The notes beneath the pieces were generated by a model that made no database searches, was not told the origin of the DNA, and saw only the letters and a list, made by a program, of their open reading frames with translations. From assembly GCF_026151205.1 (NCBI RefSeq), contig NC_087073.1, positions 18,566,837 through 18,630,836 on the forward strand: DNA of 64,000 nt, written 5' to 3'. Shown here piece after piece: positions 1-64,000 of this stretch. Each line of letters opens with the position of its first letter. Position 1 is the first letter of the stretch. Position numbers and translations under genes: made by a program. Origin of the DNA: Bolinopsis microptera (taxonomy: Eukaryota > Ctenophora > Tentaculata > Lobata > Bolinopsidae).

Positions 1-570
1 TTAATATATTTGCCAATTCCATAAAGAAAATAGAGATGTTTTATAAAGTTTCGTTAGACGAGGAATGGACTATAACCGCTTCAAGGTGAACACATTTTTC
101 TTTCTTCTGCAAAGATTTTTAAAATTTAGGGAGGTCCTCTAAATTATCAATATAGTTGCTTAGTAACAGTATGTTTTATTTGGGATTTTACGGATTATCA
201 TGCAGATGTTCGACCCATTTTAATGTTAAATTTTAGATGATATTTATTAGCTTTTCTCTATTCATGCCTCTTCTTTAGTTCATCGGTGTATACGGTAGAC
301 TCAGCTCAATAATCGCTTAATGACCGGGCTACAACTGCTCCTGCAGCAACCGGCCGAACAATTACTTTGTGTACATCGGTAATGGCCCTACCACTTCATC
401 ACACTCAATTCTAAGTTTTAATGAGATTTCCGAATCCCATTTTGATCCCATAATCATTCGGATATTTGGTAGGCAGCTTAGAGGGGGTGGGGTTTAGAAA
501 TGCCTACGATTATAGTGTCTATACAATAGCTGTATGTGATAGCTAATGGGGACACGGGACTCGGGAGGGG
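1..570. other. No gene seen
   Basis: AT-rich sequence with many stops in all frames. No coding similarity, RNA gene or repeat was recognised. It may be the distal 5' flank of the channel gene that follows. Confidence 0.5.
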
Positions 571-577
571 TATAAAA
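571..577 (+). promoter_or_regulatory. Candidate TATA box upstream of TRPM gene
   Basis: A TATAAAA sequence lies in a local GC-rich setting (gggaggggTATAAAAcggcc), about 350 bases before the first possible start codon of the channel gene. No transcription start can be verified from sequence, so this is a motif-level call. Confidence 0.35.
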
Positions 578-925
578 CGGCCAGAATCTCGCTTTCTTTG
601 TAATGCAAATGATCTTAAATATCAACGAATATAGAGATGTACACCAAAACACTTGCCTAGAAATTCAGGTGTTTAGTTTTGTCATTGGCGTGTAACAACT
701 TGAGCAGATCACGACGTGGTCCTGCACCCCAAGCCAACGTTATCTGTAAAACAACAACGACTTCCGGTCAACGTTGCTCCGTTACTTAGCTGCATGAGTT
801 TGCGGTAATACTATAATGTCCACTGTTATTCTACGTGCACACTCCATCTCTTCTAGAAACTACGTCGGTACTTAGTTATAGTTTATTTGTTACGTTGTGT
901 GAAGTGTGTGATATCTGGGTGTTAA

Positions 926-1270
926 ATGTCACCTGTTGACGAGTCACCTTCACCCCGTGATGAGGAGACTGGGATTGTCCCGCCAGATGAAGAAGGAGGT
1001 AACACCACGCAACATGATGAAGAACTAGGAAATATTGTTCCTCCTGTTGAAGAACCGGTTTCAACTGAGCCGCCGGTGAGAGAGTTAGAGAATGGTGAGA
1101 CTAAACCAAGGGACCGACAAGTAAGGATAAACGTTCCTGACGAGAATATCCAATGGATCGCATGGACATTCCCACCAGGACCCGAGAGTTGGATGAGTTA
1201 TCAGTTGGGAGTAAAACAACACTTGGGAGTCTTGGAGGGAGAAAAAGGAAAGTTAAACACTTTAACCTGA
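926..1270 (+). other. Acidic, proline-rich ORF; possible 5' exon of the TRPM gene
   Basis: This 114-codon frame starts with ATG and encodes an acidic, Pro/Glu-rich, low-complexity stretch with no recognised domain. It overlaps the start of the channel reading frame in another phase. A frame-compatible splice exists: exon end at 1094 (aatg|gtgaga) to 1205 (ttatcag|ttggg) joins it in phase to the channel, although the acceptor has a poor pyrimidine tract. It may therefore be the true N-terminus, 5' leader sequence, or chance. Codon choice gives no clear answer. Confidence 0.35.
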
Positions 1271-4200
1271 CTGATCTGAATCGGTACGGAACTATCGAGT
1301 CTAGCTACTTGTGTGAGAGCAATCGCGAGGAAAGGATAGAGAAAACTGATCTGTACGTCAAGCGAGTCAAAGACATTCACTTTATCACTCAGTCTGAGGT
1401 GGACTCTATGAAGAAAGCGCTAAGGATTCAGATAACTGAAGATTACGAGGGAGTCCCAGAGATGATTGGCAAGATAAAAATCAAAGTTTGTAACACGTAC
1501 GTTGCTGATAGGAAGGGTCTCGCTGGGCCATCGGGCGATCAACTGTGCTTTTGTGGGAAACCAAAGGAAGATGAGAAACACCAGGCATTTTCAGAGTCTA
1601 AAGAGTGGACAAGTTCGAGACATACCAAAGATGTAAAGACAAATACTTGGGGTAAGGTGGCCCTGGCTGGGTGCCAAGCTAACTTTGTGAGGTTATGTGA
1701 AGACACGAGTATGAAGAGAATAGAGGAGTTGTTGATGAATGTTTACAAGATGAAGAAACCTGGTGTTATCGTCTCTGTTTTAGGTTTGTTCGTTATTCTG
1801 GCTTCTCACTTAAGTACGAATGCAAATTCTTTATATTTATCTTCTGAATGCAGATTAATATTTTCTTATAATTATATTTATCTTCTGAACATACGAGTAA
1901 ATTGGCTCTTGTTTAAATGTCTTGAACCAAAAAACTGTTTACTTTACTTACTTAATAATAAACACCATTACAAAACAGTGCTAATTTACAATTCCAGGCA
2001 GCACATCTGAGCTGGAGATGTCAGATAAACTGGAGGATGAGATAGAGAGGTGTCTGCCTAAAGCTGCTGCTGCCTGTGATGCCTGGATGTTTACACCTGG
2101 AGTAAACGGAGGCTGCGGGAAACTCGTGGGTAATGGAATCAGGACTTACGGTTTGTCGCTCTACACCGTCGGGATTGTAGCCTGGTCCTCTTTAAACGAT
2201 AGAGTAAGTTTAGATTGGGTTACTGAATTAAGATAACCATTACCAGACTTCTTACAATGTTATTGAGATTACTTGAACGAAATATCTCGTGATTTTAACT
2301 AGGATTTGCTATTGATATCCACTTCTATCGTGACAAAGAACTTGCACAGGCCCGAAAGAGATTGACTGATCAGACCAACGAACTCGGAAATACCATCCCA
2401 TACCCCACAAATGTAGGGGAAACTGATGTTAGACATTTGGAACAAAACCATACCACTTTCTTGATGGTGGACAATGGACGAGACGATGTCTCTAGCTGCA
2501 TCAAAGCTGCCACAGATTTAAGAATAAAGTTTGAGGTCCGTTAACTCATGCCATTGACCATTTAGTAATCAGTAGCTCTATCAATTCTATAAATTTAGTT
2601 ATCTAAAGCTAAGCGTGAAGTTTAATGTTATGTGTTAGGACTTATACATCCATTCGTACTTACGTTTTAGCTGTGAAAATCTTTATTGCTATTAAAATCT
2701 GAATTTTCAGAATCATATGAAGAAAAGTGCGGATGTTCCGGTGATTAGTGTCCTGAACAGAGGAGGACTAAAGTCTGTGTTTGTGGTAACTCAGAGGCTA
2801 TGTGATGACGATACCGTGATAGTACTGGCTAAAAGTGCTGGATTAGCAAGCTTTATTCAAAAGTTGAAGGAGCACTGCATCTGGGTAAGATTATTCAAGA
2901 AGTTAATGTGGTTAATTAATAGTGCCTTCATAACTATCGGTTCCATGCTCAAAATAGAAGCAGTTGTCAAACATCTACCATCTGTTATCTGTTATCTACT
3001 ATCTGTTATCGATATCATCGAACAGTTAAATAGTTTTAAATAATCTTATAGGTCAACAAGAAATTGGAATCTTCTGACAAGCTACAAGAAAAGACAAAGA
3101 GAGCCAAAGAACCGTGCAAGTGTATTGAAAGTGGAGGGGTGTTTAAAGCCGACCTAAGAGCCTGTATCCACATCACCAGAAAGATGGCTAAACATCTTTC
3201 CATGGAAGGAGTGTCACAGCAAATTTGGGATATGATGTATGACTTCGCTGAAGTGTGTGTACAGCGGCTGTCACAAATATTCATTTACGATCAAAGATCA
3301 AAGACCGAGTTCGATCAATTGCTTCTTGATGCGATGGTCGAAAATGACTCCGGGGTGGGAAAGAAATTAGAATACGCTTTTGAACTAGGAACAGTTGAAG
3401 TTGTTGAAAGCATGCTGAACGACTCAGCTGAACGACTGCGATCAAAGACTTTAACCAACCTAATCATGAAAGCAATCATCATGAACCGCCCAAAGATGGT
3501 CAAACTTTTCCTGAACACCTGTCAAAAGTCTCAGCTCCTGCAGCTGAAGTTCAACATGCCGGTGCTGTACGACAGTGCTCTCTATTCCTACGGGGGAGGT
3601 CACTTAGTACGACTCATCACATACTGGGTCAGTGATAGTATAATTCCGGGCGCTACAAGTCTTGGAATATATCGTTACGACGAAACTGAAAGTATTGATG
3701 AGGGGGTTTGTGAGGAGACAGATGAGCGCTCTTTTGGGGCCATGTGGAACCCTCAAGCTATCAGACTCATTGATAACCTGATAAACGAATTAGCAGGAGA
3801 CTCCTTTAATTCTTCTGTTGGTTGCGAAGAGGACCCCTTCATGGAGCTCACTTTATGGTCTGTCATGATGTTAAGGAGGGAGATGGCGCTGATGTTCTGC
3901 AAAAGATCTGAGGAGCCTATCAGATGTGCTTTATTGTGTCTGAAGCTACTGTCACAGATGGAAAAGAGGAACAATGTGTTGGTTAACACGGAAGAGGATG
4001 AGAAGGTCTCGGAGATGAAGGAAGCGTTTGAGAGTCTGGCTATTTGTACTTTGGAAGCATGCTATGCTGAGAACCCTGAAATGACTTTTGCAGCTGCGCG
4101 TTCTCGGTGGACTCGAGTCAAGAACTACGATTATCTGGAACTTGCGTTTGAGGCGGAGTCAAAACGATTTATCGCGCATCCAGCTTGTCAGGATATCTCA

Positions 4201-6578
4201 GAGAGAAGATGGAGAGTAGGATTTGTGAAAGACGAAGGTTTCTGGAAAGTTCTTCTCATATGTCTTTTCCCACCTCTTATCCTAATTCCTGGTCTCATTG
4301 AATTCGATGTGTTTGCAAATCGTCATCAAGATGGACATGAACGAGCGTGGTGGGACAAAATTTTTGTTCGGTTCAAGATAGTCGGAAAATCGCCCATGAT
4401 AAAGTTTTGGATGAGTGCAGTTTTCTCCTTGGTGTTTCTAATACTTCACCTCCGAGTGCTGTACTTGGATACGAAACCTGTCTTGAATCCTGAAGTAGAC
4501 ACTGTCAGTTGGCCCTTCATCATCCTCGTTTTCGTTTGGTTCTGTCTGTTGGTCATTGACGAGGTTGGTTGTTTACTTTTGGATATAATATATTTTAAAC
4601 CCTTTATATTAAGTCCTATTAAGTCTAGTACGTTTTTTATTACCGTTTCTCTGCTTGTAGGAAATGTAATTCACTGAACTAACACTACCTCTCTTTCAGA
4701 TTATACAGGTATTTACCGAGAAACTATTTTATTGGTGGAAGAACGTTTGGAACAGGCTCGATATGGTGAACTACCTCATATTCTTTGTTGGTTTGATTCT
4801 ATGTATGGCGTACATTTGCACCGATGATGGAGGAAATTGTTCTCTTTCGTACAAAGCAGACGGTAGGTCTTATTGCTGATTCCCTCTACATTATAGATGC
4901 CCAAAATTAAAAAGAATGCGTATTCAACAAAGCAAAGTTTTCGATATGGCATAATATGACAAAGCAATCATTTGATTTCAACCTATTCAGGAGCTCTCTA
5001 CTGCCGGGATCCTGCGAAGGCTGTGTGTAAAGATTCCGACGCTGTGAAAGTTCATGCGGGTAGGATTTTATTGAGTATTGTGACGGTCACAATGTCCTTG
5101 AGATGGAGCGTGTTCATAACCAGTGATCTTACCCTCGGTCCTATTGTGCTCATGCTCTTCGAGGTTAGTTCTTATCTGTATAAATTATTACCTCTGGTAA
5201 TAATCTATGAATGTTGGACTGTTCAGAGGAGAGATGTTTTGTTGTAGAACATTTCAAATTTTTAGATTTTTAGCCCATTCAAAGTCTGCGGAAAAACATT
5301 AGAGTACATAGCGATGCAGTTGAGAAGGTAAATCTCCTATTTTGTCGCTTATGTGTATTTAAAACTGCGTCAACTCTTTCTCAGATGGCCACAACGTTCG
5401 TGAACTTCTTCATGATATTCACTGTGGTTCTTCTTGGTTTTGGAGCTGCGTATATCGGCTTGCTTGTAGAGGTTGGAACTTTTAGCATGAAGAGAAACGT
5501 TATCGGCATGGTCTATTACACTTACTTCCAGGTATGTATTCACTTTTTACACGTTAAAAACAGCTAACAAGTCTAGTTTATCGTTGTTGACTTTTGGAGC
5601 TAATTAATGAAATAATTGAGCCTAGTTAATCATTCAGGAATAAAAAATACCAAACATTCTCGTCTTATTAATTTTTAATTCGTGACCCTCATCCCAACAG
5701 AGCCTGGGAGAGTTGTTCCTTGAAAACCTGGAGAGTCCCGGAGCTTACTATCTGACCAACAATCCGAACGTGACTGAATCTTGGTACCTAGATAGTGATG
5801 TTAACGGAGCCTACTACTATGTCGCTCTCTTCCTACTCTTCATGTTCATGATTATTAGTAATCTGATGTTGCTTAACATTCTTATTGCTATGTTCACGGA
5901 GAGTTACGAGAAGATTAGTTCTAACCAGAAAACCATCTGGAAATTCCAAAGGTAACTGGCTCATTGTGATCTCAAATTTAGATTTATAGTCTGATTATAG
6001 GCCAAAGAAATGAAATGATCGTGTTTCCTCGACCATCCTGTTTGCTAGCTTTTTAATTGGTTTTGTTATACTTATAGTGAATACTGGTCAGTGGTATCGG
6101 TAATATGAAGTATACTATTGCATATAAAACGCATTCTCTTTCAGGTACAGTTTGTTGAAAGACTACGAGGGCAAATACCTGCCGGTTCCGCTTAACGTTA
6201 TTCACTATCCATTGTCATTCACAAGATGGATATGGAAAAAGTTTAACCCTAAGAATAAATATATCAACCCTCTAAGGAAGAGTATAGACAAACATTTAAG
6301 GTTCGTTAATGTATTTTATTCCATTTCTTGTTATTTTTCTCATGTACGAGTCAGTAATTTCAGTACATCCATTAATTTCAACACGATAATAGAATTAAAA
6401 TCAATGATGATAATCGTATATTTTAATAAGTTAGCCTAATTACGAATTAACGACCATTATTTAATCCCACAGAGCGTTCGTTAAAGAAGGTCTGCAAACA
6501 TTCTTAAGGCTGTATGGGGAGCGACAGGAGGAAGACTCTAACTCTTTAAAGTTTGCCAAATATGCTCAAGGACTCTAG
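1153..6578 (+). CDS. TRPM-like (melastatin family) cation channel
   Basis: Exons by eye: 1153-1783, 1998-2203, 2350-2535, 2711-2884, 3052-4563, 4700-4862, 4991-5163, 5274-5327, 5385-5531, 5701-5951, 6145-6300, 6473-6578; phases close to 1252 residues. The N-terminal half carries the TRPM homology region (CFCG...HQ, VRLCEDTSMKRIEELL, VIVSVLGG-like, FTPGVNGGCGKLVG, HTTFLMVDNG, PVISVLNRGGLKSVFVV). S1 lies near KFWMSAVFSLVFLILHL, followed by S2-S3, a short linker exon, S5 (FVNFFMIFTVVLLGFGAA), a pore exon beginning SLGELFLE, S6 (ISNLMLLNILIAMF) and a TRP-box-like IWKFQR. The protein ends about 100 residues after the TRP box, so there is no NUDT9-H (as in TRPM2) or alpha-kinase domain (as in TRPM6/7). 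The family forms tetrameric plasma-membrane cation channels; selectivity cannot be read here. The ATG at 1153 is the first in-frame start, but see the upstream ORF. Confidence 0.87.
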
Positions 6579-7130
6579 CTCTCGTTTATGGTTTAGTTGT
6601 AATTTATCATGGTATATTTTAAAAGGCGCGCCTTATATATATATTTACTATATCTCCGCATATACAATATACTATATCTCCGCATCAACCACATCCAATC
6701 ATGAATCATGTTTGTATTTCATATTTATATATTTTAAGTTCATACATTTTGCGAATGAATTAATGATTTTAAGCTGTACAAATATCAAATATCGATGGAT
6801 CGAATTTTACGTTAGGTGGCTGGCTCACTCAAAATTGAAAATGAATCAGAGATAGATTTATGTTTTTATGTTTGTGAATATTTTGATTCACGTACTTACA
6901 TCTTTAATGATGGCTAGAATATTTTATATTAGGTGACTGGCGCACTCAAATGAATAAGATTAAGAGATAGGTTTGCATTTTCGTCTTTTGATATGTTCAA
7001 TGTTAGTGAATATTATTAAAGTGACGTATTGACACCTCGACTAAATAGCTTTTTAAATCGAATAAGTACACGTTTTCTGGACATTTGATAAAATTTGTAA
7101 TGTGTAATGAAAAACTTAGATGATTTAATT
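6579..7130. other. TRPM 3' flank; no gene
   Basis: Very AT-rich. It holds a TA-rich stretch near 6637-6673 containing a short duplicated phrase (actatatctccgcatata). An imperfect direct repeat (ggtggctggctcactcaaa near 6815 and a related copy near 6932) suggests a local duplication of about 115 bases. No ORF of interest. Confidence 0.5.
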
Positions 7131-7134
7131 CCTT

Positions 7135-7590
7135 CTTTTTTTTGTTGAAATGTGAAAATTCAATTAATTATTAAAATTATATATACTGATATACATTAAT
7201 CAAGCGTTACATTATAGACATAGTCGAGCCATGCAAAATTACAATAACATATAACATTATTTTGATATTGGATATATTATTACTAATGTATTTATACATA
7301 AGTAATCATTTATAAATGGTACTGCACGCAGTATCTGTAATTGTATACTATAAGTTGCATACTTGATATATATATGCAGTATGTGGCCGGATGACAACTA
7401 ATATAACTAAACTAAAAAATAAGCTGCTTGAATATATATTGATTGACGGTGTCAACCCATCGAGATCGTTGCTCTGCGAAGCAGAGCAACGATCGACGAA
7501 GCGAAGCAAGAATGCTAGTTTGCGCGGCGCGTCGAAGCGGCGAAGTCCTCCAAGAATATACAACAATTAATTCGGCTGAACCAACATTGC
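7135..7590. repeat. Interspersed repeat, copy A
   Basis: Shares an ordered series of blocks with 14412-14625: aattcaattaattatta, agcgttacatt, agccatgcaaaattacaat, ataaatggtactgca, tggccggatgacaacta and aattcggctgaaccaaca. Copy A is longer because it carries extra internal DNA, including a GC-rich hairpin at 7464-7494. No coding capacity; probably a non-autonomous transposable element. Confidence 0.75.
7464..7494. repeat. Perfect 14-bp hairpin with GAA loop
   Basis: gatcgttgctctgc and its exact complement flank a three-base GAA loop. The centre reads GCGAAGC, the sequence known for unusually stable single-stranded DNA mini-hairpins. It is one of a set of similar hairpins in this region. Confidence 0.8.
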
Positions 7591-7621
7591 TCTAACCAAA
7601 GCCCTCTCGCTTGCAGTTATA

Positions 7622-7675
7622 CATTATAGCGTGCGAAACAAGCGCGTCGACGCGCTTGTTTTGCACGCTATAATG
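7622..7675. repeat. 25-bp inverted repeat beside pentamer satellite
   Basis: Arms 7622-7646 and 7651-7675 pair with one mismatch around a TCGA centre. The right arm ends four bases before the TGGGG array. Such an arm could form a cruciform and may have helped seed the array; that is inference. Confidence 0.8.
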
Positions 7676-7678
7676 AGG

Positions 7679-7753
7679 TGGGGTGGGGTGGGGTGGGGTG
7701 GGGTGGGGTGGGGTGGGGTGGGGTGGGGTGGGGTGGGGTGGGGTGGGGTGGGG
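7679..7753. repeat. (TGGGG)15 tandem array
   Basis: Fifteen uninterrupted TGGGG units, followed by degenerate copies (tcgatggttgggtggg). Runs of four Gs at five-base spacing on one strand are a strong G-quadruplex candidate. The proline/threonine/histidine-rich ORF on the other strand is a by-product of the repeat. Confidence 0.95.
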
Positions 7754-7822
7754 TCGATGGTTGGGTGGGATGTGGATGCCATGTCTGTGTCCATCCTGAT
7801 TTTGGAATAATATGCATGTCAA

Positions 7823-8182
7823 CCTACATACAATATAATGAGAAATATGTATTATGAAGAAGTGTTACCGGTGGAGATTCTTGACGGATTAACAAACCGG
7901 TAAATCAAATGTAAAAAATGCGGTTTTAAACAATAACCTATGTCTCCTAGCAGTGGACACTGGCGTCATAGCGCCCGGATCAGTACACAGTATATAGCAT
8001 GTCCTGGTGTCATTGCTGTAGCGTAGCTAGCTGTGTCGCCTCCCATGCTCTAGCGGACGGAGTCACTCCTGGAGTCTCACACTCTCGGCCGGGGGTTTCC
8101 TCCAATCTGCTGGCGATGATAGAAATTTGTTTACTAAAATAGCCATAGGAATGGTAACACTTGTAACTTGTTCAAATATTTT
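7823..8182. other. No gene seen
   Basis: Mixed sequence without coding signal or clear repeat. A short GC-rich patch (8030-8105) has no recognised feature. Confidence 0.4.
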
Positions 8183-8223
8183 TTAACGGGTGATACTCGT
8201 AAAATATCTGTTCCATATATTGG
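8183..8223 (+). repeat. TTAA-type MITE terminus
   Basis: Begins TTAACGGGTGATACTCGTAA and continues into aaatatctgttccatatattgg. The same end occurs at about 10788 and 11028, and in reverse orientation at 10997-11026 and 11166-11193. The repeated TTAA at the outer edge resembles piggyBac-type target sites. This copy is interrupted by the foldback element that follows. Confidence 0.75.
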
Positions 8224-8587
8224 ATTTGACCAAAACCCATAATCATGGGTAGAGTGGAGCGCTGCCAGTGTCTCTCTTTCCCAAACAAAAGGCAATGATA
8301 TCAATTTGAATGACCGTTATCAAATGCAAAATGATACCGAGAATGAAATCGGTCGCTCGCTTTTCCCACTCATTCATGGCTTACGAATTGTAATAAGTTT
8401 CGATTTATAATAAACATGTAATCTATTTCAATTGTAAATGAATGGGAAAAGCGAGCGACCGATTTCATTCTCGGTATCATTTTGCATTTGATAACGGTCA
8501 TTCAAATTGATATCATTGCCTTTTGTTTGGGAAAGAGAGACACTGGCAGCGCTCCACTCTACCCATGATTATGGGTTTTGGTCAAAT
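8224..8587. mobile_element. Foldback (inverted-repeat) element
   Basis: Two arms of about 150 bp (roughly 8224-8382 and 8438-8587) are near-perfect reverse complements around a ~55-bp AT-rich spacer. A four-base indel sits at the inner edge (cccactcattcat against atgaatggg). Outer ends are atttgaccaaaaccc and gggttttggtcaaat. No ORF, so it is a non-autonomous foldback or MITE. It lies directly behind a TTAA-MITE end, suggesting nested insertion. Confidence 0.9.
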
Positions 8588-9872
8588 ATCATCTCTTTTT
8601 GATTATAATGTCAGGGTACTTTACAAATGTAAACTCATAACTTCATTAATATTAATAAGGAGGTGATTTCAACAATTTCGAAATTTTTCCTTTAAAAACA
8701 TTCCCTTGTGTTTAGGTAAGCATATCGGTCGATCACTGACTGAATATGCCACTTTATACTCAGTCAAGTTGGCATTAAATTCATTTATAATGACATTGAA
8801 CTGTCGTGGCAAAGCAGAATTTGTTCAAAATCACGAATGAGCAAAATTTGAACCTTTCGCACGTGCAAACTTTGAGCGGACGTTGCGTGCGCATCCAATA
8901 CTAAATCGCCGTAAATTTTTGCATAGCGGTATTTTATATATAGTTTGATAAGCATGAAAAGTTTCAAAGTATTTCCTGAAGAACTGTTATCACAACGGCC
9001 TATGACACAATTTAGACCTTTAAAAAGCAAAATTGAGCTCCACAACCCAAGGGATGGTGTAACACCAGAGAATACTAGAACGTAAAATTAGCGTTTTTAT
9101 AAAATTATTCTTTAAAAAAGCACTAACTTCAATAGCGAATATCTTTATGAAGGAGCAAGCTAGAAAAAGTTTCCGGTAGATTTTCAGAATGCTTAAACAA
9201 TTATCTAACTTCATTAATTCCTCAAATTTTGAATAAAATTACTCCTTAATGGCGTAAAATCGATTTGAAAAATGATTACTTTGTGAAAAATCAAGTTTTA
9301 AAAATGGTTAACTTGATGACGTCATCAAGTGGTGATGATGACGTTGAATTACTTTTTAACACAATGTAAACTAAAGTCTAAACAATTATCTTCAAGACCT
9401 GTGGTCCGAAATGGCTGTATCTTTTATACTTTAGAATCTACGGACACTTAAATACAGGCTATAATTCACTGGCAAAGCGTCTATCCCTGAATATATATAT
9501 ATGTATGTATATATGTATATATGTATATATCACGACAATCTGTCGTAAAACAGGGGTTCTAGAAAACCCATTTCCCGATGCTCCTGAAACCTGAAACTTT
9601 GTTTGCAGTCGATTTGGTCAACGTCTAGACGCCCTGAAAAATTTCAGATTTCTAACTCAATTTTAACATGGTTTTTAAGGCACCTGAATATGGCGATTTT
9701 GGGTTTTTTACCGAATTTCGTATAACAGTGCTGGCGAGTATGTTATGCAAATTTCTTGAAAATCTCAACATAACTATTTTTTATTCCTGTCATCTTTGAC
9801 ATCAAATTAGAATGTTTTGAACTAAAAATAAATCTGCTGAACGACTTCCGATGAGTCTTAATGCCTGAAAAA
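8588..9872. other. No gene; simple repeats
   Basis: Nothing coding is supported. The stretch contains a 20-bp perfect palindrome centred on TGACGTCA (9311-9330), which looks like a CRE/ATF site but has no gene close by, and a TA/TG microsatellite at 9491-9530. Confidence 0.45.
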
Positions 9873-9935
9873 CTCCTGCCGGAGGCGGCGGCCTTCGGCC
9901 GCCACCTCCGGCCGGAGTGCACGCTTCGCGTGCAC
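9873..9935. repeat. Two adjacent GC hairpins with TTC/GAA loops
   Basis: The first (9873-9917) has 21-bp arms with two mismatches around TTC at 9894-9896. The second (9917-9935) has a perfect 8-bp stem (gtgcacgc/gcgtgcac) around TTC. They share the boundary base and stand out sharply from the AT-rich surroundings. Confidence 0.8.
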
Positions 9936-10059
9936 GAAAGAGGCTTCCGACGTGTACCAAAGGGGTTATAATAGTAAAGGGGTTATAGTAGTAGAGGGGT
10001 ACAATAGTAAAGGGGGTGCATAGTATACCCCCAATAAAGACACCGCTCGTGCTTGCCAG

Positions 10060-10110
10060 CACTGTGACAGGACCGTCGACGAGTCCAACTCGGCGCGCGT
10101 CCTGGTAAGT
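10060..10110 (+). repeat. Dispersed GC-rich repeat with SalI-type core
   Basis: The block acaggaccgtcgacgagtcc followed by aactcggcgcgcgtcctgg recurs at about 10880-10940 (with an inverted half directly after it), 11069-11120 and, degenerate, 47263-47310. It appears to be internal sequence of the TTAA-MITE family. Confidence 0.7.
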
Positions 10111-10353
10111 TGTAAACCTACAATCAATTCTCAGAGCGGAAACAAAAATTGTTTTGCTTATAACTTGCGCGGCTTACCTTAATATATTAGCATTGTAAAA
10201 CTTGTAAAAATAAATTAGCTTTAATGTTTAAAGCTGGGGTAGTAATTGAAGTCACAATATTGAATTTGGTAAAACTAAAAAAATTGAAATTCATTTTCAT
10301 TTCAAAATTTGTGAATAATGTATCATTTTTGTTTGAAATGTACACCACTAGTA

Positions 10354-10466
10354 TCCGCTAGTTTGCGCGCGGCGTCCGCTAGCTTCCGCTAGCCATCCGC
10401 TAGGTATGAGTGCTGCATTTTAGCGCGTCTCCTTTAGGCGTCCGCTAGTTTCCGCTAGCTTCCGCT
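10354..10466 (+). repeat. Scattered TCCGCTAG octamer cluster
   Basis: TCCGCTAG or a one-base variant occurs at about 10354, 10375, 10385, 10396, 10441, 10451 and 10461, with spacers of 2 to 37 bases, often preceded by TT. It is neither a clean tandem repeat nor coding. Confidence 0.75.
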
Positions 10467-10507
10467 GTGTAACCGCTATATTCCGATAGCTGACTGCTGG
10501 CTTTTCC

Positions 10508-10613
10508 GTTGATTCACGATGTCAATCCTTCGCATCTCGCCGATCTGCATACGGTGGTTTCGAGAAGCATTATTTGATGCGCGCGCGACCCAGTAGTGCA
10601 TCGCGCTACAAGC
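10508..10613 (-). repeat. 119-bp dispersed repeat family, reversed copy
   Basis: Reverse complement of the family seen complete at 46803-46922 and 47054-47172. Landmarks are ttgattcacgatgtcaatcc, the atctcgccgatct block and gtgcatcgcgctacaa. A forward half copy follows at 10686-10745. GC-rich, no ORF. Confidence 0.8.
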
Positions 10614-10825
10614 TTTTCCGTAATTTAAATCAGGCAATACGGACCTGTGCGTCACGCAGTATAGTAGTACGCGTTAACGGTTGTATGTTGTAGCGCGATG
10701 CGTTACTGTGCCGCGCCGAGCTGCCATGAATTGACATCGTCAATTAAGGTTGTATGTTTATAACCTACCAGGACACGCGCCTTAATATAACGGGTGATAC
10801 TCGTAAAATATCTGTTCCATATATT

Positions 10826-10898
10826 GGAACAGGACCGTCGACAGGACCGTCGACAGGACCGTCGACAGGCAACAGGACCGTCGACAGGACCGTCGACG
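10826..10898 (+). repeat. 12-bp tandem repeat (acaggaccgtcg)
   Basis: Five units of acaggaccgtcg, with one spacer (acaggca) after the third, merging into the dispersed GC-rich block. ORFs called here on both strands are products of the repeat. Confidence 0.9.
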
Positions 10899-11027
10899 AG
10901 TCCAACTCGGCGCGCGTCCTGGTAGGTTGTAAACCTACAACACGCGCCGAGTTGGACTCGTCGACGGACCGACGGTCCTGGATACAGGATACACGGAACA
11001 AATATTTTACGGGTATCACCCGTTAAG

Positions 11028-11193
11028 TTAACGGGTGATACTCGTAAAATATCTGTTTCATATATTGGACCGTCGACGAGTCCTACTCGGCGCGCGTCCT
11101 GGTAGGTTGTAAACCTACAAAGTACGCGTAGACTCATGTGAATTGAAAAAGCTGCCGAGTTATGTCAGATATTTTACGAGTATCACCCGTTAA
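11028..11193. mobile_element. Short TTAA-flanked MITE
   Basis: A 166-bp unit has 28-bp perfect terminal inverted repeats, starting TTAACGGGTGATACTCGTAA and ending with its complement. It directly abuts another inverted terminus (10997-11026), giving a head-to-head cacccgttaagttaacgggtg junction. TTAA at each end is the target of piggyBac-type transposases, so a non-autonomous relative is likely; no transposase gene is in the window. Confidence 0.75.
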
Positions 11194-11210
11194 ATATTTT
11201 TGCAGCCATC

Positions 11211-11262
11211 CTTATAGACTAATAAACTAACAGATTCTTATAGACTAATAAACTAACAGATT
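11211..11262 (+). repeat. 26-bp tandem duplication
   Basis: cttatagactaataaactaa plus cagatt occurs twice head to tail, just upstream of the LINE fragment. Confidence 0.9.
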
Positions 11263-11298
11263 CTTAAATTTCAGTCTGATTGCGTATTTAGGTATTTC

Positions 11299-11685
11299 AT
11301 GGCGTGTAAGGAACTAAATATCCTTCCACTCTCGGTGAGGTTTGATTACAAGGATATATTATATTTTCATAATATTTTTTATGACATGTCAGTTGTGACA
11401 TTTCCACCTTACTTACGACGTTTCATGGGAAGTAGGTTAAGGCGATCACATCTAGACGATCTCAGTATGATTAGTGACATTTCTCCTCAAGTTCCACAAA
11501 ACCTTACGTCAAGCCAGACCAGATGTTCAGGCATTTCTAAGTCTTACTTTTACAGAGCACACATTCTTTGGAATAAACTCCCTTATGAATTAAGGGAAAT
11601 CTCAAGGCCATCCGTGTTTAAAACCCATTTAATTAAGTACCTCTGGACAGTTCTAAACGACCATATAACATCCTCTGACAGTTAA
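11299..11685 (+). pseudogene. LINE ORF2 C-terminal fragment
   Basis: An open frame of 128 codons ends with the pattern typical of the C-terminus of non-LTR retrotransposon polyproteins: SYFYRAHILWNKLPYELREI followed by FKTHLIKYL. There is no reverse transcriptase core upstream in frame, so this is a 5'-truncated copy. The ATG at 11299 is probably not a real start. Family assignment (CR1/jockey-like) is not possible from this piece. Confidence 0.75.
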
Positions 11686-12235
11686 ACAATTTACCTTAAT
11701 GTAACTATATTGTCTAAATATAAATTGATAAAAAGTATAATTAATAAAATATGTTAAATAAAGTGTGTGTGTTTATAATTATGATTTATGGTACATTGTT
11801 ATTTATTATATTTATATTTTAGGCTGTAACCTTATTAGTTCAATGGAATAAACCTAGCATGCCTTGGTTGCAGCATCGCTTCACTTATAGGTGCATTTAG
11901 GGCCCGATGTAATTGCTATGATCAGTTTACTGGTCAACTGGTGTTTCGGTGTCCCTTATTTTGTTTACACTCGGTCACTTGTCAAGGCATGTAAGGTCAT
12001 TCGGCGATATTTTCTTTGAAATAAAATGATGTATTTGTGTAACAATTTGAAAGTTTATTGATAAAAAAAAAAAAATTTTCCGAGCGATAAAGCTACATTT
12101 AACAAAATACTGCAAAATATTTCGTCAAAAAAGCATAAAAGCGCAGCATTTGAATTTTGCGTCTCATAGTTCACTTCTTAATTATATGGATACTTGGCAG
12201 TAGCCCGACCTTGACATACGTTGCATGCCACTTTT

Positions 12236-12252
12236 CGCGCGCGAAGCGCGCG
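12236..12252. repeat. GC hairpin with GAA loop
   Basis: cgcgcgc, GAA, gcgcgcg: a perfect 7-bp stem containing GCGAAGC, in the same structural class as 7464-7494 and 9917-9935. Confidence 0.75.
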
Positions 12253-12767
12253 CCGCCGAAGGCAGCGGTGCTCCTTCCTGGTGTATCCATAATATCTCTG
12301 ATATTTGTGATACGTAACATGTATCAAGCCCGACCCCTGTTGGGCTACGACCCCTGTTCGCGAACAGGCGTTCGTTTACCTGGGGACCTCAGGCTATCAT
12401 GTTTATAAACATATAAATAGAGATTAGGCGGAATGACAGGCTGAGCGCGGCCCAGTAAGTGTTCGTGAACAGTTGTTCGTGAATAGTTGATTGGTTACCA
12501 GATCATATGACCGCAAATGTTATGAAATTGGATGGTATGGGGGTGAAACACAGTTATAACTGCAAAAAAACGAACCACACTAGGAACCACACCACAACCA
12601 ACCAAACACCACACCAATCAAACTCCCATACCAACTACTTTCTCACCAAAACATCTCTCCCTCACCAGAACTTTCATCTAGAGCCTCTACTAATCGGAAT
12701 CTTGTATCACGTTGCGACCCCCACGGTCGTTTCACTATGGTGTTATCGTCCTGACGATACAGGGGGA

Positions 12768-12788
12768 GCCGCGCACTTCGTGCGCGGC
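12768..12788. repeat. GC hairpin with TTC/GAA loop
   Basis: gccgcgcac, TTC, gtgcgcggc: a perfect 9-bp stem. A shorter relative (gctac, TTC, gtagc) sits at 12922-12934. Confidence 0.75.
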
Positions 12789-13260
12789 GGGTCATACAAC
12801 GTATGACAATCGGAATCATCTGCCACAAACCTGGTACCCGTTTCGGGGCTTTAATAGCAGGACGGTTCTGTACCAGGCGCCCCAACAGTTTGACCATTGT
12901 TAATGATCTGACCCGGCGCGCGCTACTTCGTAGCTCTTGCCATCGGGCCAACATTTCGAGAAGAAAGCGGCGCGCGCTACTTCGAAGAAATTTAGACGAG
13001 TAACATCCGTCAACCCAGCAGTCTGATCTCAGACCACTTTCCGACAAGGCAAACACTTGAAGTAACCTGTTAGGCCTCGCAATTGACGACAAGATAACGT
13101 TATGGTTCTTCTAGCTGTAAGTGTTCCCTAAGTTCCTACCTTCCTAAACTCCCATTCCATTTTCCTCGACAACAAATAAATCCATCTGGAACAGTGGACC
13201 GCTTCTCTACCACTCTCCCTAACCAACATCTTCAACTCCCTTCCTCCAAACCCTATCCTC

Positions 13261-14390
13261 CTAGCAGCGGTAGGTTAACTCCCACCACATCACCTTCTTG
13301 GCTGACCGGTAAAAGATTAAGAGGTCCGGTCTCAGCCGTGTCTTGGCAATCTCCTCTGGGAACTTCGGTTGCTCATCAAGATCAGATATCACCACCCAGT
13401 CCCGAGATGCACTCAGGATACCAAAACTACCCTCTGCACTCTTCTTCGCTGGAACCTTCTTGCTTCCCTCAGGCACAAAATCAATACATTGCTTAGTCTC
13501 CTTCACTCTATTCTTAGAGGTGTTCACTCGGCGTTCACAATGGAAAGTCACGTGGTCTGTTAGTTGTTTGAGAACCTTATCATGCCGCCACCTGTTACGC
13601 CCTTGGCTCAGCGAGACCCTACAACCGGATATAATGTGTTGTATGCTCCCTGCCCTATCCTCAAACAGCTTGCAAAGTCCATCCTCTTCTTCATTCCACT
13701 TCGATGCTAAGGCTGGTGTGACCACAGTACCGTAAGTCGCACTGAGCATAAAACCTGTGAGCGAATCACCGGACCATACTTAAAGAGTGTGTGCCAGCTC
13801 ATGTCCGTCTTCATAACCTCTTCCCTTCACTGACCCCATCTTGACTGCATCTCAAGAGAGCCGCATTGAACTTCCCTTTCATGCTCGAGGTTTCTTTTAA
13901 CTTTCTGAAGGACCTCAGCTTGTTGTTCCCGGGTGTTCATCCTCTCTGTGGTACTCCTGAAAGTATAAATTTTATTTCAGAAAATTCATCACCTACTTTT
14001 ACTCTCATTGACCTCCCAACTAAAAAGTTCTCAATGATATCAATAATATCCTCGGGAATCCACAAATTCTTTAGCTTAATTAGTAACCGGTAGTGTGGTA
14101 CACTGTCAAACGCTTTAGAAAAGTCGAATTAGAGTATATCTGCACAACCACCTTCTGCCAACAAATCATTGACGGCATCTATGGACATTGGACTCCAGGA
14201 GGTTAGATAAGCAAGATCTGCCTTTCATGAAACCATGCTGCTTCCTGCTCAACAGCTGCTCAACACCATAGAGTATATACTCCCTAAGAAGTTTCTCATA
14301 AGTCTTGCACATGATACAAGTCAGTGACACCGGCCTATATTCATTAGGGTTGTGTACTGACCCCTTCTTGTGCAAGGCCACGACAGTGGC
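13261..14390 (-). pseudogene. Decayed LINE (reverse transcriptase plus C-terminal region)
   Basis: Read on the minus strand from 14390. First comes an RT segment (KKGSVHNPNEYRPVSLT, QHGFMKGRSC), then the catalytic-core neighbourhood DFSKAFDSVPH at about 14100-14130 preceded by an in-frame TAA, then a segment ending SGVPQRG before another stop. After a gap comes a 162-codon frame ending at 13261, with HIISGCRVSLSQGRNRWRHD and a PDLLIFYR...WWELTYRC tail typical of some animal LINE polyproteins. The stops and gaps show it is dead. It lies just upstream of the IRAK-PNP gene on the opposite strand. Confidence 0.85.
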
Positions 14391-14411
14391 GGTCTTTAAA
14401 AGTTGAATCAG

Positions 14412-14625
14412 AGTTGATTTTTTATTTGAAAATTCAATTAATTATTATATTTATAAATAAAGCGTTACATTTCAGCCATGCAAAATTACAATGACATATT
14501 TCGATAAACTAATTCATAAATGGTACTGCAATATAAGTTGCTTAATGTTTGGCCGGATGACAACTAACTAAAAAAGAAAAATAAACTTGATGACATAATA
14601 ATTAATTCGGCTGAACCAACACATA
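14412..14625. repeat. Interspersed repeat, copy B
   Basis: Compact copy of the repeat at 7135-7590, with the same order of conserved blocks from aattcaattaattatta to aattcggctgaaccaaca and without the GC-rich insert. It ends about 145 bp before the kinase start codon, so it could contribute to that gene's promoter or 5' leader. Confidence 0.75.
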
Positions 14626-14769
14626 GCAAGAGTCACATTAACGTTAGGGCCGTTAAGCCTGATAATTTATACACAATGAAAAGCAGTTGAGAATATATTG
14701 CCTGGAGCTCTTTGCAAATATTTTTGATAACGTCAAGAAATACTTTCAGGTTTACATGTAAATGTAATT

Positions 14770-17700
14770 ATGGCACCCAAGAAAATTAGTGATGTTCCCT
14801 ATTCATGCATCAGTGGTTTGTGTCAGATTCTAGATTCCTGCAAAGATCCCCGGCAGAATTGGCGTGGCCTTGCTGAACGGTTGGAATTATATAATGCTAA
14901 AGACATAGCAGGTTTTGAAAGAAAATTAATGCAGCTGGATGGCAGTCCAACTAGAAGTTTGCTCACTGATCTTTCTATGACCGGAAGAAACATTGATGAA
15001 CTTTTCACTCTATTTTACAAAATGCAAAATGAGGAGGCGTTTCAGTTTCTTAAGACATCAGGGCAGGTATCAAAATCTCTTGCCAATAACTTAAAAATGA
15101 AACCGAAACCAAAAGTGGTGAATAGTGCACCTCAAAATCATCCCAGATCTCATTATCCAGATGCTCGTTCAATTATGAAGTACATTGATCAGGAAAATAA
15201 TGAATTTGACCCAACTGTTGCCAAAGGAAATTCAAGTGATTTGAGTCTTTCCATTGTTGCCCAACAGAAAGAGTCAATGACAGATGACATACTACCTGCC
15301 CTGCGGAACAAAGGCCTGATCGAATTCAGTTACAATGAAGTTTGTCAGGCTACTGGCAATTTCAGTGACTGTACACTTACCGGTGGGTGTAAATTAGGTA
15401 TGGGGTCTTTTGGGACTGTCTTCAAGGGTGATTTGAAGAATACAACCTTTGCTATCAAAAAGTTGAATCTGAACAATGACATGCATGCTCGCTCAGTTGG
15501 ACTAAGTCAGTTTGCTGTCGAAGTTTTAACTTTGTCTAAATATAGGCATCCAAACCTGTTAGAATTAGTCGGATATTCACTTGATCCTAGGGCACCCTGT
15601 CTAGTGTATTATTATATGGAAAAAGGTTCTCTCGCAAGCGTCCTTGCTTCTCCAGAGGCAAGTCAAATTCCTTGGGATACAAGATTGCGCCTATCTGATG
15701 ACATTTCTAAAGGGTTGGTGTTTTTACACACAGCATCTGACAAGCCATTGATACACAGAGACTTAAAATCGGCCAATGTTCTGCTAACAAATGATTATCA
15801 GGCTAAGATTGGTGACTTTGGTCTAGCCAGATTGGGATCCGATCATTCTAACAGTATTGTCCAAACAAATCGGTTACAGGGAACTATGGGTTACATATCA
15901 CCTGAAGCTGCTAGAGGGAATATATCCACAAAAACAGATGTTTTCAGTTATGGAGTACTGATGTTAGAGTTAATTACTAATCTTAGTGCGTTTGATCCTA
16001 ATAGAGGATATCAAAATCAATCTCTAGTAGGTTTGATTGAAAAGAAGTTGAGTGGTAATGGTGACTCATTGAATATTATATCAGCTGAGGGTGTAAAATG
16101 GCCCGAAATTGTTGCCAAGGAATTCCTGAACATTTCTCAATCATGTTTTGAAGATCACAACATCAGACCAACTGCTCCAGTCATACTACAAAAAGTGTCG
16201 GATATTATTCAACTCTGTTCTTCGAAAAACGATTTTGAAGCTTGGATTCAGCCAGGGAGTTTAACACTTAACCCTGACAAGCAGGTATTTGAAAACAGGA
16301 AAACAATTCTAGTTCTCACTGGAAATAGACAACAGAGTAACCTGATTCAAAGCAGAATTGGAAAGTTGCTAGAGGGAGAATCGAACACAAGTTCTCTGCG
16401 CTCACTTCAGGATATGGAATTTCACTTCGTCACACTGCCAGATGCTATTATTATAGTCTGCAATCCTATATCTGATTTCAACAAATGTCTGCAAGACTCT
16501 ATCAATCGTTTTAATCCTCATTTGGTAATTTCTTCTGGGCTTTGCCATGGTGTAAGAGGAAAGGTAAAGTGCTTACATTTTATTTCATGACAAGTTACTC
16601 TTTTTAAATTAGTTTATGAATCTTAGTATAGGATTAAGTTGATTTTTTATCAACATCTTAAATCTGATCTACTTATTTGTATTCCAAGAAACGTGTTAGA
16701 TTCGGTAATAACACAAACAGGTTCCAACAAAACCTGTAAACATTTTATATTTCAGGTAAACCTGTGCGATCTGGTGATATCAGAAAGCACTTCTCTTGGA
16801 AACGTCACATATTCCGTAACAAACGAAGTGACGTCCCTCCTACAGACGATACAGAAGAGCGATGCAACTGGTGATGCACTGTGGAAGTTACCTGGACTCC
16901 TGCCAAAACCCCCTGCTCGAACTGCCTCCCAAACTTTACTGTGGATCAGCAAGCTTATCATGGAGGTCAAATCAGTAAGTAATAAATTAATCTTGATTTT
17001 CAGTTCATCACATCTATTTATGACACAATGACTGCTTTATAAATATCAATCGCTTTTAAAATTTAAATAACGATAAGAAATAAAATTACTAGAAGTAATT
17101 CGTCTAATCAGAGATAAGATATCAATAATATATTCAACTATTTAATTCGCGAATATCCCTGTACTGACAGATTATTGAAAATTAAGCTCACATTCAGTAA
17201 ATCAAAACCACTGAATTGTATAAATTAAAATTATTCTGATGTTTGACCATTCAGGAAAAACCAACAGAGTCTCACTGGTTGAAGCAAATAAACTACAATC
17301 ACGGACTGGGACACGATTACTCTGGGTTCATCGAGAATATGAAGATCTACTCGGCAAAGTACCCGTGTCTACATTCAGCTAATATGACACTAGTCTATGA
17401 TCCTATAACAGATACTCTTGATCCAGACATCAACCTCAAGGTTCGTGTTTCCGTTTGGATTTAAAGTTATTTTCCGGACTTTTTAAGTTTTGTTTTTGCA
17501 GCTAGTCTCCGTACAAACGGCGTAATTCAATCTTCTCTCATTCAGTATCGTAATATACATGTACTACATTATACATAGTACATCCTCCCCTAAATATTGG
17601 TAACAATAAAATTATTAACATAACACTATTAATACACACATTCCAGGCGTCAGTGTCAGCCATGTCTCCTGATAGTATACATCTTCGCAAGAGAAAACTG

Positions 17701-18160
17701 AGCCCCAAGTTACATATCGGGTCTCTGAGTCCTTCTGATATTCCTTATACACCTGGAGACGCCTTCACTCGCTTCAAACTCTGTCCTGAGGTATGCTATG
17801 TTGAGTTTAATCGGTTTCTGAAGAGTTATTCACATATTTGATATTCATCAGCTGTTGTTTAAACAGAATTTTCTGTTGAAATTTAAACTATGTATTGTAC
17901 AAGTGACATTGACTATACCGGAAACTAACGTGTCTCCCTGTTTACAGAGTTTGCTGGGATGTGATGTTGAGACACTGCATCTCTACAGTATGTGTGTCAA
18001 AACCGAGACACCCTCTGTCTCAATCAAGAGCGTGTGTGGGTTCTCAGATCCGTACGAAGACACGAGGTTTAATGAAATAGCTACTAATATGAGCGCCCTA
18101 GGAGTGGTTCAGTTTATCGCTACATACCTCAGTCCGGAGTCTAGATCCTGTGTCAGTTGA
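14770..18160 (+). CDS. Death-domain IRAK/Pelle-like kinase fused to PNP/UDP nucleosidase-like domain
   Basis: Exons 14770-16563, 16756-16974, 17255-17440, 17647-17790, 17948-18160; in phase, 851 residues. Residues ~8-98 form a Death domain. Residues ~185-490 are an IRAK-type kinase: glycine loop LGMGSFGTV (from 209), Lys230 in AIKK, a tyrosine-rich hinge (CLVYYYMEKGSL), HRDLKSANVLL (His329, Asp331), DFG at Asp349, and GTMGYISPEA. From ~511 to the end lies a nucleoside phosphorylase/nucleosidase-like fold: KTILVLTGN strand, ISSGLCHGVRGK then VNLCDLVIS, DVETLHLYSMC, and SVCGFSD with the Asp typical of these enzymes. The kinase and the first ~90 residues of the PNP part share one uninterrupted exon, so the fusion needs no splicing. 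IRAKs act downstream of MyD88/Toll-type receptors; PNP domains occur as effectors in some STAND/NLR immune proteins. Whether the PNP part is catalytic is unknown. Confidence 0.87.
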
Positions 18161-18880
18161 ACTTTCTGTTAAAGTCAGTGTGTTCATTCTTATGATCACA
18201 GAGTTGAACGTTAGGACGATTGTTTATTATGATCGTTGCTGGATATTGCTTATTTTTCTTGTAATCAAACCGTTGAACAACTAAAAAGATTGATATATTA
18301 GCTGATTGTTTTAACCAAAAAGGATCGTTGATATTTCTGCTATTGTTACACATCTAACCTAACCTAACCTACGTCTTTATTGTCTTTAGTTGGCTAGAAC
18401 TTCTATAAATATTAATTGCTCATCAAATTATTTATTTTTGACATGGTTTTACATGTCTTGCGAATTTCTCTTTTATATTACCTTTTTCTTTGATATAAGG
18501 TATACATTATCATTATCATTTCCGGTGGTTTAATATATTTTTTCACCACCCTTTTTCATAGAATTTTAAAGGGAATTGAATTCACTGAATATTTTTTCTT
18601 CTTTATGTTTTTCGTCACCCAAAACGAAAGCTTTTGACATCATTTAGTATCTTAACTTTTACCTCATCAATTGTTTATAATGATATATCATATTTATTTT
18701 GAAGTCGAAAATGTATATTTGTATCGAAGAAATGAGAATTTGTTGTAAATTATAAAATTCACCAAGCTGTGCTTGAAAATTGCGTCGTTTTACTAAGTCA
18801 GCTGTAGGAAATCTTTGAAACATATCATGATTTCCAAGCTATTATATATACCGAACTATTGATGTAATTTTCGTTTTCTG
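18161..18880. other. 3' flank of IRAK-PNP; no gene
   Basis: AT-rich. It includes a short telomere-like run of TAACC units (about 18355-18370, three to four copies), too short to be a telomere. Confidence 0.45.
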
Positions 18881-19610
18881 CTTAAGGGGGCCGGGGGAGG
18901 GGTCTTCATCAAAATTCTTTCGAAATCGACTTTATAGTTGTTTCTGATAGAGGGGAGTGATATCTATCAGCTGCTTTTGGTCCCATGGAAAAATATTGTT
19001 CCTAGCCGAAATTATCGCTGGTCAAAGGTCAGCGCTTATGTGTAATTGTATTGCGCGAGCGATTTTCAATCGCGCGTTCTGAAAATCGAGTCTAAAAATC
19101 TATCTTCTCCTACATTTTTTGAGCAATCACCCTCAAACTTTCAGGATATGTTCTTTGGATCAGTAAGAAGAGAACTCTAGAGCCAGAATTTTGAGTTAGG
19201 CCTTTAAAGATTTTTAATCCGATTTTGAAATTCTTGGACCTCTAAAAATTAAGGTCCAAGAATTTCAAAATCGAATTAAAAATCTTTAAAGGCCTAACTC
19301 AAAATTCTGGCTCTAGAGTTCTCTTCTTACTGATCCTAAGAACATATCCTGAAAGTTTGAGGGTGATTGCTCAAAAAATGTAGGAGAAGATAGATTTTTA
19401 GACTCGATTTTCAGAACGCGCGATTGAAAATCGCTCGCGCAATACAATTACACATAAGCGATGACCTTTGACCAGCGATAATTTCGGCTAGGAACAATAT
19501 TTTTCCATGGGACCAAAAGCAGCTGATAGATATCACTCCCCTCTATCAGAAACAACTATAAAGTCGATTTCGAGAGAATTTTGATGAAGACCCCCCCCGG
19601 CCCCCTTAAG
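18881..19610. mobile_element. 730-bp near-perfect palindrome (foldback element)
   Basis: Arms of about 360 bp run from cttaagggggccggggg at 18881 to the matching end at 19610, with a ~10-base centre near 19242-19251. The arms differ at only a few positions (an indel in the G/C tract, ctttcg against ctctcg, agcgct against agcgat). No ORF. Likely a foldback-type non-autonomous element of recent origin, or a palindromic amplification. If transcribed it would form a long hairpin. Confidence 0.92.
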
Positions 19611-20341
19611 TCACAAACTACTTCTGTTATGTAATTGTACCGTCATGATGTTAAACTGCGACCACTGCATCTACATAGTTTGCATATCAACATGACATGG
19701 TATGTACTATTTATGTATGCGGTATGTTGATATTTTACTGGTATTCAGATACCAAGATATCTGGGCATCATTCATTTCCTGGTACACAGGTAGTTGAGGT
19801 ATACTCTTCACTGCTCCGGCGTACATTTCACCCATTATGTTCAGTTTAATGTGGTACATTAACAATGATTATATCACATGGTGTGATACTAAACCAAGTT
19901 CTAGGCTACTTACCTAGATCACTTTTAGTTTCACATTGCATCTCTAATTGTAGGAAGTCATTATCTTATCTCAATAACTATTGTGCATTGAGTACAGAGA
20001 GCACAATATTATATAGTAACGCAACATGACCTAGCGCATGATGCAATTCCATAATATGATAATCAGTTGATGGCATTGAAGCGTGGTACTATTCTACCTA
20101 TGTGACCTAACAGAGTACTGACTCATTAAATCATTAACAAATTGTATTATGTGTCACGGGTAAAAACCACAGCTATATGGCAAACCTTTTTCCGGTTCTA
20201 ATCAAAATCGAGGCCAAGCCTTTGTGATCATCAACGATTGTTCCGATAAATTTAATTGTAGCAAGTATAAGATCTGATGGAATGGTATTATACCCTATTA
20301 TATTGTTCATAAATCTGATGATAATGTTTAATACAGGTAGG
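19611..20341. other. Upstream region of PMPCB
   Basis: No gene is seen. The bases just before the start codon (tttaatacag|gtagg) look like a splice acceptor, suggesting a 5'-UTR intron or trans-splice site. Confidence 0.4.
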
Positions 20342-23300
20342 ATGTCAAGTTCTCGGCTGCAAAGTGTACTTGCGCGCCCACTGCGTAAGTTGGTACAAGC
20401 AAGATGTAGTAGCAGTAAAGCTGTTGTTGCCCCTATAGTAACCTCTGACTCTTATCGAAAAGTAAGTTCTTCGACATGATAGTGCACTCTATCGTGTTGT
20501 CATATCACGATAGAGTCAGCTTTCGAAATCGTGACTGATGTAACTAAGACATTCAAAAAATTGAAAAGAGAGTGTGAATTTTAATGATGACGTAATTTCG
20601 AAGATGAGGCAACCATCATGATTTGACAACACTACAAAAATTGCCGTATATTTAATACTCAAGGTACGAATTATCAATAAACTAATTTCCTCAGTCCCTA
20701 CTAAACATAAACCCGACCGAAGTGACTACGCTGAGCAACGGACTACATGTGTGTAGTGAGTACATTGACACTCCTACTGCCACTGTCGGACTCTGGATCA
20801 ACGCTGGTAGTCGCTGGGAAAATGCCGGAAATAATGGTGTCGCTCATTTCTTAGAGCATCTCGTTTTTAAGGTGATTAAACTTTTAAATGATGGTTTTAT
20901 TTTATACCTGTGGGATCGTGGCTGCTGGAACTTTTTCGAGCATTTTGATTAATAATATAGACATAATCATTTGTTTTTTGGCGCAAGAAAAGAACCTCTT
21001 AACTATTGTGATAGTGATTTAAATGGTAACTGACTGAATCTCATTCTTTCAGGGTACATCCAACAGAACACAACACGAACTAGAATTAGAAGTAGAAAAC
21101 ATGGGAGCTCATCTTAACGCTTACACTTCTCGGGAACAAACTGTTTATTACGCAAAGTGTTTTGCTAAAGATGTGGACAGGTCCATGAATATCCTAGCTG
21201 ATATCTTGCAGAACCCAAGACTTGATGAAGGAGCTATCGATAGGGAACGACACGTCATTTTGAGGGAGATGCAGGTAATTTATTATAAAGTTATATAAGA
21301 CATATCAAGAGCTAGAAAATGTAACTAGTTGTAAAACTTGCTGGTACCCCAGCCTAATTTTCCACACTGTATTGCAACGCACCCGTTGAAATAATATGGT
21401 CTAGACGTTTGTTTTGCTCATTTTTATGTCCTTTCAAGTTTCAAATCCAACTGTATGGAGGAAATTGTAGGACACATGCGAGAAACATTATTGTTGCACG
21501 GGATTATACCTCTATTCTTGTAGGTCACCTGTCTTCATGAATTATCTTGACATCATGCTGCATGAATGCTCGCTCCATTTTGCACAGATTGTGGATTTTG
21601 TCGATCCTCTTTCGTCACTAAAATCAAGATTACGGAATACAGACTAACGTTCTGTGAATTTTATTATCGTATAATAATTTTGATTTACGATTTACGGATG
21701 AGATTAAACACAATAAGGGAGGGTTCGTATATTATGTCACGATTATGGGGGAGGGGGTTTAGAAATTGGAAAATAAGCTGACGTATTTTAATTTGTTATT
21801 TATCAACTTCCTGACGGAGGGGGATTTTAAAATGGCGAAATCTTGATGACGTAAAAACATAAACGGTCCCTGCATGAAAAACTTGCTATGACATGCTGCT
21901 TTTAAGTAACCCCGTTATCGTTCGTGACCAGTTTCCAATTTTTCTATCACCTTCGCACAGCGAGGTTAAGAAGTTGAAGGGGATAGTTGGGTATTTTCAG
22001 AGCAAAAAAGTACGAGGAGTTCTTTTAATTGACGGAAGGCGCTAACGCCGAATCAACTCTTGTTAAACCAAGGGCACGGTATTTTTGCGCCAAACGCGCG
22101 CAGTTCTGTCGACGCGCGCGTACTCTATTAAAGTTTTGTAACGACGGGAATGCATTCGTAATTGAATGGTAATTGATTTTCTTATTATCATGTCAATTAC
22201 AACAGTTAATGAGGTAACCGTTAATGAACCTTAGGAGGTGGAAACGAACCTACAGGAAGTGATATTCGATCACCTGCACGCTATTGCCTACCAAGGAACC
22301 CCATTAAGCTACAACATACTTGGACCTACCGAAAACATCAAATCTATTGATAGGTAACATACGTTTGTCTTTTTCTATTAATTTGAGTGTTTGCAGTCAA
22401 CTAACGGGCGCCTGCACAGTGGTTATGATTCATACCGGAAGTTACCTTCGTGTTATTTATTAAGGAAATAACGGAAACATGTCACACTACGCACATAATG
22501 AAACTCTTAAGAATTCTAAATCACGTCAGTGTGTTTGTTTGACGTAATTTTGAATTCTCTAGAGTTACATATACGAGCATTATTTTTTCCGGCTTCTACC
22601 TGACATGAGTGCGATAATTCAAAAATACTGGTAGTTGAGTGTTTCCGTGCTTAAAGATAGTTCCAGGGTTCCACCAAGATCAGGACAAACACGGAAGCTA
22701 CATATTTGGCTACATATTTCCCATATTTTTTATAAGTCGCAGTAAATTAAAGTTTGCGGAAGATATATCCTGTTAAACACTGTACCTGTCGGTTATCCTT
22801 ATACATAATATTAAGGAAGTGTTATTGATTACCTGGTGTTTAACATCTGATTTGACTTCAGAGCGGATTTGTTAGACTACATTGGTCGCCACTACCAACC
22901 ACACCAGATTTATCTGGCAGCAGCTGGAGGAGTAGATCATGCGGAACTGGTCAAACTGGCTGAGAAACATTTCGGGGATATGCAAACTACAAACGTTTCA
23001 GAGGTCGAATATCCTGCAGCCAGATACTCCGGATCTACGGTTAGTCAGTAAAAGATAGAACTTATGTTTACAATTTCGACTTAAGTTGCACTCTAGAACT
23101 TCCAAATTGGACAAATTATGTTTGAGACTGGACTTGTTCAAAGTTTAAACCGTTTATTAATTTGATAATTTCCTCAGATGAACAACAGAGATGACGCAAT
23201 GGGTCTCGCTCACGTAGCTCTGGCTGTAGAAGGTTGCAGCTGGACAAACCCTGATTACTTCGCTATGATGATCGCCAATACTGTGAGTAGCAAACCAATG

Positions 23301-25821
23301 ATGATTTTCCCCCTGATCTTCAGTGACCCACCCTAGAATGAGCATCTTGGCTAGAGGAGTATTTATCCCTACAACCTATTATAACACCTTAACTAGACAT
23401 GTCCATGAGTGCCCCTACGTTTTGTGGCTTCCATTCGCCTAGAAATATTAACAATCAGTTTAACTCATTTCGTTATCTATGAATCTCTGTGCCATACCTA
23501 CTGCTAAAAATTTGTATCGTGGTGAACTACACTGGTCCCGCACTTGATAGCGAGACTGAGTACCCTAAACTCTCACCCCGGATATCGGAAATAATAAGCC
23601 AATCTTCTCATGGGCACGCCGTGCCGTAACCTATAAAATGCAAGTGTCAGCATGGCTTCATAGTGTTTTCTGAATTCTGAAAACTTATACCAAGGTTTAT
23701 ATTCAACAAAACGCGAGTAAGTTCAGCGAAAAGCTCAGATTGTGACTAACTTGTGTCATAATGGGTTTTATCTAAAGTTTGTCTTAGTCTAGGCCTAGTT
23801 ACAAGAAGCATAACTCTTTTTTGGTAGATTATTTAAATTATGGTATCCGCAAAAGTATATGTTTTTGTGGAAGGGAAAACAGTTTCTAGTATCCTGTATC
23901 CTGTACTGTAGAGGGTAATCACACTATATAATGACAACACTATATAATGACAAGCACTTTGTAATGACAGCTGATCTTTGTCATTATATAGTCTGCAAAA
24001 CGGACTATATAATGACAACACTATATAGTGACAAGTTTATCTTATATCGACTTTTCCTTACTTTTCCGTCAGTTCCGTTCCTCTTTCTGTTTAAGGTGTA
24101 GCGTTGACCATCCACGAGAGCGTTGTCCTTTCCTCGTTTACCAGTAGTGTATTCAACAGAAGGAGTAGCCATGATTGATATAGCTTGTCCTTCATTGAGC
24201 CCTATATATACGAGTACCACCACATGATAACAAGCTCCAACGACACCAACGAGCTCCAACAAGTACTCATGTTTCCACTTGAGTACTTGGATCACATCCT
24301 TTCCACAGCTTGCCTTAAAATATTTGAGATGACGGATCAGCTAGTGATGATCTGTGGCACGTTCGATGTTACGCGACCTTACCATTTGAAGGCATGGGTC
24401 ACATCCTTTTAGGTAAATTCGCAGCCGTCTCACATGTCATTATATAGTGTGCAAAACGCACTTTGTAATGACAGGACTATATAGTGACAAGTCATTATAA
24501 AGTGCTTGTCATTTTTTTTTATCTAGACACTTATTTTACTTCGGTGTATTCCAACAGCCACAATGTTACACAAGTGCAACCAGCCAATCACAGGAAGCCG
24601 AAGGATCTTTTTGGCCAGTGACGGTTAAGGTAGTGTGTACCATACTTTCTTCGTCCGAGACTTTGCTGCAATGTGCAGCTCCTCATTTAACCCTCACACC
24701 CGATTTCTCGAGTATTCGGCTGAGTAGACCGGGGGGCTGCATAGACCACTCATGATCCTTAGCTGAACGTCGACGACGCTCACCCCACGACCAGGCAGTC
24801 AGTGGGTTTCGAACTCGCAACCTAACGATTGTAAGACAGGCGTTCTAACCAACTGCGCTACCTGGCCGTTATATAGTGTTGTCATTATATAGTGTGGGAA
24901 TCACTGTAGAGTAAATATAGTTGCTGGTAAGCAACAAATTTAACATTTGATGGAAACCAAGTTTAATCACTCTTCCCTCAGTTGATCGGCAATTGGAACA
25001 GGGCCCAGGGTGGAGGAAGGACAATGCCTAGCGCCTTCGCAAGAAAAGTGTACGAACAAAAACACCCTCAGTCATACATGGCGTTCAACACCTGTTATAA
25101 AGATACTGGACTCTTCGGTAAACTATAAATATTTTTGCAAATTACGATGGAATTCCTAGTAACCCGGCTTTGCAATAGAGAACACATATTATATTATAGG
25201 TCTCTAAAACATGACCCCACAGGAGTATACGGTGTTTGTGAGCCGGATGAGGATGCCGTCCGAAAGTTCATCGGTGCAATCCAATCCGAATGGAGGAGAA
25301 TCTTCCGCTCTGCAAGTCCCGGAGAAGTGCAGCGAGCTAAGAACCTGCTGAAAACTCTGCTGCTCGCCCAGTGTGACGGTTCAACTGCTGTCTGTGAGGA
25401 TATAGGTAGACAAATGCTCACCTACGGTAGGAGAATACCCCTTGCTGAGATCGATGCCAGGGTTGAAGCTGTAACCCCTAGTGTGCTGAAGAAGGTTGTC
25501 GGAGAATATGTGTACGATCGGGACCCCGTTCTCGTTGGAATAGGTGAGTTGCTGTTCACCATTACTTACGGTTAACTTAAATTTTTTCAGATTTATTATG
25601 TGATGTTTCCTGCAAATTTTGACCAATGCAGCTGTATTTTGATTATTTTAGTTGTACGAATGATCACGAATGATTGCACGAATGATCACTCGACCAAGAT
25701 TAGTTTACCAAGTCCTTTTTAATTAGCTACTTCTCTAACCGATCTAACTTTTTCAGGAGCTACAGAGGGACTGCCAGATCAGCTATTAATCAAGTTCCAA
25801 CAGAGTAGTGGTATGGACTAA
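20342..25821 (+). CDS. PMPCB: Mitochondrial processing peptidase subunit beta
   Basis: Exons 20342-20461, 20695-20871, 21053-21274, 22235-22353, 22862-23039, 23178-23282, 24982-25117, 25223-25543, 25757-25821; in phase, 480 residues, normal for the family. An Arg/Ser-rich, acid-poor N-terminus fits a mitochondrial presequence. The inverse zincin motif HFLEH (HxxEH) lies in exon 2. [20 protein letters not shown] and the [16 protein letters not shown] block with its downstream Glu ligand region are intact, as is the glycine-rich RAQGGGR substrate-binding loop and the C-terminal [12 protein letters not shown]...[16 protein letters not shown] block. These metal-site residues mark the catalytic beta rather than alpha subunit. 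It removes presequences in the mitochondrial matrix. The ATG at 20342 was chosen because an acceptor-like site precedes it. Intron 6 holds a TIR element. AATAAA follows at 26015. Confidence 0.95.
23930..24896. mobile_element. TIR element in PMPCB intron 6
   Basis: 28-bp perfect terminal inverted repeats at 23930-23957 and 24869-24896, made of repeats of a cactatataatgaca unit that also recurs inside (about 24001-24033 and 24430-24510, both orientations). No transposase ORF. No clear target duplication was seen at the edges, so the superfamily is left open. A SINE is embedded in its right part. Confidence 0.85.
24514..24867 (-). repeat. tRNA-derived SINE
   Basis: On the minus strand the element starts at 24867 with a tRNA-like head of about 77 bases: A box TAGCGCAGTTGG (24849-24860), B-box region GAGTTCGAAACCC (24804-24816) and acceptor halves GGCCAGG/CCTGGTC that pair with one G-T. 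The anticodon stem is degenerate, so it is not a working tRNA. The body runs to a run of nine T (A on the minus strand) at 24514-24522, matching a 3' tail. About 354 bp in all. Confidence 0.8.
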
Positions 25822-26381
25822 GGTCTTCAGATGCCAACGAAGGTTTTTCAGTAGCCGGTAGCAAACATTATAAAAACTACTCGTTCACACAAACTGTTTC
25901 CCTACTCCCTCTGTGATCCGTCAAATTTCGATCTGTGTTATTCATTTTGTATAAATTATTTGGAGTTTTCATGAAACGGATATATCGTGGTTTAAATTCT
26001 ATGAATTTTTGCAAAATAAAACAAAGATTTTATAACATCTTAAATTATAAATAACCATGTTTAAAAGTCAGAATATCTCTGCTTTATCATGTCGGAATTT
26101 GAACACATCTCTGATAATATCTGCTTGGTTATGACCATCCGAAACTCTGTCAACTACTACCAATGTAAACTCTCTCTTGTCTGCCCTGAACTAAGCTAGT
26201 CAGCTACACTCCTTGGTGTCTTCCTTTTATCAAATTACTGCACCCGTTTCGTCTTCATCGTCGCTCTTCTAATCCTTCTTGTGTGGTCACCACTCACCGA
26301 TATCAATGGGGCAGAAAAACCCTTTCACTAAACAATTCTACTCATGTCATAAGTGATCGTGCCTTTGCATGTTTGGTGACC
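25822..26381. other. Convergent intergenic region
   Basis: Separates the 3' ends of PMPCB (+) and the LRRC74-like gene (-). It contains AATAAA at 26015-26020, about 195 bases after the PMPCB stop. No other feature. Confidence 0.5.
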
Positions 26382-29300
26382 TTAGAATGAATCCTCATTT
26401 TCTTCAGTATTCACTTTCACTCTTTTTTGTTTTGCAGAATTTCTCATGCGCTCCAAGACAGAAGGAATCTTTCCCATCAGTATTTCCCTGAAAATAATGG
26501 CTGTTATTATCATAACTTGCCATATCCCGAATATTTTTTAACTACACGTTTTATTTTACTGCGCTACAAACTGGATACAGTGCAATAGGTTGAAATGGGT
26601 TTTTCTACTTTTCTATTATCAATACCAATGTAAGAGTGACTAATATCACGTGGTTACTCACTTGTGTGGCACCTGGTCCTCTCTCAGATTAAGTTTATCT
26701 ACTAATCTGTTTAGTTCGTTTTGTCGCAGTCTTAGACCAGCTTCTTGCAAACATTCTTTAAATTCTGATACTGTCAGCTGTCCCGTTTTATCCTGAGATT
26801 CATGGATTATATTTATCCTCCTGATCCTGTAGAAAATGTACTCTTATCTTGGCGCAATCGCCCAAATGATCTTAATCTATTTGCTCCTGAATCTTGATAA
26901 GCAACCGTTTACCTTATCTTTCGCAAGGACCAGGGGGGCGAGCTTACTGAGATTTGTCGTGATAAACTCGTCTAGTCGGAGTGCTGAACTGCAGATTTGA
27001 GTTTATTAGCAGTCGTAACTTGTAATCTACGATTCATTAAGATGTTTTTCATTATCTCGTTACAAAACTATCTATTATATTAACAAACCTTGTCATTGGT
27101 CTGGATCGTTGGTTACCTCCTGATCTACCGTAGTGTATAACAACCTTCTGTTCTTTTTCAAACTCTTGTAGCCTTTCGTATAATCCCTTACTCAGAGGTA
27201 TGTCCTGCAATCAGTCGAAGTCCGAGATTAACATTCCATAATTCGTAATAAAAATCTGTTCATCATATTGATAATTCCTCCTGATAGTACAAGATACCAA
27301 AAACGAACGTTTTTTTATCAGATAGAATAAGATTCACCTCGAGACCAATTATATAAAGTGAAGTAGTGGTCAACCCGTGGAACAAAAGCTCTATGTCAGG
27401 TTCTTTAAACGGGTTGTTTCCCAGTTTGACAATCTTGAGGGTGGTATTGAGCGCTAGAGCTTTTCCTAGTTCTTTACACTCAGATCCTGGTATCCGCGTG
27501 TTTCTGATTGTTGGGTTAATTTTGTCAAAATTCATAAGTTGAAACGGCCACGAATAATGCGCAGTTCAGTGAACATGGATTGTTACTGAATGTTTATAGA
27601 TTATTTTCTTTGTTAAATCACGTCCATCCGTACTGTTATTTGCTCTAACATTTGAATAAAACATGTTATGTATGATATGGTACAATTATCAAGATGTTTT
27701 TAGTGTAACTCTTAGTGTAACTCTAATAGTTGAAAACTTACATTAGATCCAAGTTGACGAGCTGTGAATTAGTCTTAATTGCTTTCGTGAAAGCTGCAGC
27801 ACCCTGAAGAGAGTTTCACACATATTTATTAATTCGGATAAGTTAAATTAGTTGGGGAAAAAAAGCTGGAAAATATTTCAAACTAAATGAGGCATGATAG
27901 AACGTTGTTTATGCTAGAAAACTTACAAGGGCGTCAAGACCGTTGAAAGATACGTTAAGACTGATAAGGCCAGTGTTAGTCGCTACCATCTTCCCTATCG
28001 CTTCACTTCCTCTCGACCGTATCTTGTTCCAGCTGATGTCTAGCTCGTTCAAGGAATCGTTGCTAAGTAACGCTTCAGCTATCGCTTTAGCTCCAAGACA
28101 ACTGCAGATACAAACATTATTCAGCATCTTATCAGGCCTAACATATCCTAAAAAGTAAGAAGAGAGCTTGATGATTGATCAAGTGGTTCTGACAACTTAG
28201 TTTCACTATCCTACCTGAACTGATTCTGTCTGACATTGAGACAAGTTAAAGTGTAGTTAACTTTGAGCATCTGCCCCAGCACCCCAGCAGTTGGGTCATT
28301 CAGCCCGTTCCCAGCCAAGTTGAGATGTTTTACGTAGCTGTGTTCCGAGAGCACATCACACAAGGTCGCCACTCCTCTCAACCCTATCTTGTTATCTTCC
28401 AGACCTGGACAGTGTTAGTACACACTGATATATTAGCTCTCATCAGTATTATTAGTTCAATGTTTATACGTTTACTGATTGATGAAAAGTAATATGATTG
28501 AGAACTTACTGAGCTCGGTTATAAAGTAGTTCTCAGTGAGCATGTGAGCTATAGATACCATTCCATCACAACCTATGTCATTGTCACTCAGGTCCAAACA
28601 CTCAACAAACGTATTACTCTGAATAAAACAGAGCGATCAGTAATATACTACTACATGTAATACCATTGTTTCTCAATACTTGGCTCTACAATCTGCAAAT
28701 CTTACTGGTGGGAATTTACGATTGTCTAAGAGATATAAAATATTGCACTAAATTTCTTACCGTCAGAGCTTGAGTAATCGCGACAGTTTTCCTGCAGCCG
28801 AGTGATTGGTACCTCAGGGACAAGCTGGGGTTCTTTGTTTGTCTCATGAAGTGTGAAACTGGTCTCATGTTCATATCTTCACAAATCTGAGGAATGTAGT
28901 TGTAGAATGTAGAACCATGACATAATATTGCTCATAAGTTTAGTATAACACGATAAGTCAGTTCAAGTTGTGCCTAGATTGAAATACCTAACTATCAGTT
29001 ATGCAGTGTACCTTGAGGTAGTCCCCTATACCCGAGGAGTCGTACTCTGTCCTCTTGGGCGACTCTGTGTCTTCCAGATCTGTATCATACTCTGAACCTG
29101 TCTCTGATGGTACTCTCTGCCAGATTTCAGGGTTTTAGATAGTGAATCTATTAAATACATTCTAGTTCTATAAGAAACTTGTGCTACTTGGTTGGTATAC
29201 AGATTACTCGAATTAGACTAAAATGTGGTCACATATTATGACAGTAAAAGTAATACTCCTACCCGGTGACTGTTGATAGGGAAGGAAGTATCGTCTCCCT

Positions 29301-30264
29301 CTTCTAAGTCCTCATACAGCACACTCAGATGTTTTAACAGTTTAGGATCCGGGTCAGGAGTAACAAACTGTCCGTTGTCATGGTTACTGGGTGGGGGTGG
29401 TAATTGTTGTGCTTCATCGTCGTCTTCGTCCTTTAGCTCGGTCAAAAAGCTCTGAAATTGGTGTTACTGGCTAGTCCTAGTTAGTAGTTAGTGCTAACAT
29501 GGAATATTTTATATCTGTTAACAAGCAGCTCACAAGAATAGGCACTGTAACATTCTGAATTCATAGTTGAAAAATAAAATAAAGTCGAACAATTACCGTT
29601 GTGAAAAAGGCCAGCATATGGAAATTTTTACAAGCTCTGAAGCGTATTTGATTGTACAAAACTGTTTCATGGTGATAGTTAATGATTTTAACTTTTAAAC
29701 AGTAACACGGCATTGAGTTGGAGCGCAAGCAAACACGGCTTTGACGGCAATTTGAAGATTGATTTTTGTGTTTAGTTGATGTGTAGCCAAAGGTGGTCAA
29801 CATGGTGTATTTGCGCTCTAGCATTCTTCAGCCTATCTCTTTAATAGTTTACTAGCCAATCATACAAGAACTAAATGTAATGTCTGTGTTTGTTTACTAA
29901 CTTCGGCCACCATCAAGTATTAAATTATGCTAACTGCTTATTAACGGCTAAGGCAATTCCTGCAACTCTCCTGCAACTGTGCAGATACGACCTAGTACCA
30001 TAGTACCGCGTGTCACGTGACAGATGAGTAAACATGAGTGTTCCACAATTACGTCACAAATTGAATTCCAGTTAAAATATTGGAGAGGATCTATTTTCGT
30101 CGAGCTAAGCAAGTGTACACAGCACTGTGAATAAAGGTACTGAGCATTATTAAACTGTAACATCGAATACAACTTTTAACATAATAGTGATAATACTTCT
30201 GCTACTGGATTTTTAATAACAAAAGTAGCAAAATTCAACTTACATCCTGTGGCAATTCTGTCAT
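26382..30264 (-). CDS. LRRC74-like leucine-rich-repeat protein
   Basis: Twelve exons on the minus strand: 30264-30244, 29451-29263, 29116-29012, 28886-28761, 28618-28510, 28404-28215, 28101-27927, 27803-27742, 27503-27338, 27204-27089, 26820-26662, 26487-26382; in phase, 507 residues. After an acidic, proline-containing N-terminus (DEDDDE, PPPP) come NLR/RNI-type leucine-rich repeats with the LxxLxLSxNxIGxxG pattern: CLDLSDNDIGCDG, LEDNKIGLRG, HLNLAGNGLND, LDISWNKIRSRG, LNVSFNGLDAL. The C-terminal part (DKTGQLTVSEFKECLQEAGL) resembles a weak EF-hand-like helix-loop-helix, as described for LRRC74 proteins, which have similar length. Molecular role unknown. The first coding exon is only seven codons (MTELPQD). 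Similar LRR families (LRRC34, TCTE1) cannot be excluded. Confidence 0.8.
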
Positions 30265-30467
30265 GTTTCACGATACGGTTAGCATATCTTTCGAACAAGT
30301 ATAATCAAGAAAATTACTAAATGAACGCCCTCCCGAGTTTGGGCCTAATAATAACGAGTGGTTTTTACTGGAAGTTCTGACAGAAAGATCAATAAATACC
30401 GTACATTCGAGACGCTCTTAGAAAGAAATGGGTCCAGTAATTCAATATCCTATTTCAAATGATAGGT

Positions 30468-30481
30468 GTTGTCATGGTAGC
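30468..30481. promoter_or_regulatory. X-box-like (RFX) motif
   Basis: GTTGTCATGGTAGC differs at two positions from the idealised RFX palindrome GTTGCCATGGTAAC and lies about 205 bases upstream of the LRRC74-like start codon. RFX sites mark ciliary genes in animals; this is a motif-level suggestion only. Confidence 0.35.
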
Positions 30482-31620
30482 AAACGCTATGCGGATGAAT
30501 TGGGACCATGCAGTTGCTTAATATTCTTGATGTTGTAATGTAATAACATTTGTGAACATTATTACCTTATACAGAGATATTTAATACTTTAATGGTAACA
30601 GTATTATACTTATATCTTCCTGGTATTTAGATAGATATTGATCAATTATACCGCTAATTACATAATTACATAATACACAAAACCCAGCTGCATCCTGTGG
30701 TTCGGGAACATTCTTAAACAGACCATGTGGTTATGCCAAAGTGCAAAGTAAGATCGAATTATCATTCCAAAATAAAAACCGGATCACAGAATACACTGAC
30801 AACTCCGAGGCCAGCAAATAATGAGGCTTTTCGTGGCCGTCTTAATCGATTTGTAATCTATTACCGAATCGTGGTTGATATGCGTGAACTACAAACACAA
30901 TCGTTAATAATAATACTTCATATTTAACGAACATTTAAATTGTTATCATTATTCATTGCTGTCATCAAATTGTAGCCAGCACCGGCCATTGGACAATGTT
31001 AACATCGGACGAAGTAGGTTTACGTGCTGATCTGACGAATGGTAGATCCAAATTCGCTTGTCCCTCTCGGCTCTTATTTTGTCGTAATAGTACGTTAATC
31101 GTTACTGCTACATCGTTTAATCTATAAAATCACCATTTTGAAGCAATGAAAGAATCAACCCACCTGATCAGTGATCATTTTCAATTTTGATTCGAATTTT
31201 TTAAGTTACATCTATTGAACATTTTTCAATAGTTATAAATACAGTTATATATACAATTTGTCCTTAAAATTTGATCTCTATCAGAGTGAAATTAAGTAGA
31301 ATCTAAATTTTTTAATTGTCGAATCCAATCAATGGACTAGAAAACTGTGTGTTTGAAAAACTTTAAGACTTAAGATTGATTCTCATCATGATAATTTTAC
31401 GGGATATGTGAGACTGAACCTAACTAATACTGCCTCGATCAAATGTTGACAATGTTTTACTGGCCATCCGGTATTCCACTGACATGCTTGTGAACGGACC
31501 CCTTTGGATGGAAAGCGCTAGACAAAGTACATGAGTACTAGTAGTAACCAGAAAAGTACAAAATACAATTTTGGGGAAGGCCAAGGTTGGGTGTAATCAG
31601 GATGGACTGGGTAATGCAAT
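30482..31620. other. No gene seen
   Basis: AT-rich intergenic DNA with only short ORFs lacking recognisable similarity. Confidence 0.45.
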
Positions 31621-31651
31621 GGAAACGCTTTAGTTAAGGTAGGGCCGGGGT

Positions 31652-31809
31652 GGAGTTGACCGCACTCCAGGATCATCAGCCGGATAAGATCCGCGGCAGT
31701 GGGACCTCCAGTTCTGTTATACCTTGCATTGTATCTCGGCAGGGTTTAACAGAACTGGGAGGCTGGCACGAAGAGCAGATAGTTCAAAACTATCTTGCTC
31801 CCCCCACTG
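31652..31809. other. Densely hairpinned stretch (possible structured RNA)
   Basis: Five stems are visible within 158 bases: ggagt/actcc (31652-31668); cggat/atccg (31681-31693); an outer stem cagtggg/cccactg (31697-31703 with 31803-31809) enclosing two arms, 31706-31720 with 31747-31762 and 31773-31784 with 31788-31800, each with a one-base bulge. Together they can form a three-way junction. GC content is higher than in the flanks. No known RNA family was recognised. Confidence 0.5.
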
Positions 31810-31939
31810 AGACCACAAGCACGACTTGTTGCGTGGGCCTTTAAAATCGTTAAAATGGTCGTTAAAATCCAAGAGATGGTTAATAAAATGTCTCTTCGTA
31901 CTTCGTAGTGGTAACCATGAAGTTGTAGAACTGTAATTC

Positions 31940-32326
31940 CTATTCTTCAGGGATAGATATGATCACCTCAGCTGGGGCAGGTGCAACCATTATATGATGA
32001 GTTGGGGTACTCTGACACCCCACTGTTCCTTTTCCTTCTTCCATGTCAATGATAGTTGACATGTCTTTAACCACCAGCTGGCTAGGGAGAATGGCTGCTT
32101 CTTTATGTAGCCCAACAGCCACGTTGTTGACGAGGAGGGCGAAATTCCTGTATCGTTCACTGGTCCGCCTGTCCAAATCTGCCAGTTCTTCGTATAGTTC
32201 ACGGACTGAGATGAAGGGAAGACCTCGTTCGAATCCGTGGCAGCAGAATACCATAGTTCCTCCTCCCATAATAGCAACGCCGAGGAGGACGATGGCGATA
32301 AGAATCAAGATTGAACTTGGTTCCAT
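31940..32326 (-). CDS. Small predicted single-pass membrane protein, unknown function
   Basis: From the ATG at 32326 the frame encodes about 128 residues: a hydrophobic helix right after the start (SSILILIAIVLLGVAIMGGG), a Cys-Cys pair (FCCHGFERG), then a charged stretch that could be helical (VRELYEELADLDRRTSERY) and a proline/isoleucine-rich tail ending SIPEE. The frame is open further upstream to 32419, adding an unconvincing 31 residues, so I prefer the start just before the membrane helix. No family was recognised and no intron is needed. It could be a terminal exon of a larger gene or a chance ORF; the helix and codon pattern argue mildly for a gene. Confidence 0.45.
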   Translation of the reverse strand: MEPSSILILIAIVLLGVAIMGGGTMVFCCHGFERGLPFISVRELYEELADLDRRTSERYRNFALLVNNVAVGLHKEAAILPSQLVVKDMSTIIDMEEGKGTVGCQSTPTHHIMVAPAPAEVIISIPEE

Positions 32327-32419
32327 TGAAGTAGTGTTGTGTATCTTCGCGTAAGAGAGATGATATGAATAGCACTGACCGTTTTCGTGCAAACAACGGC
32401 TCAAAATGCACGTTGTCAT

Positions 32420-32787
32420 GGTTGGAAGCAGTGCGCACGTGCAGTTTCACCAAGTACGCTTTCATAATTGGATAGATGCCAAATACCCGATAGAATATTC
32501 TGACATTCATCTTTAACATCATACAAGATACGGCAACCGGTCATGTCAGCTATAGCTTAAACTCTTGTGTTTTTCCTTGAATCACTGGCCGGCGAGTGAA
32601 TTAGTAACGCCGGTGTTCGAGCCTGGAATGTGGTCATCTACAATTTTTACTTCATTGAACACACCACTTTCTCGTATAACTTTCAAATATCATGTTCATT
32701 TCCAGAATACGAACCCCAGCCCAGTATACTAGCTAGTTGCTCCAGTTAGTTAAGTACGTGCAGTGCAGCAGCTGTACGTGCAAATAC
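32420..32787. other. No gene seen
   Basis: Short intergenic stretch between the small membrane-protein ORF and the giant inverted repeat. No feature recognised. Confidence 0.4.
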
Positions 32788-35700
32788 TAGTAAGGGGAAA
32801 AGTGGTCGATTTAAGGGTTCCGTTGGATTTGAATGTTCACAAGGATTTCTCAACGGAATATGGTAGTTAGGACCCCTACGAACATAATTAGACTTGTTGC
32901 CAATTTTGTATCTCAACAGAAACACCACTTTTACCACTTTTTACCACCTTTGTACCACTTTTCTGGTTTGCCAAATATCTTTAGTTGTGAACGTCGTAGA
33001 AGGCTGAAAATTAACCTAGAATGTTTATCTTATCAAGGAGTAAAACTTTTGTATCAAAAATTTTTACATTGGACAATCAGCTAATTGGATAATTACCAAT
33101 TAGTTAATCACCAAAAAAAGTGAAAATTTTTTATTGGCTCAAAATGATTGAATTCGTTTGAAACACGGAGAAATGTAGTTTTTAGAAAAACTTCAAAAAT
33201 TTTTCACTTAAAATTTTTTTTCGAGACTTATCGAGAAAAAAAGTTTGAAAATTTGAAAATATTTTTTTCCGCCAAAAGTGATCGAATTGCATGAAACGTG
33301 GATAAAAATGCTTTGCAGAAAAACTTCGAAGATTTTTACATTGGGGAATACTAAAATCATCAATATTTGAAGTTGGAGTTCAGTAAATCTCGACATATTT
33401 TAGTAATTAGGAATAGCTTAGCGGAAAGGGCTGGACCTGAAAAAGGTTAACCACACAATATTAGAGTTTCGTAACTAATTACAATACAGCTTTATCAAAT
33501 TCCACATAAAGAAACAGCACAAAAGGACCATTTAAGATCGAACCGATTTTACCTGCTGTACTATCATTTTATTGATTTCAATGATCAAAACCTCTGTCAA
33601 TCTTGCCAATCTATACCGGGTATCTGAATGTACCGGACCTCTTATTTACCTCTATAATTAGACCCAGTTGTGCAAGAAATGCGATTTCTCACAGGGGTTT
33701 CTTTAAACTGTGCACTTTTTATCACTCTCGCAACTCGCAAGAGGCCTGGTATTATAGGGGGGGTATAGGTCCATAGGAAGCGAGTGTAAATATACCTTCC
33801 ATCATCCATTGTGGCTTTTTTGTATTGTGAATGCGCATGCCGCTTCGTTTGCTATGCCATATACCTCGAATAACCCCCATATGTCATTGCCAGGGTCGGG
33901 ATAGAGCTGGAGATAGCATTGAAAAGTTGCTAGAAATAGCTAGATTTAGAGTAAACTGGTGGTAGCTGGGTGGTGCTAGCATGGATGTAGCAGAACGTAA
34001 CTACACGGGGTTTCATTGGAGTTGGTTATTTTAATGGCCAAAGAGTGCCGGAACTAAAGTTACTTAAGATTGCAGTTTAGGGGCAGTGTAAACCACGGTG
34101 TAGTCAGGGACACAGAGCTACAGTGCAGGAGTACTGCAATAGAACAGTGCAAGTGATACAGTCTGCAACAGTAAAACGCCGACGAAGCTAGACTTAGAGT
34201 GAACTGATGGAAGCTGGGTGGTGCTAAAATGGAGGTAGCAGAACGTACTACATGATGAAAACAGGAAAACTAAGGCTGGTTGAGACCTAAAAAGATGTGA
34301 ATCTGTCCTGATAGATCCAGTGAAGAGCGAGTAGCGAAGAGTTTGATCACTAACCTAAAGCTCTAAAGAAGAAGAGGGCTAAAGAGACTCACTTTGATCA
34401 ATAAATCCGGTACGGCAAGGTCTGTAGCCTTGATAAGAAGATACCATGAAGTAATTCATGCAGAAAAGTCGATTTATATAAAGGGTTTCGTTGGATCTAA
34501 AAAGGGTGGGTCAGTCTCTCTGTTTTCATAAGATTCTGATGAAATGCTGTGAAGCTCAGGACGGTGATCTTAATAGGTCGGATAGCTGTATCTGGTTGCT
34601 TCCAGCCCACCCTTGTCGCTTGAAAATAAGTTCACCCCACCTCTTCCAAAAATACAGTTACCAGAGCAGGAAACTCTTCTTCCTCCTCTTCTTTCAACAC
34701 AAACACAATCAGGTTCCAGCTACTCTCCTCCTCTGCAGCCACAATCTTATCTCCTTCTTCGGAGTTTTACTGTTGCAGACTGTATCACTTGCACTGTTAT
34801 TTTGCAGTACTCCTGCACTGTAGCTCTGTGTCCCTGACTACACCGTGGTTTACACTGCCCCTAAACTGCAATCTTAAGTAACTTTAGTTCCGGCACTCTT
34901 TGGCCATTAAAATAACCAACTCCAATGAAACCCCGTGTAGCTACGTTCTGCTACATCCATGCTAGCACCACCCAGCTACCACCAGTTTACTCTAAATCTA
35001 GCTATTTCTAGCAACTTTTCAATGCTATCTCCAGCTCTATCCCGACCCTGGCAATGACATATGGGGGTTATTCGAGGTATATGGCATAGCAAACGAAGCG
35101 GCATGCGCATTCACAATACAAAAAAGCCACAATGGATGATGGAAGGTATATTTACACTCGCTTCCTATGGACCTATACCCCCCCTATAATACCAGGCCTC
35201 TTGCGAGTTGCGAGAGTGATAAAAAGTGCACAGTTTAAAGAAACCCCTGTGAGAAATCGCATTTCTTGCACAACTGGGTCTAATTATAGAGGTAAATAAG
35301 AGGTCCGGTACATTCAGATACCCGGTATAGATTGGCAAGATTGACAGAGGTTTTGATCATTGAAATCAATAAAATGATAGTACAGCAGGTAAAATCGGTT
35401 CGATCTTAAATGGTCCTTTTGTGCTGTTTCTTTATGTGGAATTTGATAAAGCTGTATTGTAATTAGTTACGAAACTCTAATATTGTGTGGTTAACCTTTT
35501 TCAGGTCCAGCCCTTTCCGCTAAGCTATTCCTAATTACTAAAATATGTCGAGATTTACTGAACTCCAACTTCAAATATTGATGATTTTAGTATTCCCCAA
35601 TGTAAAAATCTTCGAAGTTTTTCTGCAAAGCATTTTTATCCACGTTTCATGCAATTCGATCACTTTTGGCGGAAAAAAATATTTTCAAATTTTCAAACTT

Positions 35701-36140
35701 TTTTTTCAAGTCTCGAAAAAAAATTTTAAGTGAAAAATTTTTGAAGTTTTTCTAAACACTACATTTCTCCGTGTTTCAAACGAATTCAATCATTTTAAGC
35801 CAATAAAAAATTTTCACTTTTTTTGGTGATTTACTAATTGGTGATTATCCAATTAGCTGATTGTCCGATGTAAAAATTTTTTGATACAAAAGTTTTACTC
35901 CTTGATAAGATAAACATTCTAGGTTAATTTGCAGCCTTCTATGATGTTCACAACTAAAGATATTTGGCAAACCAGAAAGGTGGTACAAAGGTGGTAAAAA
36001 GTGGTAAAAGTGGTGTTTCCGTTGAGATACAAAATTGGCAACAAGTCTAATTATGTTCGTAGGGGTCCTAACTACCATATTCCGTTGAGAAATCCTTGTG
36101 AACATTCGAATCCAACGGAATGCCACTTTTCCCCTTACTA
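32788..36140. mobile_element. Giant inverted repeat (foldback), ~1.38-kb arms
   Basis: Left arm 32788-34177 and right arm 34764-36140 are reverse complements over nearly their whole length, with a 586-bp spacer. Landmarks: tagtaaggggaaaagtgg at the left edge and its complement at 36126-36140; gcagtgtaaaccacggtgta in the left inner region against 34838-34857. Small ORFs occur as matched pairs on opposite strands (32833-33084 with 35845-36150; 33208-33396 with 35545-35733), showing the arms have diverged little. The spacer contains a partial direct copy of arm sequence (34192-34255 against 33953-34010). A diverged single copy of arm sequence lies at about 58220-58540. No transposase was recognised. 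Confidence 0.92.
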
Positions 36141-36771
36141 TACCATACAATAGCTTAGATCAGATTAGCTAGATAACTTCACTGCGCGCTGGATATACGT
36201 AACGCGCGCGCGCGTGAGTCGGATAGGAAGTCAAAATACAGTGATTCGGCGTCAGCGCCTTCCAGTTCAATCTTCAGTAGACTGTTTCTTTTCAAGAGAC
36301 GGGCCGAAAATCAGCCATTAAATATAGTTTTCATCTTTCATTCAAGTAAAGAAATATCAAGCGTGAAAAATAAGGAACACCGTTACAGGACAAGAAATAA
36401 TATGTATTGCAATATAAACATTATTATCACATAAAAACAATCACTTAACACAATAATTTGATTGTCAGCAATTGGAAAATTTCGGAAATTAACAAAACTT
36501 AACCCAATATTGAAATAATATGGATAGTTCATAGTTGTGAAAGTGGTACAAGTGAAAGCAAATTGGTATCGTAACATTAAACCTACTAATCAATTTCTGA
36601 AGATCTACTTTTAACCTTGACCCCTTTAACCAGTGGAAAATATAAAATAAAAACTCAGTTCACTAGTACTGCCAATCTACATTATTTTCATGATACTTTA
36701 ATCGTCTTACAAAACAGTGCATGTAGGAGGTGAATTGTAATATCACAAAACTCAGTTTTATATCGAGAATC
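36141..36771. other. No gene seen
   Basis: Includes a short CG alternation (cgcgcgcgcgcg, near 36202) and AT-rich DNA leading into the ARPC3 3' end. Confidence 0.4.
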
Positions 36772-39135
36772 TCAAATATGTTGTCCAAGAGGAGTTAGGG
36801 TTTTGTCCATGAACTTTCTGCGGGAGAAGCATGTCCACCACTTGCTGGGCTTGTCACTGTCACCAAATACCTGAAAACATGGATCAGTATTATCACTAGA
36901 TTCACTGTAAGAACAATAATGTTTGCAATTCAGAAGAAATCTAAATTATTGTCAGGGGAGTAGGAGAATGGTTAAACTAGGATTTATATATATATTTAAA
37001 TCAGGTTTATCAGTACTCCTAATTACCTTTTCAACCATACGTTGTCCTAATTCTTGTCTGCACTGAGTCAAATAACTCCTCATCTTTTCTGAAATATAAA
37101 ACTAAGTGAGCATCGAGAAATAGAGAACAAAAAGAACACTGCAGTCTGCAATACTAAACTGCTGCTGAGAAGATTCGGAAACTAAAATTGTCGTAATTGA
37201 ACATTAATTTTGTACAAATGATCGACTCACCGACTTCTCCCCCTTGAGGTCTAGCATATACAGAGTTAAGAGGAAATCCAGCTTCTCCAGGAAGAGAAAA
37301 GCGGGAGATAGCAAGAGAGTACATGTCCTTTATAGCTTGGTTCTTGCTGGGACTCTTTTGTAGTTTAACAATACAGTCGGTAGCATAGAGGGTCAGGTAA
37401 ATCATCAGTCGGTCTGAGGTTCCCTAAATGTGGGATTGGTTAAATAAATGTTGCTGAATGTGGGGTTGGTCAGCTAAATTTTGCACTATTAAACCGACTA
37501 TATTTTATATACGATGGTTCACATACTTTGAGATTTTATATAAAATTGAAACAATGGAACACAAGTTGTAACGAAATTATAGCAATAATTAGACAAAATA
37601 TTAATAATATTCACAAACCTTAATTTCGTAGTTTTTGAAGAACACGTTAGCTTTGAAGTAGTTGAGGGTTTCGTCTATGATATCTTCTTCGCTATCTGCG
37701 AAGGCTACTTAGGCTTATGTATTTGTTTGTGTGAGTGAGTGAGTGTTTGTGTTGTGTTCCGGGTGGTGATTGCAGACTATTGAGTTGCCTTTGCTGTACA
37801 GTAAGATCCCACGAGAGGCTTTTAACAGATAAATGGCGCCCATGGTAAACACAATCATTCCTTCAAGAATAGCTTTAAACATCTAAAGAAACCCCGACAG
37901 TGCATCTGAAGAAATCTGCCAGGATTGAGGCGCCCATTGTTTAGCAGTAAAGAGGTGATAAACGATGACGAATAGATAGAGGTTTCTTTTTTTGCATGAA
38001 TAACCAGAATGTTGGAAGAGGAAAACACATGAAACTTCTGCAAAACCTAAATCTGAGCGAGCAATCAAATAGAGGAGAAGGTAGTGCGAGCGTTTCTGTA
38101 GAAGTTAAGATGTGGACTTAGGGTGAGGCTTCAGACAATTCATTGTTCCTTTCAATGATTTCCACCCACGAAGACCTGCAGTGACTATACTTACTGTAAA
38201 ATATCGATTGGTTGAGCCAGGTCTGCCTCGACGTTATTTGTCAACGTCTAATAGAGAGTAAAGCCGAGTAATGAATGTTTAAATGATCCATCTGGTTGTT
38301 AATGTTAATATGATGTGTGACAAGTTAGCCTAGTGGGCTAAGATCAGGTAAATCTGGTAAAGTACAAATCTGTAATTATCTAAGAGGATTCAGATCAGAT
38401 ATAACTAATAACTATAGTAACTGAAATACACAATATATAACGGGTAACGCGGTCTATAATATAACAGTTCACAATTCCCCTTAACAACCTCTAAAATTCC
38501 TCCTAACACGTACCTGTACGAGGTGCAGGACCCTTAACAGTAGTACGGAGTGGTAAGAAAGCAATGTTTCCAATCATCGGGCTCTCCTCATCATTAAACT
38601 TGGAGTGATAAGCCTGCAAAATATGTCAACATGAGTCTGCGGAATTTCGTGAGTTGATGGGAAAATGTTAGTGTGTACTTCTACTGTGTTTTATAGGTGT
38701 GTAATGTGTATACTGTATAATGTATATATTGCATTGATCTCTGTAACATTTATACGTATTTTCAACACAAATCAAATTTCTGATTGAGTTTGTTTTGACT
38801 CGGTAAAGTAAATAATAAATAAACAAATTCTAAAATGTATTACTTGCTTCGACATTGCCCAAAAAAGTCATTCAAGCGAGACTAATTATACTGTACTACA
38901 AAGTACGTGCCACGTGTTAACAAGATAATGCACTTTAGCACGATATTCTTATGGGCGAGTCAAAACAAGCACAATCAGAATTACTCTTTTATACGAAAGA
39001 TAACAGGAAATGTATACTCTAATGTATACTCTAATGTATACTCTAATGTATACTCTAATGTATACTCCTGATCCTCATATGAGATTAATTAGTTAATTGA
39101 AGGAAATGACAAATAAAGATGTTGCTTACTGGCAT
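36772..39135 (-). CDS. ARPC3: Actin-related protein 2/3 complex subunit 3
   Basis: Minus-strand exons 39135-39130 (only ATG CCA), 38613-38514, 37695-37619, 37423-37231, 37088-37027, 36870-36772; in phase, 178 residues, exactly the usual length of this subunit. Recognisable conserved blocks are [47 protein letters not shown], the [18 protein letters not shown] block, [14 protein letters not shown] and the [19 protein letters not shown] block. It is a structural part of the seven-subunit Arp2/3 complex, which nucleates branched actin filaments in the cytoplasm. The two-codon first exon is unusual, but it supplies the expected Met-Pro of MPAYHS and both splice sites are canonical. Confidence 0.95.
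39009..39067 (+). repeat. 12-bp tandem repeat
   Basis: Nearly five units of aatgtatactct just upstream of the ARPC3 start exon region (39135 reading leftwards), i.e. within its first intron. A simple minisatellite. Confidence 0.92.
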
Positions 39136-40515
39136 TATGTAGAGGAGATCCTTTCCAAGAATAGAAAACCTTGTCACTTGCTAAACTAAAACAGATTTAA
39201 ATTTTCAGTACTTGTAGTTGTAGTGTTACTGTTAAAACTCTCGCGGTTCAGTAAATCTTGGGGGGAGGAAAGTTGAGGAAAAAATTGGCAGATGAGCATT
39301 AAAAAATTAAAATGTCTCCCTTGATCTTCCTCTGCTTCTCCCACTTTTACAACTTTTCAAGGCAATGCCCATCTGTGACCATTTGACCAAAAGTGGGGGA
39401 AAAGTAGAGGAAATATGGGTGGATGGGGTCAGGGGTGCAGTAAAACCCGATTTCCCGCATCAAGATTTACTGAAAACCCCGATTCGCCATTTACTTCCCC
39501 CAAATGAGGGCAAATTAACACACAATTATATATGTGTTTGAACAAATTCATTTCCCCAATTTCCGCTGGGTTCTAATGTTCAAATGCTGTTAAATACTAA
39601 GTTGAACTAGCTATGAATCACTCTACAATCGATACATTTCCCGTTCGTGTTTAGCCTTGACAATTGCATTAACTGGGTGGTAAAAATTATTGTAGAAAAT
39701 TAAATAATCAACGAGTCTGACTAATCAATAAGGAATAATTTATTAGTTTTGTTTTTAAATTGATAATTGTTAGTTGAAGCTCTAATCAATTTATTTTGTT
39801 GGATCGTCCTTCCTCAAATAGTTGGTGAAAGTGCAAGAGTTTACTAATCTATTCTATTTGGAAACGAAGGGAAACACAAAATTGAGGATTACAATTTAAT
39901 GTTTTAAAAGTGTTAAAAGCATTAAAATTTTAGCTGTTCAGCATAATTATATCATTATTTTAAATATAGCATAAATAAGTTAAATCTATAACTAAATATC
40001 ATTATCAGGCCTTATTTCATGCTAAGAACAAGAATTCTTTAATTTAGTGTAGTAATCGCATGCACGTGTGATGATTTTTGTGATGAGAACTGACTTCTTT
40101 AATACCCATCCTGAGGTCGTAAATTGACAGGAAAATATTTTCAGATGTCATGACCTTTACTTGTATGTGCCCGACGCCCGTCCATCTGTCTTGAAACGAA
40201 ATCACAGCATTTTCAAAGAAACGGTTTCTCGCTAGAGTAAGTCAGAACATGTGTTTTCAGGGCCTTGTCTTGTGAAATAGTCTTACTTAGGGCTATTTAT
40301 TTATCCTGTGTGTATCTCAGCATGTGCTGCTTTAAGTTATTTTCATGAGCAGAGATGACAGTTACCATAACACATGATGTTTGTAATCATATTTCATTCT
40401 TAACAACGTAAATCAATATAAATTATGAAAACTTCGATATAATATCATGTATCAATTCTAATAAATATATCCTTTATATTAATAATAATTCCGTTAAATG
40501 CCTAAGCTTATATGA
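39136..40515. other. ARPC3 upstream region; no gene
   Basis: AT-rich, no convincing ORF or repeat. It holds the 5' flank of ARPC3 and the 3' flank of the dynein-stalk-like gene, which are on the same strand. Confidence 0.45.
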
Positions 40516-40854
40516 CTACACATCACTGCACACAGCGTTAACAAATTTGAATATATCAACAGCGGCAAGACTCCTCTTTGCCATTTCATCTGCACTCAAA
40601 CCCTTAATTAGTTCTCCAGCTATACGTTTTCGCTCAGGATCCACTTTATCTACATCGAATGCTGAAACGATGCGGTGAAATGAACCGAGAGCCTTCTTAG
40701 CAGCCACCCAATTTGTACCCATGTTATCTGTACAGAGGACACTGAGCGCAGCGCAAACATCTATAACTGACTGAGGCGGAGCTGCAAAAGACTTCAGTTC
40801 GGTTAATTGTCGTCTTTCTATCTTCAGACAATCTTCCTTTGCTTTTTGTGCCAT
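40516..40854 (-). CDS. Stand-alone dynein heavy-chain stalk-tip (microtubule-binding domain)-like protein
   Basis: A single uninterrupted ORF of 112 residues starts at an ATG at 40854. The pattern LKSFAAPPQSVIDVCAALSV, then NWVAAKKALGSF, FDVDKV and, near the end, LSADEMAKRSLAAVDIFKFV follows the order of conserved features at the end of stalk helix CC1, the microtubule-binding domain, and the start of CC2 of dynein heavy chains (ELKSFANPP-like, W..AKK, P.....S.A...+WV). Full-length dynein heavy chains exceed 4000 residues; nothing else of one is seen nearby, and stops close both ends. It could be a retroposed fragment that has stayed open, or a genuine small microtubule-binding protein. No intron is needed. 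The weaker match in the second half keeps confidence moderate. Confidence 0.6.
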   Translation of the reverse strand: MAQKAKEDCLKIERRQLTELKSFAAPPQSVIDVCAALSVLCTDNMGTNWVAAKKALGSFHRIVSAFDVDKVDPERKRIAGELIKGLSADEMAKRSLAAVDIFKFVNAVCSDV

Positions 40855-40976
40855 CTTGGTTCAGTTGGTAAAATTAAATTTCAATAAAATCAACAAAGCA
40901 TACAATCAAACCCAAGAACTTAACAAAAACAACCACGTCTTAAAAAGACAAGATGAAGCTACCTGCTAACTCAGTT

Positions 40977-41073
40977 ATTGTTTACTACTGACCAGGGTTA
41001 TGTTTTCAAACTATAACAGTTAGCAGCTAACTGTTATAGTTTGAAAACATAACCCTGGTCAGTAGTAAACAAT
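40977..41073. repeat. 97-bp perfect palindrome
   Basis: Two 48-base arms are exact reverse complements around a single central A at 41025. It lies about 120-220 bases upstream of the dynein-stalk-like start codon. Perfect identity implies recent formation; it is not similar to the two larger foldbacks in the window. Confidence 0.95.
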
Positions 41074-41616
41074 ACTGCCACAACATACACTAACTAAGGA
41101 ATAAGACCCAATTGCAAACCCCAAAGATAAATAACATGAGATAAAAAAAAATTGAAGATACCGCAGAATCACACAAATTGATCTTTTACATCCGGTTCCA
41201 CGAAGGCCCTGGTCGGGCGAGCATCTAATTGCAAGGAGTGAGGACTAAAACTGCTCAGAGACACATCAAGAAGAAAAGCTTAGTGTTGAGTTATGGCTAA
41301 TGAAATAAGAGAGCCGCCCTACGTATCGCTAAACACCTGGCACTCGACCAAATCTTAACATTGTACATCATTCAGTGTGATTTTGGGAGTGGAACTCTAT
41401 ATTATAATAATACAGTTCGTCACCCTTTTGGGATGTCGGTAGTAATATGATATATATGTAATACGTTTTGGGAACACGCCAGGGATAAGATCCTTGACCC
41501 CTTCGCAGTTCGCACGCATGTAACGAATCCCGCATATCATTTCGAGTCAAAACTGAAACAATCTCTAGCCACGAGCAAATTGTTGTTATGACAACCCCTC
41601 TGTACTGATATGATAA
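41074..41616. other. No gene seen
   Basis: Intergenic DNA between the palindrome and the ASNSD1 3' end. Only short ORFs without recognised similarity. Confidence 0.4.
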
Positions 41617-41622
41617 TTTATT
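41617..41622 (-). terminator. Polyadenylation signal of ASNSD1
   Basis: AATAAA on the minus strand, about 40 bases past the ASNSD1 stop codon, the spacing expected for a short 3' UTR. Confidence 0.6.
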
Positions 41623-41661
41623 TAATCAAATTGAGAATATCTCTCGTGATTGTGGACTAAG

Positions 41662-44600
41662 TTTATCCCTTTTTCGTGAGTCTTCTGCAGACATCACCCC
41701 CTTTCTCCTTCTTTCCCTCTAACTTGGCTATCTTACTGCCGAACTGTATTGCTTTTTTGGGTAGTACACTACTGGTAGCCAGACCTAGGGTCTGTGCTAC
41801 TTTCCTCAGAATTATCTTTTCTCCTTGTCCACGGGGTAGGGTGAAATCAACCTGATGGTTTGAATTTGAATAATCTGAACTTAAAAATTATTTGCATCAT
41901 CAGTCATCATTCTCAAATAAAAAGCCAGCAGTTGAAGAGTATAGGTTGCTATTAACGTCGATCATAAACCATTAAAACACATGATATAAAAACAATTTAA
42001 TTGAGAATCCATAACTCAGGAATAGAACTCAGGATAAAACTCCTGACCTTGTATTGAATAGGAAGAGGGTTCAGGTAAGACACAAAACTCTCATCTAAAA
42101 ATGGGGCCACACAATCTCTCATGTGATCACCTATCACTCTGTTATCTCGACCCAGGTTCCTTTCTGAGATCCTATGATAAGAGATTAGCTATTAATCAAG
42201 AGCATGCTATCTAACAGGTTGGTAAAAACAATCATCAATAGTGATAAGGCGACAAAATAATTGAAATGAAGTGAATTAAGATTTGGAGAACATGGTTACC
42301 TGCCAATATCAAGTTGTATCTCTCTGAGAACACCCTCTAAACCACCCCCGTTCTGCCACGCACCTCTGTGACGGGAGTAACCTCCCATCAGTTCATCTGC
42401 TCCAATACCGGAAAAGAGTAGACGAGCTGAGCTGATCATGTGATCATCCTGAAGTGCAAAATAAACTTGATCTTTAAATTGAAACTTGCTCAAAACAACC
42501 ACAAGTCAGAGCTGAAGCTTAGGTTAACTGAACAGGTATAGCATGTGGCAATTTTAATGTGAGGTGAAGTTAATAACCAGTACGAGTAATACCTGACAAA
42601 GACCTGCACCTCTTGCAGCAAACCAGAGAGCACACCCTATACTGTCGTCTATAACAGTGTTGTGAGGATATAATAGATCTCGGATGTGGTGTTCCCGAGC
42701 TCGCTGGAGCTCTTCTACAGACACGTCCACCTGGGACAAATTTAAATTATAAATTACTTAGGGTTTCAAATTTAGTAAGTTAGTATAAATGACAGCTTTC
42801 AGGATTGTTATATTTAAGTTGGATATGTAAAGCAACTAAAAGTGTAATTTTTAAATTTGTAAGGTGAGATTTACAGAAAAGATGTAAAACATCTAGCTAC
42901 ATGTTTATTAAAATTCTAACTTTTGTTTATGATTAAACCTTGATTAGATTCCAGGTCCTATCAGGAGCAATTGTTTGTAAATCTTGGAGGGAAGCAATAG
43001 CTGATATCCTATCAGGAGTCTTATCACAGTTACCAAAAGAGACGTTCAGCAGATCTATAGGTTCACATGACGGCACTGACCTGCAAACAGTGATTAATAA
43101 ATTTATATTTAATTTACTGTCATTTAATAATGTCCGACAAATAATATTAATATCTACACTCCCACCCCAGGTAGAGTTCACAACGCGAACGCTTACTAAT
43201 TTTATGACAACAATGATCTATGATAAATTACTACAAGTAAGAATGTATGTATATTATAATAAGTTGAATATATTTAATAATCCTACTCTATAATCTAGAA
43301 TGTAACCTGTGCAAGAGCGCGGCTAGTACAGTACAGTCAATACCACCACTGAACAAAACAGCAACTCTAGCGTTGGAGACCCTCCAGTCTCTATTCCATG
43401 TACATTACACTTTACATCACTAGTACAGAAACAGTGTCGAGCAGTGTAATCTGATAGGGAGTCCTATAACATTGTACACTCAAGTAATAACTAATATAAT
43501 AAGTAAATAACAACTAATATAATAAGTAAATAATAACTAATATAATTATACATTATAATAACAATAAGTAATACAATAAATTTTCATATTTGCGATTATA
43601 AATTAGTAAAATGTTGAGTTACATGTTGAATAGCATAAATGATGAATCGTTAATACTATTCAACATGTAAAACTGTGCAGTGGGCGTGGGCACTGTGCAC
43701 CCAGTTGGAAACAATAGAAGTATTGCACCATTAAGTCCTTCTCTATGAATTTAAGTCGGAAAACATAGGAAACATTTCTAAAATTGATAAAACATAGTGT
43801 TTCAAATTAAGCTAACCTTGGTAAATGAGAGGGGAAGCTTGCAGCACTCATCCCTCAGTCGCACTGACTCACACAGAAGTTCAAGAAATATGGAACAAGT
43901 TGACTCCCAATCTAGTTCTTCAGGAGGACCAAAACTTGTGTTAAGTGGGGAAACAGGGCAAGGTATTGTTTCTGAAATAAGATGGCAAAAATCAGTATTA
44001 ATCGAAGTTTGTATTAGCTTTATTTCATGATATTAGAATGTTTGTAGTGCTCAGATATATAAAAGAACTAATTGATAGTTAAACGAGACTTTGAATAACA
44101 TTTTTTAAATGAAAGTTTGATAATGGTCAGTATTTACCTTCTGATATAAAAACTGACTCAAATAAAGTCGTCCCAAAGGTTTGACATTGCTCCTCGCGCC
44201 CATCAAAAGGGAAACACGTCAAGTTGCTATCCGATAAACAGAACACTCCACCAGCAGGTACCTCCAACCAATCATTTTCTGCATCACCCACTGAACTTAG
44301 TACATATCCAACCTCCTGTCTTGAAATAAGTAACGATCTCCGTCCAAAATAATCTCTCCAAAACCACAAGTTCCTCTTATTTTCCTGTGAGAGATTTCTA
44401 GTACAGTGAAACTTGTCTAAGCTTTGAAATCGACAAACGACAGATCTATTAATTAAAGTTCAAAATTTTCTCCACTTCCATAGCGGTGTGTAAGTCAATT
44501 GTATAAAATTCACGAGATCTTATATTACCAACTTACATCATACATTATAGCAGTTGAAGGACCCAGTATACAACTTGCAGCTGAAGGGACGTCATCTTTT

Positions 44601-45859
44601 GTCACTAGATCCAGCAAATATTCTGTATCACTTTCATAACTCTGAAGACAGATTGTATAGAGTCTATACTACAGACAGATAAGAGAACTTATCATTTATC
44701 CTTTTTACAACTCATGACAATAGTAGAAATTAATTACACTACAAATCTATCAAATTTATGAATTGTATATTATCTAAAATGTTGGAAACCAGGTTTAGCT
44801 GATCCAAACTCAAGCTGCACAACATGTAGGCTTTTTTTCGATTGTTCTAACAATTTTTAAGATTTTACTGTCATTATACAGGGTGGGCCAAAAGTCAGTA
44901 CCCATATGTTGGCCTTTATAGCTCAGTCACTGAGTGCCCAATTTAAATACTTCTTTCTGGTATGACTTAGTACCACCACTGGTTCGAGGAATTAGTCAAC
45001 TCGAAAAATATTCGCGTTAATTTTTTTCAAATGGAGGTTCATTTTCACATTTATTTGATAGTTTGGATAGTCGGATCAAGCTAAATGTTATTGAATTGTG
45101 TTTGGCCATTCGAATTACGTTTGTCCTGAAAGAATTAGAACTGTAGCTTCTCAGATGACCGAGATATGAAGCATAACGAGTTTATTCATTACGTGTGATC
45201 AGGTGATTGGTTTACCTAATCACGTGATAAGGTGCCCCCGGTAACTACCCCGTTAAACATTATGGGAATTGTTAAGGGTGCCCAATTAAGGTGTCGTGTC
45301 ACGGTGTCACATAATCACCCAGTCAATTTTGTTAACGAGATACAGAAAATGCTTGATAACTTCGTCATTTCTAATCCGTTTTGCCTTATGTTTTCAGATC
45401 ATATGCAACATTTGATAATCTACCGTCTCTGAAAAAATTAGGCGTTCAGCATGTTCAGAGAAAACAATATAGGTGTTTTAATATTGAATGGGCGTGGTCT
45501 AAAATATTCGAATTTTCAAATTTTGACGACGGAATCCTCGAACCAGTAAGTACAGTATGCCATCTGCAAAGCAACAGCTCTCAAATATAAAACACGGCGG
45601 AGCTATTAAGGCCAACGTATGGGTACTGACTTTTGGCCCACCCTGTACATACCTGAGGATACTGAAAGATTTGCCCGTTGTAAATAAGATGACAACCATC
45701 TCTTGAACAAGGTTGTTTACAAGCTCCCTGCACATACAATATGTATGCGTTCAAGACAACATCATTCAATGACGATGAGCATTGATGGTCAGGACCTCGA
45801 TTCAGCAATCTTTTGTTTCCTGGAGCTTTGCACTTGTAGCTGCAGGAAATTCCACACAT
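41662..45859 (-). CDS. ASNSD1: Asparagine synthetase domain-containing protein 1
   Basis: Minus-strand exons 45859-45653, 44641-44537, 44384-44138, 43971-43817, 43390-43307, 43080-42939, 42730-42593, 42448-42300, 42171-42048, 41851-41662; about 513 residues. The N-terminus MCGIS has the catalytic-type Cys2 of class II glutamine amidotransferases, followed by NRGPDHQ and YNGQIF. The middle has WRDYFGRRSLL. The synthetase half has the ATP-pyrophosphatase loop LFSGGID, EPIDLLNVSF, the DDSIGCALWFAARG and LLFSGIGADELMGGYSRHR blocks, and ends LPKKAIQFGSKIAK. These match ASNSD1 rather than ASNS; its biochemical role is uncertain. The junction between exons 4 and 5 (43817 to 43390) is two bases out of phase, so a small exon may be missing or one boundary is wrong. 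Confidence 0.9.
44879..45645. mobile_element. TA-flanked MITE in ASNSD1 intron 1
   Basis: A 767-bp element starts CAGGGTGGGCCAAAAGTCAG and ends with its complement. The TIRs extend about 45 bp with few mismatches and are flanked by TA on both sides (44877-44878 and 45646-45647), the target of Tc1/mariner transposases. Internal ORFs (45232-45432, 45381-45590) do not look like a transposase. Its right end lies five bases from the exon 1 splice site. Confidence 0.92.
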
Positions 45860-46802
45860 GGAAGCTATAATGGGAGATTATACAAAACACAAATAAAATT
45901 AGTCATAACATATTCTGCCCAACTTGATGAATTGAAAAACCCATATTTTAAGTCTTAAAGTTGAGTAACCAAACACAGAAAAAGGGTTACATTTTTTGCA
46001 GATTTTATGGTTACAATGCATAGTTATATATTGCAAATGCAGATGGCTGTAACGGGTCCGGACTAAAGGGTGTGAGACTCCAGGGAGGTGCCCATCTTCA
46101 GAAAGTTGAGAACCTGCTCATGCTAGAAACCTACAATTTTAAACTTTGTTATGCTGAAAAACTATGTTTAATCACTTATGCTAAAAACTGAAGTTTCGTT
46201 AAAACTAGTGCCATAATTTGGAGTCAAATATTCTTAAGAACTTGTATAACTTTTTGCAGCTTTTCATGCATCCCCAACACTGGCCCGACTGCGTCAATGA
46301 GATGATGGGTCGGGCAGCGTTTGACAAGTACAATTGACAACATAACCATGCATTTAGAATTTAAACGATATAATAACTGGTTTTTAAGAATACTTTTTAC
46401 CTTACGTGCTACTTTTTGATGCCGTTTATTTTCATTAAATAATTGCTGTGTTGTATATATATATATACTATGTGTAAAAGTTGTAAACTAAATCCAAAAT
46501 CATGTGAAGCAGTAGTTCTAAAATTACAGCTAAAAATTGTAAAAGAGAAGTGATAACACAGCCGGCTAGCGCTGGATTTTCACAATACGGTACACATCAC
46601 TTAATATAAAATACGAAACAAGCGCGGCGCGCCTCTGAAAATATGCGTGGTGCGTATAAAATTTTGGCTCAATTGTGTTATAATGAACACAAAAAACGTT
46701 TTAATACCTTTTTAATATCATTCATAACAAGCTTACTTGTCTAAATTTAGATTTAGGCATATCATTGTAGTACAAAAACAATAAATACACACAACACAAG
46801 TT
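45860..46802. other. ASNSD1 upstream region; no gene
   Basis: AT-rich with short A/T microsatellite-like patches (near 46446). The ASNSD1 promoter must lie here, but no clear core element is visible. Confidence 0.4.
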
Positions 46803-47172
46803 TGTAGCGCGATGCGTTACTGTGCCGCGCCGCGCACTCAATGAGGCTTCTCACACCTCGCTAGATCGGCGAGATGCGCTACTGTGCCGCGCCGAGCTGC
46901 GATGAATTGACATCGTCAATTAACACACAAGTATACACAGGATTAAGGATTTATAATTTCCCAGGGTATACTAAAACAAACTTAAAATCTGAAAATCACA
47001 CCATCAACCATGGCCATGTACACCGTGTAAGGCTCGGCAAAGCAATTTATATTGTAGTGCGATGCACTACTGGGTCGCGCGCACATCAAATAATGCTTCT
47101 CGCAACCTTCGGTAGATCGGCGAGATGCACCACTGTGCCTCACCGAGCTGCGAAGGATTGACATCGTGAATC
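46803..47172 (+). repeat. Two full copies of the 119-bp dispersed repeat
   Basis: Copies at 46803-46922 and 47054-47172 share tgtag(c/t)gcgatgc, agatcggcgagatgc and gaattgacatcgtcaatta-type ends, at roughly 75-80 percent identity. A 3' half copy is at 48480-48542, and reversed or half copies are at 10508-10745. GC-rich with no ORF of its own. Confidence 0.8.
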
Positions 47173-47221
47173 AACAATTAATAAGACTTTGTGCAGTTTC
47201 AGTTGAATTAACAAAATAGAC

Positions 47222-47310
47222 TCATTGTAATTTTGCATCGAACATTAACGGGTGATATTTGTAAAAGTCCAACTCGGCGTGCGTCCTGGTAGGTTTTAAA
47301 CATACAAATT
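47222..47310 (+). repeat. Degenerate TTAA-MITE terminus plus GC-rich block
   Basis: attaacgggtgatatttgta followed by gtccaactcggcgtgcgtcc and aggttttaaac. This matches the order seen at 11028-11120 with several substitutions and a deletion, so it is an old copy of the same family. Confidence 0.7.
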
Positions 47311-50300
47311 GAACACTGATTTTAAATTACCCCTTGCACCTTGGAGGACTTTGCTTTTTATTTTGATTGACGACCCTACTTTGTACTTCAAAATTATTGT
47401 TGCTCTATCCAGAGCCCTTTCGCTTGTAGTAGCGCTTGAAACATGCGCGCGGCGTCACGCAGTACGCGTAGACTCATGTGTCATGGCTATGGGCTAGGCT
47501 CTAGGTGAAAATTATTGCTCTGCAAAGCACTTTATGTAGCCCGTCGAATTGGTGACGTCCTAGTCTAATGTTTAAACGAATTGAAGATGCAGCTGAATAA
47601 AAAGCTGACTCATGCATCATGACTAGCGCCTTCCGGTAAGATTTTGCTTCAGGTTGTTTATTAGCACACGTTGTAGACCTGCCGCGCGCGAGTAGAGTGC
47701 ACGAGTACAGTCACAGACAACAGAGTACAGAGTAGAGTAAAGTGCGCGGCTGTATCGTGGCTTTCGCCACGGGTGATACTAGGTAGTGCGCCATCGACAG
47801 TGAGCCGCGCGTGCCGACTGTAGGATGGTTTTTTAGCGCTAATTTCGGCCAGCACAATTTTTTTCAAACAAATAGATATTAAGTATCCTTCCCGACCTCT
47901 GATTGCAACAAAAATTGGTAAGCTTACTCATAGACTTACAAGGAAAGTGTCCGAAAAGTTTAAAGCATATCCAACCATCAGACATTATGTTACAGCTAAA
48001 AGCAGCGTATTTTGCCCCATTTTGATCACTATATCAACTCCGATATCCACCAAATTTTTCGGACAGTTGTGAAAGCCCTATTGAAAGGTCGTCGCCAATT
48101 TTCAGAATGATCTCATTCAAGGAACTGAAGATATATCTAAATAATATGACAAAAATCAACGAATTCGGTCAAATTTGGTCAAATTACGCGACTTTTACAG
48201 CTAATTTTGCTCCAAAAGCCGCGCACCATAAAATATGGCACCTAGGCGAAACTCACTGATCTTTCTAAAAAGGTATAACAAATTTGGTACTGTGAAAATT
48301 CTCACAGTCTCTAGAAAACAATGGTACAAAAATTTTAAAAATCCGAGCAAGTTTATTTTTATGGTGCACCCCCTAGTGATACTCGTAAAATTTATGTTTC
48401 AAGATAGTTGTAAAATCTGATTATTGGATTGTGAAATCTCGTTCATCGTTGGCCCCTGCCGCGCACCAGTGCGCGGTAGATCGCCAAGATAGGATGCACC
48501 ACTGGGCCACCCCGAGCTGCAAAGGATTGACATCGTGAATCAAACCAGCGCGTAGCTGCGTTTCGTAGCGAAATCAGTATCGCTACTATACGTGAGACAA
48601 GGGTCATAGTATAACCTAGCCTGATAGTATAGCTAGAATTGCTTTGTCCATTATTAAAAGCACATGCAAATGGAGTAGCCCCAAGCTGAAGGCAGAAACA
48701 CTGCTTCGCAGATCAGAAATTTAAACTGGCGTTATATCTAAACATTATTCCTCAGTCAGAACGTTGAATGAATATGAATATCGATAAGGGGCGTCGAGTT
48801 AAGCCTGGCAAGCGATAAAAGCTAATAATGATATCGTGTCATGAAGTTTATCAAAGTAGACGACTATAATACATGGCTTATATCAAACACGACAAAATTA
48901 ACCGAACCGAACAAAATCAAATGTAACCGTCGAGACAAGTTTTGGAACTGGTCCAATTAATGTAAGAGTTTAAGTAATGTAAGCAGTGTGCTGGAGTTTT
49001 GCCAGCGCCTGCAATTAGACCGATACGTAGATCGAGTGTATTTATAGTTCTTACGTTAAGCCATAGGTCACGTGACATTTTTTACCAATGCGCGTCGTAG
49101 TAGTTAGTCACGTGATACACGTCATCAAAACACGTGACAGTACGCGGTTGAAATTCTCATGGAATGTCAAAACAAAACAAATCTTGTTGAGCCAAATTAG
49201 CGGGGCGGGATTATAAAAGCTGTGCCGGGGTTATTTATTCAGCGGGAAAAAACTAACAGCGGGAGCCGGGATTATCAGAATCTATTTAGCGGGAGCCGGG
49301 ATTATCAGAATCTTATTCTATCCCGGAGGGGTTTATAACGAGCGTGCTTCGATTTTTTAAAATAAATTACACAAGTTATGAACATTAGGCATCACGTGAT
49401 TTCCTTGGGGATTCGAACAGTTAACTATCAATAGTGAATGAGATCATATCGCAACTTTACATATAATTGATTTGAAGCTAGTAATGACTACGTCTACACC
49501 GATGAGCTCTTTTTGTTAATTATCAATTATCAAATTGTTTTGAATGGAAATAAAACTCAAACTTGATCACCAATACCAAAAGAATCCTTAATCTTAACTT
49601 ATGACTTACAAATTTGATAAATTAAATATACATGAGGTTGTGCTCTGCTAGAATTTAAGTTTTAGCTTCAATTATTGCAAGACTTTATAACAATCACAGT
49701 TCATACAATTACAATACTCATAAATGGCAAATTTTTCAAAGTGCGTTTATTATGTTCAAATAACAACGTAGCATTTGGAATCTTGGCAAAATGAATGGAT
49801 CGATCGATGCAAATCCAGGACCTTGTTCTTAAATAAAATATATAGCAGATACAATAATTGATATCGCAGATAAGGGTGATCCTATTTGAATTTCATAGGG
49901 GATACTTTAATTTTGTTAACTTTAATCTGTGATAATGCATATTATGTTTCTACAACGTTATCTTAAAGCTCATGTGAGAAAATGTATGATGTATGACTTT
50001 CAAATAGTTCTCTTGTGTCACTTTCTGTTATCAGTAATGGTCATTGGTATTTAAGGATTTTATCTAATATGGCACTGAGTATGAAGCACGCCGGAATTTG
50101 TTTTGACAAAGGAATCACCCCGTAGTAAGGATATTACATCGAGCTTAAACGGCACAATATCTGTTCAAATGGTAAAATGAAGAATCAATAACTGGTAATT
50201 GACCGTATATAATCATTAATCATCTCGAATTATCTCCTATGCTAATATGGAAATATATCCTAAAATCATGGCAGACTTAATAAATTAATTTTTCACTCAA

Positions 50301-51438
50301 AAATCCAATCGCATCGAAATTGACTTGATTGCACATCACCGAAACCAACTCTAAGCAAGCTTTGACAGGATAAATTTACAATAGACGTCTAAAAATATCG
50401 ACTGTAAAATTCAAAATAAATGAGTTTTAAAGAGGGGTCTCAAAATAGATCTTTTGAGGGTGGCCTGCAGACCACATTCTGAGGACTTACAAGCTATTTT
50501 CAACAAAAACTTGCCACCGATATTTCCACTGAAAATTCTGTGTTTTTGACACATTGAACGAACAAGAGGGAGGTATCATGAAACCCGGGCGTTATTGCGT
50601 ACAAACCTACTGGTGGGGAATTTGGTCGAAACTTGAAAATTGATTTGGTTTTAACTTTCCATTCATCATGCAGCTAAGTCGTGACTTAAGTTTCAGATAT
50701 TAATAAAAGACAACAGCAGATGCAAAGTTTACGGAAGTGATTGCAGTTACGTCAGTGACAGCTTTTACGTCAGCAAATTTACACTGCTGTGTGGAAATCA
50801 TATTAGTGTCAGTTTTACAGCAAATTTAGAAACCCCTCTTCTCCCAAGGATGCTGACTGCTGAGATTATATTTGGACCCTCCCTTATACAGCGATCTAAA
50901 CCAATCCAGATTTTAAGTTTCGACCAAAATTTCAACCAGTCGTTTTGTAACGATGAGAACACACTTCCGGGCTATGTGCCCTAGAACAGACACAAAATGT
51001 AACTTAAAGTATAAATATGCAGCGTGGCGAGTGGAGTGGCACCACTTTCTAATATTCGGACCAGAGAGTACATCTGACTCTCAATAGAGATAAGAGTTTG
51101 CATCCAAAAAACTTTCAATTTCTGAGATGCCCCTTTATATGGCAATGTTTTGCGATAACTACAACTGCGCAGTGCTCATGCAGTAGTCAGGCCCATTTTG
51201 CCGAGGTCATTTTCGCATAGCTTTCAATAGTAATTAGCACCTCAACAAGAAGCCAGAATAGAAGATCCACAATTCAATTTCTACCGGAAAAGGATAAATG
51301 TGTATGTATAAGATGATGGGAGGCGTGGTGCCACTCTTGCTAACATTTAAATAATATTATAAAACCAAGTAAAAGTAAAACTTATCTGGCAACAATTATT
51401 CATCTTCATCAAGCTTCAATTGACTGTGTCCGCAAAAC
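47311..51438. other. Long stretch without recognisable gene
   Basis: I see no supported coding region. Contents: a hairpin cgtggc-tttc-gccacg (47756-47771), a 3' half copy of the 119-bp repeat (48480-48542), several CACGTG or CACGTGA sites (49068-49140), and a 32-bp near-tandem duplication agcgggagccgggattatca (about 49258-49320). The rest is AT-rich single-copy-looking DNA. Confidence 0.45.
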
Positions 51439-51569
51439 ATGTATAGCAATAGTTGTTTTTTACTGCAAGACAGGAACAATCTTAACTCACAGTACAGAAG
51501 GTCTGAATTCATCCAGTTTCTCAATTACAAGGGTACCGTCTCCCCTCCGCAAGCATCCACTCAATCTCA

Positions 51570-51625
51570 CACCGTGCCTTGCACGTGCAGTTATCTAACA
51601 CCGCGCCTTGCACGTGTAGTTATCT
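51570..51625 (+). promoter_or_regulatory. Duplicated 27-bp block, each copy with a CACGTG E-box
   Basis: Two copies (51570-51596 and 51599-51625) of caccg(t/c)gccttgcacgtg followed by (c/t)agttatct. Each contains CACGTG (51582-51587 and 51611-51616) next to ttatct, a GATA-type site in reverse. It lies 130-190 bases downstream of the CLOCK-like stop codon. CACGTG is the binding site of CLOCK/BMAL-type and Myc/MITF-type bHLH dimers. Confidence 0.45.
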
Positions 51626-51755
51626 CGCGCAGGACACCCTTCCCATGCCAGACCAAACTAACTGTACCAATTCTCTGAACCGCGTAGCAACGCTCGTAAT
51701 ATGTACAGATCACATCTAGATGTATTGTAAAAGCCATCCTAAGCTTCAAGTCCTG

Positions 51756-54700
51756 CTAAGTTTGTTTCTGTATGTGCTGGCCGGTATCTATGGAGTGGTA
51801 GACTGTGGCGCTGTGAGTATCCGGGACGCCGATCACGTGACTCGTCTGCTTGATCTCGTTGGAGAGCTGGTGGTAACCGTTAGTGTGAGGGGTGAAGTAG
51901 GGGCTTGTGGTGGTGGAATACTGGCCGTTACTGTAAGGGAGGTGGGCGGGAAGTTGCACTGCCGGCTTTATGTACGTAGGTAGGCACTGACTGGCAGGAC
52001 CTTCGTTTCTCATCCGCTTCATCGATACCTAATTGTTATCTAGTTAGCATTTCTTTTGGAGGGGGGTACATTAACTAATTTGTCTATCTAGACCATTATG
52101 TATTTACTCTAATTTTCGACCAGCAATCAATAGTAACCCTCTGACACCGATGTAAACATTTCTTTGAGGGTTATCCAAACCATATTTAGGAATAGGACAA
52201 ATACTAATCTTAATTTTATTGAAATCCACCCCCCCCCCCCCCCCATTTATATGTTGTTGGTTAATGTGCGTTTAGTTATACTCGTGAGCAAGTAATGATA
52301 AGAGAACATAAAACTGAAGCAGATCATTTTCAACACAAAACTCCAGACAAGAAAGAAATTTGAATTAGCAGAAATTACCCGAACCTGCGCACAAGAGTTA
52401 AGATTCCCAGGAGACGGACATCGTTTTTCAGATCCGCAGCTGTAAACGGACACACCCTTTCTCGGAGATGCGACGTGTTGCTGATGTTGATGCTGCGGAT
52501 GTTGTGGATGCTGTTGTTGTTGCTGATGTTGTTGCTGCACATGCTGCTGCTGCTGCTGCTGTGGGTGCTGCGGCTGTGGATGCTGCTGCTGCTGCTGCTG
52601 CGGTTGCTGCTGCCGCATTCCTTCCACAACTGTAAAGGGGAATATTCATGAGTCATTGATAACTATCCTAATTGTAATATCAAAACCGTGGTAATTGATA
52701 TCGATCACTCGTCGCTGGTTGCTCGATAATTGGTTTCCTGTGCGCGCCACTAAACGCAGTTACACGTGTCGAGAATCAATCTAGCCAGCAATTTAACCAT
52801 ATTTTAGATTTAATGAGACATCGTTACCTGACAGTTCAATTTTGCTAGGTTTTATTTTGCAGGAGGAATTGTTGTACCTTTGTACTAATCTTTTAAATAC
52901 CTAGACACCAGGATGCCTTTAAACAATGAAGCGAAGTCCGAGATGAAAGCTGCCTTCAAATCATTTGACAAGGACGGCAGTGGGACGCTAACCGCCACCG
53001 ACTTGGCGAAGGCAATGAACTCGGTTGCAGGGGGACTTACCGAGGCACAGTGCACGGAACTAATCAATCTGGCTGATGCGGACGGCGACAAAAAGATGAA
53101 TGTTGATGAGTTTATGAAGATTGTCGAGGAAGGATTGGCTCTGTACGAACAACAGAACCCGGGAGCGGACCTCATTTCAGAGGAGTTCAAAAACTTCGAC
53201 GTGAACGGCGACGGATCGATCGACAAGGACGAGCTGAGACAAGCCATGATCGATATGGGGGAAGAGGTAAATGACGACGAACTGGAGGCCATGTTCAACG
53301 CTGCTGACGCAGACGGCGACAAGATGATTTCAGTTGAGGAGTTCAGGAAAATGTGCGGGCATTAATTACCACTTCAACCAGACAATTATTGAACTTATTG
53401 TTTGCATGAGTACGTGTTAAGAGCGTGAATAACCTGATACTTTTAATAAAATATTTTAACGGTACTATTAGTCCGAATGTTTGTAAGAAATCCATTTCGT
53501 GAAGCGGGCCTTCGACGAAAGAGATGTTTGTTGAAATTTGAATAGGCGATCTGATTATTATATTTATGCTATGAATAGCTCGGTTTACCAAGATGCGATT
53601 ACATTCAATAATTTTAAAACATATACGTAATCTGTTTTCAATATTCTGGAATTTTGTTGTTGACTTCGACAATTTACGTCTTTCAAATTTGTATGCCTAT
53701 TGTCTGCTAATCACAGATACACATCAGTAGTAATTCACTCAACATGACCTCAGGCTGTAAAATATAGCAGGTGGCACTTAGCGCAGCATTTCTCCAGACT
53801 TCATAAACGGACCGTTCCTAGTTTTAAGTTTCAGCTTATCATCATGATCTCAAAATAACTGGATAAGTCTAAAATGAAAATATCTCTGAAAGTTTAAAAG
53901 ATCTCAATACCACAAACCTATATTATTATTGTTGTTGAGGTGTAGGGTCGGACTCTGTTGGGTGTAAGTGGCGGAAACAGGGATCGAGGTGATCTGCTGA
54001 GGCCGCTCTGTGTAACCCGTTGATACTGGCATCCCCACCACAGGCTCCTCCGCATGCACCGGCACGGACCTCAAGGTCACATTTGGCACCTGATGGTGTG
54101 CCGTGACACCAACACTTGGTCCGATGTAGTTACTGACGTAGCCGGGCTGTCCCATCACGATAACATTGGCGGGTGTCGTCACCATAACGTTTGGTGTCTG
54201 TGAGGCTGTAACCATGACATTGGGAGTGCTAGCGGGGTGCTGGAAAGTGGAAGGGGTGGTAATGATTTGGTTAGGCGGAGCAGCAGCATGGGCCGGAACA
54301 GTAGTGACCAGGACACTTCCAGGTTGTCTGATGGGGACACTCCGGATTCCGTTAGTGGGGGGCGGCGAGGATATGGTCTGCAGGAACTGGCCCGGCTGCT
54401 GGGGCTGCTGCTGCGTGGTTTGCTGGATGTAAACAGGTTTCACATCCTCGGGATAGGAACTATTGTACGTGTTATTAGCGGAGTTCTGGAACTGACACTC
54501 CGGGGTGGGTGGGGGGTTGAAGCGAGCGGGGGCACGGAACCGGCCGTGCTGCTCCTCAGTTGAGATAGAGGGCTTGTAACCTGGGAACAGATCATTGAAG
54601 GAGTTGCCATTGGCGTTTCTCTGGTTGTTTTGTTGAACGTACTCAGTGGTGGTAAAAGCGACGAAGTTAGGGGCTGGTGTAGGTGGGTTGAAGTAAGGAG

Positions 54701-56090
54701 CAGGAGCTACGCCCGAGACCGGGTTTGAAGCCGGAACTGCGTTGGGCTCTGACGAGAAGCCGAATTGTTTGCGAGGAGGCGTCTCGGGACTAGGGTAGAA
54801 ACTGGCTTGAGAGTTAGGGTCCAGGTAGTGACCACTCTGGGGCGAAAATTGCTCCACTTTCACCTCTGAAGATAACATGTCTTAGTACACATATAACACA
54901 GAGATGACGGCTAACACAAAGGGTATTACTGATTACAAATTAGAGCGAATTTCCGGTTGTAGTAATAACGAAAATGAGGTAATGAGATCAGATACCATAC
55001 TATTAATTTATACCTATGCGAAAGTTGTTCAGATCGGGATGTTAAAAATTAACGACACAGGCAAGAACAGTGCTAAAAGGACACTGAGCAAAAGGAAATA
55101 TAAGTCGGACTAATGTTCTACCTCACTGGAATGGAGTGTAATGACCGGAAATATATGTATGATGTTGTGGACACCGACCGGAGCATACATCTTATTTTAT
55201 GATAATAAGCAATGCATATGCTTTCACAGTATGACACATAAATTAAAAATTCGATTAGTTGTCCTTAGTCTGCACCAGGGTCCACAAACTTATATCGCCT
55301 TTTGCTATTTTAATGAAGCTCATTGTGCAGCGGTATCCCATATCAATAAAATACCAGCGAATTCCTCAGAGAAAGCGCGGTAGTTTTATTACTACATACA
55401 TACCACTGCCGGGCGAAATGGACTCTATCTTGGCGAGCGCTGCTGGTGTTGCGTTCGGCTGCGGAGCAGACAACACCATTTTTTTCTCCTCCGGACCATA
55501 CTGGCGAGCCTTGTTCTGCAGGAACTGCCAAACTTCAGCGTAGCTTACCACGATATTCCGGCACACGATAGATTCTGGCTGTTTGGTTTCCTCGCTGTAT
55601 TTAATCATCCCCCGCGTTTTTACCCATAACCATTGCTGACCCTTCGTCAAGAATCGATATAGACACGTGTCACCCGAACCGTTCTTCGTTACTGAGAAAA
55701 ACCAATTTTATTAGTAAAGTTCATTATCATGATTATGCGCCTCGTTAATATTTTCGTGCTTTGCACATTTTCTAGGAATGGAAATGTTCTCATCTAAGTA
55801 AACTGGGTTCTCATGGCATGATCTAAATACTCCGGTAACATAATGGTTTATACCACTACCAGCAAATGGGCGGTCGGTTCGCATAATCACATAAATTATT
55901 CATGGATTTAACGCATCATTCGTCTAGACGGCCCAGTTTAAATGCCAAACAATTACCACAGCAGACCATTTAACCTTACTTACAGTCAATATGAGATCGA
56001 GCCAGAGCGTTGAGATCCTCATCGTGATAAAAGTTGTACCCACTCGAGCCCAGCAGTTCTGCTGCAGTGTACCCCAGGATTGGGGAGGCG
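51756..56090 (-). CDS. CLOCK-like bHLH-PAS protein, C-terminal part (5' exons not found)
   Basis: Exons 56090-55984, 55691-55404, 54865-53918, 52629-52379, 52028-51756; in phase, 622 visible residues. The first two exons encode a PAS-B domain with its PAC motif: ILGYTAAELLGSSGYNFYH, DLNALARSH, CLYRFLTKGQQWLWVKTRG and ESIVCRNIVVSYAEV. KGQQW and VVSYAEV are signatures of CLOCK/NPAS2. The next 948-bp exon is low-complexity, rich in Pro/Thr/Gln/Asn. The fourth encodes a long Gln/His-rich tract, as in CLOCK activation domains. The bHLH and PAS-A exons should lie upstream (beyond 56.1 kb) but were not found in the window. CLOCK pairs with BMAL/CYCLE on E-boxes to drive circadian transcription in the nucleus. 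A calmodulin-like gene lies inside intron 53917-52630. Confidence 0.88.
52229..52245 (+). repeat. Poly-C tract
   Basis: A run of about 16-17 Cs in the CLOCK-like intron, likely length-variable. Confidence 0.9.
52913..53365 (+). CDS. Calmodulin-like four-EF-hand protein, single exon
   Basis: An intronless ORF of 150 residues. Four EF-hand loops are intact: DKDGSGTLTATD (residues ~20-31), DADGDKKMNVDE (~59-70), DVNGDGSIDKDE (~99-110) and DADGDKMISVEE (~135-146), each with acidic or Asn residues at positions 1, 3, 5 and Glu or Asp at 12 (loop 1 ends in Asp). Length and spacing match calmodulin and troponin C, but identity to calmodulin looks moderate and the central linker (EEGLALYEQQNPGAD) is divergent. 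It is probably a cytosolic Ca2+ sensor. The ATG at 52913 follows an acceptor-like caccag, and AATAAA lies at 53445-53450. The gene sits on the opposite strand inside an intron of the CLOCK-like gene; lack of introns suggests a retrocopy or ancient intronless paralogue. Confidence 0.9.
   Translation: MPLNNEAKSEMKAAFKSFDKDGSGTLTATDLAKAMNSVAGGLTEAQCTELINLADADGDKKMNVDEFMKIVEEGLALYEQQNPGADLISEEFKNFDVNGDGSIDKDELRQAMIDMGEEVNDDELEAMFNAADADGDKMISVEEFRKMCGH
53445..53450 (+). terminator. Polyadenylation signal of calmodulin-like gene
   Basis: AATAAA 80 bases after the stop codon, supporting independent transcription of this nested gene. Confidence 0.7.
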
Positions 56091-56528
56091 CTGAAAAATA
56101 AATCTGTCAGTCAAGATAGAGGCATCTAGTACATGACTCCGTGTTCGGATAGGCATTAGAGTGACACAGTTATTGTTCCTTCAACAATGAAAAAACTATG
56201 ATGGCTTTTGCTCAATTTTTACCGATAGACACAGTATGTCTATCAGGGCAGGAAGAGATGGCTTATGACTATTAGGAGGGGGTTGCACGGGGGAAAACGG
56301 ATATGACATAGTGTCGCATCCGCTGAGTTGCTCTGAAAATATAATTAACCTTCTATAAATATATTATATAACTTATCATTTGTATGAGGGAGGGGGTGGG
56401 GGAATTGTTTGAGAAAATAACTTTATATCTTTAACATTATTAAGAAACTGTTTACACCATTAAAATATTCAAAACCCCTAAAAGAAATCAAGTCATCCTA
56501 AAATGGTGATCAATACAGATCAAGACAG
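56091..56528. other. CLOCK intron / flank
   Basis: No exon was recognised here. The acceptor-like cag at 56091-56093 shows the gene continues upstream. G-rich patches near 56277 and 56385. Confidence 0.45.
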
Positions 56529-57285
56529 CTAGAGTGAAAATTTGTTTCTCCAAGCAACTCTATCATCGGCTGATATCTTAAGCTTATTAAGATCATTCAA
56601 AGAGTTAAGGTTTAAACCTCTACGGGTCAAATCATTCACAATAATCTTGAACAAATTCTTACGATGCGCACCGACGAGCCCTTTACAGTTTGTTGTGACA
56701 GCAAACTTTAACGCTAATGCTGCGGGGGAGTCATCAGCACTACGCAAGATATGACCTAGGAGCTTCCACCTTGCTTTAGGGAAACGATCTGATAGCTTTA
56801 CTGAGTTACATCTTAGGTATAAGTTTGCATTGGATATTGTTCCATGAGGCCAATAAATGTTCAGTAATGATCTAAGGTGTTTTCTATGGCAAATGTCTAG
56901 TTTTTCTAGTGACTTTGCAGTAGGACACAAACTACTGCAATTATACATGATGATTGATACAATTTGGGCTTCGTATACTGCTATCTTTCTGGTAACGGAG
57001 ATATTCTGCTGAGACAAGATCTTGGTGAACTTATAGAAGGCATTGTTCCCAGCAATGCATCGAGCAGCTATATCACATTCACTACACAACAAAGACCCAA
57101 AAATCTTACTCTTACGCCAATCTTTATTTCCACGTAACATGGTATCATCACGACCAGGGATTGTTTCCCCAACAGGAGCGAGGAAAACATGGGTAAATTC
57201 TGTTTTCTCTGTGTTAATGAACAGGTTAAACTTCTTGAAGACTTCCTTAGCTATTGGTAGGATATCTTTAACATAACAATTTAAT
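56529..57285 (-). pseudogene. LINE ORF2 C-terminal fragment
   Basis: A minus-strand frame open from about 57285 to the stop at 56529 (~250 codons). It carries the post-RT pattern of non-LTR elements: KTEFTHVFLAPVGETIPG, KSKIFGSLLC, IVSIIMYNCSSLCPT, LDICHRKHLRSLLNIYWPHG, ISNANLYLRC and RWKLLGHILR. The RT core is missing, so the copy is 5' truncated, but the remaining frame is intact, suggesting a fairly young insertion. It belongs to a different subgroup from the fragments at 11.3 and 13.3-14.4 kb. Confidence 0.88.
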
Positions 57286-57290
57286 TGTGA

Positions 57291-60118
57291 TGAAAGTACA
57301 ATGGTATAACTAAATTGGACGAGACTACTTCAGAGGTGTGACAAAACACGTGATTCACATAAACGACATACTGAATGTAGCTCGGTGGAGCTAATGGGTT
57401 AAAGAGACGTGGTAACTGGTAAAACAGCACAGGATTTTGCGGGAGTAAGCAGAAAATCCTTTGATTAAACCATAACTTAATTTTAAGGTGGTACGGTATT
57501 ATACCATACGTTCCAAAATTTAGCTATCATTCATTGTAAATAGTTTAAATGTGTATTATATAATTAACCGAAATTTTTATTCGCTTTACTTTACGTAAGA
57601 TCTCTAACATTTAGTGCAAATTTCAAAGTTCCATATCAGCATAATTATTCAATAAGAATAAGGCTGGAAATTGAATGAGTATCAGTGTTTAGTACTACAA
57701 AGAAGCAGGAACAAGTGGTGGGTATTGAGCGTGTATATTAGAGACAAGAAGAACGCCACTCTTGACTCTTGGATACGAAGAGGATTTGCTTCCTGATGCC
57801 ACCCCTCCCCCTCCCCCACTACGATCACATCTAGAGGCTTTACATAATATGTACTTTATGTAGCTTGTGATCATATTAAGGTAATAGAATCGGAAATCGT
57901 AATCCTCAAAATATCTCTGGAGAGTAGATAAACATTCCAACGACCGCACTCTTACAGATCTTTAGGAGAAACACATGATCATATACCTATATTTCTGTGA
58001 GATAATTTATTATATCAGATTGTATCTAACACTGACTGATCATAGTCAGAATAATCATATCTCTTATATCAGTTGCTAGATTTGTTTTTTAGCTTCTTGT
58101 TTAATGAGTTTAGAAGTTTCGAATACTACTTGGGCTGGTCATAGCATAGTAGTCCTCGGGGCTCGGACTACTATACATCATAAAACAGCAGGTTACCGGT
58201 TAGATTTCAAATGGCCTAAGGTGCAGTTTTTAAAGTGGAATTGATAACGCTGTACTGTAATTACTCCTGAAACTCTTACGAGTGGTTAATGATTTTAAGT
58301 TTCAAAACTTTGAGTTAGTAATTTATTGACTTCTAAAATCTGCTGAGATTTACTGAACTTCAACTGTACATATTGGTAATTTTAGTATTCCCGAAACGTA
58401 AACCTTTCAAATGTTTTCTGATAAACACCCTTGATGAATTCGCACTTCGCACCCTTCTACGATTTTCACAACTAGAGATATTTGACAAACAAGAAAGTTG
58501 GCAAAAAGTGGAATTGAGACACGTGAAAAAGTTTGGAAAAGTTTGTCAGTCATAAATGACACCTGGTGGGACTCAAAAATGTCAAAAATCTTTTGAAAGC
58601 TCGTCGTGCCGGTATATAGATTTTTTTTCAGACGCCATTCTACAGCCGTCCGCATACTTTCGGACGTTTTTAAATTGTATTTAAATATTGATTATGAAAA
58701 CCAGTTTACTTTCGTTGACAGCATTTATCTGCACTCTGCAGTTATTCATAACTTAGATACAATTCTTGTGCAGTGAACGTTAAGTTCCATCTAAGTAACT
58801 TGATATTACTAAAAATAGATGGGCCGGTATTGTAAGTACTACAAGTTTAACTTCGTTCTACTAACCAGTATAGTGACCGTCACTCTTGGTCACCCTCATT
58901 TTATAAGTCGATCACGTGTCTAAGCCTCTAACCCCTGATAACCTCACGTGTACGAGGAAGATTAACACACGGAGAGATGAGATACTTAAACTGAGTAGAT
59001 TGGCAGTGTATCATGGAACATCTACTGTGGCGAAACGGTGCAACATTATTATATTCTTATCGTTTCTTTGTTTGTTCTAAGAGAGTACAATTAGGATACC
59101 ATTTCAAACGCACAATATATTCGATTCGCTTATTGATATTTTCCTCTCATCTTCTTCAATCTTCATATTAATATATTACAATTTTACTGAATTTAAGAAA
59201 GTGATTTTAATCTGCGGCACGGCAATAGTGCGTGACCTGACGTATGTGACCTGACGTATGTTAATGTAGTTAATTGTAGCCTGTAGCTACCCAAGCGAGA
59301 GCTGATTAACTTTAAACTCAACCACCGTGAACAGAATAGAGGGATCATGAGTTTCAACTTTACAGTTGTTATACATCAGTCATCACTTAATATATAATAC
59401 CCAACAAATTACCACTTGTCGTTCCTAGTTATTGTCAGACAACTTAAACTGACAAAAGTATGTTAGAGACACTATGTGGCCATTGCGTCAGTAAGGTGCG
59501 AATGTAAAATACTGTTTTAGAAAGGGCTTTTGAGCCCGCAGAACCTGGTTTTGAGGTCATTGTAGACGTAGGAAATATAACTTTATGGAGCCGGAAATCA
59601 CAATTTTGCACTATGTTAAATATGCACAACAGACCGTTCATAAAACATTGGTCCACCTTAGGAGAGTAGGAGCTAAGGAGCGGAATATTTAGATAAGTAA
59701 AACCAGGAATCAGGATTAGTTCAAAGGCCAAACCCCTAAATTTTAATAAATCATCATCCTCTATTTTCTCGAAAGCTTTATTTTGAGCACAAATAAAAAT
59801 ATGCATGTTGCAGTGGGGTTGCAGTCATATTGAGCCCAAAGAGAAGTCACGTGACCTTCAGAAGCTGAGATCTATAAATATCACACAAACGCGAACTTGG
59901 TAGCCTAATAAACTGAAATGAGTGGTAAAAACTTTAATAGGTGGTTAGTGAAACACTAAGACGAGTTATATTTTATCATTCTAGACGATTAACTAACGTT
60001 CGACAGGTTTTAGGTGTAAGTGCAATTAATCCATTTTAAGCGAGCTGTATTTATAATTTATATGCCCTTTGACCAAATGTTTCTTGCGTTATTGGGATCA
60101 ATTAAATTCATATAAAAC
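57291..60118. other. No gene recognised; one old repeat copy
   Basis: At about 58220-58540 the sequence is a diverged copy of part of the giant inverted-repeat arm (35440-36000). Shared phrases include gagatttactgaact, ttttagtattccc and ttcacaact(a)gagatatttg. The CLOCK-like bHLH/PAS-A exons might be expected here but were not recognised. No other features. Confidence 0.45.
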
Positions 60119-62412
60119 ATATATGGACACGTTCATTGAAGTTTGAGGATATTGGTAAATATTAGTGACCTTACTAAATGGCACGATGATGTAAAATGTG
60201 TCACACTATAAAATTATTTAAACCCTCAATGGTTAGGATAATCGTTTCATCCTCTAGATAAACTTTGTCACATAACGATTTCTTTATCAGACGATAAGAT
60301 ATCGCTTAAATGCGGCCGGCAGTGAGTTGTAAACTTTGTCACACTATAAAAATGTGACGGAGTTTATATGGACCCCTTGTTGCCGTGTTTGACCAAATTT
60401 TCGAATTTCCAATTCATAGAATAGCTGTATATGACTATTATCTACATATTTAGCGACTTTTTTCGTTAAATGGTAGCACCGTGTAAACTTCGTCACACAT
60501 TTAAGAAATTTATATGAGGGATGTTTATGACATCCTGACAAGAAATGCCGAATAGTCTAGCATTATTTTGTGAGCTGAATGTGTTTGGAATTGTTCACAT
60601 ATTTCATTGTTATAGGCAAATACAAATACAGAAGGCAGAAATAGGTAAATTTAGTCACATAAATTTGTATGATATCTCAACATGTGTGAAATTGAGTAAA
60701 TATTATTATACCAACTTAAACACCCTATATTACGTACTATGGATCAATTAACAATATTTCAACCATACGGTCATATAAATTATTATATGGCAGTGATATG
60801 TTAACATTGGATAAATTTCAACACCTGAACAGGGTAAAAATTTGTAAATTTCGTCACAAAAAAAATATTATAACTTTATTTGCTCCGTGTTGGCAAAATA
60901 ACTAGTTTATCGACATAGGTATGGTGATAAAGTAAAATTATATCCTATTCGAGGTATGATTCTTCAAAATAGGGGGCAAGAAATGTAAATTTCGTCACAT
61001 CAGCCCTTGCATTAGTTAGTAGATAGATTTTCTTTCATATCAACAGTCCTTATTATAGTTAGAATGGATTTACACAGGAAATATAGAAACCCATGCCAAT
61101 TTTTTATCACACTGAAATTATACTGTTGGGGCAGGAAAAGTAAATTTCGTCACATTTCAGTAACTTAGTAAAATTAAACTCAGCATTGTTAAACTTGAGT
61201 TCTAATTTGCAGAACAATAACCAACCAATAATTCCTGGAAGAAAATTGAATTTTAACTGAGGTATGGTTCTTTAAAATAGGGGCAAGAAATGTAAATTTC
61301 GTCACATACGTAATTTTAAAATTTAGATAGATTTTCTTTCATACCGATAGTCCTTATTATAATCGGAATGGATTAATACAAGAAATGTAGAAACCAATGC
61401 CAATTTTTCATCACATTGAAATTATACTGTTGGGGCAGGAAAAGTAAATTTCGTCACATTTCAGTAACATAGTAAAATTAAACTCAGCATTGTTAAACTT
61501 GAGTTCTAATTTGATAAATAATAACCAACCAACAATTCCTGGAAGAACATTGAATTCTAACCGAGGTATGGTTCTTCAAAATAGGGGCAAGAAATGTGAA
61601 TTTCGTCACATAAATTTAACCTCTTTATGATGTCTTATCATTTTGTGACGATGTTTACATCAACTGCCCTATACTTGAATCAACTGTATCCGTGTATCGT
61701 CCTTATATAGAGGTTTCCCGCAAAATTTAACTTATTCACGATGTCGTATCATTTTGTGACGATGTTTACATCAACTGCCCTATACTTATATCAACTGTAT
61801 CCGTGTATCGTCCTTATATAGAGTTTTCCCGCCTTCCAAACCAAAATCAGATATAAATGATTTCGGAAATTCACCCAGAATTTCAAATTCCATATAATGT
61901 GACAGAATTTACATCATTTCCCAATAACCAAGTGCATGTATTTGCTAACTTTTCAAAACAACATATTTTAGGGCTATGATTGGCAGAAGAACCATCAAAT
62001 AATGAGTTGAAAAGGTTTTGATGACACCTCACAGTAGAAAAGAGGTATCGTATTCTGAGTGTGACAAAGTTTACGAAATATTGCCTTAAAGCCGTTCGAT
62101 CCGTGCCCTTTAACCAATGTTGTATCATAATTGTTAGATTGACCTAATCTACTATATATCAGACCAAGGAATGATAATTGGGCAGCTATGGTAAACAATG
62201 TCACAAAAATGTGACATTTTTTACATTATAGTGCCTAAAAGCAATACATTTTATTTCTGAGCAGTGCATATGGGAGTATGGGTCATGTGGCTAATGTTCA
62301 GAACTTATGAACACGCTAGATTAATAGATGCTAAAATTAAGCCACTATCGTCGAAAACGCTATTTTAGAAATTTACCAATATCCTCAAACTTCAATGAAC
62401 GTGTCCATATAT
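60119..62412. mobile_element. 2.3-kb TIR element with ~150-bp-spaced motif array
   Basis: 42-bp perfect terminal inverted repeats at 60119-60160 and 62371-62412. Inside, the motif GTAAATTTCGTCACA or a close variant occurs about 18 times. Forward copies start near 60191, 60259, 60329, 60483, 60645, 60844, 60985, 61140, 61292, 61444, 61596 and 62191; reversed copies near 60354, 61644, 61754, 61898, 62060 and 62211. A ~305-bp direct repeat (starts near 60950, 61259, 61563) and a ~118-bp one (61620-61830) lie within. No ORF longer than 81 codons. Likely a large non-autonomous DNA transposon; superfamily unknown. Confidence 0.9.
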
Positions 62413-62607
62413 TATTTATTCAAAAGCCCTTTGTGGTAACTTTCGGAATTTAACAATATAACACAAAATATTTGATTACGTGACCATTCTGTAGAAAGTT
62501 TAAAGAATTTAATGAAAATTCATCTATTCACATTCAGTCATCTTTGGTATTTTTATTTCAGCAAACTCGACAATTCGGCATATTTTTGTTGATCAAAAGT
62601 CTACGCT
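62413..62607 (+). other. 5' flank of 7TM receptor gene
   Basis: About 195 bases separate the TIR element from the receptor start. ttttatttcag at 62552-62562 looks like a splice acceptor in a 5' UTR. Confidence 0.4.
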
Positions 62608-63770
62608 ATGTTTCTCCAGTCTATTATGGCATCTACCGACGATTCGGATGCTACTCTGACTGATGCAGCACGATACACCTGGTCGAGTTGGGTCATATTC
62701 GTTATCTTCGCATCACTCACAGGAGACAGCATCATACTCATCGCCTCAGTCAAGTACAAAGCATTCAAACTTCACAAGGTCATAGTGACCATTATCCAGC
62801 ATGTCGCCCTGTGTGACCTGTATTCAACTACCTACACGCTGGTGAATGTTGTTTCACTCATCACAAACAGGAATATCAACAGATACTTCTGTTACATGGC
62901 ATTCTGGACAACTTATCAGGGTGTTATAGTGAGTGTAAACCTTATCTGTGCCATGTCAGTCAGCAAGCTAATCCTCCTAAAATTCCCTCTGAAATCCGCG
63001 TCATGGTCCGGACGCTTTACTCACAGATTCTGTGCAGTTATTTGGATGGCTTCCCATCTTCTCCCTGCTTTGCATATCTTAGTTGACAAGGAAGGGGTTT
63101 CCTTCGACCACAGGATCCACCAATGCATGTACCAGTACACCTCCGAGATAGGCAAGCTGCTCCTACTTGTAACAACACAGCTGGCGCTTCTAGTCCCAAA
63201 CCTTATCTCCAACATTGCCACGTTACTCTTACTAGGAGAGGCGAGAAAAGGGGCTAAAAAGATGAACAGAGGACTACGTCGACAAGGGCTCATCACAGTA
63301 ATTATTACTGCCACAATCTACACCCTCTCTTATTTACCCTTTGCAATCTACTGCACCGTCTACCTTATCGACCTGGCTAGAGAGGAGACCGTTGGATCGG
63401 AGCAGTTCTACATTTACTATTACAGGGTTGCTAGCAACCTTGTATATCTAAATATCATCACAAATTTCTTCGTGTACACTTTAACAGTGAGGAGTTTCAG
63501 ACGCTGGCTGAAAACCAAGTTATTCAACTTTAAGGGTATTAAATTACTTTTCTTCATCATGTTGTAACACTGGAATATCGCTTCTTTTTTTTTGCAGAGT
63601 GCAGACACGTTATTTATTAATGATTGTTGATTGTTGAGTACTTTTAATACAATCTCAAATTGTCAGGTGAAGCTTCCGAGACGAGGACTGGAGGATCAGC
63701 CGGTGGAAGTAGCAACTGTCGGACAAAAACAATCCCCCCAGTAAGCCAACATGAACACACATTTGTCTAA
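62608..63770 (+). CDS. Rhodopsin-family 7TM G-protein-coupled receptor
   Basis: An uninterrupted frame from 62608 encodes seven hydrophobic segments: TM1 (WVIFVIFASLTGDSIILIAS, with GD in place of the usual GN), TM2 (IIQHVALCDL), TM3 with a Cys upstream and SKLILLKFPL where most receptors have a DRY motif, TM4 (CAVIWMASHLLPALHIL), a second extracellular Cys (HQCMYQY), TM5 (LLLLVTTQLALLVPNLI), TM6 (LITVIITATIYTLSYLPFAIY) and TM7 (NLVYLNIITNFFVYTL, a degenerate NPxxY). Unspliced, it stops at 63567 (319 residues). I prefer splicing 63535 to 63667, in phase, giving 343 residues with a Gly/Ser/Thr-rich tail ending HTFV, a class I PDZ-binding pattern. AATAAA follows at 63850. The ligand cannot be inferred. 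Confidence 0.85.
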
Positions 63771-63849
63771 AGAAGAAGACTTACGCGTAAGAGTTACTTA
63801 CTAAGAGTCATGAAATGTAAGGACTGAGGAGCCAGGACAATGGTAATGG

Positions 63850-63855
63850 AATAAA
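63850..63855 (+). terminator. Polyadenylation signal of receptor gene
   Basis: AATAAA 80 bases after the stop of the spliced form, supporting the second exon as terminal. Confidence 0.5.
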
Positions 63856-64000
63856 TATGAATTAGTCTGATTTTTTGTTTCAATTTTGTTGTTTTTACTG
63901 ATTAATGTATTGACCATTTTTTTCTGTTTGTTTTACTGTGTTTTTATGTTTGTTTTTCTGTTTGTTTTACTGTTATTTGCTGATCTGTTATATATTGTTA

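Follow-up and report, generated by a model that had tools for sequence, protein, structure and literature searches.

The window, i.e., the whole 64,000-nucleotide stretch analysed, comes from a 264.65-Mb assembly in 232 contigs. It carries a gene whose five-exon model is predicted and known here from the DNA sequence alone (Table 1). Each exon is stop-free and has a length divisible by three, the introns have GT/AG ends and all lie in phase 0, and the joined frame has 851 codons, in agreement with the exon coordinates and junctions proposed in an earlier note on this DNA. From its N-terminus, the encoded protein would comprise a Death domain, a kinase of the IRAK type and a domain of the PNP superfamily. 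As the earlier note had claimed, the kinase runs unspliced into the PNP domain, the start of which is confirmed to lie inside exon 1.

Other coding stretches in the window were located by profile matches (Table 1); the families matched make an animal the most likely source of the DNA. On the minus strand just upstream of the gene, two reverse-transcriptase pieces (RVT_1) are found in different frames (E 4.4e-5 and 6.6e-7). Downstream, a foldback is formed by two 347-nt arms, 99% complementary and separated by 10 nt; it is probably a recent inverted-repeat element. An accgtcgac motif, read by eye, is repeated in another part of the window, inverted copies included.

Table 1. Features located in the window (positions are those of the window).
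Feature	Position	Strand	Remarks
Exon 1	14770..16563	+	Death domain (residues 17-95), linker, IRAK-type kinase (~184-480), PNP-superfamily start (~506-598)
Intron 1, phase 0	16564..16755	+	Relatives diverge at same point in 8/8; absent from P0009
Exon 2, residues 599-671	16756..16974	+	Finishes PNP motif GLCHGVRGK/VNLCDLVIS (slash, exon junction); remainder without match to bacterial PNPs
Exon 3, residues 672-733	17255..17440	+	Aligns to P0009; other PNPs unmatched
Exon 4, residues 734-781	17647..17790	+	PNP C-half match begins
Exon 5, residues 782-851 and stop	17948..18160	+	PNP C-half; Glu-789 kept, Gly-812 at catalytic Asp position
TRPM2-like coding stretch	3052-4674		Profile match
Repeated accgtcgac motif	10840-11110		
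RVT_1 pieces	13940-14441	-	
Foldback	18895-19598		
M16 peptidase coding stretch	20689-20949		Profile match; mitochondrial processing peptidase in our own reading
EF-hand coding stretch	52889-53362		Profile match
7TM chemoreceptor-like coding stretch	62593-63564		Profile match

In the whole protein, the Pfam Death model is matched at residues 17-95 by a narrow margin (E 9.3e-5, 22.9 bits for a cut-off of 22.6). Among the relatives retrieved by protein searches (P0001-P0009), P0009 and P0008 score above this cut-off (27.4 and 24.3 bits) and P0003 below it (18.4 bits). The Death region also aligns to the N-terminus of IRAK4. Kinase models are matched strongly (whole protein; PK_Tyr_Ser-Thr, residues 207-425, E 1.2e-39; Pkinase, residues 208-474, E 8.9e-39), and the PDB search ranks IRAK4 first, with a match that covers residues 13-415 (E 2.6e-52); among the best 60 of 2284 PDB matches, the first 26 are all IRAK4. 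The motifs FAIK, HRDLKSAN and KIGDFG are present in the window protein and in all nine relatives, so that the catalytic motifs of the kinase, as read from the sequence, are intact. Tyr-280 aligns to the tyrosine of the IRAK4 CLVYVYM segment, which we take to be the gatekeeper, and Thr-366 to a threonine of the IRAK4 loop, presumably T345. The N-terminal Death domain and a kinase nearest to IRAK with a gatekeeper-aligned tyrosine place the protein in the IRAK family. These features and the loop threonine are shared with the IRAK4/Pelle kinases, from which the window protein differs by about 350 further residues that make up the PNP-superfamily domain. A TRAF6-binding C-terminal domain is reported for IRAK1, 2 and M, and IRAK4 is reported to lack a domain in that place (PMC3498205). 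A single string of the window protein, PTESHW (residues 674-679, at the start of exon 3 in the PNP region), fits the PxExx-aromatic/acidic pattern of TRAF6 ligands and is absent from P0009; this match is likely due to chance and gives no sign of binding.

The identity of the C-terminal region depends on the sensitivity of the profile used. Pfam PNP_UDP_1 (PF01048) does not list the whole protein and gives 11.2 bits (E 0.25) on a trimmed piece, for a cut-off of 25.1. On the same piece it is surpassed by LANC_like, also under its own cut-off (15.9 bits, E 0.0051, cut-off 23.2; E 0.034 with the whole protein). LANC_like was rejected: it covers a single short motif, while the PNP matches follow one another in order across both halves of the region. 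The PADLOC profile PDC-M60C, in turn, is matched significantly, with E 6.5e-12 for a 303-aa piece, 1.1e-11 for residues 488-851 and 1.1e-10 for the whole protein, and the PADLOC profile "Effector, PN-superfamily" is matched with E 1.2e-6.

Bacterial counterparts were sought with residues 488-851. Against plasmids, tblastn returned 13 records, individually non-significant (best E 0.1). The six of these PNPs that were examined all score above the PNP_UDP_1 cut-off, and their matches to PDC-M60C have E <=7.4e-41. One of them is PNP-EAD1; in the five others, the PNP gene (~1.2 kb) is preceded by a large gene and a gene of ~0.45-0.49 kb, and three of these five PNP proteins show a weak receiver-domain match, under the Pfam cut-off. 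Detocs is described as a three-gene system whose PNP effector cleaves ATP (PMC11249213). From their layout, we read the five plasmid loci as Detocs-like, their large genes being known by size and position only, and on the same basis we read PDC-M60 as Detocs. In a wider search, the GTDB genome contigs gave a single matched locus, from a bacterial MAG, which corresponds to the kinase (residues 208-403, 28% identity) and was set aside. Viral contigs gave zero matches.

With a profile built from the six plasmid-borne PNPs, hmmsearch gives 54.7 bits for residues 499-851, as compared with 3.8 bits for the best of 1000 shuffles of these residues. The two matched stretches of the window protein are in the correct order, and the stronger one (residues 577-610) includes the point at which exon 1 is joined to exon 2 (598/599). 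Taken in parts, residues 499-598 score 14.0 bits and exons 2-5 25.7 bits; P0009 and P0008 score 17.5 and 14.3 bits. With hhalign, the C-half aligns to the same six proteins at E 4.7e-13 and the N-half is left unaligned. These six PNPs were found using the window protein as query, which biases their profile in its favour; the PADLOC profile is free of this bias. Sequence searches of the PDB with the PNP part retrieved MTA/SAH nucleosidase only, weakly and below significance (3/3 matches, best E 0.51, and 2/2, best E 0.16), as did a profile of the fusion family (7/7 matches, best E 0.064). The six NCBIfam matches, far under cut-off, are all to nucleosidase or purine nucleoside phosphorylase models. 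An AlphaFold2 model of the PNP part of P0009, computed from a nine-row alignment, is of low confidence (mean pLDDT 39.8, pTM 0.27). On these sequence comparisons, the C-terminal region qualifies as a remote PNP-superfamily domain. The earlier note would have taken the lack of a PNP_UDP profile match as refuting its claim: Pfam alone does give this outcome, and it is only through more sensitive comparisons (PDC-M60C, hhalign and the six-PNP profile) that the verdict is overturned. The fusion of Death domain, IRAK-type kinase and PNP-superfamily domain is thus borne out by Pfam, the PDB, PDC-M60C, the six-PNP profile and P0009.

Protein searches for relatives of the fusion returned eight sequences (P0001-P0008) and then P0009; a third search, with residues 490-789 of P0009 as query, returned P0009 alone and hence nothing new. 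A search of the genome with residues 488-851 found the gene's own five exons only (5 matches at E <=10 among 11 candidates), a search that distant relatives could escape. The Death, kinase and PNP architecture, for which the earlier note had suggested looking in other genomes, recurs in nine relatives, the PNP domain being represented by its start only in eight of them and by its greater part in P0009. P0001-P0008 correspond to exon 1 (Death domain, kinase, PNP start), and their common frame stops after GVRGK. In all eight, the next codon is a Val codon (GTN) and the sequences then diverge from one another, as expected of a conserved GT donor; exon 2 of the window gene itself starts with Val, so that it is the divergence, and not the Val, that is telling. 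In P0009, a single intron-free frame of 789 residues (52% identity overall) encodes the Death domain, the kinase and the greater part of the PNP domain. This frame runs through all four junction positions, up to about residue 800 of the window protein, and thereby gives independent support to the splice joins. After TKTQ, before the final part of the domain, the P0009 frame diverges, which may reflect an intron, a flaw of the contig or a truncated domain. All ten sequences have exon 1 as a single open frame, and the four phase-0 introns of the window gene are confined to its PNP part; the difference from P0009 could be explained either by intron gain in the PNP part or by a retrocopied or horizontally acquired fusion. 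Were intron 1 retained, eight residues would be added after exon 1, giving a 606-aa protein with the C-terminus KVKCLHFIS.

Conservation differs from one part of the protein to another. Between P0008 and the window protein, identity is 58% in the Death domain, 41% and 44% in the linkers, 81% in the kinase and 69% in the PNP N-half; for P0009, the corresponding values are 52%, 39% and 28%, 65% and 52%, and identity is 42% over residues 599-801, where the frame is kept. The PNP N-half is more conserved than the Death domain in seven of the nine relatives and equally conserved in two (rounded values), so that it looks like a domain under selection rather than a remnant.

The active site of the PNP domain was examined by way of its bacterial relatives. 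When the six-PNP profile is compared with the PDB, all 56 sequences at E <=0.01 are named MTA/SAH-type or aminodeoxyfutalosine nucleosidases, or purine nucleoside phosphorylases. In four alignments, the motifs CALkkE, DmEa and KsVvD of the six PNPs sit on A-M-x-x-E, M-E and S-D of MTA/SAH nucleosidase. We take the aligned acidic sites to be E12, E174 and D197 of the E. coli enzyme, with catalytic roles. This Glu, Glu, Asp set is invariant in the six bacterial PNPs. In the window protein, the motifs TGNRQQS, DVET and SVCGFSD place Gln-522, Glu-789 and Gly-812 at these sites; one of the three acids is thus retained and the MTAN-type set is incomplete, in a reading built on alignments of ~20% identity, with a register at the first Glu that may be off by one residue (Gln-522 or Gln-521). 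Position 522 is Gln in eight of the ten sequences and His in two; position 521 is Gln in three, His in three, Asn in one, Asp in one and Glu in P0008 and P0009. In P0009, the sole relative whose C-half can be read, position 789 is occupied by Asn. As the C-halves compared are one complete (window) and one partial (P0009), Gly-812 may not be general. A single miscalled base at this codon was rejected as an explanation, since changing GGG to GAT or GAC needs two substitutions. With two of the three aligned active-site acids replaced, the window protein seems to have lost the known type of purine nucleosidase chemistry. The earlier note's view of the domain as a putative nucleotide-hydrolysing effector is not supported, given Gly in place of the catalytic Asp, Gln in place of the first Glu and Asn-789 in P0009.

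Taken together, the sequence comparisons lead us to favour, with some reserve, the interpretation that the gene encodes an IRAK4-like Death-domain kinase joined to a PNP domain of the Detocs-like effector type, and that this domain, having given up nucleoside cleavage, tunes the kinase as a module for clustering or for binding a ligand (nucleotide sensing). It appears more likely that the kinase is active and is regulated or clustered by a pseudo-nucleosidase than that the protein destroys nucleotides. It is nevertheless conceivable, if rather unlikely, that the domain is an active nucleotide-hydrolysing effector, switched on by kinase activation and draining ATP or another nucleotide. PDC-M60C, which is matched significantly, stands for a candidate anti-phage effector, the plasmid-borne matches examined are Detocs-like, and the Detocs PNP effector cleaves ATP (PMC11249213). 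Moreover, Glu-789 is retained, Glu occurs at position 521 in P0008 and P0009, and chemistry via other residues is possible. Nonetheless, the Asp found in all six bacterial relatives has given way to Gly-812 and the first Glu to Gln-522 or Gln-521, and Glu-789 is itself lost in P0009.

The replaced residues could also be taken as the mark of a PNP part in decay, or the main transcript could stop in intron 1 past the kinase; in either case the domain would have no role. Intron 1 retention does yield a 606-aa protein, and the two IRAK4 models reported for the sponge Amphimedon are of 390 and 475 aa, too short for Death domain, kinase and PNP domain together (PMC3498205). Such a loss of role is improbable given that the five exons are all open and in phase, that the PNP N-half is conserved at least as well as the Death domain in all nine relatives (in P0008, 69% against 41% and 44% for the linkers) and that P0009 maintains its frame, with 42% identity, between residue 599 and about residue 800. 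That two adjacent genes were joined in error is harder still to accept. The exon chain is a prediction from DNA, which leaves room for such an error; yet the PNP domain starts within exon 1, unspliced, and in P0009 a single open frame runs from the Death domain through the kinase and across most of the PNP domain.

For the favoured interpretation, that of a non-cleaving module tuning the kinase, the following mechanism can be proposed. By analogy with MyD88-IRAK4, the Death domain would join a receptor-proximal Death-domain assembly and bring kinases together. The kinase would then be activated through trans-phosphorylation at the loop threonine Thr-366. PNP relatives form dimers or larger rings, and the PNP domain might set or report the assembly, perhaps with a bound nucleotide, and so tune kinase activation. 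The two matched PNP halves are separated by 162 residues (611-772), as compared with 79 in the bacterial profile; this stretch, partly conserved in P0009, could harbour a regulatory contact. An immune role of the protein is suggested by the families to which its domains belong. More speculatively, a bacterial-type anti-phage ATP nucleosidase domain may have been domesticated within an animal kinase of the Toll/IL-1 type and be catalytically dead, binding a nucleotide or nucleoside or clustering the kinase, in which case the IRAK-like kinase would sense nucleotide state directly; we hold this possibility to be tentative.

Comparison with known systems delimits what is new. With Detocs-like effectors, the window protein shares a related PNP domain and, in common, the motifs GxCxGVxGKVN and KSVCxFxD-like; it differs from them in that this domain is fused to a Death domain and a Ser/Thr-type kinase, with two of three active-site acids replaced. 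No Response_reg match was obtained in the window protein (Pfam, E <=10), and one intron-bearing gene outside any operon stands in place of the gene trio that defines Detocs, in which the PNP effector is of the response-regulator type. From MTA/SAH nucleosidase, to which sequence matches are weak, the window protein differs by the replaced acids and by a longer mid-stretch. The PNP effectors of fungal NLRs and of other immune-like proteins differ in their partner, which is here a Death-domain kinase. No IRAK-PNP fusion was found in the literature as covered by titles and abstract openings, most subscription journals lying outside that coverage, and to our knowledge an IRAK-type kinase and an anti-phage-type PNP domain have not been described jointly. 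We class the protein as an IRAK-like kinase whose C-terminal domain is new.

IRAK-type kinases stand at the head of Toll/IL-1 signalling. Bacterial Detocs likewise couples a PNP effector to a kinase cascade, the two being distinct proteins; in the window protein, kinase and PNP domain share one chain, and this chain seems to have shed the chemistry. If its PNP fold reads a nucleotide or sets the oligomeric state of the kinase, the protein would offer a simple example, open to testing, of how an enzyme once used as an effector can become a regulator.
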